Source: Flavobacteriales bacterium
GTDB taxonomy: Bacteria; Bacteroidota; Bacteroidia; CAIKAF01
Assembly (NCBI GenBank): GCA_025451235.1
Contig: JANWKT010000019.1
Span: 1-64,000 of the forward strand
Direction: 5' to 3'
Length of the DNA stretch: 64,000 bases
The notes under the pieces are model-generated. The model made no database searches, was not told the origin of the DNA, and saw only the letters and a program-made list of their open reading frames with translations. How positions within the stretch are numbered: the stretch's first letter is position 1; the number at the start of each line of letters is the position of its first letter. The position numbers and the translations under genes are program-made. Shown in pieces: positions 1-64,000 of this stretch.

Positions 1-11
1 GTGAGGTAGAT

Positions 12-503
12 ATGAAAGTTTTTACAAATGATATCATGAAACATTACTTGTTTGACTATGATATTGATGAAAGTCGCCTTATAAATGATTCAAAAACTAT
101 ATTCCCCAATACCTTTAAGAGGTTATGTGGAAGAATTGAACTAAAAAACAAGGTGCTTTCGTATAATCAAAAAAATTTTGGAAGGCTTATCAGTGATAGT
201 TTATCGGAAATAGAATGGGATTTGAATGAAATCTATTTTACTGAGGATGATTTAGGTGTAACGCGGATGACTATCAAGAAATTGTTACAAGCTTATTGTG
301 ATTCAGGGACATATCTTTCTCAGGTGCTTGAAAAAAAGTTTCCTAAACATCGGTGTTATATTTTTATAAACTTTTTTATTTCGAAGGAGATATCTCATGA
401 TATCCGTTTTTGGATTAATAGGAATGACAATTTTTGGATTTCCAAACCGAAAGACATTCATAGGCACTCTACTGGGTCAATGCTGATTGCTACTGTTATA
501 TGA
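12..503 (+). CDS. Hypothetical protein, end uncertain
   Basis: I do not recognise this 163-residue protein. It starts at an ATG seven bases after a GAGG ribosome-binding sequence (2-5), just after a TAG at 7-9, so it may follow another gene outside the window. Residues 1-120 look like ordinary coding sequence, rich in Lys, Asp and Ile, with no signal peptide or membrane segment. The last 35 residues are doubtful: a strong Shine-Dalgarno sequence (AAGGAGA, 384-390) and an ATG at 397 open a second reading frame inside this one, and a third frame from 464 to 643 also reads like protein. The gene may therefore be frameshifted near its end or overlap a small downstream gene. Confidence 0.5.
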   Translation: MKVFTNDIMKHYLFDYDIDESRLINDSKTIFPNTFKRLCGRIELKNKVLSYNQKNFGRLISDSLSEIEWDLNEIYFTEDDLGVTRMTIKKLLQAYCDSGTYLSQVLEKKFPKHRCYIFINFFISKEISHDIRFWINRNDNFWISKPKDIHRHSTGSMLIATVI

Positions 504-639
504 GCTTTAATTACAACAACACATCCATCACCCAATATACAAACGCTGCGGATAGGATGATCGTGAGCACAAATCTAAAGACTTTATTTTCGAGCAGGTT
601 TTTCAAGAGGACTGTTTGTGGGGCAAAGATAAGTTTTTT

Positions 640-2919
640 TTAAAACTTATAAGCCGCCGTCAACTTCAAAAAGAAAGGAGTACCGGGCGTAAAATGGATC
701 TCAGATACCGATGAACTTTCATTTGCCAATCTAGATTCCGTATTAAACTGTGCTTCATTCCAGGCGGAATTCAATAAGTTTTGCGCCTGTAACCCAATTT
801 CGTATCGAGGCCGGGTAAAATTGATTACGGCATCCATTAATGCATACCCTTGGGCAGTTACCGAATTGTCTTCATTGGCAGGCCGATCGCTTAAATACCT
901 GAAGCGGACAGAAGCCGATAAATAATCTTTGTACATAAAAGTCAATCCTCCAATGGCAGTAATAGGCGGAGCAAGGGGAATATGATCAGCACCGCTTGGC
1001 TCATCTCTTAACCGGGCATAGGTATAATTAAAGTCTCCATCCAGGTATAACCATTTGAGAATTTCATACCGAACAGAAAAATCAACTCCCATCCTTCTGG
1101 AACGACCAGCCTGTTCAATCACGGCCTCATCCCCTACATAAACAAATTCCTGTTGCAGGTCCATTAACCAAACCGAAGCAGTGATCAATAATTTTTTATA
1201 GGGTTTTACCACTGTTCCCAGATCGTACGATGTAGCCATGGGTAAAATGTCAGCCCCATTGCGTGAAACAATTACACGGGTATCGTTGGTATGGAATCCC
1301 ATTCCGAAGTTAAAAAACACACGAGCCTTGTCCGAAAAATTATAATAAATACCAGCCTTTGGGCTAAATGCATATTTGCTGATAGATTTGCGATTGTATA
1401 CGGTGTCTAACTTGTTTTCATAATCATGAATAAAATAATCGAATCTTAAACCTCCTATTAATACCAGTTGCGGAGTAATGAACAAGGTTTGGTTGGCATA
1501 ACCGTATACATTGGTTTCATTGATATTTCCTAACGATAATTGTTGAGTGGTCATCAACCGGTTTTTGGTACGGCTTAATTCATTGTCCATGCTGTTATCG
1601 TATCTGAAACCTGCACCCAATTCTGTTTTGGTATTCATTTTTCCCAGTTGATAGTTCAACGTGTAGGAAGCATTGTATCCACCCAATACCCTTTTTTCTT
1701 TCTGGCGGATCTGGTCTCCATTGATGGAGTCATTCAGGAAAAAGGTAAAATTAGAATAGAGTTCAAAATCATAATAGGTGAGAAAGGCATTCGTCTTAAA
1801 AATATTCTTTTTGTTATCGGAGGCTTGAGTGAACTGGAAATTAAGGTTATACCTGCTGGTATTTCCACCCTCGGTGCTATCAACCGCTCCAAAACGGTTG
1901 ATGATACCTGCATCCACCAACCTAGTGGGAATTTGTCCCGATGCATCCCAATTGCTTCTGAAAGCAGATACGGTGATACTGAACATACTGTTTGACGATA
2001 TGAAGCTAGTGTATTTACCAAAAATATTGAACCGGTTAAAATTTTGAGGAGCATTAAAATAACCACGGTTATAATTATATTCTCCAGCAATATATGCGCT
2101 ATGTTTTCCTCCCTGGCTAGCATTTTTCCCGAGTAAATTAAAGGCCGCTACGGTTCTGAAATTTCCATATAAACCACCTTCCATTTTAATTAAACTCTTG
2201 TCCAGGAATTTTTTGGTGTTGAATTCTACCCATCCAGCAGTGGCCAGGTTACCATGCTCTACATTGTAAGGACCTTTACCAAAATTCACCTTGTCAACCA
2301 ACTCCGGAATAAGAAAATGCAGATCGGCATAACCTTGTCCATGGGCATGCGATACCATATTCACCGGCATTCCATCCACTTTAATGCTAATATCGGTTCC
2401 ATGGTCAATATCGAAACCTCTCATAAATATTTGCTCCGCTTTTCCTCCACCTGCATGTTGCGCAATAAATAAACCAGGAACCAACTTCAACATATCCTGG
2501 GCCGAATTGGTCGGGCGTAAGTTAAGATCAATACCACTTACTGTACTATAGGTCAATTCTTTTTGAGGAATGATGACTACATCTTTTAAATTAATAGGGA
2601 CTTGTTTCAGGTTCTTTTTTAATTCAACCGTTTGATTTTCTACGATGACTACTTTTTCAACGATGGTTTCATATCCTATATAGCTGATAGATACTTCATA
2701 GGTGCCGGCGGTAAGTTCAGGAAAGAAAAAAGTTCCGAACACATCTGTCACCGCTCCTTTGTTTAATCCTTTAATAAAAACATTGGCTCCTTCCAGGGGT
2801 TTTTGGTTGGTCTCGTCATAGATCCCCCCTTTTAAACTTCCTGAATGTGCTGCTGCATGATTATAAAATACAATCAACAACAACAAGAGGGCAGATATGA
2901 TTTGTAAATGTTTTTTCAT
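640..2919 (-). CDS. TonB-dependent outer membrane receptor
   Basis: A 759-residue TonB-dependent receptor that should import a ligand across the outer membrane using TonB-ExbBD energy. A signal peptide (residues 1-24) is followed by a carboxypeptidase-regulatory-like beta-sandwich (about 28-110, with the typical GANVFIKG and GTYEVSISYIGYE strands), a plug domain (about 120-235, including QIFMRGFDIDHGTDI and NVEHGNLA) and a long barrel that ends in a C-terminal Phe (AAYKF), as barrel proteins do. There is no SusD partner next to it, so it is not a SusCD-type glycan importer. It lies downstream of a TPR lipoprotein and two DUF4331 genes on the same strand; the 304-bp gap before it holds hairpin repeats, so cotranscription is uncertain. 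The substrate is not evident; small molecules, metals or peptides are all possible. Confidence 0.93.
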   Translation of the reverse strand: MKKHLQIISALLLLLIVFYNHAAAHSGSLKGGIYDETNQKPLEGANVFIKGLNKGAVTDVFGTFFFPELTAGTYEVSISYIGYETIVEKVVIVENQTVELKKNLKQVPINLKDVVIIPQKELTYSTVSGIDLNLRPTNSAQDMLKLVPGLFIAQHAGGGKAEQIFMRGFDIDHGTDISIKVDGMPVNMVSHAHGQGYADLHFLIPELVDKVNFGKGPYNVEHGNLATAGWVEFNTKKFLDKSLIKMEGGLYGNFRTVAAFNLLGKNASQGGKHSAYIAGEYNYNRGYFNAPQNFNRFNIFGKYTSFISSNSMFSITVSAFRSNWDASGQIPTRLVDAGIINRFGAVDSTEGGNTSRYNLNFQFTQASDNKKNIFKTNAFLTYYDFELYSNFTFFLNDSINGDQIRQKEKRVLGGYNASYTLNYQLGKMNTKTELGAGFRYDNSMDNELSRTKNRLMTTQQLSLGNINETNVYGYANQTLFITPQLVLIGGLRFDYFIHDYENKLDTVYNRKSISKYAFSPKAGIYYNFSDKARVFFNFGMGFHTNDTRVIVSRNGADILPMATSYDLGTVVKPYKKLLITASVWLMDLQQEFVYVGDEAVIEQAGRSRRMGVDFSVRYEILKWLYLDGDFNYTYARLRDEPSGADHIPLAPPITAIGGLTFMYKDYLSASVRFRYLSDRPANEDNSVTAQGYALMDAVINFTRPRYEIGLQAQNLLNSAWNEAQFNTESRLANESSSVSEIHFTPGTPFFLKLTAAYKF

Positions 2920-2990
2920 GCAATGGTCTTTTTATTTGCCCTGACGCTCTGGTCAGGAATTTCATGGCGGACATTTCCCGCTTTCCCCTG

Positions 2991-3118
2991 TATCTTTTGG
3001 GTGTTTTTTGTCATGTCGACCGTAGTGGGGACATCTCAAATAATTAGGAGAGATTTCTCCGCTTCGCTTCGGTCGAAATGACAAATCATTTTTTGTCCTT
3101 CAAAACACCAAAAGGATA
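2991..3118. repeat. Long imperfect inverted repeat
   Basis: The left half (TATCTTTTGGGTGTTTTTTG then TCATGTCGACCG) pairs with the right half (CGGTCGAAATGACA then AAAACACCAAAAGGATA), and an inner GGGGACATCTC pairs with GAGATTTCTCC. The whole could fold as one interrupted hairpin of about 128 nt. It occupies most of the 304-bp gap between the receptor gene and the TPR gene; I see no gene in this gap. It resembles dispersed palindromic intergenic elements rather than a simple terminator, because no T-run follows. Confidence 0.65.
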
Positions 3119-3126
3119 TCGCTTCC

Positions 3127-3146
3127 CCTGCCTGCCGGCAGGCAGG
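3127..3146. repeat. Perfect 20-bp GC-rich palindrome
   Basis: CCTGCCTGCCGGCAGGCAGG is a perfect palindrome placed directly after the longer inverted repeat. Related CCTGCC/GGCAGG arms occur near 17420-17442 and 42012-42040, so this is probably a dispersed repeat type of this genome. Confidence 0.7.
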
Positions 3147-3223
3147 TATCCCTGCCACATTTTCGTCACCAAGAAAGAGTAAACTGGTGATCGGGCTCCC
3201 CTGATCACCAGTATCAACTACTA

Positions 3224-4552
3224 CTACTCTTGATTTGGATTGATCTTTTTCGCCTCAGCGAATAATTCGTTGCTTTTATCTTTTTCACCCACCGCCATTT
3301 TTACCATTCCGGCCAGGTTCAATAGTTCAGGATTTTTGCAGCCTGTCCTTAAGGCCAATTCTATACATTCATTGGCTTTCACCGGATTCTTTTGTTTCAG
3401 GTAAACTTCGGCCATCACCCTGTTTACATCAATATTATTCGGCCTCATTTCATATTCTTTCGAAGCGTATATATAAGCTGAATCAAACATTTCTGTTTTG
3501 ATATATATTTTAGCCAGGTCCAGGTAAACAATATGTCCTGATGCTGCATCTTCTTTCAACATGTTCACCACTTCCAGATATTTGGTTTGTGATTTGGCTT
3601 TGTCTCCTTGTAAGGCATAGATATCAGCCATTTCTTCATGGAAAGAAAATTCAGGCATGATGGCCGATGCTTCATTCAAATATTTTAAAGCCTGGTCATA
3701 ATTTTTTCTTTGTTTTTCAATTCTTGCCAACCCTTCCAATGCAAAGGCATAACTTGGACGTTCAGCCAGGATCGACATATATTCTTTTTCGGCCATTTTC
3801 AGGTCGCCTGTTTGCTCATATAAATAAGCCAGGGTTTTTTTGCTCCAGCAATAAGGTTCTGAACCTGGGAGTCCTGCTTGCACTGCTAAACCCATGGCGT
3901 CAATAGAACCAGGATAATCTCCATAGATCTCCCTTAAATAAGAAGCACGTGTATAAGACTCCAATGAAGGTTTTAACCCTTGCATAATGTCCGACATCCT
4001 TACTGCTTCTTCGTAATTTCCTAATTCCACATTGGCATCTACCAATACTCCATATATATATGCATTGTTGGGATTAATGGTCCTTGCAGATTGTGCCACC
4101 TGCAAAGCATCTTTAAACCTGTGCTGTGACATGAGCACGGATGCTTTAAAAGTAAGTGCTTCAAAATTTTGTGGATCTAAGGAAAGAACTCCTTCTAGTA
4201 TCTGAAGAGTTGCCGGATAATAATAGGGATGTTCTCCAGTAATTCTGGCTTCACTTAAATAAATAGTAGCGATCTTTAACCTTGCATTGATATCTTCAGG
4301 TTTTTCGCTAACTTTTTTCATCAGGTCAGCTACTTTTTCTTTTGTTTTTATCCATTCGTCAGCTTTCGCTAATTCTCCGGTACGTTCCTTTAAAGGAGGA
4401 ATGTCCATGGACACCACTTTTTGGTTAACCTCGGTTTTGTTAGTAGCTGCTTTAGCATTACAACCCACCATTAGGGTAGTAGAAGCAGCAAATAAAAGCA
4501 GGAGGGTGAAAAAGGTAATTTTTTTTGAGTAGTGAGTAGTTTGAGTTTTCAT
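3224..4552 (-). CDS. Tetratricopeptide-repeat lipoprotein
   Basis: A 442-residue protein with a lipoprotein signal: a hydrophobic stretch at residues 12-28 ends in the lipobox LMVGC, giving lipid-anchored Cys31. From about residue 75 to the end it consists of TPR helices with the usual W/L-G-Y-A-F-P spacing (for example AIYLSEA, ALTFKASVLMSQHRFKDALQ and ALEGLARIEKQRKNYDQAL). TPR arrays bind other proteins, so a scaffolding role in the envelope is likely. It lies between DUF4331 genes and the TonB receptor on the same strand, suggesting a shared process. A hairpin with a T-run (4587-4635) lies in its leader, and a candidate promoter motif lies at 4650-4676. Confidence 0.88.
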   Translation of the reverse strand: MKTQTTHYSKKITFFTLLLLFAASTTLMVGCNAKAATNKTEVNQKVVSMDIPPLKERTGELAKADEWIKTKEKVADLMKKVSEKPEDINARLKIATIYLSEARITGEHPYYYPATLQILEGVLSLDPQNFEALTFKASVLMSQHRFKDALQVAQSARTINPNNAYIYGVLVDANVELGNYEEAVRMSDIMQGLKPSLESYTRASYLREIYGDYPGSIDAMGLAVQAGLPGSEPYCWSKKTLAYLYEQTGDLKMAEKEYMSILAERPSYAFALEGLARIEKQRKNYDQALKYLNEASAIMPEFSFHEEMADIYALQGDKAKSQTKYLEVVNMLKEDAASGHIVYLDLAKIYIKTEMFDSAYIYASKEYEMRPNNIDVNRVMAEVYLKQKNPVKANECIELALRTGCKNPELLNLAGMVKMAVGEKDKSNELFAEAKKINPNQE

Positions 4553-4586
4553 GTTGAATGTTTTAAATAATGTTTCCTCTTTTTTT

Positions 4587-4635
4587 AAAAAGAACCCCGC
4601 TCCCGGATCAAGTCCGGGATCTGCGGGATTCTTTT
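4587..4635 (-). terminator. Nested hairpin, terminator-like on the minus strand
   Basis: On the minus strand an outer stem (AAAAGAATCCCGC with GCGGGGTTCTTTT) encloses an inner stem (TCCCGGA with TCCGGGA), followed by TTCTTTTT. This fits a rho-independent terminator for the DUF4331 genes. It lies between the candidate promoter at 4650-4676 and the TPR gene, so it could also attenuate transcription into that gene. Confidence 0.6.
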
Positions 4636-4649
4636 GATTATAACATTAG

Positions 4650-4676
4650 ATACGAGATTTATGGTTACTCGGATTT
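4650..4676 (-). promoter_or_regulatory. Candidate ECF-type promoter, copy 2
   Basis: Reading the minus strand, AAATCC is followed after 12 bases by ATCTCGTAT. The same two blocks with identical spacing, plus AG and CAT between them, occur at 8530-8556 upstream of the first DUF4331 gene. The layout (two short blocks, a CGTAT-like downstream block) suits an ECF sigma factor, and one is encoded at 8676. The upstream block overlaps the last codons of the DUF4331 gene ending at 4665. Inference only. Confidence 0.45.
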
Positions 4677-6695
4677 AATCATCTTAATGGTTTGTACAGG
4701 TTTACCGTTCACAATCAACCTAGCCTGGTAAACACCTGAAGCCAAGCTACCTGTATTCCAGTTTACGGTATATTCTCCGGCATCTCTAATACCTTCGTTC
4801 ATCACCGACATGGTCTTTCCATTCATATCATAGATCTGAATAGCCACCTTGCTGGTATTGGTGAGTTTATAACGGAAACTGGCGTTGCTCATAAATGGAT
4901 TTGGGAATCCAATCATCACTGCTTCCGGAGCATTCATGCCCAGGTCTTCCAAACCAGCTGGTGGTCCGGAATATTGAGCACCGTTGAATCCTCTCCATGG
5001 ATTTTGAAGATATGGGAAGCAAGTTTTGAAGGTAGTGTCGTTAGCAGTCACCCCAGCATTGAATGTAAGAACATCCAATAGATCTGTAGTAACTGGGCTA
5101 CCCATTCCAACCGTATAATCATCATACCATAATCCGATGGCTGCTAGTACAACTCCACCCACAGCTTGCAACTCAATGGTAGTTACATCATCTTCCAATC
5201 TGCGACCGTTAGGGAATCCATCCATATTCGGGATCCAAACCAATGCAGTGCCTGAAGCAGTATACGTAGGATCAGTTAAACCTAATACTGCTGCCTGAAC
5301 CAGTCCTAAAGAACTGAATTGAGGATGCGTACGTGGGGTAACAGGTACCGCCATATTCAAGCGCAACATATCACCAAACGTAGGAAGGAAATTGTTGATG
5401 AATGGTTTTCCAACTGCTAATGGGTTACCAACCGGTTTACCGGTAGCCAGTTGATAAGGAGCCAAATTAGGAACTCCAGTATGGAAGATAGGTAATAAAT
5501 CCACTGAACGTGGAGCACCTGGACGTAGTAAATACAATCCAAATAAATTGGTATCTAAAGCAGTTCCTGCTCCACCATTCGTTGCAACAAGCGGATATAA
5601 ACCTGCTTGTGTATTACCGAAATCAAAAGCTTGTAAGGAGTTTCTTTGAATACGCAATGCAGCTAATCCTGGAACAGCACCTCCAAACAAAGAATTATCC
5701 ATGTATAGTCCCAATTCAGGATTACAGAAATAAGCTTCCATTGCTGGATCTTCGGTGTAAGGAGTTAATGAATTCCATTCGTCTTTATCACCAATCGGAA
5801 TCACCACTTCATTGGTCAATGGCATACCCAAACGAGAAACCTGAACCCATGGTCCGGAAGGAGTTGGAGGCAAACCACCTGTATTAAGTGTTGAAATTTG
5901 CTGACGGCTGGCGGATGCCCAAACACCGATCACAAAATTTCCGTCCAGAATATTGGTTGCAGAACCAACGGATAATCCGCTTACCTGTAAAGTAGAAATA
6001 GGAATTTCAAGCGCAATTGAATGGCAATTGAATTTAGCCAATCCATCTTTACCTGGAGTTCTGAATCCACCCACATCAAATGCACCACCAAGATCCACAA
6101 AGAAAGGATCATCTGCAGGTCCGCAGAAAACGGTTTCTCCACCACCACCTGTTGCGGTTGCAATAGATGCAGTTATCAATGAATTGTAGTTGGCAGCTCC
6201 TAAACCAACGGTAGCATTCTCAATGGAACGAGGACCGATATTCGGCGGAGCCACGGTACCTGATGCCACAATGGTAGAAAATGCACCACCATTGATACTC
6301 TTTTCACAGATATAGGTAGTTTTTATATTTTCCTGACCTAACCTGATATTAAAGAAAGTGGTGGGATCCTGATTTACATGGGTGAAAGTAAAACGATAGG
6401 TAATATCGTCCCCTGTTGTACCATCATTCTCTATATGTATTTCATATCGAATGTTCTCACCAAACGTAATATAGTTTGGGCCTCCAGCTGGATGCTCAAA
6501 AGGAATATAGTTGGCGATCAAAACGATTTTGTTAGTATCACAAGGACTTCTGAAAGCATATAAGTCTGTGTTATCCGCTAAAGGATCAGTTGAGATAAGA
6601 GGGGCTTCTCTATGTGAGGAAGCGATCACATGGTTCAATGGCATCAAGATCATTAAAAATGCCACTACTATATATTGGATATTTTTCATATTCAT
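4665..6695 (-). CDS. DUF4331 protein with T9SS type A sorting tail
   Basis: A 676-residue exported protein. The signal peptide covers residues 1-25, then the DUF4331 hallmark SSHREAPLISTDPLADNTDL begins the domain, which continues to about residue 580 (PFFVDLGGAFDV, GVWASASRQQ, GFPNGRRLEDDVTTIELQA). The last 75 residues form a type IX secretion sorting domain (APEAVMIGFPNPF, then VAIQIYDMNGK and ASGVYQARLIVNG), which should send the protein through the T9SS to the cell surface. The function of DUF4331 is not known. It has a close tandem paralogue 15 bp upstream (6711-8471) that lacks the sorting tail. The two genes are most likely cotranscribed from the promoter region before 8471. A second Met two codons on is an equally good start. 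Confidence 0.92.
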   Translation of the reverse strand: MNMKNIQYIVVAFLMILMPLNHVIASSHREAPLISTDPLADNTDLYAFRSPCDTNKIVLIANYIPFEHPAGGPNYITFGENIRYEIHIENDGTTGDDITYRFTFTHVNQDPTTFFNIRLGQENIKTTYICEKSINGGAFSTIVASGTVAPPNIGPRSIENATVGLGAANYNSLITASIATATGGGGETVFCGPADDPFFVDLGGAFDVGGFRTPGKDGLAKFNCHSIALEIPISTLQVSGLSVGSATNILDGNFVIGVWASASRQQISTLNTGGLPPTPSGPWVQVSRLGMPLTNEVVIPIGDKDEWNSLTPYTEDPAMEAYFCNPELGLYMDNSLFGGAVPGLAALRIQRNSLQAFDFGNTQAGLYPLVATNGGAGTALDTNLFGLYLLRPGAPRSVDLLPIFHTGVPNLAPYQLATGKPVGNPLAVGKPFINNFLPTFGDMLRLNMAVPVTPRTHPQFSSLGLVQAAVLGLTDPTYTASGTALVWIPNMDGFPNGRRLEDDVTTIELQAVGGVVLAAIGLWYDDYTVGMGSPVTTDLLDVLTFNAGVTANDTTFKTCFPYLQNPWRGFNGAQYSGPPAGLEDLGMNAPEAVMIGFPNPFMSNASFRYKLTNTSKVAIQIYDMNGKTMSVMNEGIRDAGEYTVNWNTGSLASGVYQARLIVNGKPVQTIKMIKSE

Positions 6696-6710
6696 TTTTT
6701 TTAGTGGTTT

Positions 6711-8471
6711 TTAGAATCTGGCCTGGTCAGTATGATCATAACCTCTCCATGGGTTTTGTACATATGGGAAGCTGGATTTGAAAGTTGTATCGTTTGAAGT
6801 TACCCCTGCGTTGAAGTTAAGAACGCCCAACAATGTTGGTGTAACGGGGTTCGGCCCACCGGCAGGATAATCATCATACCAAAGTCCGATAGCAGCTAAT
6901 ACAACTCCGCTAACAGCTTGTAGTTCGATCGTGGTTACATCATCTTCCAATCTGCGGCCATTGGGGAAACCGTCCATATTCGGGATCCACTGTAAACCGG
7001 CACTTCCGTTATAGGTTGGATCGGTCAATCCTAGCACTGCACATTGTATCAATCCGAGTGAACTAAATTGAGGATGGTTACGCGGAGTAACAGGGGTTGC
7101 CATGTTCAAACGTAACATATCACCTAATGAAGGAAGGAAGTTATTGATAAATGGTTTTCCATTTGCCAATGGGTTACCTGCTTTACCGGTAGCTAAATGA
7201 TAAGGAGCCAGATTAGGTACACCTGTATAGAAAATAGGTAGAATATCTACCGATCTTGGACTGGTAGCATTCGGCAATAAAATGGTACCGAAAATTGCAT
7301 CATCCAAAGCGGTTCCAGATACAGCGGCAGATCCTTTTAATGGCCATAGTCCATCTTGTGTATTTCCAAAATCAAATGTCTGTAAAGAGTTTCTTTGAAC
7401 ACGCAAAGCGGCTAATGAAGGAACAGCACCACCAAATTGTGAGTTATCCATATACAATGCCAATTCTGGATTACAGAAATAAGCAGCCATAGCTGGATCT
7501 TCGGTATAAGGTGTTAATTGGTTCCATTTGTCTTTTTGACCAATTGGAATAACCGCCTCATTGGTTAATGGCATACCAATTCTGGATACTTGAACAAAAG
7601 AACCGGAATAAGAAGCACCACCACCTGCATTCAATGTTCTGATCTGCTGTCTGCTGGCAGAAGCCCAAACACCGATTACAAAATTACCATCAAGAATACT
7701 GGTAGCTGCAGAAACAGGCTGACCGGTTTTCTGTAAGGTAGCGATGGGGATTTTCATGCAAATAGAATGCACATTGAAACGGGCCAACCCATCTTTTGGA
7801 GGATTCACCACATTTCCGTTGGGCCTGAAATTACCCACATCAAATGCTCCGGCAAGATCCACAAAAAATGGATCATCTGCTGGTCCGCAATAAATTTGTT
7901 CGCTACCTCCACCGGTTGCATTCTCAATAGAGCTTGTAACCAATGCATTGTAAGTAGTTCCCAAACCTACGGTTCCATTTTCAATGGACCTCGGACCAAT
8001 GTTGGGCGGAGGTACATCCCCTGAAGCCACGATGGTAGTAAATGCTCCTCCATCGATGCTTTTTTCCACTATATAAGTGGTTCTTAAATTTTGCTGGCCC
8101 AACCGAATGTTGAAAAAAGTGGTCGGGTCTTCATTCACCTGTGTGAAAGTAAAACGATAGGTAATATCGTCTCCTACTACAGATGCGTCATTGTCTACAT
8201 GTATTTCATACCGGATACTTGTCCCAAAAGTACTGTAATTGGGGCCTCCTTCCGGCAGTTGAAATGGAATGTAGTTGGCGATAATGGTCACAAAATTTGT
8301 ATCATCAGGGCACCTGAATGCATACAGATCTGTGTTATCGGCCAAAGGGTCATTTGAGATCAGGGGTGCTTCACGGTGACTGGAAGCAAAACCCGTGACC
8401 GAAATTGTGGAGAGACTCAAAACGGCACAAAAGCCTCTGAACATCTCCTTCAATGTAGGATTTCTTCTCAT
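6711..8471 (-). CDS. DUF4331 protein without sorting tail
   Basis: A 586-residue tandem paralogue of the next gene, similar through the whole DUF4331 region (SSHREAPLISNDPLADNTDL at residues 30-49; GVWASASRQQIRTLNAGG; GFPNGRRLEDDVTTIELQA). A signal peptide is present (residues 1-29). It stops shortly after the shared NPWRGY motif with a short tail (DHTDQARF), where its paralogue continues into a T9SS sorting domain, so it should remain in the periplasm or be exported another way. It is the first gene of the minus-strand run and diverges from the ECF sigma gene, with 204 bp between them. Tandem duplication followed by gain or loss of the C-terminal domain is the simplest history. Confidence 0.92.
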   Translation of the reverse strand: MRRNPTLKEMFRGFCAVLSLSTISVTGFASSHREAPLISNDPLADNTDLYAFRCPDDTNFVTIIANYIPFQLPEGGPNYSTFGTSIRYEIHVDNDASVVGDDITYRFTFTQVNEDPTTFFNIRLGQQNLRTTYIVEKSIDGGAFTTIVASGDVPPPNIGPRSIENGTVGLGTTYNALVTSSIENATGGGSEQIYCGPADDPFFVDLAGAFDVGNFRPNGNVVNPPKDGLARFNVHSICMKIPIATLQKTGQPVSAATSILDGNFVIGVWASASRQQIRTLNAGGGASYSGSFVQVSRIGMPLTNEAVIPIGQKDKWNQLTPYTEDPAMAAYFCNPELALYMDNSQFGGAVPSLAALRVQRNSLQTFDFGNTQDGLWPLKGSAAVSGTALDDAIFGTILLPNATSPRSVDILPIFYTGVPNLAPYHLATGKAGNPLANGKPFINNFLPSLGDMLRLNMATPVTPRNHPQFSSLGLIQCAVLGLTDPTYNGSAGLQWIPNMDGFPNGRRLEDDVTTIELQAVSGVVLAAIGLWYDDYPAGGPNPVTPTLLGVLNFNAGVTSNDTTFKSSFPYVQNPWRGYDHTDQARF

Positions 8472-8509
8472 TTGAAATGGATTAAATTAATAAATTTAGA
8501 AATGATGTA

Positions 8510-8528
8510 TAAGAACGATATCGTCTTA
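8510..8528. promoter_or_regulatory. Near-palindrome in divergent promoter region
   Basis: TAAGAACGATATCGTCTTA is a palindrome with a single-base bulge (TAAGAACGAT against ATCGTCTTA). It lies between the divergent DUF4331 and sigma-factor genes, immediately downstream of the candidate promoter at 8530-8556, where a repressor site would be expected. No regulator can be assigned. Confidence 0.35.
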
Positions 8529-8529
8529 C

Positions 8530-8556
8530 ATACGAGATACATGAAAGCTTGGATTT
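8530..8556 (-). promoter_or_regulatory. Candidate ECF-type promoter, copy 1
   Basis: On the minus strand AAATCC, 12 bases, then ATCTCGTAT, the same blocks and spacing as the site at 4650-4676. It lies about 60 bp upstream of the start codon of the first DUF4331 gene and so would drive both DUF4331 genes. The adjacent divergent gene encodes an ECF sigma factor. Only two sites were found by eye. Confidence 0.5.
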
Positions 8557-8675
8557 TTGGTTTTATATCATTTTTTGATAAACCAATATGAAGAGGGTCA
8601 ATAATTTACCAATTTCAAGTTTTCAGGAAGGGGAGAATTTTTTATTTTAATATATTTACTTACTATTGCAAATAG

Positions 8676-9221
8676 TTGCCAAATCAAATTACATATACCG
8701 AAGAAGAATTGATCCTCCTGATCCGGGAGGGCAATCAAAAAGCCTTTTCATATTTGTACGATAAATATGCAATGGCACTTTGCGGAATTATTAATACCTA
8801 TACCGGATCCCAGGAAGATACCGAAGATATTCTGCAAGCCACCTTTATTAAGATATGGAATAATTTTTCGAAGTATGATGAACAAAAAGGCAGGTTGTTT
8901 ACCTGGATGCTCAACATTGCCAGGAATACTTCTATCGATTACATCAGGTCGGCTGATTATAAAAATAAAATTAAGAACCGTACGCTTGAAAAAGCCGTAT
9001 ATGAAACAAATAGTGATCTTCATTTTACCGAAAGTCATGATCATATTGGATTGAACACGATCATGAAAAAGTTATCTGAGGAGCACCAGCAAATTATTGA
9101 TCTGGGGTATTTTAAAGGACATACCCATAAGGAAATTGCAGAAATGCTTGATATGCCGTTGGGAACCGTTAAAACAAAAATCCGGCAGGCAATGATAGCA
9201 TTACGAGAATTAATTAAATAA
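8676..9221 (+). CDS. ECF-family RNA polymerase sigma factor
   Basis: A 181-residue sigma factor with only regions 2 and 4, as in extracytoplasmic-function sigmas. Region 2 covers about residues 12-95 (YDKYAMALCGII, DTEDILQATFIKIWNNFSKY, LFTWMLNIARNTSIDYIRS); region 4 covers about 130-180 (SEEHQQIIDLGYFKGHTHKE, then the helix-turn-helix EMLDMPLGTVKTKIRQAM). The start is a TTG at 8676, since no in-frame ATG precedes the conserved region. It is followed after three bases by an RskA-like anti-sigma gene, so the two form an operon in which the anti-sigma should hold the factor inactive at the membrane. It diverges from the DUF4331 genes, the likely target genes. Confidence 0.93.
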   Translation: MPNQITYTEEELILLIREGNQKAFSYLYDKYAMALCGIINTYTGSQEDTEDILQATFIKIWNNFSKYDEQKGRLFTWMLNIARNTSIDYIRSADYKNKIKNRTLEKAVYETNSDLHFTESHDHIGLNTIMKKLSEEHQQIIDLGYFKGHTHKEIAEMLDMPLGTVKTKIRQAMIALRELIK

Positions 9222-9224
9222 AGA

Positions 9225-10031
9225 ATGAATCTAAAGGACTTCATATCATCCGGGATCATCGAAAATTACTTGTTGGGGACAGCCACTCAACAGGAAATTG
9301 ATCTGTTGAATGATATGAAGCAAAAATTTCCCGAAGTAAATGATGAGATCAATAAATTAGAAAATACATTGATCAAGGTGGCGGAATTTGGCCAACCTGC
9401 CCTGAATGCACAAATCAAAGAGAAAATATTTCTGTCCATTCAATCCACTGAAAAAACATCCTCTAACGGCAATGGTCAAACCAAGAGCATGGCCAACAAG
9501 GAGAGACTTTTGTTTTATAAATATTCGATTGCGGCGGCTATCACATTATTAATTGCAAGTTCTATTATGAACTTCCTGTTCTTTAATCGGGTCAATAGTA
9601 TGAAGAGTGAATTGGTCAACCTGAACAACGAAAAAAACCAGATGGCCGGCCAAATGGAATCCCTACAAATGTCGTTACAAGGAATAGAAGAACAAATGGC
9701 TGTGCTTACAGATACATCTAACCAAACGATCCTATTAAAAGGTTTGGGTATTTCGCCCAATGCGTTGGCCAAGGTTTTTTGGAATGATCATTCAAACGAA
9801 GTCTACCTGATGATCCATCAACTTCCTGAACCGCCGGCAGGTAAACAATACCAGTTATGGGCCATAGTAGATGGAAAACCAACGGATGCCGGGGTGTTTG
9901 ATCTGGGTGGCCGTACACTTCAAAAAATGAAAAACATTTCAACCCCGCAGGCTTTTGCAGTAACGCTGGAAAATCAAGGAGGAAGCAAGGTTCCTACGAT
10001 GGAGGCCATGTACCTTTTAGGGAATGTATAA
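9225..10031 (+). CDS. RskA-like membrane anti-sigma factor
   Basis: A 268-residue anti-sigma factor. The N-terminal part (residues 1-75; ISSGIIENYLLGTATQQEID) is the zinc-less anti-sigma domain that binds the sigma factor. One transmembrane helix follows at about 101-121 (YSIAAAITLLIASSIMNFLF), then a coiled-coil stretch (about 125-160, MKSELVNLNNEKNQMAGQME) and a periplasmic RskA C-terminal domain (about 185-268; EVYLMIHQLPEPPAGKQYQL, WAIVDGKPTDAGVF). Inner-membrane location with the sensor outside is expected. It begins three bases after the sigma gene and is convergent with a T9SS cargo gene on the other strand, only 9 bp away. The signal sensed is unknown. Confidence 0.92.
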   Translation: MNLKDFISSGIIENYLLGTATQQEIDLLNDMKQKFPEVNDEINKLENTLIKVAEFGQPALNAQIKEKIFLSIQSTEKTSSNGNGQTKSMANKERLLFYKYSIAAAITLLIASSIMNFLFFNRVNSMKSELVNLNNEKNQMAGQMESLQMSLQGIEEQMAVLTDTSNQTILLKGLGISPNALAKVFWNDHSNEVYLMIHQLPEPPAGKQYQLWAIVDGKPTDAGVFDLGGRTLQKMKNISTPQAFAVTLENQGGSKVPTMEAMYLLGNV

Positions 10032-10040
10032 CCGCTGAAT

Positions 10041-11753
10041 TTATTCAACCACGATTACTTTGTAGAAATAGGATCTCTCCATATAGGTGAGTTCTACATA
10101 ATATATACCAGGAGCCAATATATCTCCAATATTAGCTTGAGGTGCTTCCTGCTCCATTTTTAAACCCAAAATAAATCTGCCATCCATGGTATAAGCTTTG
10201 TAGGAATATATACCGGGTCCATGATCAGGAAAATGCACAATGCTGTTGGTTGGATTAGGGTATACGTTGGTTTCATTGTAAGTTTCTTCTTCCATACCCA
10301 GCACATAGGTGGTAACGCATACATAACCGTTCGATAAAAAATTACAACCGAATACATCATATAAATTATCCCCTAATCTTTTATTCCATACCACATGCAC
10401 GAGATCCGATACTCCTGTGGTGATCTGAAAATCCAGGTGTGGATTGAATCCATCATAGTTATTGATCAAACCAATATTGGTGCCCGTAATGGCCGTTGTA
10501 ACGTTCACGGTTCCATCTGGATTTAGCCGAACAAATTGCAATAGATTATTTGAAATGCCCTGCTTCCATACCATGTACATTCCATCGTGTGAATCATCAA
10601 TTACCTTGGGATAATAGTCGTACTGAGTGGTGGTAACAAAATCCGAACCCCAAATAGGAACTCCGTTCATATTACATTTGTTGGCATGTAAATAGTCATA
10701 GGCCCCAATGTTGATCCGAAATGCATAAAAGATCTCATTCGTATTTTTATTCATAAAACAATCAAAATAAGTCATGTCATCTCCGGTATTCGTATAAACG
10801 GTTACCCCATTCGCTGTAAGCAAATTGGTGCCGGTTGTATCCATTCTCTGCATATACAATTCACCCGCCCCTCTGAATTCAACCCATAAAATAATGAACT
10901 CATTTGAGCTGTTCGTGAAAAGTTGGGGGACCCTTCCCCCGTTTTGGTAAATATTGGTTCCTGGAGAAATAAGTTTGGGGACATTGATGGTAAAACCTGA
11001 TTTAAAATTCCCGGTTGCCGGGTCCAAGTTTTGAAGGTATAACGAAACCGAAATAGACCCCTGTGAGTATTCCACATATAAATTATTTTTATTCTCACTT
11101 AAGATCAATTGCACATATGATTCATTGATTCCAGGTTGATTCGCCAATGCCACCGGTGTGGATGGCCAGCCGGAATGGATATTTCCGGAGGAATCTATAT
11201 GCTCTACAAATAGATCATTATCCGAAGGCAACAAGCTTAAGCTGGTTTGGATCCATGCAACAAAGGCGCCCCCATTTCCATTGGAGATCACAGTTGGGTT
11301 CATATGGTGTACGGTAGTATCCTGGGAAACCCGGATAGGATTTCCTCCATTCCACAATGCATTTCCGGACTGATCAAATTTCTGAATAAAAATATGTCTT
11401 CTATCAGATCCAGTGTTCACCGTTTCATAGCCATACCAAACCACAATAGGTAAATTATCTTCGGAGGTAACGATCTCTGTTTTCCAATAATCTCCTACCG
11501 TATCAGAGATCAGCATTCCACCTACCGGCCAGCCTGGTAGTTGATTTCCAAAATGGTCGCGGGCATCGAGCATTACTTTTCCCGTCGTGTCTAGCGCAAT
11601 CCAGGTAGTATAAAGTTCTCCATTGGTACCCGAAGAACATTTCATTAAATGGTGATGTTGATCGGAAGTGCTGAATTGGGTTCCTCCCACCGACCATTGT
11701 GCATAGATAGAAAGAGAAGAAAATAGGATCGTTGAAAAAAATAATTTCTTCAT
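10041..11753 (-). CDS. Exported T9SS sorting-domain protein
   Basis: A 570-residue protein with a signal peptide (residues 1-18, ending SIYAQ) and a C-terminal type IX sorting domain (about 495-570: NETNVYPNPTNSIVHF, YKAYTMDGRF, LAPGIYYVELTYM). The body repeats short beta-rich segments containing WP-G and D-F-G-N patterns (ALDTTGKVMLDARDHFGNQL, FIQKFDQSGNALWNGGN, FVEHIDSSGNIHSGWPS), suggesting a beta-propeller-like fold. It should be delivered to the cell surface or released. No catalytic motif was seen. It stands alone: a 47-nt hairpin (11813-11859) lies upstream and the convergent anti-sigma gene downstream. Confidence 0.88.
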   Translation of the reverse strand: MKKLFFSTILFSSLSIYAQWSVGGTQFSTSDQHHHLMKCSSGTNGELYTTWIALDTTGKVMLDARDHFGNQLPGWPVGGMLISDTVGDYWKTEIVTSEDNLPIVVWYGYETVNTGSDRRHIFIQKFDQSGNALWNGGNPIRVSQDTTVHHMNPTVISNGNGGAFVAWIQTSLSLLPSDNDLFVEHIDSSGNIHSGWPSTPVALANQPGINESYVQLILSENKNNLYVEYSQGSISVSLYLQNLDPATGNFKSGFTINVPKLISPGTNIYQNGGRVPQLFTNSSNEFIILWVEFRGAGELYMQRMDTTGTNLLTANGVTVYTNTGDDMTYFDCFMNKNTNEIFYAFRINIGAYDYLHANKCNMNGVPIWGSDFVTTTQYDYYPKVIDDSHDGMYMVWKQGISNNLLQFVRLNPDGTVNVTTAITGTNIGLINNYDGFNPHLDFQITTGVSDLVHVVWNKRLGDNLYDVFGCNFLSNGYVCVTTYVLGMEEETYNETNVYPNPTNSIVHFPDHGPGIYSYKAYTMDGRFILGLKMEQEAPQANIGDILAPGIYYVELTYMERSYFYKVIVVE

Positions 11754-11812
11754 AAACGGGCTGTTTATTCAAATATAATAAAACTTGTGGATATGGTTGC
11801 ATATTTATATCT

Positions 11813-11859
11813 AAACTACATAGGCACATAGGAGATATACCTATGTGCCTATGTAGTTT
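11813..11859. repeat. Perfect 20-bp inverted repeat
   Basis: AAACTACATAGGCACATAGG and its exact reverse complement flank a 7-nt loop (AGATATA). It lies between the S41 peptidase gene (3' end at 11892) and the next minus-strand gene. It could stop transcription leaving the peptidase gene, but the minus-strand side has no T-run, so a dispersed repeat is as likely. Confidence 0.8.
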
Positions 11860-11891
11860 GCTTTTTCACAAAAATAGCAAGCCTCAGCCCT

Positions 11892-13463
11892 CTATTCAAA
11901 AAAGTCTATCCCCTTAAAATTCTTTCTTTGGATCACTTCAACTGCTTTCAGGAAAACATCGTTCCTGGAATTCCATACGCGGTAAAATTCTTCACGTCCC
12001 CATAGATCCTGAGCGAAGCCTGCTTTGATCCTCATATAAATAAAGTCCTGGCTTCTTTTCAACTGTTTTTTATCAAAAACGATCTCTTTGCTTTCCGCAA
12101 ATTTTACAAAATCAGGCCATATCAACTTTTCTACATCAAAGTTCTTTTCGAAATCTTCGAAAGTAGGATAGGTCTTTTTCAGGTTATCCCTGTTCCTATC
12201 TACCTGATCAAGACAGAATTCATTGATCACATTTTTGCGGTTCAGATCAGTTAACAGATCAGTGATCATAGTGGTATCGATGGGGATAAAAAGATCGGGC
12301 ATGATACCTCCTCCACCAAATACCAGTCTTTTGTTATCTGTATAATGTTTCAATGAATCCGGGAACTTGATCTTATCCGGATCGGATAATTCTCCGTTTT
12401 TATATCTTTCTTTCAGATCTTCATAATATTTATCTACCCCGTTCTCGTAAGGCTTTTGTATAAAACGGCCACTAGGAGTATAATAACGAGCGGTGGTTAA
12501 TCTTACTGCAGAACCATCAGAAAAACTATAGGTATTTTGAACTAACCCTTTTCCGTAAGACCTTCGTCCAACGATAATTCCTCGGTCATGGTCCTGGATA
12601 GCCCCACTTACAATTTCACTAGCGGAAGCAGAACCTTCATCGATCATGACCACCAGTTTTCCTTGTTGAATGGATCCGAAACTGGTAGAAGTATAATCCT
12701 TGCGTGCACTGGTGCGACCTTCGGTATATACGATCATTTCGCCGGAAGATAAAAATTCGTCGGCCAGCTCAACGGCGGCATGCAGGTAACCTCCGGAATT
12801 ATCAGTAAGGTCAAGAATAAGGTCTTTGGCCCCTTTATTTGCCAGTTCTTTCCAGGCTTCTTTAAATTCACTCATCGTTGTGCTGGAAAACCGGTTTACT
12901 TTAATATAGCCTACCCCAGGAGCGGCCAAATAGGAGGCATCTACACTGAACACCGGTATTTTATCGCGGGTAACGGTAAACTCGATCAATTCCTTTTCTC
13001 CTCTGCGCATCACTTTCATGCGTACTTTGGTCCCTTTTTTACCCCTTAGCTTTTTATAAACATCCTGATTAGTGACTTTCACACCAGCTACCAGGGTATC
13101 ATTGATCATCACGATCTTATCCCCGCTTTTTATCCCCACTTTTTCCGATGGCCCACCACTGATAGGGCTTACCACCATAATTGTGTCATGAAAAATGTTG
13201 AATTGAATGCCTACTCCTTCAAAATTCCCCTGCAAGGGTTCATTGCTTTCCTTGAGTTCCTTTACACTTAAATAGTAAGAATGAGGATCCAACTCTTTTA
13301 AAATGCCCTTTAAAGCATCTTCGTACATTTGATTAGAGTTGACCGTATCTACATAATGGACTTTTAGGAAATTGATCAACTCATCAATTTTTCCGGAACC
13401 ATCTGTTTGTGAAAATGAAAATACGGGAAGGAGAAGGGTTAAGGCTAATAGGATTTTTTTCAT
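11892..13463 (-). CDS. S41 family C-terminal processing peptidase
   Basis: A 523-residue periplasmic serine protease of the CtpA/Prc (S41) family, which cuts proteins near their C termini. A signal peptide (residues 1-18, FSFSQ) is followed by an N-terminal helical part, a PDZ domain (about 83-165; GVGIQF, SGGPSEKVGIKSGDKIVMI) and the catalytic domain (about 170-345). The catalytic Ser lies in GSASASE (277-283) and the general-base Lys in YGKGLVQ (Lys305). A C-terminal helical region of about 170 residues completes it; the length is normal for the family. It is probably a single-gene unit: the EamA gene upstream ends 55 bp before its start. The exact substrates are unknown. Confidence 0.95.
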   Translation of the reverse strand: MKKILLALTLLLPVFSFSQTDGSGKIDELINFLKVHYVDTVNSNQMYEDALKGILKELDPHSYYLSVKELKESNEPLQGNFEGVGIQFNIFHDTIMVVSPISGGPSEKVGIKSGDKIVMINDTLVAGVKVTNQDVYKKLRGKKGTKVRMKVMRRGEKELIEFTVTRDKIPVFSVDASYLAAPGVGYIKVNRFSSTTMSEFKEAWKELANKGAKDLILDLTDNSGGYLHAAVELADEFLSSGEMIVYTEGRTSARKDYTSTSFGSIQQGKLVVMIDEGSASASEIVSGAIQDHDRGIIVGRRSYGKGLVQNTYSFSDGSAVRLTTARYYTPSGRFIQKPYENGVDKYYEDLKERYKNGELSDPDKIKFPDSLKHYTDNKRLVFGGGGIMPDLFIPIDTTMITDLLTDLNRKNVINEFCLDQVDRNRDNLKKTYPTFEDFEKNFDVEKLIWPDFVKFAESKEIVFDKKQLKRSQDFIYMRIKAGFAQDLWGREEFYRVWNSRNDVFLKAVEVIQRKNFKGIDFFE

Positions 13464-13518
13464 GAAGACAATTTTACCAAATCAATTATACAATATTATC
13501 GAATAAGAGTTGCGTGAT

Positions 13519-14418
13519 TTAACTTTTTTTCATCAATGTTCGTTTATAACGCCGATATTTTAAATAACTATACACGGCAACTGCTAAAAGGATCAAAAAA
13601 GCACCTATATAGAAGGTAAAGGTAAGCTTTTCATGCTCATGAAAGATCCAGGCTGCCAGTAAAAAGGTATAAATGGGTTCCATATTAACGGCCAATACAA
13701 CATTATAGGCACTTAGTTTTGATAACACTTTATTGGTCGACCAAAAGGCGAAGGCTGTGCAGATGGTACCTAGTATAACCAGCCATAACCAATCATAGGA
13801 GGTAAGTTCGAATGAAAAAGTAGTGGGATCAACAATACTGATATACAGGCTTAAAAACAGAAAGCCTCCCAATAACTCATAAAAACTCATGGTGATAGGA
13901 TGATATCGATGGTTGAGTTTTTTATTGAAAACAGTAAACAGGCTGGAAAGGAATGCAGAGACAAGCCCGATTAAAATGCCCGTTAAATATTGATATTCTA
14001 CTTTTATGATCAATAGAATGGCACCTATAATAACGACTCCAATGAGGATCTCCAGGATGGATATCCTCGTCCGGAAAAAAATAGGTTCCAGTATGGCAGC
14101 GAACAAGGTGCCGGAAGCAAGGCAAGCCAAGGCTATCGACACATTATCTGTAATCTTGATCGACCCAAAAAAAGCGATCCAATGTAAAGCCACGATAACA
14201 CCTACCCCAAATAATTTGAAAATATCTTTCCACGGCAGTTTGAAGGGGGTTTTGCTAAAGAACATGAAGATAATAAGGGTAACCACAGCAATCATGATCC
14301 TGTACCAAACCAGCTGATCCCCGGGAATAGTAATGAGTTTACCTAAAATGCCTGTGAAACCGAAGAGAAATACCGTAAAATGTAATAATAAATTATATTT
14401 CCATAAACCCGGTTTCAT
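13519..14418 (-). CDS. EamA/DMT-family transporter
   Basis: A 299-residue inner-membrane protein with about ten hydrophobic helices arranged as two EamA repeats (about residues 9-140 and 152-285). The drug/metabolite-transporter family signatures are present: FWSTNKVLSKLSAYNVVLAV and NMEPIYTFLLAAWIFHEHEK in the second repeat, with the conserved Pro and Glu, and ILEPIFFRTRISILE in the first. Members export metabolites or amino acids; the substrate cannot be read from sequence. The C terminus is basic (KYRRYKRTLMKK) and cytoplasmic. It diverges from the M1 aminopeptidase gene with only 30 bp between start codons, so the two promoters must overlap. Confidence 0.93.
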   Translation of the reverse strand: MKPGLWKYNLLLHFTVFLFGFTGILGKLITIPGDQLVWYRIMIAVVTLIIFMFFSKTPFKLPWKDIFKLFGVGVIVALHWIAFFGSIKITDNVSIALACLASGTLFAAILEPIFFRTRISILEILIGVVIIGAILLIIKVEYQYLTGILIGLVSAFLSSLFTVFNKKLNHRYHPITMSFYELLGGFLFLSLYISIVDPTTFSFELTSYDWLWLVILGTICTAFAFWSTNKVLSKLSAYNVVLAVNMEPIYTFLLAAWIFHEHEKLTFTFYIGAFLILLAVAVYSYLKYRRYKRTLMKKS

Positions 14419-14448
14419 TCTTATTTTTGTAGGATATTATATTGGATA

Positions 14449-16359
14449 ATGAGGAAAGTCATTTTGATCAGCTCTTGCCTTTTATTGGGATTGCCATGTT
14501 GCAAAAACAGTACAAAGCTAAAAAATAAAAACACCGATCTTGAATCACGCTGGGTGAAGGATCCACATAGCTATGCAAAACCAGAAGAAGCTGCGGTAAC
14601 CAGTCTCGATCTTCGACTAGATGTGAGTTTTGAATCAAAAAAACTAAATGGTACTGCCATCTGGACATATAGCGCCACGGATTCTGCAAGGAACATTATT
14701 TTTGATGTGAGGAACCTGGAAATTATTTCGGTAACCGACGGTGATACCACAGCTTTGGCATACGAGCTAGGAGCTGTTGATCCCATACTTGGACAACCTT
14801 TAAAAATCGATATCAGCGGAAAACCGAAATATATTGAGATCCGATATTTTACCACGGATTCATCAGATGCATTGCAATGGTTAACTCCAGATCAGACTGC
14901 AGGGAAAAAATCTCCATTTTTATACACGCAGTCTGAGGCCATCCTGGCCAGGACCTGGATACCTTGCCAGGATAGTCCTGGGATCAAATTTACGTATTCG
15001 GCCAAGGTAAACACACCTCCGGGCAATATGGCCATCATGAGTGCTGAAAACCCACAAGAAAAAGTACCTAGTGGATTATACGACGAATTTAAACAGACCA
15101 AACCTATCCCTGCATATTTAATGGCGTTGGCTGTTGGTGATATTGAATTCAAGGCAACAGGCCCACGAACAGGGATATATGCGGAACCCAGTATGGTAGA
15201 TACAGCGGCTTGGGAATTTGCAGAGACAGAGAAAATGATTGTTGCTGCTGAAAAATTATACGGCCCCTATGCATGGGGGAGATACGATATTTTGGTTTTA
15301 CCTCCCAGCTTTCCATTCGGTGGAATGGAAAACCCCAATCTTACTTTCGCAACTCCGACGGTACTGGCCGGTGATCGTTCGCTAACCGCTTTGATTGCCC
15401 ATGAGCTTGCGCATAGTTGGAGTGGTAACTTGGTTACCAATGCCACCTGGAATGACTTCTGGCTAAATGAAGGCTTTACGGTTTATTTTGAAAGACGGAT
15501 CATGGAAAGTTTGTATGGAACATCTTATACCGATATGCTTTCCTGTTTGGGCTATGGAGACCTCGAACTCACCATGAATGATCTTTTTGAGACAGGCGAT
15601 TCGGCAGATGCAAAATTAAAGCTGAACCTGGAAGGTAGAAACCCTGATGATGGAATGACAGATCTGGCTTATGAAAAAGGATATATGTTCTTATTACTGA
15701 TGGAAAAAACCGTAGGTCGTGAAAAATGGGATCCTTTTGTTAAGAAATATTTTGATGAATTTAAGTTTAAAAGCATGACCACTGAAAAATTTGTGGACTA
15801 TATATATGCTAACTTATTTGCGAAGGGTAGTGAAGAGGATAAAAAGATAAATATGAATGCCTGGATCTATGGGCCAGGACTCCCTGCAGGCTTTTCTGAA
15901 CCTTCATCCGACAGATTCAATAAGGTGAAGCAACAAGCCAATCAATATTTAACAGGGAAATTAAAAGTTGAAAAAATAGATACATCAAAATGGACCTCTC
16001 ATGAATACCAGCAATTCTTGAGGAGCATCAAACAAGAAGTAAAACTGAACCAAATGCAGGAACTGGATAACCGTTTTCATTTTACCAACTCCGGTAATTC
16101 GGAGATATTGGTTCTATGGTTGGAGGCATCGGCTATACATGAATATAAGCCTGCTTATCCGGCAATTAAGAAATTCTTATTCTCGGTGGGAAGAAGAAAA
16201 TTCCTGGTACCCTTATATGGAGCTTTGATAGATAATCCTAACCTGGCAATGATGGGCCGACAAATTTATACCGGCGCCAGAAAGAATTACCATTCTGTAT
16301 CCGTAAGGACTTTAGATGAAAAAATGGCTATTGTCCCCATAGTATCGGTTGTAGAATAG
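14449..16359 (+). CDS. M1 family aminopeptidase lipoprotein
   Basis: A 636-residue zinc aminopeptidase of the M1 family, closest in layout to leukotriene-A4-hydrolase-type members. The signal sequence ends in LGLPC, so Cys17 is probably lipidated and the protein membrane-anchored. Substrate-binding GGMEN lies at 291-295, the zinc motif HELAH at 318-322, and the third ligand Glu341 in NEGF, with the exact 18-residue spacing of the family. The helical C-terminal domain (about 500-625) matches the LTA4-hydrolase C-terminal domain. It should trim N-terminal residues from periplasmic peptides. The next gene starts 20 bp downstream and may be cotranscribed. Confidence 0.95.
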   Translation: MRKVILISSCLLLGLPCCKNSTKLKNKNTDLESRWVKDPHSYAKPEEAAVTSLDLRLDVSFESKKLNGTAIWTYSATDSARNIIFDVRNLEIISVTDGDTTALAYELGAVDPILGQPLKIDISGKPKYIEIRYFTTDSSDALQWLTPDQTAGKKSPFLYTQSEAILARTWIPCQDSPGIKFTYSAKVNTPPGNMAIMSAENPQEKVPSGLYDEFKQTKPIPAYLMALAVGDIEFKATGPRTGIYAEPSMVDTAAWEFAETEKMIVAAEKLYGPYAWGRYDILVLPPSFPFGGMENPNLTFATPTVLAGDRSLTALIAHELAHSWSGNLVTNATWNDFWLNEGFTVYFERRIMESLYGTSYTDMLSCLGYGDLELTMNDLFETGDSADAKLKLNLEGRNPDDGMTDLAYEKGYMFLLLMEKTVGREKWDPFVKKYFDEFKFKSMTTEKFVDYIYANLFAKGSEEDKKINMNAWIYGPGLPAGFSEPSSDRFNKVKQQANQYLTGKLKVEKIDTSKWTSHEYQQFLRSIKQEVKLNQMQELDNRFHFTNSGNSEILVLWLEASAIHEYKPAYPAIKKFLFSVGRRKFLVPLYGALIDNPNLAMMGRQIYTGARKNYHSVSVRTLDEKMAIVPIVSVVE

Positions 16360-16379
16360 CTTATAAATAACGCATTGTT

Positions 16380-16622
16380 ATGGCTGAATCACCCAAAGAA
16401 AAAGTACTCAACTCCTTGCTTTTTTTAAGCCGGGAGGATTTGCTTGAGATCAATGGTAAGATCAACACGCTGCTGAACTCAAATGTGAATGCCTCTGAAG
16501 CGGTGAAAAATTATTTCAGGGATTTGAAAAACAATGGGAATGTCATGGAGGCCATCAAAGAATATAAAGAGAAAACAGGCTGCGGACTCAAAGAGGCAAA
16601 GGATTATATTGATGGATTATAG
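16380..16622 (+). CDS. Small protein with bL12 C-terminal-like domain
   Basis: An 80-residue protein. Its last 30 residues (GNVMEAIKEYKEKTGCGLKE then AKDYIDGL) match the helix-turn-helix end of ribosomal protein L7/L12, in which the conserved pattern is K-x-I-K-x-x-(R/K)-x-x-(T)-G-L-G-L-K-E-A-K. The N-terminal half (REDLLEINGKINTLLNSN) is a separate helical stretch and is unlike the L12 dimerisation domain. Such stand-alone miniproteins are known in many bacteria, but their function is not established. It starts 20 bp after the aminopeptidase gene and ends 24 bp before a convergent gene. Confidence 0.75.
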   Translation: MAESPKEKVLNSLLFLSREDLLEINGKINTLLNSNVNASEAVKNYFRDLKNNGNVMEAIKEYKEKTGCGLKEAKDYIDGL

Positions 16623-16645
16623 TTTTATTCACATTCAGCGAAGCA

Positions 16646-17308
16646 TTAATTCCCCACCCACTTTTTCATAAAATCATCATTGGCACTGATGCTACCTATC
16701 ATAAAAGTTTTACTGGCCTGTAAAGCGGAACTGGTGAGAATATTTTCTTTCATTACACCTTTGTGATCAATATAATTTGAATGAATAAAATAACAATCCC
16801 TTTTTTCTTTAGTAATGTATCCCGTATGGAAGTCCAAGCCAACGATAAAAACAGAATTTTCAGCGGCATTGTTCAAATATGTTTTGAGGTCTTCAAAATC
16901 AGCATAGTTTTTAATATTGGTGCAAGTTGCTTTGATCAATACAGAGGACGCTGCCTGTGCCAGCTTCACCCTTTCAATCCCAAAACCCAGATCTACCATC
17001 GTATTGGTGATGAAATATCCGCAAGCTATTTTTCCTTCACCGGGTTGACGGGTTACTCCATTGAAATCCCAAGGGGTGCCTGTCCAATAAGCCGGAATTT
17101 TTTCGTTGACTAGGGTGAAGAAGTACTTTTTAGTATCGGTTAAAGGTTTGCTCTTAAGTTTTACCCTCTCGGAGGCTACTTCTTTTAAAAATTCTTCGTA
17201 AGAAACCTTTGGTTTTTGGTCAATGGAATACTGTTTAGTTTCCGAAACTCCTAAAAAGCAGCTGGTGATTGCCAAAAACATAATAGAGGCGCAGGTGGTC
17301 ATTTTCAT
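16646..17308 (-). CDS. Lipoprotein, possible papain-fold cysteine enzyme
   Basis: A 220-residue protein with a lipoprotein signal (FLAITSC, Cys17). Residues 70-150 read like a cysteine peptidase or amidase of papain fold: W..GTPWDFNG.TRQPG leads to GKIACGYFIT, where the Cys would be the nucleophile at the start of a helix, and later VGLDFHTGYI and FIHSNYI supply candidate His residues. I base this on pattern only; no family name can be given with confidence. If correct it would act on peptides or cell-wall material in the periplasm or at the outer membrane. It is convergent with the bL12-like gene. A hairpin repeat (17390-17459) lies just upstream. Confidence 0.7.
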   Translation of the reverse strand: MKMTTCASIMFLAITSCFLGVSETKQYSIDQKPKVSYEEFLKEVASERVKLKSKPLTDTKKYFFTLVNEKIPAYWTGTPWDFNGVTRQPGEGKIACGYFITNTMVDLGFGIERVKLAQAASSVLIKATCTNIKNYADFEDLKTYLNNAAENSVFIVGLDFHTGYITKEKRDCYFIHSNYIDHKGVMKENILTSSALQASKTFMIGSISANDDFMKKWVGN

Positions 17309-17389
17309 AGATGTTGTAAACTAGAAACTCAGTATTCGTATTCCTATTGTAAATCTACGAAACTATTTTTATTGCTGTGTTGTATGGGC

Positions 17390-17459
17390 AGACCTCCCAA
17401 TAACTTCCCGATAGCCCCGCCTGAATGACGTAGTCGGGCAGGTATCGGGAGGGAGGTCT
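17390..17459. repeat. Nested GC-rich inverted repeat
   Basis: Outer arms AGACCTCCC/GGGAGGTCT and inner arms CTTCCCGATA/TATCGGGAGG enclose a GC-rich centre with CCCCGCCTGA opposite TCGGGCAGG. It lies between two minus-strand genes. It could terminate the DoxX-like gene (ends at 17479) but has no clear T-run, and it resembles the palindromes at 3127 and 18722. Confidence 0.65.
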
Positions 17460-17478
17460 ATCCCCAGCATGCAAATAC

Positions 17479-17916
17479 CTAATTCTCTTTTCTTGCCTCC
17501 GGATAATAACTCTGCATTTTCGGGGCCTTCGAATTAAATGGATAAATGGTGAACAATGCACCAATGATAACAATGTTCTTCAATATATATTGACCCGCAA
17601 GGCCCATGGTAAGTTCTGGAAATATTAACAAAGGAATAAAGGTGCAGGATAAATGTATGATGGCGGCGAGGAGTGTATATTTTAACTCCTCATAAAAGAT
17701 GAGCATAAGTCCAATACCACATTCGGCAACACCTAATAATAGAATGGTGATGTTGCTCGAAATGGTTCCAAAGAAAATATGGTCTAACGTTGTCTTTACT
17801 AATTCTTCTGCCGGACTCATACCGGGGAAGAACTTCAACACTCCAAACCAGCAGAAAATAATTCCAACTGTAAATGGTATGAAGCGGTTCCGGGTTTTTA
17901 AAAATTTCTCTGACAT
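17479..17916 (-). CDS. DoxX/YkgB-like membrane protein
   Basis: A 145-residue inner-membrane protein with four predicted helices (about residues 12-30, 52-72, 78-98 and 105-125). The first helix carries FCWFGVLKFFPGMSPAEELV, the pattern of DoxX-like and DUF417 (YkgB) proteins, in which W-F-G-x-x-K-F leads the N-terminal helix. These families are found near oxidoreductases, but their role is unsettled. It stands alone between a hairpin repeat and a DUF1566 lipoprotein; no partner is obvious. Confidence 0.75.
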   Translation of the reverse strand: MSEKFLKTRNRFIPFTVGIIFCWFGVLKFFPGMSPAEELVKTTLDHIFFGTISSNITILLLGVAECGIGLMLIFYEELKYTLLAAIIHLSCTFIPLLIFPELTMGLAGQYILKNIVIIGALFTIYPFNSKAPKMQSYYPEARKEN

Positions 17917-18015
17917 GTTTTTGCTGGTTTGATCATTGGACGATCAAACTTGTCACCGGTTTAAACAAAAATCATTAAATTTTTGTGAATGAAGCAAAGG
18001 AAGTTATTCTGGTTG

Positions 18016-18540
18016 CTAGAAGGATCTGATGGCACGAACATGATTTGAACCATATTTGTTCCAGATCGTGGGGCCCCCTCCGCCAAAATTTTCGTACCAG
18101 GCGTCATCATTGTCATACTCAGTTGAGCTCCAATAATAAGTGGCAGCGAACACTCCAATTAAATCGGCATTTGCATACATCATTGACAATTCTTCTTTAG
18201 AAGGTAAATACCAATCACTATAACCATTTAACTCAAGATCGTTACATGTTTTTGCAGCATAGGAATCTGAATCGCCATGTGCCGCAATAATGGCAGTAGT
18301 ATTTGATTGACCTGTACCTATATCAACACCGGTTGCCCCGGTAACTAACCAGGATTCTGACCAGGAATCATCAACCGCTTGATCAACTGGCGCTGCAATG
18401 AGTCCATGCTGTCCACTCCCATCTACATAAAAAACAACTCCTCCCTGATAGTTTTGTCCAACAACAATGGCTGGTGGATTTGGAGAACAACTGAAACATA
18501 TACTTATAATAATTATGGAGATCCATTTTGGTTGATTCAT
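18016..18540 (-). CDS. DUF1566 (Lcl-like) lipoprotein
   Basis: A 174-residue lipoprotein. The hydrophobic start IIIISICFSC offers Cys15 or Cys18 as the lipidated residue. The mature part is a single DUF1566 domain with its usual markers: GQNYQGGVVFYVD, HGLIAAPVDQ, AAKTCNDLELNGYSDWYLPS (the W-x-L-P-S-K-x-E-L block), YWSSTEYD and a closing HVRAIRSF. The fold is C-type-lectin/formylglycine-generating-enzyme-like and found on many surface proteins of Bacteroidota; an enzymatic role is not established. It is a single gene, with a repeat-bearing gap of 447 bp upstream. Confidence 0.88.
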   Translation of the reverse strand: MNQPKWISIIIISICFSCSPNPPAIVVGQNYQGGVVFYVDGSGQHGLIAAPVDQAVDDSWSESWLVTGATGVDIGTGQSNTTAIIAAHGDSDSYAAKTCNDLELNGYSDWYLPSKEELSMMYANADLIGVFAATYYWSSTEYDNDDAWYENFGGGGPTIWNKYGSNHVRAIRSF

Positions 18541-18721
18541 GAGAATTGATTGAATGGTGGTCCTTATAATATTTATGATGCAATTTTCAACAAATTGGTT
18601 GTTTGGACTAATGGTGAAACTACCAAACCGAAAGTGCCAGGGATTATTCGCTCTATTATTTATTTTTTATAGGAGCTCATGCTCTTGCCCCGCCAAAGCC
18701 GGGTCTCGGATGCAGCGGTAC

Positions 18722-18819
18722 CACCCCGGATTGCTTGCCTTAGTTTTTGTGGATAGGCAAAAGCGACCGTAGGAAGCTCTTTGCATGACCCAACAAAAAC
18801 AGGAGAGCAGACCGGGGTG
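18722..18819. repeat. 98-nt imperfect hairpin element
   Basis: CACCCCGG (18722) pairs with CCGGGGTG (18812-18819), then further blocks pair inward: GCTTGCC with GGAGAGC, TAGTTTTTGT with ACAAAAACAG, and GGCAAAAGC with GCTCTTTGCA. The region 18541-18987 otherwise holds no gene I can support. The GC content of the element exceeds its AT-rich surroundings. This is a long interrupted stem with 10-15 nt of loop, unlike a terminator; a small transposable or REP-like element is a possibility. Confidence 0.6.
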
Positions 18820-18987
18820 TTTAGCGAATGGCCCGCATGTACCCTATAAAGACTTTGCATAATTCATAAAAAATCCATTATTTTGGGGGGTAATCCTAAA
18901 TTTTCCAAATTACAGATTATGAGTGTTTTAGGTTTTAAAACATGGATATTTTCGTAAAAGGAGGAGGAAGAAAAAGAAAATTTATCA

Positions 18988-20787
18988 TTGAAACCGACAG
19001 ATATTAAAGATCCGGAGTACTTCCACAAAGTGGTTGACTGCCAATATGCCTGCCCTGCACATACCCCTGTTCCCGAATACATCAGGCTGATCGCTGAGGG
19101 TAAATATACAGAAGCCTATATGATCAACTGGGATTCGAACGTATTTCCGGGAGTATTAGGCAGAACCTGTGACCGTCCATGCGAACCTGCCTGCAGAAGA
19201 GGCAGGGTGGAGGAGGAGCCTGTGGCCATTTGCCGCTTGAAAAGGGTGGCCGCAGACAATAAGGATGATGTAAAGCATTTAATGCCGAAAGGTCCCTTTA
19301 AACAAAATGGAAAAAAAATAGCCCTGATAGGCGCTGGTCCGGCATCATTGACGGTAGCCCGTGACCTTGCTCCATTGGGTTATGAGATCCATTTGTACGA
19401 TGAACAAAAATTAGGAGGAGGGTTTATGCGAAGCCAGATTCCATCGTTCCGTTTACCCGAGACGGTGTTGAATGAGGAGGTGGATTATATTTTGGATCTG
19501 GGCATTCACCAGCATTTCAATCATTATGTGGAGAGCTTAAAAGAATTACTTACCAAAGATTATGATGCCATTTTTGTGGGCACAGGAGCACCCCGTGGAA
19601 GAGATTTACCTGATATGACCGGAAGAAAAGAAGGTGCTGCCAATATTCATATTGGGATCAACTGGTTAGGTTCTGTTGCTTTTGAACATACCAGCAAAAT
19701 CGGAAAAAATGTAATTGTATTGGGTGGTGGAAATACCGCCATGGATTGTTGCAGAACAGCCAGAAGATTAGGTGGTGAAAACGTAAAAGTAATTGTACGA
19801 TCTCCCTTTGCTGAAATGAAAGCTTCTCCATGGGAAAAAGAAGATGCTCAACACGAAGATATTCCGATCATCGATAACCATGTTCCTAAATCTTTTGTAG
19901 TGGAAAATGGAAAGTTAACGGGCATGACCTTCGAAAAAGTGCATGCGGTGTATGATGAGGCTGGAAAAAGAAAATTAGTTCCTACAGGTGATGCGGATGT
20001 ATTCTACCCTGCAGATGATGTTTTGGTAGCCATTGGGCAGGAAAATAGTTTTCCATGGATAGAAAGAGATTGTGGAATTGAATTTGATAAATGGGAAATG
20101 CCGACAGTAAATGAAACCACTTTTGTTTCTACCAATCCAAAAGTTTTCTTTGGAGGTGATGCTGCATGGGGACCTAAAAATGTAATTACTGCTGTAGCTC
20201 ACGGTCACCAGGCCGCTATTTCGATTGACCTGATGTGCAAAGGTGAAGACCTGAACAAAAGATTGGATCCTATGGTGAACCTGATCAGCCAGAAAATGGG
20301 AATTCACGAATGGGGATATGATAGTGCAGTTGTTTCGGATGAAAGATATGTTGTACCTCAGGCAGATAAAAAAGTAACCCTTACCAATCGCAAAAAAGAA
20401 GTGGAATTGGGTTTTGACCCGATTGCAGGATTTAAAGAAGCCCAGCGTTGCTTTAATTGTGATGTACAAACCGTGTTTACTGAAAATAAATGTATTGAAT
20501 GTGATGCTTGTGTGGATATTTGCCCCACGGCTTGTATCACCTTTACCGAGAATGCAGAAAGTGAAACTGACTTGAGAGCCATGCTGAAAATGCCGGCCAA
20601 CAATAAAACCCAGGATATTTATGTTTCGGATACCTTACCCACTGCAAGGGTAATGGTGAAAGATGAAAATTTCTGCCTGCACTGTGGATTATGCGCTGAA
20701 CGTTGCCCCACCGCAGCTTGGGATATGCAAAAATTCTTTTATAACGTAACTAAAGCGGATAATTCATGCTATCATCATCAAAAGTAA
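18988..20787 (+). CDS. GltD-like NAD(P)H/FAD/Fe-S oxidoreductase subunit
   Basis: A 599-residue electron-transfer flavoprotein like the glutamate synthase small subunit. N-terminal Cys18, Cys22, Cys61, Cys65 and Cys69 (CQYAC, TCDRPCEPAC) form the Fe-S region. An FAD-binding Rossmann fold (KIALIGAGPASLTVA, about residue 110) and an NAD(P)H-binding fold (VIVLGGGNTAMDCCRTARRL, about 247) follow. The C terminus carries two [4Fe-4S] motifs, CIECDACVDICP (from 502) and CLHCGLCAERCP (from 563). An in-frame stop at 18955 and the absence of ATG make the TTG at 18988 the start; GGAGGAGG is about 20 bp upstream. It overlaps the alpha-subunit gene by 22 bp, so it probably links NAD(P)H to the 2-oxoacid oxidoreductase. 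Confidence 0.93.
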   Translation: MKPTDIKDPEYFHKVVDCQYACPAHTPVPEYIRLIAEGKYTEAYMINWDSNVFPGVLGRTCDRPCEPACRRGRVEEEPVAICRLKRVAADNKDDVKHLMPKGPFKQNGKKIALIGAGPASLTVARDLAPLGYEIHLYDEQKLGGGFMRSQIPSFRLPETVLNEEVDYILDLGIHQHFNHYVESLKELLTKDYDAIFVGTGAPRGRDLPDMTGRKEGAANIHIGINWLGSVAFEHTSKIGKNVIVLGGGNTAMDCCRTARRLGGENVKVIVRSPFAEMKASPWEKEDAQHEDIPIIDNHVPKSFVVENGKLTGMTFEKVHAVYDEAGKRKLVPTGDADVFYPADDVLVAIGQENSFPWIERDCGIEFDKWEMPTVNETTFVSTNPKVFFGGDAAWGPKNVITAVAHGHQAAISIDLMCKGEDLNKRLDPMVNLISQKMGIHEWGYDSAVVSDERYVVPQADKKVTLTNRKKEVELGFDPIAGFKEAQRCFNCDVQTVFTENKCIECDACVDICPTACITFTENAESETDLRAMLKMPANNKTQDIYVSDTLPTARVMVKDENFCLHCGLCAERCPTAAWDMQKFFYNVTKADNSCYHHQK

Positions 20788-22592
20788 ACGACTTTGTAGT
20801 ACGATTTGCCAATGTAAACGGAACGGGTTCCGCGAGTGCTAATTTTTTGTTTACCAAAGCTATTTTCAGGATGGGAATTCCCGTTACTCCTAAAAATATT
20901 TTCCCTTCTAACATTCAAGGACTTCCTACCTGGTATGAAGTTCGGGTTAGCGAAAAAGGATATTTAGGTAGGAGAGAAGGTATAGATCTGCTCGTGGGTG
21001 TAAATCCGCAAAGCATGCTGAACGATGTGGCTTCTGTTAGACCTGGAGGGTATTTTTTATATGATAATTCTAAGAAATTGCACGCCGAATATATCAGAGA
21101 AGATATCAATTATATCGGCATCCCATTGATGCATATGTGCAACGAAGCATATAGCGATGCAAGACAAAGGCAGCTTTTTAAAAATATTATTTATGTGGGT
21201 GCCTTGGCCGCTTTACTCGATATTGAATTTAAAGAGCTCGAAGGCTTGCTGGCGGAACAATTCAAAGGGAAAGAAAAACTGATCCCTATGAACGTTCAGG
21301 CCTTGCAAATGGGAGTGGATTATGTACATAAGAACTTTAAATATCCATTAGACATCCGGCTGGAGAGAAGAGATATGCTGGGAGATAAGATCATGATGGA
21401 AGGAAATGCAGCTTGTGGATTGGGTGCTGTATATGCAGGTGCTACCGTTGCTGCCTGGTATCCGATCACTCCTTCTACTTCGGTAGTGGAGGCATTTATG
21501 GATTATGCCGAAGATTATCGATTCGATAAAATACATGGAAAAAGAAATGTGGCCATCGTGCAAGCTGAGGATGAATTGGCAGCTATAGGAATGGTGATCG
21601 GTGCTTGTTGGAACGGAGCCAGGTCTTTTACTGCTACTTCGGGTCCTGGAGTTTCTTTGATGAATGAATTCTTAGGACTGGCTTATTTTGCTGAAGTTCC
21701 AGCGGTATTGATCGATGTGCAACGTACAGGTCCTTCTACCGGAATGCCTACACGTACCCAACAATCGGATGTATTGGAAGCTGCTTATGCTTCTCATGGG
21801 GATACCAAGCACGTTTTATTGTTTCCTTCCACACCCAAAGAATGTTTTGAGATGACCGCTGATGCATTCGACCTGGCGGAAGAACTACAAACTCCTGTGA
21901 TCATGTTAACGGATCTTGACCTGGGGATGAATGATCATATTTCTGACCCTTTGGTTTGGGACGATAAAAGAAAATATAAAAGAGGAAAAGTATTAACGGC
22001 TGAACAGCTGGATAAAATTGAAAAATTTGGAAGGTATCTCGACGTGGACGGTGATGGAATTACCTACCGTACTTATCCTGGAACACATCCTACCAAAGGT
22101 TCTTTCTTCACCCGTGGAACTTCGCGTGATGAATATGCGACTTATACTGAAGATGGTGGTGCATATAAAAGAAATGTAGACAGGCTCACCAAAAAATGGG
22201 AGACCGCCAAAACCATGGTACCTGCTCCACAGCTATACAATAAAAAGAATCAATCAGAAAATGGAGTGCTCTTTTTCGGAACCTCACAGTATTCCGCGGA
22301 GGAGGCATTGGATCTCATGAAAGGTGAAGGACTCGGTTTTGATGCGATCCGAATTAAATCATTCCCCTTTACCAAAGAGGTTGAAGATTTTATCCATGCT
22401 CATAAAAGAGTTTTTGTGATCGAACAAAACCGTGATGCGCAAATGAAATCGTTATTAATGATCGAGTTGAGCATTGATCCAGCCAAACTATTTTCAGTAC
22501 TTAATTATGATGGTACCCCGATCACCGCTGATCACATCATTCACCAGATCAAACAAGTTTTAGAAAAAACACCTGAACTAAAGAAGGCATAA
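20766..22592 (+). CDS. 2-oxoacid:acceptor oxidoreductase, fused gamma/alpha subunit
   Basis: A 608-residue subunit that joins the gamma domain (residues about 8-190; RFANVNGTGSASANFLFTKA, YEVRVSEKGYLGRREGIDLL) to the alpha (pyrimidine-binding) domain (about 210-410; GNAACGLGAVYAGATVAAWY, PITPSTSVVE, VQAEDELAAIGMVIGACWNG, TSGPGVSLMNEF). This is the arrangement of KorA-type 2-oxoglutarate:ferredoxin oxidoreductases. A transketolase C-terminal-like domain completes it (about 490-600). With the beta subunit it should bind CoA and oxidise a 2-oxoacid to acyl-CoA and CO2, or run in reverse. The substrate cannot be fixed from sequence. It lies between the GltD-like gene (22-bp overlap) and the beta gene (4-bp gap). 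Confidence 0.92.
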   Translation: MLSSSKVNDFVVRFANVNGTGSASANFLFTKAIFRMGIPVTPKNIFPSNIQGLPTWYEVRVSEKGYLGRREGIDLLVGVNPQSMLNDVASVRPGGYFLYDNSKKLHAEYIREDINYIGIPLMHMCNEAYSDARQRQLFKNIIYVGALAALLDIEFKELEGLLAEQFKGKEKLIPMNVQALQMGVDYVHKNFKYPLDIRLERRDMLGDKIMMEGNAACGLGAVYAGATVAAWYPITPSTSVVEAFMDYAEDYRFDKIHGKRNVAIVQAEDELAAIGMVIGACWNGARSFTATSGPGVSLMNEFLGLAYFAEVPAVLIDVQRTGPSTGMPTRTQQSDVLEAAYASHGDTKHVLLFPSTPKECFEMTADAFDLAEELQTPVIMLTDLDLGMNDHISDPLVWDDKRKYKRGKVLTAEQLDKIEKFGRYLDVDGDGITYRTYPGTHPTKGSFFTRGTSRDEYATYTEDGGAYKRNVDRLTKKWETAKTMVPAPQLYNKKNQSENGVLFFGTSQYSAEEALDLMKGEGLGFDAIRIKSFPFTKEVEDFIHAHKRVFVIEQNRDAQMKSLLMIELSIDPAKLFSVLNYDGTPITADHIIHQIKQVLEKTPELKKA

Positions 22593-22596
22593 GATT

Positions 22597-23649
22597 ATGA
22601 CATACATACGCCCAAAATTCCGGAATCCTGAACTGCCTAAAAACAAATTAGGTTATACATTGGCTTATTATGAAGGGGCCTTGTCGACCCTTTGTGCAGG
22701 TTGTGGACATGATTCAATTAGTGCAGCCATTGTGCAGTCGGCTTACGACCTTGACATTGAACCGCATATGCTGGCCAAACTTTCAGGTATTGGATGTTCT
22801 TCTAAAACACCTGCCTATTTTTTATCCAACTCACATGGATTTAATTCGGTGCATGGTAGAATGCCATCGGTTGCCACCGGGGCTAATTTAGCCAATCGGG
22901 ATCTCATCTATTTTGGAGTATCTGGTGATGGTGATACTGCTTCTATTGGAATGGGACAGTTTGTGCATGCCGTTCGCCGTAATTTGAACATGGTATATAT
23001 TGTGATGAACAATGGTTGCTATGGATTAACCAAGGGACAGGATTCTGCAACGGCCGATTATGGATCTAAAAATAAATCAGGGAATGTAAATTTATTCGAG
23101 TCGATCGACCTGGCCAGCTTAGCCATTGAGTTGGGTGCCACCTTTGTTGCTCAGAGCTTTTCTGGCGATAAAACGCAAATGGTGCCTTTAATGAAAGCTG
23201 CCATGAAGCATCCAGGCTTTGCATTTATCAATATTATTTCACCCTGCGTTACTTTTAACAATAACCTGGGTTCTACAAAATCTTACGATTTTGTTAGGGA
23301 TCATGTGGAAGCTACTTCTACCATCGATTTTGTTCCGACCATGAAGGAGATCAGTGTGAATTACGAAAAAGGAAGCCATAAGGAAGTAACCATGCATGAT
23401 GGCTCAGTGATCCAGCTGCATAAATTATCCGATGCCTGGGATCCGCTAGATAGACAATCAGCCATGAATGCCATCATCAATGCCAAAGCAAAAAATGAAA
23501 TTCTTACAGGTCTTTTATATTTAAATCCTGATTCACAGGATCTCCATAGCTTATTACAAACTTCCGACCAACCATTGAATACCATGGGCGAAAAAGAATT
23601 ATGTCCAGGTAATGATGCGTTGAAAGAGATCAATGCAGGGCTACGCTAA
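22597..23649 (+). CDS. 2-oxoacid:acceptor oxidoreductase, beta (TPP) subunit
   Basis: A 350-residue thiamine-diphosphate subunit. The opening LCAGCGHDSISAAIVQS (residues 31-48) and SGIGCSS (about 66-72) supply the Fe-S cysteines of the family; the TPP motif runs from GVSGDGDTASIGMGQFVHAV to NNGCYGLTKGQ (about 108-147). It binds TPP and the [4Fe-4S] cluster and passes electrons to ferredoxin or, given the first gene of this operon, to the flavoprotein partner. The length is normal for KorB-type subunits. It is the last gene of the operon. A small CCCTATC/GATAGGG hairpin at about 23671-23687 follows but lacks a T-run. Confidence 0.93.
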   Translation: MTYIRPKFRNPELPKNKLGYTLAYYEGALSTLCAGCGHDSISAAIVQSAYDLDIEPHMLAKLSGIGCSSKTPAYFLSNSHGFNSVHGRMPSVATGANLANRDLIYFGVSGDGDTASIGMGQFVHAVRRNLNMVYIVMNNGCYGLTKGQDSATADYGSKNKSGNVNLFESIDLASLAIELGATFVAQSFSGDKTQMVPLMKAAMKHPGFAFINIISPCVTFNNNLGSTKSYDFVRDHVEATSTIDFVPTMKEISVNYEKGSHKEVTMHDGSVIQLHKLSDAWDPLDRQSAMNAIINAKAKNEILTGLLYLNPDSQDLHSLLQTSDQPLNTMGEKELCPGNDALKEINAGLR

Positions 23650-23796
23650 AAAGCTTGAAGAGTTAGACATCCCTATCTTGATAGGGGCTCATTCCTCCAT
23701 GCAATTGCTCCAATCAGCTAAGTAAAAAGAAAAAATCATACGTGAATTGTGCAACAGGTTATTTAAATCATGTAATGGCATTGTTTTTTATCCTAG

Positions 23797-23808
23797 ATAG
23801 ATTTGTAA
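23797..23808 (+). promoter_or_regulatory. ATAGATTTGTRA element, copy 1
   Basis: ATAGATTTGTAA lies 46 bp upstream of the first CsbD-like gene. It contains TAGATTTG, a match to the Bacteroidetes -7 element TAnnTTTG, but no TTG at the usual distance upstream is obvious. The same 12-mer, with one R position, precedes two other CsbD-like genes (24705 and 29396). Confidence 0.55.
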
Positions 23809-23854
23809 TATAAATTAATCACGATAATGAATTTTCAATATAAAATATACTGAG

Positions 23855-24055
23855 ATGGAAACGCAGGAACATAGAAACACATTTTCAGTTAGCTTCTGGA
23901 ATTATAAAAGAAACAAGTTAAAAAAACAATATCCTGCTCTTTCTGAAGCCGATCTTACCTATGAACCGGGTAACCTGGGTAGATTGGTGAATTGCCTCTG
24001 CATCAAATTGGGGAAGAGCGACAATGAGGTACAGGAGTTAATTACTCAATTCTAG
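23855..24055 (+). CDS. CsbD-like small protein, paralogue 1
   Basis: A 66-residue protein of the CsbD-like (general stress) type, one of five in this region. The core reads FSVSFWNYKRNKLKKQYPAL then SEADLTYEPGNLGRL and IKLGKSDNEVQELI, matching the family pattern W-x-x-x-(K/R)-x-x-L-K-x-x-(Y/F)-P-x-L-(T/S)-x-x-D-L-x-Y-x-x-G-x-x-x-E-L-x-x-x-L. No signal peptide or membrane helix, so cytosolic. Related CsbD proteins are induced by stress in other bacteria, but what they do is unknown. The 20-bp gap to the next gene suggests an operon. Confidence 0.82.
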   Translation: METQEHRNTFSVSFWNYKRNKLKKQYPALSEADLTYEPGNLGRLVNCLCIKLGKSDNEVQELITQF

Positions 24056-24075
24056 TATTAATTAATACAATTGAC

Positions 24076-24579
24076 ATGAAAAAGATCATTCTACTATATA
24101 TATTGTTCCTAGGAACTACTGTTCTTTCACATTCCCAGGAACCAAGCTTCGAAAGAAAGGTATTGATGATAGACTCTGCCTATGATGCAAGAATTGACCT
24201 GTATGTAAAGAAATGTTTTCCGGAACATACCATTCATATCAAATTCGAAAAAGATTCTTTTACCATCTGTTCTATTGAAATGGCTTTGTGGGTTGCTCCG
24301 GATATAAGTGAGGACCAATTACCGGTACTTGAAAAATTTATGACTGATATGGCCAATTACTTTAATACCATGAATATACCTATTCGTTTTGATCATGGTT
24401 TTGTACCGGGAAGCATCGATACGAATTTTGACAGGATGTTCAAAAGAAAGGAAATTTATGTGAGCTCCCTTGAAAAATCAACCACCCATTCAGTCACAAT
24501 AGACTTGATTTCAGCATTCAATAAAGTAACGGATAGTTATATAAGAAATGCATCCCGAAATGCATCGGGAGAAAAGTAA
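24076..24579 (+). CDS. Exported protein of unknown function, paralogue A
   Basis: I do not recognise this 167-residue protein. It has a signal peptide (residues 1-20, ending LSHSQ) and a soluble mature part. A paralogue at 28297 shares most of it: MIDSAY near residue 31, KCFPEHTI, FEKDSFTICSIEM, VAPDISEDQLPVLEKFM, FKRKEIYV and SLEKSTTH. No catalytic motif is evident. The two Cys residues (KC and ICS) are conserved in both copies. It lies 20 bp after a CsbD-like gene, while the paralogue lies 25 bp before a DUF4142 gene, so both copies are tied to this stress-type island. A periplasmic role is inferred. Confidence 0.85.
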   Translation: MKKIILLYILFLGTTVLSHSQEPSFERKVLMIDSAYDARIDLYVKKCFPEHTIHIKFEKDSFTICSIEMALWVAPDISEDQLPVLEKFMTDMANYFNTMNIPIRFDHGFVPGSIDTNFDRMFKRKEIYVSSLEKSTTHSVTIDLISAFNKVTDSYIRNASRNASGEK

Positions 24580-24704
24580 GGAAGGACCTGCTGTTTTGAA
24601 TGCAGGCTTCTTTATATGTAAGCAATTGCCACATACCAGGAAATAAGCTAGGATTTGTATAAAAGAATATTTTTATCCTATAATAGTTACCCCTACCATT
24701 CGGC

Positions 24705-24716
24705 ATAGATTTGTGA
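24705..24716 (+). promoter_or_regulatory. ATAGATTTGTRA element, copy 2
   Basis: ATAGATTTGTGA lies 23 bp upstream of the second CsbD-like gene. It matches copies at 23797 and 29396; the AT-rich sequence that follows (AATAAAT) is also similar. A TAnnTTTG-type -7 element is embedded in it. Confidence 0.55.
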
Positions 24717-24739
24717 AATAAATATTTGACACGAATGTT

Positions 24740-25093
24740 ATGACGGATAATACAAAAGATCAAACGCCAACCAATCAAACAACCGAAACCACTAAGACTA
24801 CCGAAACAACACCACCTGAAACGACCACTCCTACCGATCAACAGATCGAAAATGGTGATGAAGCCGAAACCGATGAGAACGAAGTGGTAGAAGAAATCAC
24901 TCCATTCACCACAACCGGGTGGGATACAAAAAAAACCAAGCTAAAGGAACAATTTCCTCAACTTACTGAGGAGGATCTTAACTACGAAGAAGGAAAACAT
25001 TCTGAATTGTATGCCCGTCTTCAAAGCCGCCTGCAAAAAACAAATGAAGAGGTAAAAAACCTGGTTGATGGAGTAGATAAAACCGGTTTATAA
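24740..25093 (+). CDS. CsbD-like protein with Thr/Glu-rich N-terminus, paralogue 2
   Basis: A 117-residue member of the CsbD-like set. Residues 1-55 are low-complexity, rich in Thr, Glu, Gln and Pro, and probably disordered. The CsbD-like core follows from about residue 56: TTTGWDTKKTKLKEQFPQLT, EEDLNYEEGKHSELYARLQS, then RLQKTNEEVKNLVDG. The paralogue at 29439 has the same design, with a similar acidic/Thr-rich leader. Cytosolic, since no signal sequence is seen. It has its own candidate promoter and is followed by a good terminator (25143-25170), so it is probably a single-gene unit. Confidence 0.85.
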   Translation: MTDNTKDQTPTNQTTETTKTTETTPPETTTPTDQQIENGDEAETDENEVVEEITPFTTTGWDTKKTKLKEQFPQLTEEDLNYEEGKHSELYARLQSRLQKTNEEVKNLVDGVDKTGL

Positions 25094-25142
25094 TAAAAAT
25101 ATAACTGGGGTAATAGCATTTACCACCCGGTTCTCTGAGATG

Positions 25143-25170
25143 CCGCTTAAATTTATTTAAGCGGTTTTCT
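25143..25170 (+). terminator. Rho-independent terminator
   Basis: CCGCTTAAAT, loop TT, ATTTAAGCGG, then TTTTCTATTTTT. A perfect 10-bp stem with a T-run, 50 bp after the CsbD-like gene stop on the plus strand. Confidence 0.85.
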
Positions 25171-25194
25171 ATTTTTAATGGGCTCGTGGTGCAT

Positions 25195-25947
25195 TTATAC
25201 GTGATTGGCAGCACCTCTTTTCTTAATGATCCAATAAGAGAAACCGAAAATAAAGTTGGTTGAATTGGTTTGAATCGTTCCATCCCCCGAAACAGGAACA
25301 GCACTTATATTATAAAGTCCCAGGTTATTTCTCACCTCAAAAGTAAGAAAACACCTTCTGGTTATAGGCAGTTCAATACCTAAACCTACAGAGATCCCAA
25401 TATCCAATCTTTTATCGTTCATGGTGTTCTCTTGGATGATCCTTAAGCTATCTGGGTTTTCAAATACAAAGGTCTGGCTTAACAGGATTCCGAAATATGG
25501 ACCTGCGTTTAAATAAAATCTTGGATTAACTTTACGGCCTTTGAGAGGATCACGTTTCTTTTCCAGCCCTATTTTAAAGAGGATAGGGAGAGTTAAGTAC
25601 TCAAAGTTTGAATAAATGGTTGTATTCCCAAATTGAAAACCAACTGATTGCAGTGATTGAGGAGTGGCAATGGCCCCTTTTCTTTCAAAATAAAGTCCGG
25701 TATTCAAGGATAAATGCAATGATTGATCGGGCTGATTGGTAATGTTATATTGAAAGGTAAATCCACCCATAAAACCTACCGTGGGTCTATTCATTTGTTC
25801 CATTATGGGATTTCCGAACAAAAAAATGAGGCTCGGGCCCGTTTCAGCCCCAATCCTGAACCGGTCGCTTTTGTACCAGGTAAATGCCTGTCCCTTGGTA
25901 TAAAGGATCAAGCATATAAAACTGAGGGTTAAAAATATTTTTTTCAT
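25195..25947 (-). CDS. Outer-membrane beta-barrel protein (PorT-like)
   Basis: A 250-residue protein with a signal peptide (residues 1-19, ending YTKGQ) and amphipathic beta strands typical of the outer-membrane beta-barrel family of Bacteroidota: FRIGAETGPSLIFLFGNP, TVGFMGGFTFQYNI, LHLSLNTGLYFERKG, TLPILFKIGL, RFYLNAGPYFGILLS and GISVGLGIELPITRRCFLTF. The strand pattern gives about eight to ten strands. The final strands end with FIFGFSYWIIKKRG, and the C terminus is short of a classical terminal Phe. Substrate or role is unknown. It is convergent with the CsbD gene at 24740 and separated from the next minus-strand gene by a terminator. Confidence 0.82.
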   Translation of the reverse strand: MKKIFLTLSFICLILYTKGQAFTWYKSDRFRIGAETGPSLIFLFGNPIMEQMNRPTVGFMGGFTFQYNITNQPDQSLHLSLNTGLYFERKGAIATPQSLQSVGFQFGNTTIYSNFEYLTLPILFKIGLEKKRDPLKGRKVNPRFYLNAGPYFGILLSQTFVFENPDSLRIIQENTMNDKRLDIGISVGLGIELPITRRCFLTFEVRNNLGLYNISAVPVSGDGTIQTNSTNFIFGFSYWIIKKRGAANHV

Positions 25948-26000
25948 TAAAACTTAAATATAACTCTTTTAACTGGATGTTATTGTGATACAGCTATGGG

Positions 26001-26038
26001 TAAAAAAAAACCTGTATCTCTCCTCAGGGATACAGGTT
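26001..26038 (-). terminator. Rho-independent terminator, minus strand
   Basis: On the minus strand AACCTGTATC, a 10-nt loop, GATACAGGTT, then a run of nine T. It ends the three-gene operon 27227-26084. Confidence 0.85.
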
Positions 26039-26083
26039 GTAGAGATTTACCTTTTGGGAAGTAATTCTCCATATATTGAACCA

Positions 26084-26530
26084 CTAGGCTGCTTCATTAA
26101 CATGTCTTGTTTCGCTTGCTTCAGCTTCCTGTGATGTTGCTTTAGGACCCTTATTTATACTACTTAACTTTTTCAATAGCTGATGCAGCATACCTAATAA
26201 ACCTGATTGAATGGTATCGCCTTTTTTGCTGACATACGTAGTTACCAGGCCTTGGATAACATTCGCTAACCATTTTTTTGTAGGGCTTTCTGATTTTCCA
26301 ACCACTATTTTTTTGGTAAGTGATGAAGTAACCAGGTTCAATCCAATGGTCAACAGATCGCTTCTTATTTCAGGAGAAGCTGCTGCTTTGGATAAAGTCC
26401 TTTTCAGCACGTTTACCGGTTGAATATACTCATAGCCGATCCGAATTTCTTCTTTCATCAAGGCAAATTCCCGGTCACGTTTTAATTCCAACTCCTGGAT
26501 CTCTTTTCTATATAATTTTTTTGCGTTCAT
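26084..26530 (-). CDS. Hypothetical protein after holin-like gene
   Basis: I do not recognise this 148-residue protein. It starts with a charged helix (residues 1-40, KKLYRKEIQELELKRDREFA), then a mid-section with short hydrophobic helices (DLLTIGLNLVTSSLTKKIVV and WLANVIQGLVTTYVSKKG) and an Ala/Glu-rich tail. The start codon overlaps the stop of the holin-like gene by four bases (ATGA), so translation is probably coupled. Together with the YtxH-like and holin-like genes it forms a three-gene operon ending in a terminator. It may act at the membrane with them, which is an inference from context. Confidence 0.8.
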   Translation of the reverse strand: MNAKKLYRKEIQELELKRDREFALMKEEIRIGYEYIQPVNVLKRTLSKAAASPEIRSDLLTIGLNLVTSSLTKKIVVGKSESPTKKWLANVIQGLVTTYVSKKGDTIQSGLLGMLHQLLKKLSSINKGPKATSQEAEASETRHVNEAA

Positions 26531-26895
26531 GCAGTCTGAGGTTGAGCTTTTTTATGTTTCAAATATTTTTTGATCACAAAACTGGTTGCAGGGTCCGTAA
26601 TGAGTACTTTCCGTCCAATCAGAATGATGAGTGCAACCAAAAGATAGAAGCCAGCAACTACAAAGAATCCATAATATAACTTGCCTAGTTGCTCACCAAT
26701 CCATAGTGCCAGTCCTATATTTACTATAATCAGGAACATAGCACTGGCGGCAATAACCAATATATATGAAGCGAGGGTTGAAACCACTTCTGTACCTTTG
26801 TTAACTGCCTTTAGTACGACTATGTCTATACTGGCTTGGGCGGCCTCTTTAGCATGTGCTAAAACGGCTTCTGCTATAGTTGCTTTCTCTTCCAT
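26527..26895 (-). CDS. Phage-holin-3-like (YqjE/DUF1469 type) membrane protein
   Basis: A 122-residue membrane protein of the putative actinobacterial holin-X/YqjE type. After an amphipathic N-terminal stretch (AEAVLAHAKEAAQASIDIVV) come two strong transmembrane helices (about 42-64, ILVIAASAMFLIIVNIGLAL; and 74-95, YYGFFVVAGFYLLVALIILI), then a basic tail (KKYLKHKKAQ). Despite the name, such proteins are chromosomal and linked to envelope stress, often next to YtxH/CsbD-type genes; no phage gene is near. It is 20 bp downstream of the YtxH-like gene and overlaps the next gene by 4 bp. Confidence 0.85.
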   Translation of the reverse strand: MEEKATIAEAVLAHAKEAAQASIDIVVLKAVNKGTEVVSTLASYILVIAASAMFLIIVNIGLALWIGEQLGKLYYGFFVVAGFYLLVALIILIGRKVLITDPATSFVIKKYLKHKKAQPQTA

Positions 26896-26915
26896 CTTTT
26901 AATAACTTAAACTTA

Positions 26916-27227
26916 TTAGTATGCAGGTGAATTTTTTTCAAAACCGCGTAATTTAGAGTCTTTTTTATCCTCTTTTTTACCATCTTCGGTTTTTCCTTTT
27001 TCACCCAAGCCAACTACTTCAAGCACTTCTTCGCCTTTTTCTGCAATATTGGAAACAGCATCCTTCAAGCCTGCGAACTTATCTTTCATGCCTTTCAATG
27101 CTTCTCCACCTTTTTTAGAAATCTTCTCACGAAGCTCAGCACCTTTTTGTGGAGCAAACAAGATTCCTAATGCGGCTCCTACAGCGGCTCCTGCCACTAA
27201 TCCGATTACCAATTTTCCAGTTTCCAT
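26916..27227 (-). CDS. YtxH-like membrane-anchored protein
   Basis: A 103-residue protein with the YtxH signature: a glycine- and alanine-rich transmembrane helix at residues 5-24 (LVIGLVAGAAVGAALGILFA) followed at once by PQKGAELREKI and an extended charged helix (EALKGMKDKFAGLKDAVSNI). The Lys/Asp-rich tail is likely disordered. YtxH-type proteins are general-stress-associated in other bacteria. It is the first gene of a three-gene minus-strand operon. A sequence similar to the island's promoter elements (ACCCTATTAGATTGG, minus strand, about 27276-27290) lies upstream. Confidence 0.88.
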   Translation of the reverse strand: METGKLVIGLVAGAAVGAALGILFAPQKGAELREKISKKGGEALKGMKDKFAGLKDAVSNIAEKGEEVLEVVGLGEKGKTEDGKKEDKKDSKLRGFEKNSPAY

Positions 27228-27602
27228 GATATTTATTTTTTTTGTTTAATACTGCTTATCCATTTTCCACTATTGTGCCAATCTAATAGGGTAATAAAAA
27301 AATCATATATCAAGCGGATGAAAATCAATTATTTATAATTGATTTGTTCATTTTTATATTGGTTCCTATGCCATCTTTTCAATATCAAAATGAGAAATAA
27401 AGGCCCTGTATTTTTGCGTTTTGAGAATTCGACTTTTTGTTTTTTTTCGGACCAATTAGGTTTTATTTTTTTACAATAGCGATATAACTTCCTCTAAAAT
27501 AGTTGATTGCAATGCATGAAAGTTGAAAAACCCGGACCCATTTCCGAATTTAGGCACATAATATGTTTAACCAGGAATAGAAAAAATCTAAAAATTACTA
27601 TT
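27228..27602. other. Divergent intergenic region
   Basis: This AT-rich stretch of 375 bp separates the divergent YtxH-like operon and HMA-AraC gene 1. It must hold promoters for both. On the minus strand ACCCTATTAGATTGG resembles the CCCCTATAGATTTG upstream of CsbD paralogue 3. A hairpin AATCAATTAT/ATAATTGATT lies at about 27328-27347. No further gene is supported. Confidence 0.5.
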
Positions 27603-28169
27603 ATGGTTATCTACGTGAAAAATATGGTTTGTGTCAGGTGTAAAATGGTTGTACAATCTGAATTGGCAAAACTGGGCTTGCATCCGTTAAGAATAGAATT
27701 AGGAGAAGCTGTAATACAGGAAGACATTTCTGCTGAATACTTGTCGGCATTAAATGAAGCCTTGCAGAGATCAGGATTAGAAATTCTGAAAGACAATAAA
27801 ACCATACTGGCCGAAAAAGTAAAAGCCGTTATTATTGAATTGGTTCGTTATGGCGATGCTAAATTAACCATCAATCTTTCGGATTACTTAAGCCGAAAAC
27901 TTAACTACAATTATACATATCTCAACAATGTATTCTGTAAAACCCAGGGCATCAACATCGAGAAATACATGATTACTCGTAAGATTGAAAGAGTAAAAGA
28001 ATTATTGGCCTATAATGAGCATAACTTAACAGAGATTGCGTATATGCTCAATTATAGCAGCGTGGCCCATCTTTCAAGCCAGTTTAAAAAAATAACAGGC
28101 ATGAATGCTACTGAGTATAGAATGATCAGATGTGCAAGCAGAAGTGCTGGTGCTCAGGCAATACAATAA
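27603..28169 (+). CDS. HMA-like domain AraC-family regulator 1
   Basis: A 188-residue transcription factor. The N-terminal 70 residues resemble a heavy-metal-associated ferredoxin-like fold: VIYVKNMVCVRCKMVVQSEL, with a CxxC pair (Cys11, Cys14) as in metal-binding HMA domains, then HPLRIELGEAVIQEDI and a second helix. The C-terminal half (about 85-178) is an AraC-type DNA-binding domain with two helix-turn-helix units (LSDYLSRKLNYNYTYLNNVF; LTEIAYMLNYSSVAHLSSQF KKITG pattern). I chose the ATG at 27603 because its paralogue at 30770 begins at the same position (MVIYIKNMV), although an in-frame ATG exists at 27507. It probably regulates the surrounding stress genes. Confidence 0.88.
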   Translation: MVIYVKNMVCVRCKMVVQSELAKLGLHPLRIELGEAVIQEDISAEYLSALNEALQRSGLEILKDNKTILAEKVKAVIIELVRYGDAKLTINLSDYLSRKLNYNYTYLNNVFCKTQGINIEKYMITRKIERVKELLAYNEHNLTEIAYMLNYSSVAHLSSQFKKITGMNATEYRMIRCASRSAGAQAIQ

Positions 28170-28296
28170 CGATATAATAATGGATAAAATTAAACTCTTT
28201 TAAAATTGAATTTTATGAGATCCTATATTATTAAATATTTTTTCGCCGCGGTGTGGCGATTGTTTTCCCGAAAGTGCTATTGGCAATAAGCAGCCT

Positions 28297-28785
28297 ATGA
28301 GAATAAACAGATACATGCTACTATTGATCTTATTGGGTGCATTTTCAGTAGGATATTCCCAGAAACCGAACTTGGAAAGACAGGTAGAGATGATTGATTC
28401 CGCCTATAGTTCCAGGGTAGACCGGTACATTAGAAAATGTTATCCTGATTATACGATCCGGATCCAATTCGAAAAGGACTCCTTTAGTTTATGTTCGATC
28501 GAAATGGTGTTATTTGTAGCACCTGATATCAGTGCTGACCAAATTCCAGTATTAAAGGAATTTATGATCAACATGGCGCATTACCATAACTTAAATAAGG
28601 AGCCGGTTCTGTTGGAATACGGAATCATTAGTGGTGCGGTGGATGTGCTGTACGATAGGACCTTTAAAAGAAAAGAAATATTCGTTCATTCCCTTGAAAA
28701 AAATGTGACCCATGATACTGTTATTGATTTAATAGCAGCTTTCAATAAAATAACCTATTCATACATGGACAAGAGACAACGTTAA
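28297..28785 (+). CDS. Exported protein of unknown function, paralogue B
   Basis: A 162-residue paralogue of the protein at 24076, with a signal peptide (residues 1-21, ending VGYSQ). Shared blocks include MIDSAYSSRVDRYIRKCYPD, FEKDSFSLCSIEM, VAPDISADQIPVLKEFM, TFKRKEIFV and SLEKNVTH, and the ending DLIAAFNKITYSYM. No known family comes to mind, and no catalytic motif stands out. It is followed after 25 bp by the DUF4142 gene, so the two probably form an operon. The export signal points to a periplasmic role. Confidence 0.85.
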   Translation: MRINRYMLLLILLGAFSVGYSQKPNLERQVEMIDSAYSSRVDRYIRKCYPDYTIRIQFEKDSFSLCSIEMVLFVAPDISADQIPVLKEFMINMAHYHNLNKEPVLLEYGIISGAVDVLYDRTFKRKEIFVHSLEKNVTHDTVIDLIAAFNKITYSYMDKRQR

Positions 28786-28810
28786 AGAAATTGATGACCC
28801 AATAAATATA

Positions 28811-29332
28811 ATGATTATGAAAATATTACTTTTTATTTCGATGATGGGTTTGGGATTGCAATTCTCTTACCTGGCATTTGGAACTGAAAATAAAAAAACA
28901 GCCAAATTTGTTCAGAACCAGGTGGAATCCCAGATCATGGATATTGAAGAAGGCAACCTGGCCATTAGATATGGTACAACTCCTATGATGCGTGATTATG
29001 GAAAGTGGATGGTAGAAGATCATACCCGGATGTTGAACGATTTAAAGCATATCGTTGATGAACGAAATTTGGTAGTACTCTATCAATTGTGCCCTAAAAA
29101 AGTGGATGGTTTGAGTAACCTTACCGAAAAACGTGGAAATGAATTTGATGAGTTATTCATAAAAATGATGGTCAGCGACCATAAAAGAGACGTTTGCTAT
29201 TTAAAAAGAGGGAAGGCGTCCAAGGATGCGGAAGTAAAGAAATTCTCAGAAAAATATTTGCCTGTAGTGGAAAAACACCTGGACGGTATCCGGAGTATTC
29301 GTAAATCAATGAATGAGGTGGAGATTCCATAG
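28811..29332 (+). CDS. Exported DUF4142 protein
   Basis: A 173-residue protein with a signal peptide (residues 1-22) and a DUF4142 domain, a ferritin-like four-helix bundle. Helices are recognisable from QNQVESQIMDIEEGNLAIRY, PMMRDYGKWMVEDHTRMLND, FIKMMVSDHKRDVCYLKRGK and EKYLPVVEKHLDGIRSIRKS; the conserved D-H pairs (VEDH, VSDHK) and KFSEKYLP are in place. The function of DUF4142 is not established; it commonly accompanies stress genes. It follows paralogue B by 25 bp. Two ATGs six bases apart (28811, 28817) are both possible starts. Confidence 0.9.
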   Translation: MIMKILLFISMMGLGLQFSYLAFGTENKKTAKFVQNQVESQIMDIEEGNLAIRYGTTPMMRDYGKWMVEDHTRMLNDLKHIVDERNLVVLYQLCPKKVDGLSNLTEKRGNEFDELFIKMMVSDHKRDVCYLKRGKASKDAEVKKFSEKYLPVVEKHLDGIRSIRKSMNEVEIP

Positions 29333-29395
29333 CTCATGATGTGAATCTTGAAAAAAAAAATAAAAAACCTATAACAATATTCATGAATGACCCCT

Positions 29396-29407
29396 ATAGA
29401 TTTGTAA
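29396..29407 (+). promoter_or_regulatory. ATAGATTTGTRA element, copy 3
   Basis: ATAGATTTGTAA lies 31 bp upstream of CsbD-like paralogue 3, preceded by GACCCCT. Same 12-mer as 23797 and 24705. Confidence 0.55.
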
Positions 29408-29438
29408 ACATATAAATGATAATTTAAAATTTGAAGTT

Positions 29439-29741
29439 ATGACATTCAATGAGAAAAATTCCGGCTCAACCAATAAAAATGAGCAGAATACAGAAACCAC
29501 CAACCAACAAAATACAGAGACCACCCAAACGAATCAAACCCCTTTTACCACGCAGGAATGGGAAGGCAAAAGAACAAAACTCCAGGAGTTATATCCTGAT
29601 CTTTCTGATGAAGATTTAAGATATGAAGAAGGAAAGCACCATGAGTTGTATAACAGACTTCAAACCAGATTGGGAAAAACCAAGGATGAGGTAAAAAGCC
29701 TTATTGGTGGTTTAAGTACGGATCCGAATAAAAATATCTAA
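29439..29741 (+). CDS. CsbD-like protein, paralogue 3
   Basis: A 100-residue CsbD-like protein with a Thr/Asn/Gln-rich N-terminal tail (residues 1-40), like paralogue 2. The core runs FTTQEWEGKRTKLQELYPDL, SDEDLRYEEGKHHELYNRLQ and TRLGKTKDEVKSLIGG. It is closest to the protein at 24740, including the EEGKH-ELY segment. Cytosolic. It has its own candidate promoter and is followed by a terminator at 29772-29803. Confidence 0.85.
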   Translation: MTFNEKNSGSTNKNEQNTETTNQQNTETTQTNQTPFTTQEWEGKRTKLQELYPDLSDEDLRYEEGKHHELYNRLQTRLGKTKDEVKSLIGGLSTDPNKNI

Positions 29742-29771
29742 CCCAAATAAATGTGTCCCTGTTCCCTACAT

Positions 29772-29803
29772 AAATACCGCCTATAATTATTTAGGCGGTA
29801 TTT
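29772..29803 (+). terminator. Terminator-like hairpin
   Basis: AAATACCGCCTA, loop of eight bases, TAGGCGGTATTT. A perfect 12-bp stem located 30 bp after CsbD paralogue 3; being symmetric it could act in both directions. Confidence 0.8.
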
Positions 29804-29843
29804 ATTACACTTATGAAAAGGATGTATTCATTTAATACAGAAT

Positions 29844-30047
29844 ATGATGGAAAAACCAACAGATACAATTATGTTTTCGGATATGTTTTGGAACGATAAA
29901 AAGGCCAAGCTAAAAAAGCAATATCCTGGTTTATCGGATACAGACCTTACCTATGAACCTGGAAACCTACGAGAATTGATGAATTGTTTAAGCATTAAGC
30001 TGGGTAAAACCGGAAACGAGCTCAAAGAACTTATTTTTAACTTATAG
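29844..30047 (+). CDS. CsbD-like small protein, paralogue 4
   Basis: A 67-residue protein with FSDMFWNDKKAKLKKQYPGL, SDTDLTYEPGNLRELMNCLS and IKLGKTGNELKELI. It is most like paralogue 1 at 23855 (both share DLTYEPGNL and NCL-IKLGK), so these two arose from one duplication. Cytosolic. Five bases separate its stop from the next CsbD-like gene, so the two are an operon. No good ATAGATTTG element precedes it. Confidence 0.82.
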   Translation: MMEKPTDTIMFSDMFWNDKKAKLKKQYPGLSDTDLTYEPGNLRELMNCLSIKLGKTGNELKELIFNL

Positions 30048-30052
30048 AAGCC

Positions 30053-30304
30053 ATGGAAAACAATAAAACTCCCGATCCTTCTCATAAATCTGAAGAGGAA
30101 CTGAACCAGAAAACACAGGACCCAACAGGATTTACGGAAAGTTATTGGAACGATAAAAGAGCCAAGCTCAAAAAAAAGTATCCTGATCTAATGGATGAAG
30201 ATCTGCAATATCAGGAAGGCAACGATGCAGAACTGATGAAAAGGTTGCAAAAAAAACTAGGTAAAACCGAAGTCGAGATCCGAAATCTGATCGATATGCT
30301 ATAA
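30053..30304 (+). CDS. CsbD-like small protein, paralogue 5
   Basis: An 83-residue protein. A hydrophilic tail (residues 1-30) precedes the core FTESYWNDKRAKLKKKYPDL, MDEDLQYQEGNDAELMKRLQ, KKLGKTEVEIRNLI. It is fifth of the set and probably cotranscribed with paralogue 4 (5-bp gap). A terminator at 30346-30379 follows. Confidence 0.82.
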   Translation: MENNKTPDPSHKSEEELNQKTQDPTGFTESYWNDKRAKLKKKYPDLMDEDLQYQEGNDAELMKRLQKKLGKTEVEIRNLIDML

Positions 30305-30345
30305 GCCAAACAACAAGCATTCTCTGTTCTCTAAATCTACATAAG

Positions 30346-30379
30346 AAAATACCGCCTCGTGAAAATGGGGCGGTATTTT
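30346..30379. terminator. Shared bidirectional terminator
   Basis: AAAATACCGCC, 12-nt loop, GGCGGTATTTT. It lies between the convergent CsbD paralogue 5 and VF530 genes and overlaps the VF530 stop codon. Confidence 0.85.
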
Positions 30380-30599
30380 AACTTTCCAGGCTTTCCAGGT
30401 AGAGATCTTCTACCTTCTTCCTGGCCCAAGGTGTTTTTCTTAAAAAGGTAAGACTGGATTTAATGCTGGGGTTGTTGTTGAAGCATTTGATATCGATTGT
30501 TCGACCCAATAATTCCCATCCATAATAATCTACCAGATGATTCAAGATGGCTTCCAGCGTAATTCCATGTAAAGGATTGTTTTTTTGCGGTTCTGCCAT
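30378..30599 (-). CDS. VF530 family DNA-binding protein
   Basis: A 73-residue protein of the VF530 (DUF2132) family, all but identical to the family pattern: [60 protein letters not shown]. Family members bind DNA by structural criteria; the physiological role is not established. It is a single gene convergent with CsbD paralogue 5. Confidence 0.93.
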
Positions 30600-30769
30600 T
30601 CTGTATTCAGTTCTTATGCATCAAAAATAGTGCAATTTTCGATGTTTATAAATTAACCACAACATAAACAGCATTTAAAAATGCTACACCTTAAATATAA
30701 CCCCTTTTTTTTGGAGCTAAGCTTTCAATTGATTTATATTTATTAAATAAGTAATACCCCTTTTCTATT

Positions 30770-31330
30770 ATGGTGATCTATATTAAAAATATGGTGAGCA
30801 CCCGGTGTAAGTTGGTTGTAAAAGCTGAGTTGGAAAAGTTGGGACTCCATGCGGTCCGGGTTGAACTTGGGGAAGCTGAAATAGAAGAAGACCTTCCTAG
30901 GGAACATCAATATTTATTGGACATTGCGTTAAAAAAATGCGGACTTGAGATATTGGAAGGGCATAAGTCCATTCTGATCGAAAAAATAAAAAAAACCATT
31001 ATTGAACTGGTAAGAGATCCCGACATTAAATTAAAACTGAACATGTCCGGCTATCTTTCGGAGAAACTTAACTATAACTATACTTACCTCAATAATATAT
31101 TCTATAAAGCCAAGGGATTGAGTATAGAAAAGTATTTGATACATCAAAGAATAGAAAAAGTAAAAGAATTATTGGCCTACCATGAGTTGAACCTTACCGA
31201 AATTGCCTATCAGTTGCATTATAGCAGCATTGCTCATCTCTCTAACCAATTCAAAAAGATCACAGGGCTCAGTCCAAGTGAATATAGGCAGAAAGAACAT
31301 ATCGAGAGGCTGGGGGTTGACGAAGTGTGA
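30770..31330 (+). CDS. HMA-like domain AraC-family regulator 2
   Basis: A 186-residue paralogue of the regulator at 27603, alike over its whole length. The HMA-like domain (VIYIKNMVSTRCKLVVKAEL) has Ser in place of the first Cys of the CxxC pair and keeps the second, so the two copies may differ in what they sense. The DNA-binding part (LNMSGYLSEKLNYNYTYLNN; LTEIAYQLHYSSIAHLSNQF) is close to copy 1, so both probably read similar sites. The last 12 residues differ. It is flanked by the VF530 gene and a terminator (31526-31559), which places it at the edge of the stress island. Confidence 0.88.
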   Translation: MVIYIKNMVSTRCKLVVKAELEKLGLHAVRVELGEAEIEEDLPREHQYLLDIALKKCGLEILEGHKSILIEKIKKTIIELVRDPDIKLKLNMSGYLSEKLNYNYTYLNNIFYKAKGLSIEKYLIHQRIEKVKELLAYHELNLTEIAYQLHYSSIAHLSNQFKKITGLSPSEYRQKEHIERLGVDEV

Positions 31331-31525
31331 ATCTTGCAAATTTTCCTGTGGTTTTTGTAAATGCGTAAGATCGAAACCTATTTACATTTGGGTATAAATT
31401 CATCCACATATACCTCGCTGCTTAGCAGGGCTTCGAGGCAAAAAAAACCAGCGAAGATCTGGTAAAAGGAGTTGCGGGGAATGATAGCTATGCTATAATA
31501 ACCCACAATTATCCTAAGGAGAAAG

Positions 31526-31559
31526 AAACCGTTTAAAAGAATATTTTAAGCGGTTTTTT
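31526..31559 (+). terminator. Rho-independent terminator
   Basis: AAACCGTTTAAAA, loop GAATA, TTTTAAGCGGTTT with a T-run (one G-U pair). It lies about 195 bp after regulator 2, so it could serve it, or a short transcript between. Confidence 0.7.
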
Positions 31560-31580
31560 AATGACTTATCGGGAATTTTT

Positions 31581-32021
31581 TTATTCCACTTTCTCAATGA
31601 GTTGATTTGGCGACCGGATCAGATATGTTTCTCCATCATATGTAAATTCCAATATAACGTCTACATAAACATTGGGTCCCCATTTGGGTCCATTTTCCGA
31701 AGTACCGGCATAGGTCGAACTGCCAATGGAAAGTTCATATAGATCAGCTGCCCACGACTCATCACCCATCACCACATATTGACGAACCAGGTGTACCTCA
31801 TTTAAAATTTCCGGACCAGAGATCAGGTTCAGGGTTACGGTCGATCGCATAGGATCACCATCACTGGTAGTAGGAGGCATAAAATCTCTCCATACATAGG
31901 CATCCAGGGTAAACACCGAGCCATTAATGTCAATCACTGTTGGACTGGATTGAAGATCATCTAACGAAGCGCAGGAAGTGAAAAGGATGCTGAGAAATAG
32001 TATGAATAGAATTTTTTTCAT
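31581..32021 (-). CDS. Hypothetical lipoprotein
   Basis: A 146-residue lipoprotein: the hydrophobic start ends in LFTSC (Cys17), followed by ASLDDLQSS. The rest is beta-strand rich, with VWRDFMPPTTSDG, STVTLNLISG and VDVILEFTYDGETYLIRSP, suggesting an immunoglobulin-like sandwich. No family recognised. It is a single minus-strand gene, convergent with the island's terminator and divergent from the HU-like gene. Confidence 0.82.
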   Translation of the reverse strand: MKKILFILFLSILFTSCASLDDLQSSPTVIDINGSVFTLDAYVWRDFMPPTTSDGDPMRSTVTLNLISGPEILNEVHLVRQYVVMGDESWAADLYELSIGSSTYAGTSENGPKWGPNVYVDVILEFTYDGETYLIRSPNQLIEKVE

Positions 32022-32192
32022 GGGGAATTTTATTCTATAGCGAATATAGGGATTTTTGGGAACCTAGTGAAACCTATAAATAACCTATCTTTTAGCTATC
32101 TTTTAGCTATCACAACTGTTGTTGGAGCCGGACTAACTATTATTATTTCGTACTTTTTTTTAACTTGCAATTGCAAATTACTCAAACTATCT

Positions 32193-32537
32193 ATGAATAA
32201 GGCAGAGATTGTCGAATATATAGCGAAAGAATGTAACTTTAGCAGGAAGCGAGCTCTTCAGGTTTTGGACGTTATATTAGACATTATTACCAAAACTCTA
32301 AAAAAGGGGGAACGAATCACTTTAACTGGTTTTGGTGAATTTTCCGTTGTCAAAAGAAGTCGTAGAACCGGAAGAAACCCAATGACGGGATCCCAAATCA
32401 AGATCCCTGCCAGAAAGGTCATAAGATTTAAAACCTCAAAAACCTTTAGCGAGGGAAAGCTTAAAATTATTATTAAAACCATTGATCCAGATGATGAGGA
32501 TGATGGAACAGATGATACAGGACCCATGAAAAATTAA
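32193..32537 (+). CDS. HU/IHF-like DNA-binding protein with acidic tail
   Basis: A 114-residue histone-like protein. Residues 1-91 hold the HU fold: MNKAEIVEYIAKECNFSRKR, LKKGERITLTGFGEFSVVKR and the DNA-clamping arm SRRTGRNPMTGSQIKIPARK, with the invariant Pro in NPMTG. A C-terminal acidic tail (DPDDEDDGTDD) is not part of typical HU and may modulate DNA binding. I choose the ATG at 32193; a GTG at 32067 would add a hydrophobic stretch of doubtful value. The gene is followed after ten bases by a small membrane protein gene, so the pair may form an operon. Confidence 0.85.
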   Translation: MNKAEIVEYIAKECNFSRKRALQVLDVILDIITKTLKKGERITLTGFGEFSVVKRSRRTGRNPMTGSQIKIPARKVIRFKTSKTFSEGKLKIIIKTIDPDDEDDGTDDTGPMKN

Positions 32538-32547
32538 AAGTATAGGA

Positions 32548-32955
32548 ATGAAGCTTGAAAAATATAAGGAAAGATCGCATGAGTATACTGAAAAGGCAAG
32601 TGATATCATCAGGAACTTATGCTTTGCGGGTATTGGAATAATTTGGATATTTAGAAATGTTGATAACTCCGGATCTCCTATTGATGGGATGTTAATTTAT
32701 CCCCTAATATTACTTGCATTATCGCTGTTATTTGACTTAGGGCAGTATTTTATTGGTGGAGTCATTTGGATCAGATTCTTTAGAAAAAGAGAAAAGGATC
32801 CAGCATTTAAAGACCCGGAACTCGATGTTAAAGCAAAACCTATTTGGAACAAGCCGGTCTACTTTTGTTATTATGCTAAAGTAGTATTAATGGTGGGGGC
32901 TTATGTACTTATCATCTTACATTTATCCAACGAGGCACTGATGAGTAAGATGTAG
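32548..32955 (+). CDS. Small membrane protein
   Basis: A 135-residue protein with three likely transmembrane helices (about residues 25-40, 50-70 and 105-125; the second is YPLILLALSLLFDLGQYFIG) separated by a charged loop (FRKREKDPAFKDPELDVKAK). I do not recognise the family. It starts 10 bp after the HU-like gene, so the two are likely cotranscribed. It is followed by the PIN/ImmA pair on the opposite strand. Confidence 0.78.
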   Translation: MKLEKYKERSHEYTEKASDIIRNLCFAGIGIIWIFRNVDNSGSPIDGMLIYPLILLALSLLFDLGQYFIGGVIWIRFFRKREKDPAFKDPELDVKAKPIWNKPVYFCYYAKVVLMVGAYVLIILHLSNEALMSKM

Positions 32956-32976
32956 AATAAAAACCTGCTCTAAGAT

Positions 32977-33573
32977 TTAATCTGCTATTCTTTTTAATAG
33001 CTTCAACTTCATCCCTTCTTCATAAACATTTTGAAAAAATGCACTCAACTTTCCCCAATCATTGCTGATAGAAGATTCGTGTTCTGAGGTTATTAGTTTA
33101 AGGTCACTATCAATTAAAATACCAATGAAAAAGAGATGTCCAACTAAATGTGGAGTTGTTTGTACTTTGTTTCTACCTAATATTTCATTTCCCAATTTTC
33201 TGGCAGCTTTATCATCGGTGAGAAATGCTTGGTTTGTTTTTTTTGCAAAAGCTATTGAGGATAACTCTCCTAGCCCCAATTTTTTTCTAGATTCAAGAAG
33301 CTTCACTTCTTGTAGGTCACCAATCGTCAAGTCATATGATACGATTTTTTTATTTATAATCTCGCTTTTTAATTTTTTACATAAATCTAAATGCTGATTT
33401 GAAACTGATTTACGTGGTTTTACCAAACATTCATATTCAACGTATTTTGTAAATGAAAAATAACATTGAGCCTCAACAGAAGCTGAATAAATTTTTGAAG
33501 ATGCCAAGATATTCCAAACAGAACATGTATCAACAACATTACACAAATTAAATTCCGTTATATCAATGTTCAT
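32977..33573 (-). CDS. PIN-like nuclease, probable toxin of ImmA/PIN pair
   Basis: A 198-residue protein with the acidic residues of a PIN-type RNase: Asp15 in NVVDTCSVW, Glu48, Glu103 in LGLGELSS, and Asp120/Asp121 in FLTDDKAARK. Acidic residues in this order bind divalent metal in PIN domains, which cleave RNA. Some PIN proteins of the DUF4411 type are found next to ImmA/IrrE-type genes. Its start overlaps the end of the upstream XRE-ImmA/IrrE gene by 11 bp, so translation is coupled. Type II toxin-antitoxin pairs often have this organisation. It has no signal peptide. Its C-terminal 50 residues lie outside the PIN core. Confidence 0.82.
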   Translation of the reverse strand: MNIDITEFNLCNVVDTCSVWNILASSKIYSASVEAQCYFSFTKYVEYECLVKPRKSVSNQHLDLCKKLKSEIINKKIVSYDLTIGDLQEVKLLESRKKLGLGELSSIAFAKKTNQAFLTDDKAARKLGNEILGRNKVQTTPHLVGHLFFIGILIDSDLKLITSEHESSISNDWGKLSAFFQNVYEEGMKLKLLKRIAD

Positions 33574-34699
33574 ATATCAATTTTAAATTGAATAGATTCA
33601 AAATATTAGGCAATTCAAATTCGTTCGTTAATAACATTTCCGCAAGCCTTTTTCGTGAGATAAACCCATTTATATATGCATTGTGGCATTCACGGACATA
33701 ATAAGTGGAAAGACCTCTTTCGATCAGTTTCTTTTTATTTTCTTTAATTCTATCTGTTAAACCATCTAACTCAAAATCGTTTTTTTCTTTTTCATTTAAA
33801 TACAATTGACTATATAATTTATATTCCTCATCTTCAATTAGATTAAGCTCTTTTAACCGAATTAATAATGGAGTAATATTTGTTTTTAATTGTTTTGCGA
33901 CTTTGTAAATTATTTCCTGGCTCCATTGTGTAACATTAAGCTGTAGAATTGCGTTTGTCGGAATTAAAAAATGCGAAGCAAATGTATTTGCTCTTATTTC
34001 TCTTAAATCCCCTTTTTCATTTGTAAAGGACACATTCAATTGTTCTTCAGTGTCAAAAATAGAGTGGGCTGTTTCGTGTGCTAAAGTGAAATTTTGCCTA
34101 TATATATCTTCGTTATAGTTTACTAATATGCATTTTCCAGCATTGGGATGCAATACAAATAAGCCTGAAATACTCGAATTAACTAGTTTCCTTCTAAAAA
34201 TGTGAATTCCTATTTTTCGAAAATCTTCAAAAATGTTTTGCAGTAGCTCATTATCTGAATAACCTAAAAAACTTCGTAGAGATGTGGCTGCTTGAATTCC
34301 ATGTTCCTTAAAATAAGTACCTTTTTTTTGAAAAACGAATTCTTTTTTGGGAGTACTCAAAAAATCTATAACATTCTGTTCACATTCACACAAGTAAAGA
34401 AACTCCTGAATGGCCCATCTATCTTCCTTTGAAAATGAATCCCCAAACTTTCTGTAAAGCACATCTGTTTGTTCTGAGCCTGATTTTTGTTGATTGCTGA
34501 TAAAAAACTTGTAATCCTCTTTATAAAAATCGGCAAGCATTAGTATTTCATCTCCAGTCGGTTCAAGAAGCCCCGCTTCTATTTTTTCAATTCGGTCAAG
34601 ACCTAATCCTGTTCCTATTGCAACTTCACGAAGTTCGAACTGTAAACGTTGTCTACAATGGATAAGTTTTTCTCCTAGCAGTTTCAGATCGAACGACAT
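33563..34699 (-). CDS. XRE-family regulator fused to ImmA/IrrE metallopeptidase
   Basis: A 378-residue protein. Residues 6-62 form an XRE-type helix-turn-helix (LGEKLIHCRQRLQFELREVA, then GTGLGLDRIEKIEAGLLEPT). From about residue 165 comes an ImmA/IrrE-type metallopeptidase: zinc ligands His208 and His212 in HETAH, catalytic Glu209, and Glu234 in ExxANTFA. In related systems the peptidase cleaves a repressor or partner protein; in toxin-antitoxin pairs such proteins act as the antitoxin and autorepressor. It overlaps the PIN gene by 11 bp and precedes it. The rare-base composition of the upstream gap (34740-35060) and the pair's absence of housekeeping neighbours suggest recent transfer. Confidence 0.88.
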   Translation of the reverse strand: MSFDLKLLGEKLIHCRQRLQFELREVAIGTGLGLDRIEKIEAGLLEPTGDEILMLADFYKEDYKFFISNQQKSGSEQTDVLYRKFGDSFSKEDRWAIQEFLYLCECEQNVIDFLSTPKKEFVFQKKGTYFKEHGIQAATSLRSFLGYSDNELLQNIFEDFRKIGIHIFRRKLVNSSISGLFVLHPNAGKCILVNYNEDIYRQNFTLAHETAHSIFDTEEQLNVSFTNEKGDLREIRANTFASHFLIPTNAILQLNVTQWSQEIIYKVAKQLKTNITPLLIRLKELNLIEDEEYKLYSQLYLNEKEKNDFELDGLTDRIKENKKKLIERGLSTYYVRECHNAYINGFISRKRLAEMLLTNEFELPNILNLFNLKLIYEH

Positions 34700-35129
34700 T
34701 TTGTGTTGTTTAGCTCAAATCTACTTTCAATAAACCGTTTTTGCAATTGGTGAGGTTCAAAGTAACTTCCAATCTTTCTCTCAACCCCGAACTAACATTA
34801 TGGTTATTGCAGCTATTCTAACCTTTTACTTCGTTTCTCTCCAAAACCTAAGACCAGCCCCTGGCTGACAGCACTACCACCTTAAAGATGAGGAGTGAAT
34901 GTTGGCTGACGGAGGCGGAGCGTAACGAGCCCCCGGAAAGCCTACATGAACTTTTGAAGCAAAAGGAGCAGTGCATAAGACAGGAAACTGGCATTGTACC
35001 AGTAATAAAAACTAGCATAAAGTATTAGTATTCAGTTATATAAACTAAGTCCAACCTTTTCACCCCGTCATGCTTGATGGATATTGCACTTGCCCCCTCA
35101 CCCAAATGGAGGAGATTTACAGGAGAATT
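34700..35129. other. Gene-poor region upstream of the ImmA/PIN pair
   Basis: This 430-bp stretch holds the pair's promoter (minus strand) at its left end. Bases 34850-34990 are much richer in GC than the surroundings and contain GGCTGAC twice (34869 and 34913) and GGAGGCGGAGCG next to GCTCGTTACG-like sequence. GGTTA/TAACC arms lie at about 34800. I could not show an attC site or a transposon end. No gene is supported. Confidence 0.4.
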
Positions 35130-35270
35130 ATGAAAGAAATGAAAAAAAATTATATCATATTGAGCTTTATAAGCGCTGGTGCTTTTGCCATTGTATTGAT
35201 GAAAATGATAGTGATCTTTATAGAATATAGTAATAGTTCTAATGCTATTACTATCATTGGATCTTTCTAA
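35130..35270 (+). CDS. Possible small membrane protein
   Basis: A 46-residue open frame starting at an ATG four bases after AGGAG. It consists of one hydrophobic helix (YIILSFISAGAFAIVLMKMI) with basic residues before it and a short polar tail. Short single-span proteins of this kind occur in many genomes, but the sequence alone is weak support; an upstream in-frame ATG at 35070 exists. Position, ribosome-binding site and hydrophobicity are the only evidence. Confidence 0.35.
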   Translation: MKEMKKNYIILSFISAGAFAIVLMKMIVIFIEYSNSSNAITIIGSF

Positions 35271-35358
35271 ATCTTCTAGGTCTTTATTTGACTAAAGAAG
35301 ATTAAATTGCTCAATGGCAATCACTTACCCTTCGATAACATTTATTTGACTAACTTGT

Positions 35359-35389
35359 TATGCATGCATACCATTTAGTTGTATATTTG
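35359..35389 (+). promoter_or_regulatory. Promoter with palindromic operator before the MarR gene
   Basis: TATGCATGCATA (35359-35370) is a perfect 12-bp palindrome. It is followed by TATATTTG (35382-35389), a match to the Bacteroidetes -7 element TAnnTTTG, with TTG at 35355-35357 upstream, spacing 24 rather than the more usual 19-21. The palindrome fits a MarR operator at its own promoter. If this is the promoter, the transcript would start near 35396, at or after the GTG start codon, implying a leaderless message. Confidence 0.5.
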
Positions 35390-35393
35390 GTAT

Positions 35394-35861
35394 GTGAAAG
35401 CGAAAAACACCACCGCATCATTACCTAAAGAAGATACCGTTGACTTTAATATAAAGTTTGCCTGGCATAGCATTAATCGCATGTATAATCAGCAGGCAGC
35501 AGGTCATGACCTCACTACTTCTATAGGTTTTGTATTGCTTAATATCGACAGTAAAAATGGAACTCCGGCTACGAAGATCGCCCCTTTATTAGGGATGGAA
35601 CCTCGTAGCTTAAGCAGGATGCTGAAAGCCCTGGAAGAGCGTGGACTCATTTGCCGCAAAAGCGACCCCGATGATAAACGCCTGGTAAAAATATTCCTGA
35701 CGGAGCTTGGACGTCAGAAAAAGGACATTGCCAAAAAAACAGTCCGTGCTTTTAACGAAGCCATCCGCACCCAGGTATCACCCGATAAACTCAGGGTATT
35801 CTTTGAAGTGATCAAAGACATTCAGAAAATTATAGATAAAAACCATTTTTTTAATCAATAA
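35394..35861 (+). CDS. MarR-family transcriptional regulator
   Basis: A winged-helix regulator. Residues 30-110 show the MarR core: TSIGFVLLNIDSKNGTPATK, IAPLLGMEPRSLSRMLKALE, ERGLICRKSDPDDKRLVKIF (the wing), followed by LTELGRQKKDIAK. The start is uncertain: there is no ATG, so GTG at 35394 (155 residues) or TTG at 35379 (160). Regulators of this kind commonly sit upstream of fatty-acid degradation genes in Bacteroidota, and the fadNAE-like operon begins 460 bp downstream. It probably represses that operon and itself, with an acyl-CoA as likely signal; this is inference. An S23-type gene has been placed between them. Confidence 0.88.
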   Translation: MKAKNTTASLPKEDTVDFNIKFAWHSINRMYNQQAAGHDLTTSIGFVLLNIDSKNGTPATKIAPLLGMEPRSLSRMLKALEERGLICRKSDPDDKRLVKIFLTELGRQKKDIAKKTVRAFNEAIRTQVSPDKLRVFFEVIKDIQKIIDKNHFFNQ

Positions 35862-35862
35862 A

Positions 35863-36315
35863 AGAAAGACGTAAGACTAAGAGACGTAAGACTTATGACT
35901 AATAAACCAAGACATAATTTTAGAAGGCTGGAAGTTTGGAAGGAGTCCATTTCATTAACAACTGAAATATTTAAAACCACCAAAACACTTCCAAAAGATG
36001 AAAAATTCGGAATTATTTCTCAAATGAACAGATGTTCTATTTCCGTTCCAAGTAATATAGCGGAAGGAACATCAAGAAAGTCTGATAAACATTTTGTAAC
36101 GTTTTTGGAGATAGCGCTTGGTTCAGCATTTGAGTTGGAAACTCTTCTTATTGTTTCAAATAATGTTGGTTACTTGAATGATGAAACATTTGAGAAACTT
36201 TTATCCAAAGATCATTATGTTCAAAAATATGATTTATAACCTAATTGAAAAACTAGAAAATTAAATTAAGCCAATGACTGAAAAGTCTTAAGTCATAAGT
36301 CTTACAGTCTTAAAT
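35863..36315. repeat. Inverted repeats flanking the four-helix-bundle gene
   Basis: GTAAGACTTATGACT at 35887-35901 and its exact reverse complement AGTCATAAGTCTTAC at 36291-36305 bracket the gene. Further GACGTAAGACT-type motifs extend the left side. A third copy (AGTCATAAGTCTTAC) lies at 53580-53594. The same unit occurs in different settings, consistent with a dispersed repeat family. Confidence 0.65.
35895..36239 (+). pseudogene. Four-helix-bundle (S23/IVP) protein, frameshifted end
   Basis: A 114-residue member of the four-helix bundle family, first seen as 23S rRNA intervening-sequence proteins. It has RRLEVWKESISLTTEIFKTT, LPKDEKFGIISQMNRCSISV, PSNIAEGTSRKSDKHFVTFL and EIALGSAFELETLLIVSNNV. 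The typical last helix appears only in the next frame (KNMIYNLIEKLEN, ending with TAA at about 36262), so a one-base frameshift near 36210 replaces it with a wrong ending (KDHYVQKYDL). Either a sequencing or assembly error or real damage explains this. The ATG lies inside a repeat (GTAAGACTTATGACT) whose inverted copy lies at 36291 downstream. The gene interrupts the MarR/fad neighbourhood and appears inserted. Confidence 0.75.
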
Positions 36316-36325
36316 CTTTAAAAAA

Positions 36326-38794
36326 ATGGAAACAATGACCCTTGAAAAAAATTCAACGGCTGGGGCTCAATCGATGAGTGGAATTGCCCATAGAAAAATT
36401 AAAAAAGTAGCAGTGCTAGGTTCCGGGGTAATGGGCTCGCAGATTGCGATGCACTTTGCCAATGTAGGCGTGGAAGTTTTGCTGCTGGATATTGTTCCTT
36501 TTGAATTGACCGAAGAGGAAAAAGCAAAAGGACTCGGTATGGACAACAAACTGGTTCGAAACCGGATTGTAACCACTGCCTTTAACGGAGCGTTGAAATT
36601 AAGTCCGAACCCCTTATACCATAAAAGCTTTGCCAACAGGATCAGCCTTGGAAATTTTGATGATGACATGTCAAAAATTGCTCAGGTAGATTGGATCATT
36701 GAGGTGGTAGTGGAGCGCCTGGATATTAAGCAACAAGTTTTTGAAAAAATTGAAAAATACCGCAAGCCGGGAACTTTTATTACTTCCAATACCTCTGGAA
36801 TTCCTATGGAAATGCTGATCAAAGGAAGAAGTGAAGATTTTCAAACCTATTTCTGCGGTACTCACTTTTTTAATCCACCCCGCTATTTAAAGTTATTGGA
36901 GATCATTCCATCTTCTAAAACCCATCAGGAGGTGATCAACTTCTTTATGAATTATGGTGAGAAATTCTTAGGTAAAACTACCGTACTTTGTAAAGATACA
37001 CCTGCCTTTATTGCCAACCGTATTGGTGTGTTTAGCATTATGGCTTTGTTCCATATGGTGGATGAATTAGGTTTAACACCCGAAGAAATTGATAAATTAA
37101 CAGGTCCGGTAATCGGTGGAGCAAAATCTGCCACCTTCCGTACAGCTGATGTGGTTGGACTGGATACTTTAGTAAATGTAGCCAAAGGTGCCAAAGAAAA
37201 TCTACCAAACGATGAGCAAAGAGATAAGTTTGAGCTGCCGACCTTCCTGGTAAAAATGATTGAAAATAAATGGTTAGGTCAGAAAACCAAACAAGGGTTT
37301 TTTAAAAAAGTCAACAAGGAAGATGGGTCATCAGAGATCCTGAGCGTTAACTTTAAGACGTTGGAGTATGTCCCACAGAAAAAAGCGAAGTTCGCTACGC
37401 TGGAGGCTACCAAAACCATTGAGAAATTAGAGGACCGTTTTCCGGTTTTAGTTGGAGGAAAAGATGCAGCTGGAAATTTCTACCGTAAATATTTCTATAC
37501 TTTGTTTCAATATGTGTCCAACCGAATTCCGGAGATCAGCGATGAAGTGTATCGTGTAGACGATGCCATGAGTGCAGGTTTTGGATGGGCATTGGGTCCC
37601 TTTAAGGTTTGGGATGCCATTGGCTTGGAAAAAGGGATCAAAGGAATGGAAGAGAACGGGACCAAACCGGCCCAATGGATTTATGATATGGTAGTGGCAG
37701 GGAATAAATCATTCTACAAAGTAGAAAATGGTAAAAAATTATTTTATGATGTAGCTTCTAAGTCCTATAAAATCATTCCTGGTCAGGACAGTTTTATCAT
37801 TCTACAAAATATTAAAGGAGAGAAAAAAGTTTGGGGAAATTCAGGAACTACTTTGATAGATATCGGGGATGGAATTTTGAATTTGGAGTTCCATACCAAA
37901 ATGAATTCTATTGGTTCTGAAATTATTGCCGGCGTACATAAATCTATTGAGATTGCTGAAAAAGAAGGTTGGAAGGGATTGGTGATCGCCAATGAAGGAG
38001 ATAATTTCTCGGCAGGTGCCAACATCGCTATGATCCTTATGCTGGCTATTGAGCAGGAATATGATGAATTGAATTATGCGATCCGAGCTTTCCAGAATAT
38101 GACGATGCGCTTACGTTATTCGTCCATACCTGTAGTGGTTGCTCCACATGGACTTACCCTGGGTGGAGGTTGCGAAATGTGTTTGCATGCCGATGCGGTA
38201 GTTGCTTCCTCCGAAACCTATATTGGATTGGTGGAAGTGGGGGTAGGGGTGATCCCAGGTGGTGGTGGTACCAAAGAATTTGCTGTTCGTTTTCATGACG
38301 AATTGCATGATGGAGATATTCGAATAAATTTATTAAGGGATAAATTCCTCACTATTGGAATGGCCAAGGTAGCTACCAGCGGATGGGAAGCTTATGATCT
38401 GGGGATCTTCCAAAAGGGAAAGGATAAGATCGTGGTAAGTCGCAACCGTCAGATCGCTGAAGCTAAAAAGAAAGCGTTGGAATTGGCGGATGCAGGATAT
38501 ACTCAGCCTATTATGCGTAAAGACATTATGGTAATGGGTAAAGAGGGAATGGGAATCGTTTATGCCGGGGCCAATAGCATGAAAGCCGGACACTATATTT
38601 CGGAACATGATCAGTTGATCTCCGAAAAATTAGGGTATGTTCTATGCGGTGGAGATCTTTCGGAAAGGACGATGGTGAGTGAACAATATTTGTTGGATTT
38701 GGAAAGAGAAGCATTCCTGTCATTGCTTGGAACCAAGAAAACATTGGAAAGAATTCAGTTCATGCTTAAAAACGGTAAACCATTAAGAAATTAA
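36326..38794 (+). CDS. fadN: 3-hydroxyacyl-CoA dehydrogenase/enoyl-CoA hydratase
   Basis: An 822-residue bifunctional beta-oxidation enzyme. Domain order is the reverse of E. coli FadB: first the hydroxyacyl-CoA dehydrogenase with its NAD-binding motif VAVLGSGVMGSQIAMHFANV (about 30-49) and catalytic region GTHFFNPPRYLKLLEI (about 180), a C-terminal half domain (about 215-470), then the crotonase domain (about 515-760; GDNFSAGANIAMIL, LTLGGGCEMCLHADAV and GVGVIPGGGGTKEF). It hydrates 2-enoyl-CoA and oxidises the 3-hydroxyacyl-CoA. Size, order and following genes match B. subtilis FadN. It starts the fadNAE-like operon. The ATG is preceded by a purine-rich stretch only. Confidence 0.93.
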   Translation: METMTLEKNSTAGAQSMSGIAHRKIKKVAVLGSGVMGSQIAMHFANVGVEVLLLDIVPFELTEEEKAKGLGMDNKLVRNRIVTTAFNGALKLSPNPLYHKSFANRISLGNFDDDMSKIAQVDWIIEVVVERLDIKQQVFEKIEKYRKPGTFITSNTSGIPMEMLIKGRSEDFQTYFCGTHFFNPPRYLKLLEIIPSSKTHQEVINFFMNYGEKFLGKTTVLCKDTPAFIANRIGVFSIMALFHMVDELGLTPEEIDKLTGPVIGGAKSATFRTADVVGLDTLVNVAKGAKENLPNDEQRDKFELPTFLVKMIENKWLGQKTKQGFFKKVNKEDGSSEILSVNFKTLEYVPQKKAKFATLEATKTIEKLEDRFPVLVGGKDAAGNFYRKYFYTLFQYVSNRIPEISDEVYRVDDAMSAGFGWALGPFKVWDAIGLEKGIKGMEENGTKPAQWIYDMVVAGNKSFYKVENGKKLFYDVASKSYKIIPGQDSFIILQNIKGEKKVWGNSGTTLIDIGDGILNLEFHTKMNSIGSEIIAGVHKSIEIAEKEGWKGLVIANEGDNFSAGANIAMILMLAIEQEYDELNYAIRAFQNMTMRLRYSSIPVVVAPHGLTLGGGCEMCLHADAVVASSETYIGLVEVGVGVIPGGGGTKEFAVRFHDELHDGDIRINLLRDKFLTIGMAKVATSGWEAYDLGIFQKGKDKIVVSRNRQIAEAKKKALELADAGYTQPIMRKDIMVMGKEGMGIVYAGANSMKAGHYISEHDQLISEKLGYVLCGGDLSERTMVSEQYLLDLEREAFLSLLGTKKTLERIQFMLKNGKPLRN

Positions 38795-38816
38795 ATAAAA
38801 CATCGATAATCATAAC

Positions 38817-38834
38817 CCCAGACTTCAGTCTGGG
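38817..38834. repeat. Intercistronic hairpin
   Basis: CCCAGAC, loop TTCA, GTCTGGG, in the 54-bp gap between fadN-like and fadA-like genes. No T-run follows, so it is probably an RNA hairpin affecting message stability or a dispersed repeat. Confidence 0.7.
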
Positions 38835-38848
38835 ATAAAAACATAGAT

Positions 38849-40030
38849 ATGAAAACAGCTTATATAGTAGCAGCGTATCGCTCAGCAGTTGGAAAAGCAC
38901 CCAGAGGCAAACTACGTTTAACCCGTCCTGATGTGGTGGGTTCTGATGTGATCAAACATTTATTGGCTCAATTGCCACAATTGGATAAATCCAGGATCGA
39001 TGATGTAATTGTAGGAAATGCAACGCCTGAAGCGGAACAAGGATTGAACATGGCCCGGATGATCTCTTTAATGGGATTGGATATTGAAACGGTTCCAGGG
39101 GTTACAGTGAATCGGTATTGTGCATCGGGTTTGGAAACGATTGCGATAGCAAATGCAAAAATTCAAAGTGGAATGGCAGATTGCATCATTGCGGGTGGAG
39201 CAGAATTTATGAGCTCCATACCTTTTGGTGGTTGGAGAATTGTACCAGAAGCCAATCTTGCCAAAGAACATCCTTCTTATTATTGGGGAATGGGTCTAAC
39301 GGCCGAAGAAGTGGCCCGTAGGTATAAAATTGGCCGTGATGAACAGGATGTTTTTAGTTTTAATAGCCATAAAAAAGCAGTTGCTGCCATTAAAGAAGGA
39401 AAATTTAAAGAAGGTATCGTTCCCATCAAAGTAAAGGAAGTGTATCTGGATGAAAACGGAAAACGTAAAGAACGTGAATCTGTTTTCGATACCGATGAAG
39501 GTCCACGGGCTGATACCACCATTGAAGCATTGGCAAAATTAAAACCGGTATTTGATGCTTATGGAACAGTAACCGCTGGGAATGCCTCTCAAACTTCTGA
39601 TGGTGCAGCCTTCGTTATTGTAATGAGTGAAGAGATGGTGAAAGAGTTGAATATACAGCCCATTGCTCGAATGGTAAGTTATGGAGTAGCAGGGTTGGAG
39701 CCGGCCATCATGGGAGTAGGTCCTATTTATGCGATCCCAAAGGCCTTGAAAAAAGCCGGATTAAAACAGGAGGATATCAATGTGATAGAATTGAACGAAG
39801 CATTTGCATCTCAGTCATTGGCGATTGTAAAAGAATTGGGACTCAACCCTGATATCGTGAATGTGAATGGGGGGGCCATTGCTTTAGGGCATCCGTTGGG
39901 TTGTACTGGGGCAAAGTTAACCGTCCAGGTATTGAATGAACTTCGTCGCCGCAAGCAAAAATATGGCATGGTTACCATGTGTGTTGGAACCGGCCAAGGG
40001 GCTGCGGGAATTTTTGAATTATTAAATTAG
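38849..40030 (+). CDS. fadA: Acetyl-CoA acyltransferase (thiolase)
   Basis: A 393-residue thiolase, last enzyme of the beta-oxidation cycle, which splits 3-ketoacyl-CoA with CoA into acetyl-CoA and a shortened acyl-CoA. Catalytic Cys lies in TVNRYCASGLETIAIA (about residue 93), with the His of NVNGGAIALGHPLGCTGAKL (about 350) and the second Cys in MVTMCVGTGQGAAGIFE (about 380). The length and motifs are normal. It lies between the fadN-like and fadE-like genes in one operon with 54- and 83-bp gaps, each with a hairpin. A biosynthetic thiolase is less likely in this context. Confidence 0.95.
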   Translation: MKTAYIVAAYRSAVGKAPRGKLRLTRPDVVGSDVIKHLLAQLPQLDKSRIDDVIVGNATPEAEQGLNMARMISLMGLDIETVPGVTVNRYCASGLETIAIANAKIQSGMADCIIAGGAEFMSSIPFGGWRIVPEANLAKEHPSYYWGMGLTAEEVARRYKIGRDEQDVFSFNSHKKAVAAIKEGKFKEGIVPIKVKEVYLDENGKRKERESVFDTDEGPRADTTIEALAKLKPVFDAYGTVTAGNASQTSDGAAFVIVMSEEMVKELNIQPIARMVSYGVAGLEPAIMGVGPIYAIPKALKKAGLKQEDINVIELNEAFASQSLAIVKELGLNPDIVNVNGGAIALGHPLGCTGAKLTVQVLNELRRRKQKYGMVTMCVGTGQGAAGIFELLN

Positions 40031-40038
40031 AAATGAAA

Positions 40039-40073
40039 CCACATAATCCAAGAATTAATTCTTGGTTATGTGG
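40039..40073. repeat. Intercistronic hairpin with 16-bp stem
   Basis: CCACATAATCCAAGAAT pairs with ATTCTTGGTTATGTGG with a single bulged T and a loop of TA. It lies 8 bp after the thiolase stop in the fad operon. Perhaps a partial terminator or a stability element separating fadA-like and fadE-like messages. Confidence 0.75.
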
Positions 40074-40113
40074 CCTAAAATATGATAACAACCAAAAAAT
40101 AGAATTTTAAAAA

Positions 40114-41913
40114 ATGGAAACAATGACAGATAAAAAAACAGCTCTTAAAGGTGGAGAGTTTATCATTAAGGAAACCGATTACAATGATGTCTTTATTCCG
40201 GAGGAATTCGATGAGGAGCAAAGAATGATTGCCCAAACCTGCGAAGATTTTGTAAAAAATGAGGTATGGCCAAACCTGGATAAAATGGATTCGATGACGG
40301 AGCCTGAACTCGTACCTTCTTTGTTAGACAAAGCAGGTGAGTTAGGTTTATTGGGTATTAGCATCGAAGAACAATATGGAGGTTTTGGAAAAAACTTTGT
40401 GACCAATATGCTGAGTACCGAAAAATTTGGGGCAGCCCATTCTTTTGCGGTGGCCATTTCTGCACATACAGGAATTGGTACTTTGCCGATTGCTTTATAT
40501 GGCAATGAAGCACAAAAGAAAAAATATTTACCTAACCTGGCTACCGGAAAATGGAAAGCGGCTTATTGTTTAACAGAGCCAAGTGCAGGTTCCGATGCAA
40601 ACAGTGGAAAGACCAAAGCGATGCCAACGGCTGATGGAAAACATTATTTGATTAACGGTCAAAAAATGTGGATCACCAATGGTGGGTTTGCGGATATTTA
40701 TATTGTATTCGCTAAAATTGAAAATGATGAGAACTTATCGGCATTTATTGTTGAGAAAACCTTCGGTGGAATTCGTTTGAATGCAGAGGAAAAGAAAATG
40801 GGGATCAAGGGTTCCTCAACACGTCAGGTATTTTTTGAAGACTGTAAAGTTCCTGCTGAAAATTTATTGTCAACCCGTGAGAATGGATTTAAAATAGCGG
40901 TGAATATATTGAATATAGGCCGTATCAAATTGGCGGGTGCTGCGGTAGGCGGAAGCAAGGCCGTGGTGAATCATTCTGTTAACTATGCAAATGAGCGTTT
41001 GCAATTTGGACGTCCTATTTCAAAATACGGGGCGATTCGCCATAAATTAGCCCAACAAGCCATCGAAATTTTCTCTTGTGAGTCGGCCACTTACCGTGCA
41101 GCCCAAAATATTGAAGATTGTATCCATGCCTATATTGAAGGTGGAATGGATAAAGCACAGGCCGAATTAAAAGGTGTGGAGCAATATGCCATTGAATGTG
41201 CCATGTTAAAAGTACATGGATCAGAAACATTGGATTATGTTGTAGACGAAGGAGTACAGATCTATGGAGGTATGGGATATAGTGCTGAAATGCCTATGGA
41301 CAGAGCTTACCGGGATGCCCGCATCAACCGGATTTTTGAAGGTACAAATGAGATCAATAGAATGCTTACCGTTGATATGATCCTGAAAAGAGCGATGAAG
41401 GGTGAATTGGATCTAATGGGTCCTGCCATGAAAGTAGCAGGTGAGCTTATGGAAATTCCTGATTTTGGCGACGAGGATAATTCCCTGTTTGCTGCTGAAC
41501 ATAAAGCCATCATGAATTTCAAAAGATCTATTTTGTTAGTAGCAGGTGCTGCAGTTCAAAAATTAATGCAGTCATTGGCGAAAGAGCAGGAAGTGTTGAT
41601 GAATATTGCCGATATGGCCATTAAAACCTATGTGGCGGAGTCTACCTTATTACGTGTTCAAAAATTAGTGAGCATGAAAGGGGAGGAAGCCTGTAAAGAA
41701 CATATTGATATGATGAAAGTGGTATTCTATGATACGGCTGATCAATTGTTCATGATCGGTAAAAATGCCATCAATTCTTTTGCAGAAGGGGATGAGCAAC
41801 GCATGATGACCATTGGAGTAAAACGTTGGACCAAATACGAAGCTTTCAATACCAAAGAAGCTCGTCAACGAATTGCTACTAAAATGATTGAAGCGAATAA
41901 ATATTGTTTCTAG
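40114..41913 (+). CDS. fadE: Acyl-CoA dehydrogenase
   Basis: A 599-residue flavin-dependent acyl-CoA dehydrogenase that makes the 2-enoyl-CoA which the fadN-like enzyme uses. The N-terminal domain (about 30-150; GISIEEQYGGFGKNF), the FAD-binding middle domain (AAYCLTEPSAGSDANSGKTK, KMWITNGGFADIYIVF) and the helical domain (RLQFGRPISKYGAIRHKLAQ, IYGGMGYSAEMPMDRAYRDA) are clear. The catalytic Glu lies in NRIFEGTNEINRM (about residue 410). The extra C-terminal 150 residues match the longer FadE of B. subtilis (594 residues). It is the last gene of the operon; a strong terminator follows at 41943. Confidence 0.94.
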   Translation: METMTDKKTALKGGEFIIKETDYNDVFIPEEFDEEQRMIAQTCEDFVKNEVWPNLDKMDSMTEPELVPSLLDKAGELGLLGISIEEQYGGFGKNFVTNMLSTEKFGAAHSFAVAISAHTGIGTLPIALYGNEAQKKKYLPNLATGKWKAAYCLTEPSAGSDANSGKTKAMPTADGKHYLINGQKMWITNGGFADIYIVFAKIENDENLSAFIVEKTFGGIRLNAEEKKMGIKGSSTRQVFFEDCKVPAENLLSTRENGFKIAVNILNIGRIKLAGAAVGGSKAVVNHSVNYANERLQFGRPISKYGAIRHKLAQQAIEIFSCESATYRAAQNIEDCIHAYIEGGMDKAQAELKGVEQYAIECAMLKVHGSETLDYVVDEGVQIYGGMGYSAEMPMDRAYRDARINRIFEGTNEINRMLTVDMILKRAMKGELDLMGPAMKVAGELMEIPDFGDEDNSLFAAEHKAIMNFKRSILLVAGAAVQKLMQSLAKEQEVLMNIADMAIKTYVAESTLLRVQKLVSMKGEEACKEHIDMMKVVFYDTADQLFMIGKNAINSFAEGDEQRMMTIGVKRWTKYEAFNTKEARQRIATKMIEANKYCF

Positions 41914-41942
41914 GATTCTCTGTTTTATTTTAATTAGGAAAG

Positions 41943-41980
41943 ACCCCGGTGAGCAATTGCCGGGGTTTTTATTTTTTTTT
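41943..41980 (+). terminator. Rho-independent terminator of the fad operon
   Basis: ACCCCGG, 10-nt loop, CCGGGGT, then TTTTATTTTTTTTT. A 7-bp GC-rich stem with a long T-run, 30 bp after the fadE-like stop. Confidence 0.9.
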
Positions 41981-42296
41981 AAAACTGGGCAGCTTCCTGC
42001 CTGCTGCCCCCCTTGGCCTGCTCCCAGGCAGGCAGGTTCGGGTCTTTGGCAGTAGTGTCTTTGACAGCCCTCAGCATTACTGGCCTTCAAAAGAGCTCAC
42101 TCCCCTCGCTTTTTTCAGGCCGTACTGCTAGGGCCCGCCTGCCGCCAGCTACTGCTCCCAGCCCCGGCTGTATAACATCTAAAAGTCTTTTTAATCCATG
42201 CTTTCACTTCAATTAACCATTTTATAATAAGGTAAAAGCAACTATTTTTGCCTATTATTGATCTACCAATATATAAGCTCAAAAACTGCTATATAA
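41981..42296. other. GC-rich intergenic region with repeats
   Basis: Of the 383 bp between the fad operon and the next gene, bases 41990-42180 are GC-rich against an AT-rich genome and contain several GCCTGC/GGCAGG arms, for example CCTGCTCCCAGGCAGG, and CAGCCCCGGCTG. There is no open frame of conserved character on either strand. The last 110 bp are AT-rich and hold the promoter of the next operon. Confidence 0.5.
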
Positions 42297-42674
42297 ATGA
42301 TGAGACCAGCTTTACTTTGTGGATTTTTAGCTCTAATTACCATTACTTCCCTCTCTGCCCAACGTTTTGGGTCTACCAATGGGGTGGACGAGATCATCAT
42401 GTCAGGACATGAGTATGTACAATTTGATCAAAATGCTACGAAGTATTTCTGGGCAGTTGATTTGAATATATTTCAGCCGACTCAAAAATCTACTTTCCAG
42501 GAACTGGTCTTTAACAATGGTCTTCTCATCGCGGTTTCAACACCAGATGCAAATGGCTATTGGTACCTGGCTAGTTTTAAGACCTATGATAAATCTTTGG
42601 TGATTACCGAATTGAATAAAATGGTCGATAAGGCCAAGACACTTGCTACCAATCCTCAAAACAAATATCAATGA
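42297..42674 (+). CDS. Exported protein of unknown function
   Basis: A 125-residue protein with a signal peptide (residues 1-20, ending LSAQ). I do not recognise the rest; it is soluble, has a pattern of short strands and helices (YVQFDQNATKYFWAVDLNIF, FNNGLLIAVSTPDANGYWYL) and no catalytic motif. The last codon overlaps the start of the following T9SS type B gene (ATGA), so the two are translationally coupled and may work together at the cell surface. Confidence 0.8.
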   Translation: MMRPALLCGFLALITITSLSAQRFGSTNGVDEIIMSGHEYVQFDQNATKYFWAVDLNIFQPTQKSTFQELVFNNGLLIAVSTPDANGYWYLASFKTYDKSLVITELNKMVDKAKTLATNPQNKYQ

Positions 42675-44437
42675 AGAAGATAGTCTTGATATTTGTTGGT
42701 TTTATAACAGCAGTCGGCGGATTTAGCCAGGCCAATGCATTATGTGATGGAGCATCTCCTTTCTGTAGCGACAATACCTATAATTTCCCCATGAACACCA
42801 ATGCACCCAATGCTCAGGCCGGGCCTGATTATGGTTGCTTATTCACACAGCCTAATCCAGCATGGTATTATATGCAGATCGACCAAGCCGGGGATATGGT
42901 GATCTATATGCAAAGTCTTCAAGGGCAGGATGTGGATTTTATATGCTATGGACCTTTTGCTTCTTTAACAGGAGCATGTAATAACTTAACCGCAGGTAAT
43001 ACGGTTGACTGTAGTTATTCTGCTGCTCCTCAGGAAACTTGTACCATCCCCAATGCGCAGGTAGGTGAATACTATTTACTGCTTTTGACCAATTTTAGTA
43101 ACCAAACCAGTGATGTAACTTTTAGCCAAACCAATGTCGGACAACCCGGAGCAGGTTCTTCTGACTGTGATATACTCAATGCGAATGCAGGCAACAACGG
43201 ACCCTTGTGTGCCGGAGATACATTGGAATTATATGCGGATAATGTGGCCAATGTTACCTATAACTGGTATGGTCCGGGAGGCTTTACCTCGAATTTAGAA
43301 GATCCTATTATACCGAATGCCACCATGGCCGATACAGGTGTGTATGTTTGCTATATTTATGGAGCTAATTTTAACGATACCATACAAACCCATGTAGTGG
43401 TCAACCCGAATCCAGGAGGCATTCTACATAACAGTGCCAACTGTGAAGACCGGTTGGCTAACTTCACGGTAACCAATACCAGTGGTACAATTGTAACCTA
43501 TGCCTGGGATTTTGGAACTGGAGCCACCAGTGCTTTAGCAGCTCCTTCCTATACCTATGCAGATTCAGGTGATTATAATATTTCCCTGGTATTAACCACT
43601 GATGCCGGATGTATTGATACGTTGACCGATGTGGTACATATAGGTCAAACACCTATTCCAGATTTTAATGCGGCTCCATTAGAAGGATGTTATCCGTTTC
43701 CGGTAACCTTTACCAACCTTACTACTGGAAATGTGCTCACTTATTTATGGAATTTCGGGAACTATGTAACTTCCAACCAAACCAATCCAACCCATACTTA
43801 TGGAAATGCCAGCAGGGATTACGATGTAACCCTCACGGCCATTTCACCAGAGGGCTGTGATTCCAGTATCACCAGACCTAATTATATACACGTACATGGT
43901 CAGCCAATTGCTGGATTTACGTATCATCCTACATATCCGGATGAATTATTTAATATCGTTACCTTTCAAAACCTAACTGTACTGGGAGAAAATTACTTCT
44001 GGGATTTTGGTGATGGGGAAACAAGTACTGCCTTTTCTCCTTCACATCAATATCCTGCTGATACCGGAACTTATGTGGTTACGCTGTACGTAACCAGTAG
44101 CTTCGGTTGTAATGATACGGTTTCACTTACCCTGTATGTAAAACCCACTTATACCATTTATATTCCTAACTCGTTTTCACCAAATGGCGATGAATTGAAC
44201 GAAATATTCCTCGTACATGGATATAATATCATCGATGTAAGCATGGATATTTTTGATCGTTGGGGAAAACCGGCTTTCCACCAGGGAGGAGTAGATCCTA
44301 TGGTAAAGGGCTGGAACGGAACCAACCAGAATGGCAGCCAGGCATTGCCACAAGGGGTATATACCTATAAGATCGTAGCCACCGATGTATTCAATATCCC
44401 ACATGAATTTATGGGACAGGTGAATCTGATCCGGTAA
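42671..44437 (+). CDS. PKD-repeat surface protein with T9SS type B sorting domain
   Basis: A 588-residue exported protein. Signal peptide at residues 1-20 (GGFSQ), then a beta-sandwich region with CTIPNAQVGEYYLLLLTNFS, an Ig-like domain (about 165-240), and three PKD domains (about 250-490; YAWDFGTGATSAL..YADSG, YLWNFGNYVTSNQTNPTHTY, YFWDFGDGETSTAFSPSHQY). The last 95 residues are the CHU_C gliding-motility-associated domain (YIPNSFSPNGDELNEIF, DIFDRWGKPAFHQ, LPQGVYTYKIVAT), a type B sorting signal for the T9SS. Such proteins are usually large adhesins. It overlaps the upstream exported protein by four bases. Confidence 0.92.
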   Translation: MKKIVLIFVGFITAVGGFSQANALCDGASPFCSDNTYNFPMNTNAPNAQAGPDYGCLFTQPNPAWYYMQIDQAGDMVIYMQSLQGQDVDFICYGPFASLTGACNNLTAGNTVDCSYSAAPQETCTIPNAQVGEYYLLLLTNFSNQTSDVTFSQTNVGQPGAGSSDCDILNANAGNNGPLCAGDTLELYADNVANVTYNWYGPGGFTSNLEDPIIPNATMADTGVYVCYIYGANFNDTIQTHVVVNPNPGGILHNSANCEDRLANFTVTNTSGTIVTYAWDFGTGATSALAAPSYTYADSGDYNISLVLTTDAGCIDTLTDVVHIGQTPIPDFNAAPLEGCYPFPVTFTNLTTGNVLTYLWNFGNYVTSNQTNPTHTYGNASRDYDVTLTAISPEGCDSSITRPNYIHVHGQPIAGFTYHPTYPDELFNIVTFQNLTVLGENYFWDFGDGETSTAFSPSHQYPADTGTYVVTLYVTSSFGCNDTVSLTLYVKPTYTIYIPNSFSPNGDELNEIFLVHGYNIIDVSMDIFDRWGKPAFHQGGVDPMVKGWNGTNQNGSQALPQGVYTYKIVATDVFNIPHEFMGQVNLIR

Positions 44438-44497
44438 TTTTTTCAACATACGGTATAATCACCGTCATTCAGCTTTTTTATTTTCTACTTTTATCTT

Positions 44498-46714
44498 GTG
44501 AATGATGAGGAGAAGATATTGGATATCGCGTCCAGGTTTATACACTTTACCAACGAGGATCTTTTTATCACTGGTAAGGCCGGAACAGGGAAAACCACTT
44601 TTTTAAGATCCATTAAAGAAACCTGCAGCAAAAAAATGGCAATTGTAGCACCTACTGGTGTAGCTGCCATTAATGCAGGTGGCGTTACCATACATTCATT
44701 TTTTCAACTACCTCCTGGTGCTTATATTCCTGATGCCGATCAATTTGGAGATACAGAATCAGGAAAGTTTATTTCGCACCGCGGACTTTTAAAAAATATA
44801 CGATTCAGTGCTGCCAAAAGAGAAATTCTCCAGGAGCTGGAACTGCTGGTGATTGATGAAGTATCGATGCTACGAGCCGATATGCTGGATGCCATGAATA
44901 TTATTCTTCAAAGCATGCGCAATAACCGTAGGGAACCATTCGGAGGTGTGCAGGTCTTATATATAGGCGACTTGTACCAATTACCTCCGGTGGTGGGTAA
45001 TGATGAATGGAGCGTGCTTGGTTCCTATTATAAAAGTCCTTTCTTTTTTGATGCCATGGTGATAGAAAAGGCACCCCCCATTTATTTGGAACTTACCAAA
45101 ATTTACCGGCAGAGTGAATCGAGATTTATTGATGTTTTGAATTGCATAAGAAACAATGAGATCACCGAGGATGAGATCAATTACCTGAATCGAAGATATG
45201 ATCCCTATTTTGTTCCTGACGAAAATGATTCGGTGGTAGTGTTAACCACCCACAACTATAAAGCAGAGAAGATCAATAATGGGGCATTGAATCAACTTCA
45301 AACACAGGAATTTATTTTTAAAGGTGAGATCGTTGATGAATTCAATGAAAAAGTGCTCCCGGTAGATATGGACCTTCGCCTGAAGAAAGGCGCCCAGGTC
45401 ATGTTCATTCGGAATGATAAGGGGGAGGATCGCAGATATTATAACGGTAAGATCGGAGTGATCACCGATATTGGAGAAGATTATATTACGGTAACATCCA
45501 AATCGGACGAGGATTCAATAGAACTAAAAAAAGAGACCTGGGATAATATCAAATATGTGTATAATCCTGATAAGGATATACTGGATGAAGAAATATTGGG
45601 ATCTTATTCCCAATATCCCTTGCGCCTGGCCTGGGCCATTACCATCCATAAAAGCCAGGGACTTACGTTCGAAAAGGCCATTATAGATGCAGTAGATTCT
45701 TTTTCACCCGGTCAGGTATATGTTGCTTTAAGTCGCTTAACCGGATTGGACGGATTGATCTTAAGCTCTCCTATCCACGAAAAAGCCATACAAACCGATG
45801 AGAGGATTCTTAAATACAAGGACCATATCATTCAACTGGATTCTTTGGAACAATTGCTGGCGGATAAGCAAGATGTTTTCATTCGAAAAAGCATCATTAA
45901 AAGCTTTCAATGGGATAAACTTATCCGCAAGCTGGATGAGTTTGTAACCCAAAAGAAATTATTGCTCATAGATGATGGAAATGATATCAGCTCAAAAATT
46001 TCCCAGATCAAATCCGATACATTTCAGCTCAAATCGGTAGGAGATAAATTTGTGGTGCAGTTAGAAAGGTTTTTTGATGCCAAAACAGGCAATGATTTTA
46101 CCCTGGTGAACGAAAGATTGGTTTCGGCTGTCAATTATTTTTCAACCGAGATCAAAAGAATATTGGATGGGATCGATGAAACCATTCAGCTTCTACAAGC
46201 CAAAAAGAGAGTGAAGAAGAAGGTAAAAGACCTTTATATAGTAAAAACCTTTTTTGTTCATCACCTCGATTATATCATTCGTTCACAAAAGATAGTACAA
46301 AGTATTTTGGATAATACGGATATGCTGGAGGCCTTAAAGCCAGAGGAAAAAGAAATCGTTCTTACACCCAAAGAGGTAAAAGAAAAAAAAACAAAGGAGA
46401 AGCAAGAAAAAAAGGAAAAAGGAGCTACGCAAAAGATCAGTTTTGATTTGTATAAATCAGGTAAAAGCATAGAGGATATAGCCATTGAAAGGGGAATGGC
46501 CATCACTACCATAGAAGGTCATTTGAGCCATTTTATCACTACCGGGGAGCTCAATGTTCACAGTTTCGTCTCAGATAAAAAATTGCAAGCTATTTTAAAA
46601 GTGATTATTGAAATCGGAACGGAACAACTAAGTCCGGTAAAACAATTAATGGGCGATGAATATTCTTATGGAGAGATCCGCATGGCCATGGCTTATCATA
46701 AAAAGCAGCACTAG
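44498..46714 (+). CDS. Pif1/RecD-like superfamily 1 helicase
   Basis: A 738-residue ATP-dependent DNA helicase of the Pif1/RecD type. Walker A is GKAGTGKT (residues 26-33), Walker B is LVIDEVSMLRAD (about 128), and the family motifs VAPTGVAAINAGGVTIHSFF and AWAITIHKSQGLTFEKAIID (UvrD_C_2, about 375) are clear, with VYVALSRLTGLDGLILSSP near 415. A basic coiled region (about 620-650) and a C-terminal helix-turn-helix of HTH_40 type (SFDLYKSGKSIEDIAIERGM, then ITTIEGHLSHFITTGEL) follow. The start is GTG at 44498. It probably acts in replication or recombination; this length and tail are common in Bacteroidota. Neighbours give no clue. Confidence 0.92.
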   Translation: MNDEEKILDIASRFIHFTNEDLFITGKAGTGKTTFLRSIKETCSKKMAIVAPTGVAAINAGGVTIHSFFQLPPGAYIPDADQFGDTESGKFISHRGLLKNIRFSAAKREILQELELLVIDEVSMLRADMLDAMNIILQSMRNNRREPFGGVQVLYIGDLYQLPPVVGNDEWSVLGSYYKSPFFFDAMVIEKAPPIYLELTKIYRQSESRFIDVLNCIRNNEITEDEINYLNRRYDPYFVPDENDSVVVLTTHNYKAEKINNGALNQLQTQEFIFKGEIVDEFNEKVLPVDMDLRLKKGAQVMFIRNDKGEDRRYYNGKIGVITDIGEDYITVTSKSDEDSIELKKETWDNIKYVYNPDKDILDEEILGSYSQYPLRLAWAITIHKSQGLTFEKAIIDAVDSFSPGQVYVALSRLTGLDGLILSSPIHEKAIQTDERILKYKDHIIQLDSLEQLLADKQDVFIRKSIIKSFQWDKLIRKLDEFVTQKKLLLIDDGNDISSKISQIKSDTFQLKSVGDKFVVQLERFFDAKTGNDFTLVNERLVSAVNYFSTEIKRILDGIDETIQLLQAKKRVKKKVKDLYIVKTFFVHHLDYIIRSQKIVQSILDNTDMLEALKPEEKEIVLTPKEVKEKKTKEKQEKKEKGATQKISFDLYKSGKSIEDIAIERGMAITTIEGHLSHFITTGELNVHSFVSDKKLQAILKVIIEIGTEQLSPVKQLMGDEYSYGEIRMAMAYHKKQH

Positions 46715-46745
46715 CCAATTTAAACCCTCCATCCTCTATTGAGTT

Positions 46746-47597
46746 TTATCCTCCAACAAAATCTCCTCCATTGATATGGATAATTTCACCGGTAATATAA
46801 CTGGCATCCTCCGAAGCCAGGAATACATAGGCAGGAGCCACTTCCGATGGCTGGCCAGGCCGTTCAAGCGGCGTTTTTTTTCCGAAATCACTCACCTTTT
46901 TGAAGCTGGATGGGATGAGTGGGGTCCATATCGGTCCAGGAGCAACTCCATTCACCAAAATATTTTTTTTAGCCAAACTCTTTGCCAAGGATCGGGTGAA
47001 ACTGGTAATGGCCCCTTTGGTAGCTGAATAGTCCAGTAAATGATCGCTGCCCCTGTAAGCAGTAACCGAAGTGGTATTAATGATCCTCGCTCCTTTTTTT
47101 AAGTAGGGCAAGGCTTCCCGGGTAAGCGACATCATGGATAGAATATTGGTCTCAAAAGTGATCCGCATCTGTTTATCGGTAATATCTTTCAAATCATCTT
47201 GCTCAAATTGAACAGCTGCATTGTTGATGAGAATATCCAGTTTCTTAAATTGCTTGATCGTTTTCTTGATGATCTCTTTTACAAACTTCGGATCTTTTAG
47301 ATCCCCTTTGATCAACAAACATTCTTTTTTTTCAACCTCCACCAATCGTTGGGTTTCTTTAGCATCCGCCGTTTCACTTCTGTATACAATGGCTACATGG
47401 GCTCCTTCACGTGCATAATGAATAGCAACTGCGCGACCAATTCCACTATCACCTCCGGTGATCAACGCGATTTTTCCTTTTAGCCTTGCATTTCCTTTAT
47501 AGTTTTCCCTGATATATTCAGGTTGCGGATGCATTTTATATTCATTTCCGGGTTTGGTCTTTTGTTTTTGCTGGGGTATGTTTTTAGGCTTCGCCAT
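46746..47597 (-). CDS. Short-chain dehydrogenase (GSP39-like)
   Basis: A 283-residue NAD(P)-dependent oxidoreductase of the short-chain dehydrogenase family. The coenzyme motif is LITGGDSGIGRAVAIHYARE (about residue 43-62), followed by NNAAVQFEQ, the active-site Ser in NTTSVTAYRGSDHLLDYSAT and the YxxxK pair in YSATKGAI. The leading segment (MHPQPEYIRENYKGNARLKG) marks the subgroup of B. subtilis general-stress protein 39. I start at ATG 47597, where residue 1 is followed by a basic, disordered tail; an upstream in-frame start at 47693 adds 32 unsupported residues. Substrate unknown. Convergent with the helicase gene. Confidence 0.9.
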   Translation of the reverse strand: MAKPKNIPQQKQKTKPGNEYKMHPQPEYIRENYKGNARLKGKIALITGGDSGIGRAVAIHYAREGAHVAIVYRSETADAKETQRLVEVEKKECLLIKGDLKDPKFVKEIIKKTIKQFKKLDILINNAAVQFEQDDLKDITDKQMRITFETNILSMMSLTREALPYLKKGARIINTTSVTAYRGSDHLLDYSATKGAITSFTRSLAKSLAKKNILVNGVAPGPIWTPLIPSSFKKVSDFGKKTPLERPGQPSEVAPAYVFLASEDASYITGEIIHINGGDFVGG

Positions 47598-47693
47598 GAC
47601 AATTTTTTCTTTCAATTTACCTCTTTGTAAAAAAATGAAATAAGAATTCCTGTTAAAAGAAGTTAGTTCATAAGGTAATTTAAGGATTTGCAT

Positions 47694-47917
47694 TTAAGGG
47701 GTTTCACCCTTTTCCAGGAGCTCACTACACGATCACCTTCCACTTTTAACGAATTTTTATTCCTTAATATTTGCATGATCCCCATTTATTAATTCCCTTT
47801 ACCCTATGAACCGAACCGTCTCGACTAAACCGAGATGGTGAGCTCACGAACGGCTTTAGCCCTCACGAACACAATAAAAAAAATAAATATTGTGAGTAAT
47901 ACATATATATAAAATAC
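47694..47917. other. Intergenic region with short palindromes
   Basis: Between divergent SDR genes. Contains GTGAGCTCAC (perfect 10-bp palindrome) and a CTCG/CGAG pair around 47820-47836, and an 11-codon open frame (47806, ATGAACCGAACC...) with no ribosome-binding site. The true promoters were not identified. Confidence 0.35.
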
Positions 47918-48748
47918 ATGAGTAAAAAAACCATTCTTGTTACCGGCAGCTCTACCGGCATAGGTAAATCAATTGTTGATTATTTTGTTGCTAAGGGTTG
48001 GAATGTAGCGGCCACCATGCGTACTCCTGAAAAATCCACTTTCACTCCACATGAAAACCTTCGGATCTATGCATTGGATGTTACCGAGATCCAATCCATC
48101 CGAAAAGCCATTGACCTGGTGATCCAGGATTTTGGGGATATAGATGTGATCGTAAACAATGCAGGCTATGGGGCCGTTGGTATTTTTGAAAAAGCCAGTC
48201 CTGAAGAAATTCAAAAGCAATTTGATACCAATGTTTTTGGGGCCATGAATATGATCCGCGAGATCCTTCCGCATTTCCGGGCAAAAAAAGATGGGATCAT
48301 TGTAAATATTACTTCCATGGGTGGCCGGATTACCTTTCCATTATATTCAGTTTATCATGGTACCAAATGGGCATTGGAAGGTTTTGCGGAGTCATTGCAA
48401 TACGAATTAAAACCATTCAACATCCGGATCAAAAATATTGAACCCGGAGCCATTAAAACCGATTTCTATACACGGTCGATGAATTTGTTTTCAAACCCTG
48501 CTGTGAAGGAGTATGATACCTACGAAAAAGTAGTTTTCAATAATACCCAAAGTGCTGAAAAAAATGCACCAGGACCCGAAGTGGTAGCCCGCAAAGTTTT
48601 TAAAGCGGTAAATTCAGGTAACTACAGGATCCGTTATGTGGTGGGTGGGCAAGGCCCTCTACTTATCCTTCTAAGAAAAATGATCCCCTTGAGCTGGTTC
48701 ATGGCGATGGTGAGAATGGCCACCGAAAAAGGATGGAAGAAGGAATGA
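47918..48748 (+). CDS. Short-chain dehydrogenase
   Basis: A 276-residue SDR enzyme. The NAD(P)-binding motif is ILVTGSSTGIGKSIVDYFVA (residues 6-25), the NNAGYG motif follows at about 83, and the catalytic Ser, Tyr and Lys lie in NITSMGGRITFPLYSVYHGT then KWALEGFAESLQY. The C-terminal 40 residues are a hydrophobic segment (PLLILLRKMIPLSWFMAMVR), common in the classical SDR subgroup related to steroid or retinol dehydrogenase. Substrate unknown. Single gene; the next gene on the minus strand ends two bases after its stop. Confidence 0.9.
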   Translation: MSKKTILVTGSSTGIGKSIVDYFVAKGWNVAATMRTPEKSTFTPHENLRIYALDVTEIQSIRKAIDLVIQDFGDIDVIVNNAGYGAVGIFEKASPEEIQKQFDTNVFGAMNMIREILPHFRAKKDGIIVNITSMGGRITFPLYSVYHGTKWALEGFAESLQYELKPFNIRIKNIEPGAIKTDFYTRSMNLFSNPAVKEYDTYEKVVFNNTQSAEKNAPGPEVVARKVFKAVNSGNYRIRYVVGGQGPLLILLRKMIPLSWFMAMVRMATEKGWKKE

Positions 48749-48749
48749 T

Positions 48750-49313
48750 TTACTTCACAATGATCTTCATTTCTATTCTCCTGTTCAGGCGATGGCCGTC
48801 TTCACTTTCCTCATAACCAACACTGGTAAGGATATTATTAAGAAAATCATCGTTCAGGGTTGTACCTGTTTTAAAAACATAACCTGATTTTTTCCCTGTT
48901 AGATCCATGGTCAATGTTCTGGCAGATGCTCCCATTCCTTTGCAGGTAAATTGGTTGATCGCCACTCCCAATTCTTTGAGTATCTCGGAAAGCGCTTTCG
49001 CTTTCTGTTCGGTATATTTTAAATTGGATTGTGCCCCACCGCGGATCTCGGTATAGATCCTGAATTCAACAATGGTTGTTTTGTTGAGCTTAAGCCATTC
49101 TGCAATGCTGCTAAATGGACTGTCTTCCAGCTTTACGCAAACAAAATCAGCCTCTTTACAGGTCGTGCAAATACATCCATGGTTATATACAAACAAATCA
49201 CCCACCTCATAGGTATTATGTAAAAGGTCGGAAATGGTTACCTCTTTTTGCGCATGACTTATACTTGTTAGGAGGCCGATAGCAAATAATAGGGTAAGGA
49301 TCTTTCTGTTCAT
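48750..49313 (-). CDS. Exported OmpA-like protein with Cys-rich segment
   Basis: A 187-residue protein with a signal peptide (residues 1-21, ending ISHAQ). A Cys cluster (NHGCICTTCKEADFVC, about 45-60) is followed by a truncated OmpA C-terminal-like domain: TTIVEFRIYTEIRGGAQSNL, the YTEQKAKALSEILKELGV helix, GMGASARTL, and the closing RLNRRIEMKI. The OmpA domain binds peptidoglycan, so anchoring to the cell wall is likely. The Cys residues could form disulfides or bind metal. It diverges from the DnaQ/GIY-YIG gene; a hairpin repeat lies between the two start codons. Confidence 0.82.
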   Translation of the reverse strand: MNRKILTLLFAIGLLTSISHAQKEVTISDLLHNTYEVGDLFVYNHGCICTTCKEADFVCVKLEDSPFSSIAEWLKLNKTTIVEFRIYTEIRGGAQSNLKYTEQKAKALSEILKELGVAINQFTCKGMGASARTLTMDLTGKKSGYVFKTGTTLNDDFLNNILTSVGYEESEDGHRLNRRIEMKIIVK

Positions 49314-49336
49314 GGATCGAATATATAAAAAATTTA

Positions 49337-49376
49337 TATTTTGTAGAGACGGAATATATTCTGTCTCTACAAAATA
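49337..49376. repeat. 40-bp palindromic repeat between divergent genes
   Basis: TATTTTGTAGAGAC pairs with GTCTCTACAAAATA around GGAATATATTCT. The arms are perfect (14 bp). It lies in the 120-bp gap between two divergent start codons, where a terminator would be out of place, so it is a dispersed GTAGAGAC-type repeat or a regulatory site. Confidence 0.75.
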
Positions 49377-49433
49377 CCTAAAAACCAGCTTTGATTCTCA
49401 TTTTTTTCCTATATTGAGCCTTCATCTTTTGCC

Positions 49434-50768
49434 ATGAAATTTGCCATTATCGACATAGAGACCACCGGGGGTACCGCCTATGAATCCAGGATCACCGAGA
49501 TCGCTATTTTTATCCATGATGGGAAACAAGTGATCGACCATTTTCATTCCCTGGTGAATCCTGAGATGGAAGTACCCAGGTTCATTACCGGCCTTACTGG
49601 GATCACCAATGAAATGGTGCAAACAGCCCCTTTGTTTTCTGAGATTGCAGAGGAGGTCTTTCAAAAAACCAACGACTGTGTTTTTGTGGCCCATAACGTT
49701 AATTTCGATTATTCATTTATCCGGGAAGAGTTCAAAAACGTCGGTATAGATTTCAAAAGAAAAAAAGCATGTACGGTTCGGCTCAGCAGGTCCATTTTAC
49801 CCGGTTATCCTTCTTATAGCTTGGGAAATATTTGTGCCAACCTGGGTATTCATATTGCCGGTCGCCACAGGGCGATGGGTGATGCGGAAGCGACCGTAAA
49901 ATTGTTTGAATTATTGCTTGCCAACGATAATGACGGACATATTGTTAAAGCCGTTAATGCCCGTTCTAAAGAAGCCACGATCCCTCCTCATCTGAACAAG
50001 GAAGTCTATGAAAATCTTCCTGAAGAAACCGGCGTATACTATTTCTATAATGGAGAGGGAAAGATTATTTATATAGGCAAAGCAATCAATATCAAGCAAA
50101 GGATCTACCAACATTTCACCAGTTCCAAAGGGGCCAAACTTTCTTTTTTACATGAAGTGCATGACATTACATGTACAATTACCGGAAGCGAATTGGCTGC
50201 CTTATTATTAGAATCCGACGAGATCAAAAAACATTTTCCCAAATACAACAAGGCTCAGCGATTAACAGGGAAGTTCTTTTGTTTATATGATTATGTAGAC
50301 CAAATGGACATTCACCGATTAGTAATTGGTAAAAAAACAAATAATTTAACCCCGGTGATGTTATTCAATTCTTTCGAAGGGGTAAGAACGTATTTATTCC
50401 AGCTCATGGACCAGTTTGAACTATGTCCCAAATGTTGCGGCATAGATACGGCTCAAGGACCTTGTTATGCATATAAGGAGGAAAAGTGCAGAGGTGTTTG
50501 TTGCGATAAGGAAGAAGTAGGCGAATACAATGAAAGGGTAGAGGCGGCCATTCAATTCATTAAATCAGAAACGGGAAATAAAATTATAGTGGACAGGGGA
50601 AGGCACCGAGAAGAAAAATGCATTGTGGTGATCCAGGATGGGAATTATAAAGGATTTGGTTATGTTCCTTTTGATGTGCAGCTCATGCACGTGGAAGAAG
50701 CATTGGATTATATTACCTACTACCAGGATAACAATGATGTGCAAAGGATCTTGAGGAGTTGGGGGTAA
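49434..50768 (+). CDS. DnaQ-like exonuclease/GIY-YIG nuclease fusion
   Basis: A 444-residue protein joining two nucleases. Residues 1-165 form a DnaQ-like 3'-5' exonuclease with the acidic ExoI-III residues: FAIIDIETTGG (Asp7, Glu9), HNVNFDYSFI, and the closing HRAMGDAEAT. From about residue 195 a GIY-YIG nuclease domain, as in the UvrC N-terminal half, begins (GVYYFYNGEGKIIYIGKAIN, IKQRIYQHF). The C-terminal 150 residues contain Cys-rich QFELCPKCCGIDTAQGPCYA, an Fe-S or zinc site. The helix-hairpin-helix part of UvrC is absent. Likely role: DNA repair or excision. The fusion occurs in several bacterial groups. Confidence 0.9.
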   Translation: MKFAIIDIETTGGTAYESRITEIAIFIHDGKQVIDHFHSLVNPEMEVPRFITGLTGITNEMVQTAPLFSEIAEEVFQKTNDCVFVAHNVNFDYSFIREEFKNVGIDFKRKKACTVRLSRSILPGYPSYSLGNICANLGIHIAGRHRAMGDAEATVKLFELLLANDNDGHIVKAVNARSKEATIPPHLNKEVYENLPEETGVYYFYNGEGKIIYIGKAINIKQRIYQHFTSSKGAKLSFLHEVHDITCTITGSELAALLLESDEIKKHFPKYNKAQRLTGKFFCLYDYVDQMDIHRLVIGKKTNNLTPVMLFNSFEGVRTYLFQLMDQFELCPKCCGIDTAQGPCYAYKEEKCRGVCCDKEEVGEYNERVEAAIQFIKSETGNKIIVDRGRHREEKCIVVIQDGNYKGFGYVPFDVQLMHVEEALDYITYYQDNNDVQRILRSWG

Positions 50769-50771
50769 GTT

Positions 50772-51104
50772 CTAACCTGTTATCTCCTCCAAACTCTTAT
50801 ACACCTTCAACCCTTTGCTCAGGATCAACTCTTTTTCCATTTGTACGCCTTTGCTTTCTCCAATCACCAGCAAAGCATCACAGCAATCAATCAGCGCCAG
50901 CGACATTTTCATAATGGCTTCGTATCTTTTTTCTTCGGTTTCAAAAGATAGTTGGTTCACTACGGGTATGGAAACATTGATACCGATAAAAGGTATATGA
51001 CCTTTTTTATAGACTTCTGCAGCTGCCAGGTTCATGGCATCCAGGTTTTGCTGGCGTTGTTCTGCGGTAGGGGCTGAGTAGGGCCCGGCGACTCCGATGA
51101 TCAT
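50772..51104 (-). CDS. Nucleoside 2-deoxyribosyltransferase-like (DUF4406) protein
   Basis: A 110-residue protein starting MIIGVAGPYSAPTAEQRQQN, in which GPYS and RQQN match the substrate loops of the nucleoside 2-deoxyribosyltransferase-like DUF4406 fold; the rest (AEVYKKGHIPFIGINVSI, CDALLVIGESKGVQMEKELI) carries the rossmannoid ALxVIGES element. I start at ATG 51104 since the upstream in-frame start (51167) would run through a terminator. Its activity on nucleotides or nucleosides is plausible but untested. It is convergent with the DnaQ/GIY-YIG gene (2-bp gap). Confidence 0.82.
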   Translation of the reverse strand: MIIGVAGPYSAPTAEQRQQNLDAMNLAAAEVYKKGHIPFIGINVSIPVVNQLSFETEEKRYEAIMKMSLALIDCCDALLVIGESKGVQMEKELILSKGLKVYKSLEEITG

Positions 51105-51141
51105 AGTGATTGTATTTAAGGTAAATGTATAAAATAAAAAA

Positions 51142-51160
51142 AAGGGGCCATAGGCCCCTT
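51142..51160 (-). terminator. Rho-independent terminator, minus strand
   Basis: On the minus strand AAGGGGCC, loop TAT, GGCCCCTT then a run of T. It lies 19 bp after the stop of the gene at 51179-51454, which it should terminate. Confidence 0.9.
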
Positions 51161-51178
51161 CAGTCAATAAAACATATC

Positions 51179-51454
51179 TTAGTTTACATTGTTCAACACC
51201 TTGAACTCCGGTGCAGAAATTACACCGGCTTTTTCCATGGTAGCTTTTAATTCAGGATGAGTGGTCATACCCTGAGCCACTTCAACATTTGGAGCCTCCG
51301 TGATAACAGTAACCATATTTTGATTGTCGGCCGCCTGGAAAACACCCACCAATTTTAAACCAGCATCGTTGCGCATTTGCTCACCTTCATCAAATGCCTG
51401 TTTCCATGTGCTGTACTCTTTTACCTCATGGGTAACCACTAATAACGTTTTCAT
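51179..51454 (-). CDS. Small dimeric alpha/beta-barrel-like protein
   Basis: A 91-residue cytosolic protein with the beta-alpha-beta-beta-alpha-beta order of the ferredoxin-like dimeric barrel superfamily: LLVVTHEVKEYSTWKQAFDE, NDAGLKLVGVFQAADNQNMV, TVITEAPNVEVAQGM, MEKAGVISAPEFKVL. These resemble ABM/DUF3764-type proteins. No catalytic residue can be named. It is a single gene with a clear terminator. Confidence 0.75.
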   Translation of the reverse strand: MKTLLVVTHEVKEYSTWKQAFDEGEQMRNDAGLKLVGVFQAADNQNMVTVITEAPNVEVAQGMTTHPELKATMEKAGVISAPEFKVLNNVN

Positions 51455-51555
51455 AAAAAATTTAGTTTAAATTATTTGCTGTGAAGATAGGCTAATAAAG
51501 ATAGGAAGGAGGTTGACATGGTTAAATAAACCATATAATCGTACATATTTAACCT

Positions 51556-52077
51556 TTACTTCGGTAAAAACTCTTTTGGCAAGGGATTTTCCGGAGATTC
51601 TTCCTGCCATATCAGGGAAACGATCCACCATCGATCTCCGGATCTTACCAATTGAAGAGAATTGATCCCCCTTTCTTTTTCCGCCCCTGATTCAAATTCA
51701 TAAGTGGTAAACACCTGTACAATTCTACCGAATGAAAACATTTCACGGTGAAGCTCTTTTTCAATAAAAGCATTCTTTAAAAAATAGGGATCATTGTTTT
51801 TGATATAATCATCTGGGGTAAATGACCTGAAGACTTCTTTCCCTTGCTTTGTTTTTACAACAGCACCCATCTTGGCATCAGGGGTAAACAAATTCTTAAA
51901 TCTTTTCCAATCCCTTTGCCCTGCCGGACCTGAAATTACATTGTACATGGCATTCACCATCGCATCTACCGAAGAGGTATCATCCGGAATGGCGGTTTGA
52001 GAAAATATGGTCTGACCAAATCCGAGGAACAGGACAAAGGTAAGTGGCTTGAACAATTTAATAAAAGGTATATTCAT
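51556..52077 (-). CDS. Exported SnoaL/NTF2-like protein
   Basis: A 173-residue exported protein. I start at ATG 52077, which gives a signal peptide (MNIPFIKLFKPLTFVLFLGF, ending IFSQ); an in-frame ATG at 52098 and a longer upstream frame to 52176 also exist but overlap the preceding gene further. The mature part has an NTF2/SnoaL-like outline: AMYNVISGPAGQRDWKRFKN, then LFTPDAKMG, then IVQVFTTYEFES and NSLQLVRSGDRWWIVSLIWQ. Such domains bind small molecules; the substrate is unknown. It overlaps the end of the upstream gene by 20 bp and so is in the same operon. Confidence 0.85.
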   Translation of the reverse strand: MNIPFIKLFKPLTFVLFLGFGQTIFSQTAIPDDTSSVDAMVNAMYNVISGPAGQRDWKRFKNLFTPDAKMGAVVKTKQGKEVFRSFTPDDYIKNNDPYFLKNAFIEKELHREMFSFGRIVQVFTTYEFESGAEKERGINSLQLVRSGDRWWIVSLIWQEESPENPLPKEFLPK

Positions 52078-52888
52078 AAAATTCTTTTTTAGGTTCATCT
52101 TTCCATTCTTCAATATATTTTTCTTGTAAAAGACCTTGGGTGTTGTAAGTATACGATTCCGAAGTTTCCCAAACATTTTTCATTCCACCAGGCATATGGA
52201 GCGCAAAAAATGAATATTTTTCCAGTCTCCCTTTTTCATCGTAGGTATAGATATATTTTCCATCATAATAACTTTCACATATATTGTTATAACAAGTATA
52301 CATTGAATCCGGCTGATCGAGGGTGGAATAATAATTTGTTTCTCTAAAACGATTCTCACCATCTCTATTATAAGCGGAATAGTCAATCAACCTTCCCTTA
52401 GTGTCATATTCAAAAGTTTCCTTAGAGGTCATATATGATTCATCCTCCTTCTTCAGGTTATAGAGATGGGTTTTTGTTTTTATCTTCCCATTTTCGTAGG
52501 TATATTCCCAGGTGTCCTTATTATAGGAGTTATTAGAATAGATATCTCCTTCTTTTGTATAGCTATAAAGAAGTATTGACCTGATGGTAGTATCCCCTGG
52601 TTTTTCAACATACATATTTTTAACCCCAGCTTTTCTGTCCAACGAATTATAACTATACTCTTGGATGGTTATCTCCAGCAATTCATTCGAGTTATTATAG
52701 TTATAGGTAACGATTTTTGTCTCCAGCCCTTTCGAATTGTATGTATGGACCCTTTGAAGCTGCTTGTTGTTATCGTAAACACTGAGGGTATGAACTTTGG
52801 TGGTTTTTAGGAGCAATGGTGGCCAAAAATCACGTTGGGCAGAAATCATCACAGGAATGAATAAAAGGAAAGTGAATATTTTTTTCAT
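52058..52888 (-). CDS. Exported YD-repeat-like protein
   Basis: A 276-residue exported protein with a signal peptide (residues 1-17, ending VMISAQ). It is built of repeated beta-hairpin units with Y-x-Y-x-(D/N)-x-x-G-(R/K)-(L/I) pattern: YNSKGLETKIVTYNYNNSNE, YDTKGRLIDYSAYNRDGENR, YTYDEKGRLEKYSF and YNTQGLLQEKYIEEW, the YD-repeat style of RHS-related proteins. No toxin or protease domain follows, so it is not an RHS toxin. I start at ATG 52888, which overlaps the upstream stop by four bases (ATGA). It should lie in the periplasm or on the surface. Confidence 0.85.
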   Translation of the reverse strand: MKKIFTFLLFIPVMISAQRDFWPPLLLKTTKVHTLSVYDNNKQLQRVHTYNSKGLETKIVTYNYNNSNELLEITIQEYSYNSLDRKAGVKNMYVEKPGDTTIRSILLYSYTKEGDIYSNNSYNKDTWEYTYENGKIKTKTHLYNLKKEDESYMTSKETFEYDTKGRLIDYSAYNRDGENRFRETNYYSTLDQPDSMYTCYNNICESYYDGKYIYTYDEKGRLEKYSFFALHMPGGMKNVWETSESYTYNTQGLLQEKYIEEWKDEPKKEFYEYTFY

Positions 52889-53445
52889 TCTACCATGCAT
52901 TTAAAATATCCTTCCACCGTAAAATTGTTTTCTCTGCAATATTTACTCACGGAAGTACCTGATAACTCTATTTTACCTTTGATCCATTCACCTTTTTTAT
53001 AGGTCTTCTTTTGTAAAGTGAGCTGACATAAGGATACTGTAGTTTTTAACGAGCCTGTCATAGGTGTTCCATAATCAAAGGCAGGGATCAACTGGCCTTT
53101 ATAAATCATCAGAAAGATCTCATTAGTTTCGGCGGGGTTCCCTTCATGAATGAAAATACATAAAGTGTCATTTTTTAAACGGGCATCGGCAAACCTCAGA
53201 TTCCTTTCCGGATCTTTGCTTACCATACAATTGGATTCAACTAAATATTTACTTGAATCAGGAACATTGTCATAATGTGTTCTTCCATTTTCATCCTTAA
53301 AGACCAAGGTCATCGGATTATAAATAGAATCTGAACTATGAAAGAAGGCATGGTCCAGCTTCTCGTCGTAGGTGATCTTGTAAGGGTTGCTTTGAGCAAA
53401 TACGGTGGAGTAGCATAGGGAAATAAGGAATATCAACTTTTTCAT
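52885..53445 (-). CDS. Exported protein of unknown function
   Basis: A 186-residue protein with a signal peptide (residues 1-17, ending TVFAQ). Not recognised. The mature region is polar with short strands (NPMTLVFKDENGRTHYDNVP, LCIFIHEGNPAETNEIFLMI) and ends with YFKCMVE. Two Cys pairs (NCMVSK, DTLCIF, SLCQLT, KYCREN) might form disulfides. The first gene of a three-gene run of exported proteins on the minus strand, the second gene's start overlapping its stop. Confidence 0.8.
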   Translation of the reverse strand: MKKLIFLISLCYSTVFAQSNPYKITYDEKLDHAFFHSSDSIYNPMTLVFKDENGRTHYDNVPDSSKYLVESNCMVSKDPERNLRFADARLKNDTLCIFIHEGNPAETNEIFLMIYKGQLIPAFDYGTPMTGSLKTTVSLCQLTLQKKTYKKGEWIKGKIELSGTSVSKYCRENNFTVEGYFKCMVE

Positions 53446-53615
53446 AAGTCTAAAGTAGATATTTATTGATTGAATAAAAGCAGAAATGTGGGTATTTAAC
53501 CCTTATTTAAGTTCTTTAACCGCCATCAGCCTTCGTTGAACCAGCTTTAAAAAGACTGAAGGCCATAGGACTGTTTTTAGTCATAAGTCTTACGCTTCCA
53601 GTCTTAAGTCTAAAA

Positions 53616-55823
53616 TTAAGCCATGATGGTTTGGCTTTGGTACATAGGTGTGAATTTTACTTCACCGGTTTTGATATCATAAATACCACCTATAATTCCT
53701 ACTTCGCCTTTCGCGATCATTTCACCAAGTACTGAACTGTTTTCGGCAATATGAAAAATATTATGGTGAACATTTAATCGAGTCACGTTTTTTACATATA
53801 AAGCATTCCCCGAATTTCTATCTTGTCTGGTGGCATATTCAGCTTCGATGGCAGGTTTTATTTTACTGAAGAGTTTGCCCAGGTTACCCATATCCAAATT
53901 ATCACAAGCTCCTTTAATGGCACCACATTCACTATGGCCCAACACAACGATCAATTTGGCGCCTGCGATTTTGCAGGCAAATTCCATGCTGGCGATAATA
54001 TCTTCATTTACTACATTCCCCGCGATCCGGATAGAGAAAACATCTCCCATACCCAAATCGAAAATAAGTTCGGTTGTAGTTCTTGAATCTATACAACTTA
54101 ATATCACTGCCAAAGGGTGCTGCCCATCGGTAGAGGTCACGTTCATTTGATCGGAAATATTTTTATCAATTTTTGAGCCTGTTACAAAACGTTTATTGCC
54201 TTCCATTAAAACGCCCAACACTTCCTTAGGGGTTAACAGTTCCTGTAACTCTTTGGTCATTACATGGGCATGCCGGATTTCATCATTTAATCCATATTTG
54301 TTTTTAAATCCTATCAGGCTAAGGCTGATTTTTTTTTCTGGAGCCATAATAGTTTTAAAATTTCGGATCACCTCCAGGATATCACCGTCAATATATTTGG
54401 TATACGAAGCATCAATGATGATTTTTGAATTCGCGGGAACACCATTCAAAATTTCTCTCATCTTTGCCTTATTAATGAAGGATGCCACCTGTGGAAGCAC
54501 CAACCTTTCTACTTCTTCATTATAGTGCTTTTCTGAATTTATTTTTAAAGCACTCTTTATATCGTTGCGCAGAACGAAAATAATACCAAGGCCTAAGCCA
54601 ATGGAGATCCCAATCAACAGGTCGGTACCTAAGATCGCAATTACAGTAACAAGGAAAGGTAAAAATTGTCCCCATCCGGCTTGGAAAGCATCTACAAACA
54701 GTTTAGGTTTTGCCAGTTTATATCCGGTCATGATCAAAACTGCGGCCAGTGCTGAAAGGGGGATCAGATTCAATATGAATGGAAATAGCGCCACCACTCC
54801 CAAGATCAAAATACCATGAATGATGGTTGATTTTTTTGTTTCTGCGCCGGAGGAAATATTGATAGATCCTCTTACCACCACCGAAGTAACGGGGATCCCC
54901 CCTAGAAGGCCAGCAGTAATATTTCCAATCCCTTGTGCAATTAATTCCCGGCTTTGAGGAGTGTTTCGGCTATGCCTGTCAAGTTTATCTACGGCTTCAA
55001 TATTCAGCAGGGTTTCAAGAGATGCCACCACTGCAATCGTTAATCCAACAATCCATACCTCAGGAAGCATGATCTTCGAAAAATCAGGTGAAACAAAAAA
55101 CCCACTAAACTCTTTGAAACTTTTACTTACGGGAACGTCTACCAGGTGTTTTGAACCTAATGCCCATTCCGGACCACCTTCCATCAACAATCCAATAATA
55201 GTACCCAGTATAATTACAATAACCGGAGCCGGAATAGGTAGCTTCTTCAAAAACTTAATATTGTTCCAAAGGATCATAATGGCAATACAGATGATCCCGA
55301 TGACCAGGGCTCCATAATGTATATGGTTCAGCGCATGCCAAATATCAAGGTATAGGTGCTTGCTAAAAATATGCGCCGCGAATTCCAATTTTTTATCATC
55401 GTCATATCCAACAAAGTGTGGGATCTCTTTAATGATAAGTACCAACCCTATAGATGCCAATAAACCCCTTACCACGCTGGACGGGAAATAGTTGGCAATG
55501 ATCCCCATTCTTAAGATCCCCATGAGCACCTGTATACCCCCTGCAATCACTACAGCTAACAAGAATATTTCAAAAGGGCCCAGGTCCTTTATACTGCTCG
55601 CAATGATCAGAGACAAACCTGCTGCCGGACCGCTAACACTTGTACTGGATTTAGAAATCAATCCTACTACTATTCCACCGATGATTCCGCTGATCAAAGC
55701 AGGAAATGGGGAGGTAAGGCCGGAGGCACTGGCGATTCCCAAACATAAGGGTACTGCCACGAGAAATACCACAAAACCCGAAATAGTATCTTTTTTTAAG
55801 CTCTTAAAAAATGTAGTTACCAT
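53616..55823 (-). CDS. SulP-type transporter fused to beta-carbonic anhydrase
   Basis: A 735-residue fusion. About residues 1-430 form a SulP anion transporter with 10-12 transmembrane helices (VVFLVAVPLCLGIASASGLT, SVSGPAAGLSLIIASS, GGIPVTSVVVRGSINISSGA), then a STAS-like domain (about 440-525, SKIIIDASYTKYIDGDILEV). The C-terminal domain (about 540-735) is a beta-carbonic anhydrase: zinc ligands Cys577 and Asp579 (LSCIDSR), His630 and Cys633 (GHSECGAIKGA). Such fusions probably transport bicarbonate and interconvert it with CO2. I start at 55823, where the protein aligns with SulP proteins (MVTTFFKSLKK); the longer 55865 start adds 14 unlikely residues. A single-gene unit. Confidence 0.93.
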   Translation of the reverse strand: MVTTFFKSLKKDTISGFVVFLVAVPLCLGIASASGLTSPFPALISGIIGGIVVGLISKSSTSVSGPAAGLSLIIASSIKDLGPFEIFLLAVVIAGGIQVLMGILRMGIIANYFPSSVVRGLLASIGLVLIIKEIPHFVGYDDDKKLEFAAHIFSKHLYLDIWHALNHIHYGALVIGIICIAIMILWNNIKFLKKLPIPAPVIVIILGTIIGLLMEGGPEWALGSKHLVDVPVSKSFKEFSGFFVSPDFSKIMLPEVWIVGLTIAVVASLETLLNIEAVDKLDRHSRNTPQSRELIAQGIGNITAGLLGGIPVTSVVVRGSINISSGAETKKSTIIHGILILGVVALFPFILNLIPLSALAAVLIMTGYKLAKPKLFVDAFQAGWGQFLPFLVTVIAILGTDLLIGISIGLGLGIIFVLRNDIKSALKINSEKHYNEEVERLVLPQVASFINKAKMREILNGVPANSKIIIDASYTKYIDGDILEVIRNFKTIMAPEKKISLSLIGFKNKYGLNDEIRHAHVMTKELQELLTPKEVLGVLMEGNKRFVTGSKIDKNISDQMNVTSTDGQHPLAVILSCIDSRTTTELIFDLGMGDVFSIRIAGNVVNEDIIASMEFACKIAGAKLIVVLGHSECGAIKGACDNLDMGNLGKLFSKIKPAIEAEYATRQDRNSGNALYVKNVTRLNVHHNIFHIAENSSVLGEMIAKGEVGIIGGIYDIKTGEVKFTPMYQSQTIMA

Positions 55824-56172
55824 ATAGTGCGGTTTTGAAGTTGAACTCCTTTTAAGATCAGACACTAAAATCCCGCCTCAAAAAATGGGTGATTTTTTGC
55901 TTTCATAATTGGAGTTTACTATGAAGTGATGTCACTAAAAACTTAGTTTGATCACCTTCTTTAACAAATATATCCGACGGGTTTTTATTCTCCAAAGAAG
56001 CATTAAAAAAAAATTAATTCAAATGGTTAACCCATTGATTTTCAGGATAAAAAAAATCAACTCATCCAGCCGTCAAATTGAGTAAAAGTGCGTTTTTAAC
56101 GAGTATAGGATAAATATGGATGAGAATTAATATTGTGATTCAAGCAGAAAAATAGAATTAATGTATTGATTT
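55824..56172. other. AT-rich intergenic region
   Basis: 349 bp between two minus-strand genes. Contains AGTGATGTCACT (arms AGTGA/TCACT, about 55925-55936), a possible binding site for a Crp-type regulator, but the arms are short. No gene is supported. Confidence 0.4.
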
Positions 56173-57213
56173 TCAGCCTTTAAAGCTACTCCAGCCCTGC
56201 GCAGTAAGCGGGGCAATGTTATTTTCACTGTCCACCACCTGGTAGCCTGATGTAGCTTCTGTGATAAAACCGATCACCGAAAGGTCGCTTACTTTCATCA
56301 ATTTATTGTAATCGGTTTGATTCACCGTAAACAATAGTTCATAATCTTCTCCGCCATTTAAGGCCAATGTAAAATGTGGTAACGAAAGCTCATCGGCAAC
56401 ATTTAAAGTTTCCTGGGCAATGGGCAACTTATCCGTCATAATTCTGCAACCCGTTCCTGAGGCCTTGCATATATGTATTAGTTCACTGCTTAACCCATCG
56501 CTGATGTCGATCATCGAGGTAGGACGAATCCCTGCTTCTTTTAATGCCCTTAAAATATCTAAGCGGGGTTCAGGTTTGAGTTGTTTCTCCAACACATAAT
56601 CGTATCCTTCCAGTTCAGGTTGCACCTGGTTGTTTTCCATAAATATTCTTTTCTCCCGGTCCAGGATCATTAACCCAGCATACGCAGCTCCCAGGTCACC
56701 CGATACACAAATGAGATCATTGATACCTGCGGTATTCCTGTAAATAATTTCTTCCTTGGGAGCATAACCCAACACCGTAACACTAATCACCAAACCAGCG
56801 GGAATTGTGGTGGTATCTCCCCCGATCAGATCTACCTGGAAGTTTTTGCAGGCAGCATTGATGCCGATATATAATTCCTCAATGGCTTCCAGGGTATATT
56901 TGCTTGAAATGGCCAGAGAGACGGTAATTTGTCTGGGGATGGCATTCATAGCAGCAATATCCGAGAGGTTAACCACAACAGCTTTATATCCCAAATGTTT
57001 TAGGGGGGTATATTGCATATCAAAATGCACTCCCTCCACCAGCATATCAGTACTAACTACTGTTTGAAGGCCGGCTGGATCTACCACAGCCCCATCATCA
57101 CCAATACCCGTAATGGTTTCTTTATTGTAGATCTTTACAGAGTTCTTGATCCGGTCGATCAAGCCAAATTCTCCTAAGCTATCTAATGTAGTAAATGAAT
57201 CGTTTTGGAACAT
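56173..57213 (-). CDS. thiL: Thiamine-monophosphate kinase
   Basis: A 346-residue enzyme that phosphorylates thiamine monophosphate to the active cofactor thiamine diphosphate. The AIRS-type fold is clear: GIGDDGAVVDPAGLQTVVST then DMLVEGVHFDMQYTPLKHLG (residues 37-78), YKAVVVNLSDIAAMNA, DLIGGDTTTIPAGLVISVTV, DLGAAYAGLMIL, SMIDISDGLSSELIHICKAS, and the C-terminal ALNGGEDYELLFTV. Length is normal. It is a single gene here, without other thiamine genes, but the product would supply the TPP of the 2-oxoacid oxidoreductase in this window. Start ATG 57213 gives MFQNDSFTTL. Confidence 0.96.
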   Translation of the reverse strand: MFQNDSFTTLDSLGEFGLIDRIKNSVKIYNKETITGIGDDGAVVDPAGLQTVVSTDMLVEGVHFDMQYTPLKHLGYKAVVVNLSDIAAMNAIPRQITVSLAISSKYTLEAIEELYIGINAACKNFQVDLIGGDTTTIPAGLVISVTVLGYAPKEEIIYRNTAGINDLICVSGDLGAAYAGLMILDREKRIFMENNQVQPELEGYDYVLEKQLKPEPRLDILRALKEAGIRPTSMIDISDGLSSELIHICKASGTGCRIMTDKLPIAQETLNVADELSLPHFTLALNGGEDYELLFTVNQTDYNKLMKVSDLSVIGFITEATSGYQVVDSENNIAPLTAQGWSSFKG

Positions 57214-57331
57214 GGTGTTTAGTTATTGGTTAATAGTTAATGCAAAATTGTTGAGGATCGTACCTTTTCCGATTTCCTATTAACTATTTACTAATCCGGT
57301 GCGAAGATAATACAAACTTTGATTGTAGCTG

Positions 57332-58501
57332 TTATTGACTTTGATCGTAATAATAATCGTATTCGTGAACCAAAGTTCCATCACGCATATAGTATCTGAG
57401 TTTTCCGTGTTTCAGGTCTTCGTAATAGTTGGTTTCCTTCATCAGTTCACCGGTTTCATAATACCTCAATTCTAATCCGTTTTTTTTGCCATTCACGTAA
57501 GGAACTGTATACCAAAATTCTCCGGTGCTATAATAATGTTTGTAAGTTCCATTCAACAAACTATCCACATAAATACCTTCAGATTGTAATTTGCCACTTT
57601 CCCAATAGAAGGTTTTACCTATACCATTTATTTTGTTGTTGGTAAAAGGCATTTCCCAAATAAGTATACCATTATCGTAATAACCTTTGGCAGTACCTTC
57701 CAAATTCCCTTTTGTATAATGATATTCGGCTATGACCTTTCCACTTTCATTATATGACTTTTCAATACCTTCAGCCAGGCCATCGACCATTTGTCTATCC
57801 CATTTCAACGATCCGCTTTCAAAGTAACCCTTAATTAAACCGTTTTCTTTTCCATTCACAAAAGGTAAAGTGGTTTCTACTTTTCCACTCTCATAATAGT
57901 AGGTTTGGGTTCCATTTTTTATTCCCGATACATAAGGGGTGGTCCATTCCAACTTTCCGGATGGATAATAGACTTTTTCAAGTCCATGAATTACACCATT
58001 CATATAAGGTGTTTCCCATTCCAGCACCCCATCTTCATAATACCATTTTTTAACACCATTTGCTTTACTATTTACACACGGAGCACATTCAAAACGTAGT
58101 TTCCCACCCTGAAAATAACCCTTCCCTCCACATTCTTTTCCGGAAATATAGGTAACTTCCTTGTCAACACTTCCATCAGCATAGAACCATTTGCATAAAC
58201 CAGCATATTTTTTTTCCGGTTCAAGTTGAGTAATTTTTCCTTCAAACTGCAATTGTCCCGACCAAAAAAAATCCCGAACAATACCAGACGGTTTTCCCGA
58301 ATTATAAACGATTAAACGATAATAACTAGCATGGAGTTGATCAGTTTCGTTCCATTCCGAATCGAAGTATTCGATCCAATTACCATGTTTGATACCATTT
58401 AAATATTCGTTTTTTGCTGAATCCACACTAAAAAAACCATTTTGGGCTGTTGCAGTTATTGTTAGCAGGAAGAAAGAAAGGATGATGAATGGATGTTTCA
58501 T
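57332..58501 (-). CDS. Exported MORN-repeat (YwqK-like) protein
   Basis: A 389-residue exported protein. I start at ATG 58501, which gives a signal peptide (residues 1-19, ending ATAQ). From residue 40 to the end there are about 13 repeats of the MORN-variant type of YwqK proteins, each containing Y-x-(S/N)-G-x-(L/V) or NG-x-x-x-G (YYEDGVLEWETPYMNGVIHG, YYPSGKLEWTTPYVSGIKNG, YYESGKVETTLPFVNGKENG). MORN-like repeats fold as beta-solenoids. Such proteins are called toxin-antitoxin YwqK in databases by homology only; the role here is unknown. It is a single gene with a 344-bp gap to the SUF operon. Confidence 0.88.
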   Translation of the reverse strand: MKHPFIILSFFLLTITATAQNGFFSVDSAKNEYLNGIKHGNWIEYFDSEWNETDQLHASYYRLIVYNSGKPSGIVRDFFWSGQLQFEGKITQLEPEKKYAGLCKWFYADGSVDKEVTYISGKECGGKGYFQGGKLRFECAPCVNSKANGVKKWYYEDGVLEWETPYMNGVIHGLEKVYYPSGKLEWTTPYVSGIKNGTQTYYYESGKVETTLPFVNGKENGLIKGYFESGSLKWDRQMVDGLAEGIEKSYNESGKVIAEYHYTKGNLEGTAKGYYDNGILIWEMPFTNNKINGIGKTFYWESGKLQSEGIYVDSLLNGTYKHYYSTGEFWYTVPYVNGKKNGLELRYYETGELMKETNYYEDLKHGKLRYYMRDGTLVHEYDYYYDQSQ

Positions 58502-58740
58502 ATGATGTTGTTTTGGGTGGCGAATCATTTGAAATTATAAATGCTAAAAGATGAATAAAGATACCAGGAAAATGAAGAAGTATTTACTTTTAAAAGTTCA
58601 AAAAATCATCGGATGAGATTTTTTTGTGAAATGAGTATTTTAGCTAGCCAACTTCCTGAAAAACTGTTAGAAGACAGGATCAGACGGCAGGAGGCCCCAG
58701 TAAAAATAGTCAAAGCCCTTGGCTTTAATAAGTTAATTAA

Positions 58741-58772
58741 TTTGGCTACCTCCCATTTCTTGCCTACATTTG
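58741..58772 (+). promoter_or_regulatory. Promoter of the SUF operon
   Basis: TTTG at 58741-58744 and TACATTTG at 58765-58772 (consensus TAnnTTTG), separated by 20 bases, match the Bacteroidetes housekeeping promoter. Transcription would start near 58779, 67 bp upstream of the sufA-like start. Confidence 0.7.
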
Positions 58773-58776
58773 CTCT

Positions 58777-58791
58777 TTAGAATAATTCTAA
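58777..58791. promoter_or_regulatory. Fur/PerR-type operator at the SUF promoter
   Basis: TTAGAATAATTCTAA is a perfect palindrome of 7-1-7 form. It differs from the PerR box TTATAATNATTATAA by one symmetrical base on each side, and it overlaps the predicted transcription start. A Fur-family repressor bound here would block the SUF operon; iron- or peroxide-responsive control is the natural inference. Confidence 0.6.
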
Positions 58792-58845
58792 ATAAGCAAA
58801 CAAAACTCAATAATTTAACGTTTATACCATAAAAAGGGTAGAGTT

Positions 58846-59175
58846 ATGATATCGATTACAGAAAAGGCTAAAGAACAGCTAATTGTGCTCATGCAGGGCG
58901 AAAAAGTGGATACCCATACCGGCTTTGTTAGGGTGGGTGTTGAAGGGGGAGGTTGCTCAGGCTTAACCTATCAGTTAAAGTTTGATACTGAATTGAAGGA
59001 GAATGATAAAGTATTTGAAGATAAAGGACTAAAACTGGTAGTGGATAAAAAGAGCTTCTTATACCTCATAGGAACCGAATTGGATTTTTCTGATGGGTTA
59101 AATGGCAAAGGATTTCAGTTCCATAATCCCAATGCTTCACGCACCTGCGGTTGCGGCGAAAGTTTTTCAGTGTAA
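58846..59175 (+). CDS. sufA: A-type iron-sulfur carrier (HesB/IscA/SufA family)
   Basis: A 109-residue A-type carrier. The family Cys residues are present: Cys39 in GVEGGGCSGLTYQ and the C-terminal CxC pair in RTCGCGESF. Such proteins deliver Fe-S clusters to target enzymes or scaffolds. It starts the SUF locus, 54-105 bp downstream of a promoter with a Fur/PerR-like operator. The following sufB begins 81 bp later, with an inverted repeat in between. Which gene name (sufA or iscA) is apt cannot be told from the sequence; the locus favours sufA. Confidence 0.93.
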   Translation: MISITEKAKEQLIVLMQGEKVDTHTGFVRVGVEGGGCSGLTYQLKFDTELKENDKVFEDKGLKLVVDKKSFLYLIGTELDFSDGLNGKGFQFHNPNASRTCGCGESFSV

Positions 59176-59240
59176 TTCAAAATTCAAGATTCAAAGTTCA
59201 AAATTGAATTGACTTTAAACTTTGAATCTTGAATTTTGAA
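59176..59240. repeat. 23-bp inverted repeat between sufA-like and sufB
   Basis: TTCAAAATTCAAGATTCAAA then GTT (59176-59198) and its exact reverse complement (59218-59240) flank a 19-nt spacer. The stem would lie in the message between sufA-like and sufB. It resembles dispersed TTGAATTTTGAA-type repeats. It could act as an intercistronic stem that tunes the sufA-to-sufB ratio. Confidence 0.8.
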
Positions 59241-59256
59241 CTTTGAATTTAAGATA

Positions 59257-60699
59257 ATGAGTGATCAGGATAAAATAATAGATGAAGTTGTAGGCAGCGA
59301 ATACAAGTACGGTTTCTATACAGATATAGAAATGGATACGGCTCCTATGGGATTGAATGAGGATATTGTTCGTTTTATTTCTGCTAAAAAAAGCGAACCA
59401 GAATGGATGTTGGAGTATAGGTTAAAAGCCTATCGTCATTGGCTCACTTTAAAGGAGCCTAACTGGGCCCATGTAAAATATCCCGCCATCGATTACCAGA
59501 AGATCATTTATTATGCTGCACCCAGCAGTACCCCTAAATACCAATCGTTGGATGAGGTAGATCCCGAATTATTGGCCACCTTCAAAAAACTAGGTATTTC
59601 ATTGGAGGAACAAAAAATGCTTACAGGGGTTGCAGTCGATGTAGTGATGGATTCGGTAAGCGTAAAAACCACCTTTAAAGAAAAATTATCAGAATTAGGA
59701 ATTATTTTCTGTGCCATTAGCGAAGCATTACAAAACCATCCTGATTTGGTGAAAAAGTATTTAGGTAAAGTAGTGCCGTATACTGATAATTTCTTCGCCG
59801 CTTTAAATGCGGCCGTATTTAGTGACGGATCATTTGTTTATATACCCAAAGGCGTGAAATGCCCGATGGAATTATCCACCTATTTTCGTATCAATGCCAT
59901 GAATACAGGTCAGTTTGAAAGAACGTTGATCGTTGCGGATGAAGGAGCTTATGTAAGCTACCTGGAAGGTTGTACAGCTCCAATGCGGGATGAGAACCAA
60001 TTGCATGCAGCTGTGGTAGAATTGATCGCCTTGGACCATGCCGAAATAAAATATTCAACCGTGCAGAACTGGTATCCGGGTGATAAGGAAGGAAAAGGAG
60101 GAATTTATAATTTCGTTACCAAACGTGGAATTGCTCATAAAGGTTCAAAGATCAGCTGGACACAGGTAGAAACCGGGTCGGCCATTACATGGAAATATCC
60201 ATCGGTGATTTTAAAAGGAGATCATTCGGTAGGAGAGTTTTTCTCGGTAGCAGTTACTTCCAACTATCAGCAGGCTGATACAGGAACTAAAATGGTACAC
60301 CTCGGGAAAAACACCAAGAGCACTATTATTTCCAAAGGAATTTCCGCAGGAAAAAGCAATAATAGTTACCGTGGAATGGTAAAAATTTCGAAGACAGCTG
60401 AAAAAGCAAGAAATTTTTCTCAATGTGATTCTTTATTGATCGGAGATCAATGTGGAGCACATACCTATCCATATATTGAGGTGAATAACCAGACGGGTGT
60501 GGTAGAACATGAAGCTACTACTTCTAAAATTGCAGAGGACCAGATATTCTATTGCAATCAAAGAGGGATCAACAATGAAAAAGCGGTGGCCTTGATCGTG
60601 AATGGATATTGTAAAGAAGTATTGAACCAATTACCCATGGAATTTGCGGTGGAAGCGCAGAAATTATTGGCGATTAGTCTAGAAGGTTCTGTTGGATAA
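59257..60699 (+). CDS. sufB: SufB scaffold protein
   Basis: A 480-residue SufB, core of the SufBC2D scaffold that assembles [4Fe-4S] clusters. Family blocks are intact: [62 protein letters not shown], the Asp/Gly-rich [20 protein letters not shown], and the C-terminal [20 protein letters not shown]. The C-terminal Cys (FYCNQRG) and His are those proposed to bind the cluster. I start at ATG 59257; an in-frame TTG at 59236 lies inside the inverted repeat and is unlikely. SufC follows after 27 bp. This is the largest gene of the operon. Confidence 0.97.
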
Positions 60700-60726
60700 A
60701 ATAATTAAGAATACACACAAGAATAT

Positions 60727-61476
60727 ATGTTATCAATCAAGAACCTGAAAGTAAACATTGAAGGAAAAGAGATCCTGAAAGGATTGAACCTGGAAGTAAA
60801 ACCTGGAGAGATCCATGCGATCATGGGGCCGAATGGAAGTGGGAAATCTACGCTGGCTTCCGTTTTAGCCGGGCGTGAAGAATATGAAGTAACCAAGGGG
60901 GAAGTTACCTTCAACGGAAAAAATTTATTGGAACTGTCACCAGAGGAAAGGGCAGGGGAGGGAGTATTTTTAGCTTTTCAATATCCAGTAGAGATCCCCG
61001 GAGTGAGCATGATGAATTTTTTGAAGACCGCTGTTCAGGAAATAAGAGAATATAGAAAGCAAAACCAATTGGATGCCAAAACCTTTTTACAATTGGTAAA
61101 AGAAAAGCAAAAACTCGTAGAGTTAGATACCAAGTTGACCAACCGGTCGGTAAATGAAGGATTTTCCGGAGGGGAGAAAAAAAGGAACGAGATCTTTCAA
61201 ATGGCCATGCTTGAACCCACCCTGGCTGTGCTGGATGAAACCGATTCAGGCTTAGATATTGATGCCTTGCGCATCGTTGCCAATGGGGTAAATAAATTGC
61301 ATACCAAGAACAATGCTTTTATCGTGATCACCCATTACCAACGACTGCTTGAATACATTGTTCCTGATTATGTGCATGTATTACACCAGGGAAAAATAGT
61401 TCGATCAGGTGATAAGTCATTGGCACTTGAGTTGGAAGAAAAAGGATATGACTGGCTAAAAGAAGCAACTGTATAA
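60727..61476 (+). CDS. sufC: SufC ABC-type ATPase
   Basis: A 249-residue soluble ABC ATPase that powers the SufBCD scaffold. Walker A is GPNGSGKSTL (about residues 35-44); the signature is GFSGGEKKRNEI (about 148), Walker B is LAVLDETDSGLDID (about 168), and the H-loop IVITHYQRLL (about 200) are complete. The length is standard for SufC. It is followed by sufD with the stop and start sharing one base (TAATG), so translation is coupled. Confidence 0.97.
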   Translation: MLSIKNLKVNIEGKEILKGLNLEVKPGEIHAIMGPNGSGKSTLASVLAGREEYEVTKGEVTFNGKNLLELSPEERAGEGVFLAFQYPVEIPGVSMMNFLKTAVQEIREYRKQNQLDAKTFLQLVKEKQKLVELDTKLTNRSVNEGFSGGEKKRNEIFQMAMLEPTLAVLDETDSGLDIDALRIVANGVNKLHTKNNAFIVITHYQRLLEYIVPDYVHVLHQGKIVRSGDKSLALELEEKGYDWLKEATV

Positions 61477-62771
61477 TGGAATTGGCAGAAACAAAAGACA
61501 TTAGCACCCGGATGTTTTACGATCTCTATGATGGAGTATTGGCACATGCTGATTTTGACCCTATTGATGAAAGGATCAAGAAATCATACGACCTCATTAA
61601 AGATGAGGCGGTTCCTTCTATAAAAAACGAAGACTGGAAATACACCCCCATCAGAAAATATTTATCCTTATTTGATTTTCAGCCCCATATTTCAGAAATA
61701 CCCACTTGCGAACCTAAGTTTGCTTTAGAAAATAAGGTGACTATCGAGAATGGTCATATTACCTCCATTGAACTTACAAAAGATGCCGCAGGTAAAATTG
61801 AGATACTTCCCTTGATAGAGGGCATAGGTAAATATCCAGAACTGGTTGAAAAATATTTTTATAAAACGCCCCTGCGAAGCAATGACTATTTTGTTCACCT
61901 GAACCAGAGCTTTTGCTTAAATGGGCTTTTTATTTATGTACATGACCATTGTATCATCAACGAACCGATTTATATTCAACAGGATTGTTACAATGAAAAT
62001 GAGACCTTCCACGAAACCCATAACCTGGTTTTGATCGGTCGAGATGCCTCTATGCACCTGATTAAAAAAGAACTATGTACCGGTGAAGGCGGAAAAGTAT
62101 TTCATAATCTTTTAACGGATGCAGTGATCCTGGATAACGGTAAATTCTCTTTTAACCGTTTACAAAACGAATGTAAAGACACCTATCAGATCACTCACTT
62201 CTACGCCAATTTATTGCCGCATGCTCAATTGAACGTAAATAACATTACCATCGGCGGAGCATTTGCACGTAATAATTTCTGGGTGGAGTTGAATGGGGTA
62301 GAGTCGCATGCGAAACTAAGAGGCCTTTCTTTGCTAAACGAACACCAGCATGCCGATAACTGGGTGAAAGTATTGCACAATGCTCCTTATTGTGAAAGTG
62401 ATCAGTTGTTTAAATCAATAGTGGATGATGAAGCTACATCGGTATTTTCGGGTAGAATATATGTTGCCAAGCATGCACAGAAAACAAATGCGTATCAAAG
62501 CAACAAGAACATCGTATTAAAGGAAACGGCTAATTCATACAGCAAACCTCAGTTGGAAATCTATGCAGATGATGTAAAATGCAGCCATGGAAGCACAAGT
62601 GGACAGCTCAATGAAGATGAGCTGTTCTATCTAAGAGCTCGTGGAATTAAGGAACAGGAGGCCAGAAAATTACTCTTGTATGCTTTTGCTGAAAATTTAG
62701 TAGAGCAATTAGACAATGAACATTTTAAGGATGAGGTAAAAGCCCTGATCAGCCAAAAATTTGAAAAATAA
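61476..62771 (+). CDS. sufD: SufD scaffold protein
   Basis: A 431-residue SufD. It shares the SufB-type beta-helix core: NGLFIYVHDHCIINEPIYIQ, ILDNGKFSFNRLQNECKDTY, VNNITIGGAFARNNFWVELN and the C-terminal ADDVKCSHGSTSGQLNEDEL, then FYLRARGIKEQEARKLLLYA. His and Cys in VKCSHGST are the family's conserved pair. With SufB and SufC it forms the SufBC2D complex. The N-terminal 90 residues are more divergent. It overlaps sufC by one base, and sufS begins immediately after its stop. Confidence 0.96.
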   Translation: MELAETKDISTRMFYDLYDGVLAHADFDPIDERIKKSYDLIKDEAVPSIKNEDWKYTPIRKYLSLFDFQPHISEIPTCEPKFALENKVTIENGHITSIELTKDAAGKIEILPLIEGIGKYPELVEKYFYKTPLRSNDYFVHLNQSFCLNGLFIYVHDHCIINEPIYIQQDCYNENETFHETHNLVLIGRDASMHLIKKELCTGEGGKVFHNLLTDAVILDNGKFSFNRLQNECKDTYQITHFYANLLPHAQLNVNNITIGGAFARNNFWVELNGVESHAKLRGLSLLNEHQHADNWVKVLHNAPYCESDQLFKSIVDDEATSVFSGRIYVAKHAQKTNAYQSNKNIVLKETANSYSKPQLEIYADDVKCSHGSTSGQLNEDELFYLRARGIKEQEARKLLLYAFAENLVEQLDNEHFKDEVKALISQKFEK

Positions 62772-64000
62772 GTGGTGAATTCAACCAAAGAAATCATATC
62801 CCCTTCATACACTTCTATTGATTGGAAAAAAATAAGGGAAGACTTCCCGATCTTAAAGAGAGAGGTGAACAATCAACCTTTGGTCTACCTTGATAATGCA
62901 GCTACTTCCCAAAAGCCACAGTTGGTGATCAATGCCATTGCTCATTATTATTCGTACTATAATGCGAATGTGCATAGGGGAGTGCATACTTTAAGCCAGG
63001 AGGGAACGAATGCATTCGAGGCATCACGTAATACCATAAAAGAATTTATCAATGCTTCCAAAACAGAAGAAGTGATCTTCACCAAAGGGACCACCAACTC
63101 CATCAACCTGCTGGCTTATAGCTGGGGTAGAAAATTTGTGAAGGAAGGAGATGAGATCATGATCTCAGCCATGGAGCATCATAGCAATATTGTACCCTGG
63201 CAGATCTTATGTGAGGAGAAAAAAGCGCTATTGAAAGTGATTCCAATCAATGAAAAAGGTGAATTGATCTGGGAAGAGTTTTTAAGACTATTGTCGGATA
63301 AAACAAAACTGATCTCTGTTGTACATATTTCAAACGCTTTGGGAACCATTAATCCGGTGAAGGCGATCATTGAGGAAGCGCATCGAAGGAATATATGGGT
63401 ACATATTGATGGAGCACAGGCGGCACCTCATTTACAAATAGATGTGCAGGAATTGGATTGCGATTTTTATTCTTTCTCAGGTCATAAAATGTGCGGACCT
63501 ACCGGAACAGGGATTTTCTATGGAAAAGAAAAGTGGTTAGAGGAAATGCCTCCTTTTGAGGGTGGTGGAGAAATGATCAAGACGGTAAGTTTCGAAAAAA
63601 CTACCTACAACGATCTTCCATTCAAGTTTGAAGCAGGCACGCCACATATTGAAGGAGCCATTGTACTCGCTGAAGCGATCAGGTATCTTCAAAGCATTGG
63701 ATTAAGCAATATTTCAACCAGGGAGAATGAGCTTGTGCATCAAACAACCACCAGGTTAAAGGAGATGGATGGGATCCGTTTTATTGGTACGGCAATCCAT
63801 AAATCATCCGTTGTATCTTTTTTGGTCAACAATATTCATCCTTACGATATGGGAATGATCCTGGATAAAATGGGGATAGCTGTAAGAACCGGTCACCATT
63901 GCACCCAACCTTTAATGGATTTTTATAGAATTCCAGGAACCGTCAGGGCTTCTTTTTCGTTTTACAATAATGAAAATGATATTGATCGATTGATGGAGGG
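62772..64000 (+). CDS. sufS: SufS cysteine desulfurase (cut by the window end)
   Basis: The open frame begins at GTG 62772 (a second GTG follows at 62775), directly after the sufD stop, and runs past base 64000 without a stop. The 409 residues seen are nearly the whole enzyme (family length about 405-415). PLP-binding Lys239 lies in FSGHKMCGPTG and the catalytic Cys377 in RTGHHCTQPLM; the N-terminal VYLDNAATSQKP and HRGVHTLS motifs are those of class II desulfurases. It removes sulfur from cysteine to feed the SufBCD scaffold. The closing part (YNNENDIDRLME) is near the expected C-terminus. I see no SufE within the window. Confidence 0.95.
   Translation, partial: MVNSTKEIISPSYTSIDWKKIREDFPILKREVNNQPLVYLDNAATSQKPQLVINAIAHYYSYYNANVHRGVHTLSQEGTNAFEASRNTIKEFINASKTEEVIFTKGTTNSINLLAYSWGRKFVKEGDEIMISAMEHHSNIVPWQILCEEKKALLKVIPINEKGELIWEEFLRLLSDKTKLISVVHISNALGTINPVKAIIEEAHRRNIWVHIDGAQAAPHLQIDVQELDCDFYSFSGHKMCGPTGTGIFYGKEKWLEEMPPFEGGGEMIKTVSFEKTTYNDLPFKFEAGTPHIEGAIVLAEAIRYLQSIGLSNISTRENELVHQTTTRLKEMDGIRFIGTAIHKSSVVSFLVNNIHPYDMGMILDKMGIAVRTGHHCTQPLMDFYRIPGTVRASFSFYNNENDIDRLME

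Follow-up and report, generated by a model that had tools for sequence, protein, structure and literature searches.

A conserved, probable ECF-type promoter motif upstream of DUF4331 genes and inside RskA-linked sigma factor genes of Bacteroidota

Background

In a contig of a Flavobacteriales bacterium, two DUF4331 genes and a TPR lipoprotein gene lie beside a divergently oriented pair of genes for an ECF sigma factor and its anti-sigma factor, and an earlier note, made from the sequence alone, had proposed that a two-block element found at two sites in front of these genes is an ECF promoter. The locus raises two questions: whether the two blocks are a promoter signal at all, and, if so, which sigma factor reads it. 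We considered them in the window (the whole stretch of 64,000 nucleotides that was analysed), in its genome and in related genomes. Judged by sequence comparison, the blocks do form a genuine promoter signal, which many Bacteroidota share, and the adjacent stress ECF sigma factor probably reads it, although recognition is inferred and no transcript data are available.

Results

Gene context and the two sites

The gene context described in the earlier note holds: site 1 precedes the DUF4331 genes, site 2 precedes the TPR lipoprotein gene, and the sigma and anti-sigma genes adjoin the DUF4331 genes on the opposite strand (Table 1). The sigma factor matches Sigma70_r2 (27-94) and Sigma70_r4 (130-178) above the cut-off, i.e. 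regions 2 and 4 of an ECF (group IV) factor, and it also shows the absence of region 3 by which such a factor was to be recognized, since just 35 residues lie between these matches and none of the families reported is a region 3 family. The anti-sigma factor matches RskA_C, as nothing else in the genome does, and so qualifies as RskA-type; that it binds and inhibits its sigma factor is inferred from adjacency, without binding data.

Table 1. Positions of the genes and sequence elements discussed, numbered from the first letter of the window
Feature	Position	Strand	Remarks
TonB-dependent receptor gene, 759 aa	640..2919	-	next gene in conserved order
TPR lipoprotein gene, 442 aa	3224..4552	-	lipoprotein call from N-terminus
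Terminator-like hairpin with U run	4590..4635 (about)	-	between site 2 and TPR start codon
Promoter-like site 2	4650..4676	-	score 14.0; TPR-proximal copies also in relatives
DUF4331 gene b, 676 aa	4665..6695	-	C-terminal sorting domain
DUF4331 gene a, 586 aa	6711..8471	-	
Promoter-like site 1	8530..8556	-	-35 AAATCC, 16-nt spacer, -10 CGTAT; profile score 17.4
ECF sigma factor gene, 181 aa	8676..9221	+	TTG start; Sigma70_r2, Sigma70_r4, Sigma70_r4_2
Weak intragenic copy, AGAACC-N16-CGTATAT	8972..9002	+	score 7.3; region 2/4 linker of the window sigma gene
RskA-type anti-sigma gene, 268 aa	9225..10031	+	RskA_C domain

Both sites contain AAATCC-N12-ATCTCGTAT with no mismatch and with exact spacing, and the claimed likeness between the blocks extends to 5 of the 12 spacer positions. 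The genome scan that had been suggested as a check (4.28 Mb) returned two exact copies, both at these sites, so that the many unrelated copies that would have refuted the proposal were not encountered. Inexact copies comprise one with a single mismatch and 15 with two; for the class with up to two mismatches there is no excess over the whole genome (18 vs 14 for the reversed pattern). The window holds four further matches, each with three mismatches, and the class at this looser level is close to chance (6 found, 3.15 expected).

Site 1 lies 58 nt ahead of the start codon (ATG) of DUF4331 gene a. Site 2 lies 97 nt ahead of the TPR ATG, and its -35 block shares sequence with the 3' end of the second DUF4331 gene, namely with the final codons and the stop codon. 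A role of site 2 as promoter of the TPR gene is less well supported because a strong terminator-like hairpin comes after it and before the TPR start codon (-31.4 kcal/mol, z -5.59; none of 200 shuffles was as good). In the five relatives examined the order is the reverse, with the hairpin first and then the motif. The idea that the hairpin is a high-copy repeat found no support: with up to three mismatches allowed, there is one further copy, which has two.

Conservation of the motif in relatives

A motif profile built on the regions upstream of the first DUF4331 gene, after three near-duplicate regions had been dropped, finds the motif in 58/76 relatives and not in the other 18. As a footprint, at least 11 of 15 letters are matched in 30 of the 76 regions, compared with a mean of 3.9 and a maximum of 10 in 100 shuffles. 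The core is AAATCC-N16/17-CGTA, the spacer between the -35 and -10 blocks being 16 or 17 nt in relatives. The features by which an ECF-type promoter was to be recognized, namely two short blocks 16-17 nt apart, CGT at -10 and conservation before target genes, are all present. When the profile is trained without the window, sites 1 and 2 are the two best scores in the window, and the third is 8.5; the 1.50-Mb set that goes with this scoring includes some overlapping or duplicate loci.

Across the window and 77 relatives' loci there are 82 strong matches, as against one in the reversed sequence. Note that 44 of the 82 lie upstream of DUF4331 and are largely the profile's own training sites. Twelve motif searches that started from random seeds, each of 25 rounds over the 76 upstream regions, failed to arrive at the motif; the best reached 720, against 900 when the blocks of the earlier note served as seed, and in one search the second block came out as AAATCCAAA.

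Only two sites served to choose the motif, and post hoc, while the window's looser matches hardly exceed chance; the two sites might thus be thought alike by accident. The footprint in relatives, together with the shuffle, reversed-sequence and opposite-strand controls, leaves this view next to untenable, and for site 1 a chance resemblance is refuted by the footprint and the reversed-sequence scan.

A copy inside sigma factor genes

The DUF4331-trained profile also finds the motif within ECF sigma genes, on the sense strand of the linker between regions 2 and 4, about 280 nt upstream of the RskA-type anti-sigma gene (the first ATG in the anti-sigma frame is at a median distance of 278 nt, 95 measured). 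For this analysis, not all RskA places were used: 30 came from the search (the window's own and 29 others), and a further 80 were retrieved. Seven of 133 anti-sigma genes have no sigma gene beside them and were left out, and 12 of the remaining 126 pairs were dropped as near-duplicates, leaving 114, whose sigma factors have a median pairwise identity of 41%. Four short sigma ORFs (L045, L054, L063 and L070) were considered as split genes, but each consists of a single open frame (160-161 aa), and the idea was given up. As controls, 42 other ECF genes were taken, i.e. 47 minus the window's own and minus four near a weak anti-sigma profile match (one of these four scores 2.8, the others below 0.95); the linker peptides were compared with all 46 other ECF genes.

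A score of at least 10 is reached in 72/114 sigma genes, vs 3.1 (maximum 8) in 50 rounds of synonymous shuffling, and the motif is found on the antisense strand of none of the 114. It is kept in 34 of 38 among sigma sequences less than 50% identical. None of the 42 other ECF genes reaches a score of 8.

The linker is partly conserved as a peptide (V in 100/114 and Q in 62/114 at one column), and one might suppose that K-N/I/T-Q-x5-V is kept for protein reasons and resembles a promoter only by accident. Besides the shuffling result, however, the linker valine codon is GTA in 93/100 (12-47% in 21 other valine columns), and the preceding codon has C as its third base in 100/114, across 12 kinds of residue, nucleotides being shared by chemically unlike residues. 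Moreover, copies with a 17-nt spacer (12/97, one doubtful, with stops in frame) put the -35 letters in another frame, and in other ECF genes the linker peptide differs, neither this peptide nor the motif being present. We therefore regard a purely peptide-level explanation as very unlikely, and retain the reading of the element as a promoter.

The product of such a promoter might not be an anti-sigma mRNA but a short RNA or a truncated region-4 protein, a possibility favoured by the long distance to the anti-sigma ATG. Against it, the sigma gene is followed directly by the anti-sigma gene in 114/114 pairs, as the set was built to require, and PrshA of Corynebacterium glutamicum transcribes the anti-sigma gene alone (PMC3489674). 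We consider the short product unlikely and transcription of the anti-sigma gene the preferred reading.

A promoter signal of this type on the sense strand of the sigma gene, which was the property sought, is present at the family level. In the window the copy is weak; it occupies the position of the relatives' strong copy, and its score is within the range of unrelated window matches. The motif lies upstream of the sigma gene in 4/13 genes without an internal copy vs 3/101 others (p 0.003); nine of these 13 have no upstream copy either.

Other carriers and the link to RskA genomes

A third genomic copy lies upstream of a gene for a secreted Trp-rich protein, a homologue of which also has the site in another genome. 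Three of the five genome matches to a relaxed pattern lie inside longer ORFs and were taken as chance (the control had two). The C34 match, inside an ORF with a TTG start, was kept on the inference that an internal ATG, with a signal peptide after it, is the most likely start of the gene. In relatives, fasciclin and methionine sulfoxide reductase (Msr) genes also carry the site.

Strict sites number 135 vs 48 in the control in 123 genomes with an RskA-type anti-sigma gene, and 85 vs 65 in 272 genomes without one. Of 15 chosen genomes, 14 are in the RskA list, G127 being absent from it. The comparison of genomes with and without the gene bears on whether the motif serves another ECF sigma factor of the genome, with the adjacent one a bystander, as could be argued from the 20 Sigma70_r4_2 matches in the genome and from the many DUF4331 loci of relatives where neither a sigma gene nor a sigma/anti-sigma pair was seen within the fetched flank. 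Against this, in a set of 395 genomes the excess of the motif goes with the RskA gene, and the motif occurs within RskA-linked sigma genes or upstream of them, as opposed to 0/42 other ECF genes. A different sigma factor is thus quite unlikely, and the adjacent one remains our candidate.

Discussion

The ECF promoter reading of the earlier note is supported by the ECF geometry, the DUF4331 upstream regions, the enrichment in RskA genomes and the copies inside RskA-linked sigma genes. AAATCC and CGTAT would be the -35 and -10 elements of promoters for the adjoining sigma factor, their conservation being observed and their recognition inferred. In the resting cell, to judge from the family, the sigma factor would be held by its RskA-type anti-sigma factor; an envelope signal, possibly oxidative because Msr genes carry the site in relatives, would free it. 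The freed sigma factor is inferred to direct transcription of operons for secreted and envelope proteins, which are DUF4331a-b, TPR together with the TonB receptor, and the Trp-rich secreted protein. From the promoter copy embedded in its own linker codons, which is evident in the family and weak in the window, it may also transcribe the anti-sigma gene, giving an inferred negative feedback in which the inhibitor increases and the sigma factor does not.

In the absence of transcript data, the best reading is that the sigma factor drives the DUF4331/TPR, fasciclin and Msr genes as well as its own anti-sigma gene from inside its own gene. We hold the whole explanation (promoters read by the adjacent sigma factor, RskA hold, envelope regulon and intragenic anti-sigma loop) with considerable confidence, recognition and loop being inferred. 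It also seems likely, though less firmly so, that the RskA-linked sigma gene of Bacteroidota is dual-coding, specifying both a linker peptide and its own promoter, with a dedicated negative loop in place of the usual positive one, a promoter in front in a few lineages, and a DUF4331/fasciclin/Msr envelope-stress regulon.

DUF4331, a domain of unknown function that is named in none of the 5.39 million papers searched, is thereby linked to a promoter sequence and to a candidate sigma factor, which place it in a regulatory context for the first time. In addition, a promoter conserved inside protein-coding sequence across such divergent sigma factors makes testable both the choice of ECF circuits between positive and negative autoregulation and the constraint of regulatory DNA on protein evolution.

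Comparison with known systems

The mpt83/mpt70 family, a target of SigK in Mycobacterium tuberculosis, is fasciclin-like, and fasciclin genes are motif carriers in the relatives studied here. As in the window, the sigma factor of the SigK-RskA pair adjoins an anti-sigma factor with an RskA_C domain; sigK is autoregulated via Rv0449cp and apparently not by a promoter within its own coding sequence (PMC7509140).

In Flavobacterium psychrophilum, the SM6 class of ECF promoters, derived from mapped 5' ends, resembles the motif described here in that CGT is a conserved box of its -10 region, and its targets include an ECF/anti-sigma pair; its other targets differ, being type IX secretion and flotillin-like genes (PMC9723704).

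The precedent for the proposed loop is SigH-RshA of C. glutamicum, where PrshA, a sigma-dependent promoter within the sigH coding region, drives only the anti-sigma gene, while other promoters, independent of this sigma factor, give rise to joint transcripts of sigma and anti-sigma (PMC3489674). That system involves another sigma factor, another anti-sigma factor (RshA), other promoter letters and one species. The Bacteroidota element, by contrast, shows conservation at the DNA level among 114 diverse pairs and has a fixed place in the interdomain linker.

Sites in the window and their conservation in relatives

The earlier note had described a two-block motif (AAATCC and, 12 bp on, a second block) at two minus-strand sites and interpreted it as a likely ECF promoter. 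Both 27-base matches lie where it had placed them, without a mismatch, and precede the genes that it had named, site 1 the DUF4331 genes and site 2 the TPR lipoprotein gene (see table); site 2 begins before the second DUF4331 gene has ended, in its final codons. Pfam confirms the ECF sigma and anti-sigma (RskA_C) genes beside the sites. It also identifies a TonB-dependent receptor, a TPR protein and a pair of DUF4331 proteins, of which one carries a Por secretion tail. The genome scan for the exact pattern that the note had suggested gave just two copies in 4.28 Mb, both of them the window sites; four further matches in the window have three mismatches each and, as a class, are near chance level.

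Relatives were represented by 77 loci from other genomes, found by searching with the first DUF4331 protein and belonging, by record title, to Bacteroidota except L060 (uncultured bacterium), L065 (Kapaibacterium) and L105 (Deltaproteobacteria). The gene order DUF4331-DUF4331-TPR-TonB receptor is widely kept among these loci, and an ECF sigma gene, often with an anti-sigma gene, lies inside the fetched flank of some, not most, of them. DUF4331 itself is patchy: 6 of 100 genomes have the gene, the window's own counted, and none of 15 other genomes of the window's genus or family.

Without the window, 76 dereplicated regions upstream of the first DUF4331 gene were compared; at least 11 of the 15 letters of the motif matched in 30 of them, versus 3.9 on average and at most 10 over 100 dinucleotide shuffles, and 1/76 on the opposite strand. 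A two-block profile seeded with this motif and trained without the window has the consensus AAATCC[AG]A-N14/15-CGTA-n-[GA]T, which leaves AAATCC and CGTA 16 or 17 nt apart, and its posterior exceeds 0.5 in 58/76 regions. At a score of at least 12 it finds 82 matches in the window and the 77 loci (1.14 Mb) versus one in the reversed sequence; note that 44 of the 82 are upstream of DUF4331 genes and are thus largely the training sites. In a larger set of 1.50 Mb, which overlaps the first in part, there were 166 matches versus one in the control. The reading as a conserved ECF promoter is supported by conservation of the motif in relatives, the link to the sigma factor being inferred from co-occurrence, without RNA data.

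Coordinates of the features (window positions unless a contig or fetched locus, C or L, is named)
Feature	Position	Strand	Remark
Site 1	8530-8556	-	end 58 nt from first DUF4331 ATG
Site 2	4650-4676	-	end 97 nt from TPR ATG
ECF sigma gene	8676-9221	+	
RskA-type anti-sigma gene	9225-10031	+	
First DUF4331 gene	6711-8471	-	
Second DUF4331 gene	4665-6695	-	
TPR lipoprotein gene	3224-4552	-	
TonB receptor gene	640-2919	-	
Intragenic copy	8972-9002		score 7.3
Terminator-like hairpin	4590-4635	-	-31.4 kcal/mol, z about -5.6
TPR/TonB-receptor gap	2920-3220		short GC-rich palindromic stretches resembling repeat elements
Third genomic copy	C34:136749-136775 (L114 about 2749-2775)	-	about 31 nt before likely ATG
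Merged motif and hairpin	L036 about 11780		DUF4331-to-TPR gap
Merged motif and hairpin	L035, upstream of TPR ORF at 10759		
Short diverged ECF-like genes	L045, L054, L063, L070 about 5640-6250	+	160-161 aa, near DUF4331 operons
Adjoining ECF sigma genes	L083 794-1912	-	
Cupin_2 anti-sigma-like gene	L078 from 801	+	preceded by motif
Small AHTF/ENGKYH family, motif-bearing	L032, L037, L043, L048, L063, L070 (downstream of TPR), L259		

Copy inside the sigma gene

The most surprising copy of the conserved promoter is the one inside the sigma gene, which the earlier note had missed. Twelve of the 82 profile matches are sense-strand matches within sigma genes, where they occupy the linker that joins regions 2 and 4; RskA_C genes were therefore collected for a wider test. 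Such a gene is present in 123 of 395 genomes of the class, and the 126 adjacent sigma-anti-sigma pairs found in the fetched stretches were reduced to 114, window included. The profile, trained on DUF4331 upstream DNA only, scores at least 10 in 72 of these sigma genes and at least 12 in 50, versus 3.1 (maximum 8) and 1.2 (maximum 4) when the synonymous codons of each gene were shuffled 50 times; at score 10, the antisense strand gave 0/114 and the reversed sequence 1/114. The best match, strong or weak, lies 235-310 nt ahead of the sigma stop in 97/114 genes, and its median distance to the first ATG in the anti-sigma frame is 278 nt (95 measured). The window's own copy rests on its homologous position, because its score is near those of unrelated window matches. 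Each of the short ECF-like genes listed in the table has an intragenic motif at the linker, and of the two adjoining sigma genes in L083 the shorter, diverged one has a copy (score 13.3) and the other no clear one.

Codon usage was also considered from the protein alignment alone, without the profile. The linker valine is encoded by GTA in 93/100 cases (34/38 after reduction to below 50% identity), versus 12% to 47% at the 21 other columns that hold 15 valines or more. In the codon just ahead of this valine the third base is C in 100/114 cases, with 12 kinds of residue, and in the codon just after it T in 89%; it is also C in 88% seven columns before, where the residues are mostly N, I or T. 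In 12/97 cases the spacer is 17 nt and the -35 letters fall in another reading frame, one of these cases being doubtful since that frame contains stops. Among other ECF genes, drawn from the window's genome and 15 more, 0/42 reach score 8 (best 5.9), and conservation of the linker valine is lacking (4/46). We read this pattern as selection on the DNA.

Possible autoregulation and association with the anti-sigma gene

The motif seldom occurs ahead of the sigma gene (score at least 10 in 7/113) and does so more often where the internal copy is absent (score below 4; 4/13 vs 3/101, p 0.003), so that the site is placed either within the sigma gene or, in a few lineages, in front of it. Of the 13 sigma genes that lack an internal copy, nine have no upstream copy either, which is a gap in this account. 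With a strict pattern (AAATCCRA-N14/15-CGTANRT), 123 genomes with RskA contain 135 sites versus 48 for the reversed pattern used as the control (at least one site in 73 genomes), and 272 genomes without RskA contain 85 versus 65 (at least one in 68). The excess of strict sites follows the anti-sigma gene across the 395 genomes. Isolated distant sites should not be relied on, since about one-third of the strict sites in RskA genomes are expected by chance.

Hairpin near site 2

A terminator-like hairpin lies between site 2 and the TPR start. Because it is placed after the promoter, not before it, the promoter may feed a mostly terminated leader, or a short RNA, of roughly 60 nt if the start were near 4643. 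When the DUF4331-to-TPR gap was folded in six relatives and the order read by eye, the hairpin came first, then the motif and then the gene in L076, L079, L089, L095 and L101, and the hairpin overlapped the motif in L036. In the merged form seen in L036 and L035, CGTATGT follows directly on the hairpin's 3' arm and T run.

Candidate regulon

The third genomic copy is a perfect site before a gene for a Trp-rich protein (137 aa, no Pfam family) whose start codon and secretion are inferred; its homologue in another genome (L133, 55% identical) is also preceded by the site. A survey of fetched loci gave 143 matches scoring at least 11.5 outside the paired sigma genes, and in 104 an ORF of at least 60 aa begins within 180 nt. 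These ORFs cluster as DUF4331 (50), fasciclin (8), a small conserved protein that matches no Pfam family (7), TPR (7), TonB receptor (4), MsrB (3), MsrA (2), ferritin-like (2), anti-sigma-like (2), one nameless pair and 17 singles, including a CHRD protein. The Pfam scans of these products covered a single representative each of the fasciclin, MsrB, MsrA, ferritin-like, small, CHRD and cupin anti-sigma proteins. The counts are not frequencies, because the loci were picked around DUF4331, RskA and strict pattern matches. We infer a theme of envelope and oxidative stress. Genes of the small protein family, whose members share the words AHTF and ENGKYH, repeatedly come with a motif copy of their own. 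The Cupin_2 protein of L078 is one that we take to be ChrR-like, and a second anti-sigma type may thus share the same promoter.

Comparison with known systems

No description of such a system was seen among the open-licence papers listed for DUF4331, for intragenic or internal anti-sigma promoters and for Bacteroidetes ECF promoters. ECF promoters of Flavobacterium psychrophilum also have a CGT box at -10, and serve another regulon (PMC9723704). At the protein level the sigma and its anti-sigma are similar to SigK-RskA, and sigK of M. tuberculosis is reported to be autoregulated via Rv0449cp (PMC7509140). The proposed loop, in which the sigma factor would transcribe its anti-sigma gene from within its own gene, is like that of C. 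glutamicum PrshA: PrshA is controlled by SigH, lies inside the sigH coding region and transcribes only rshA (PMC3489674).
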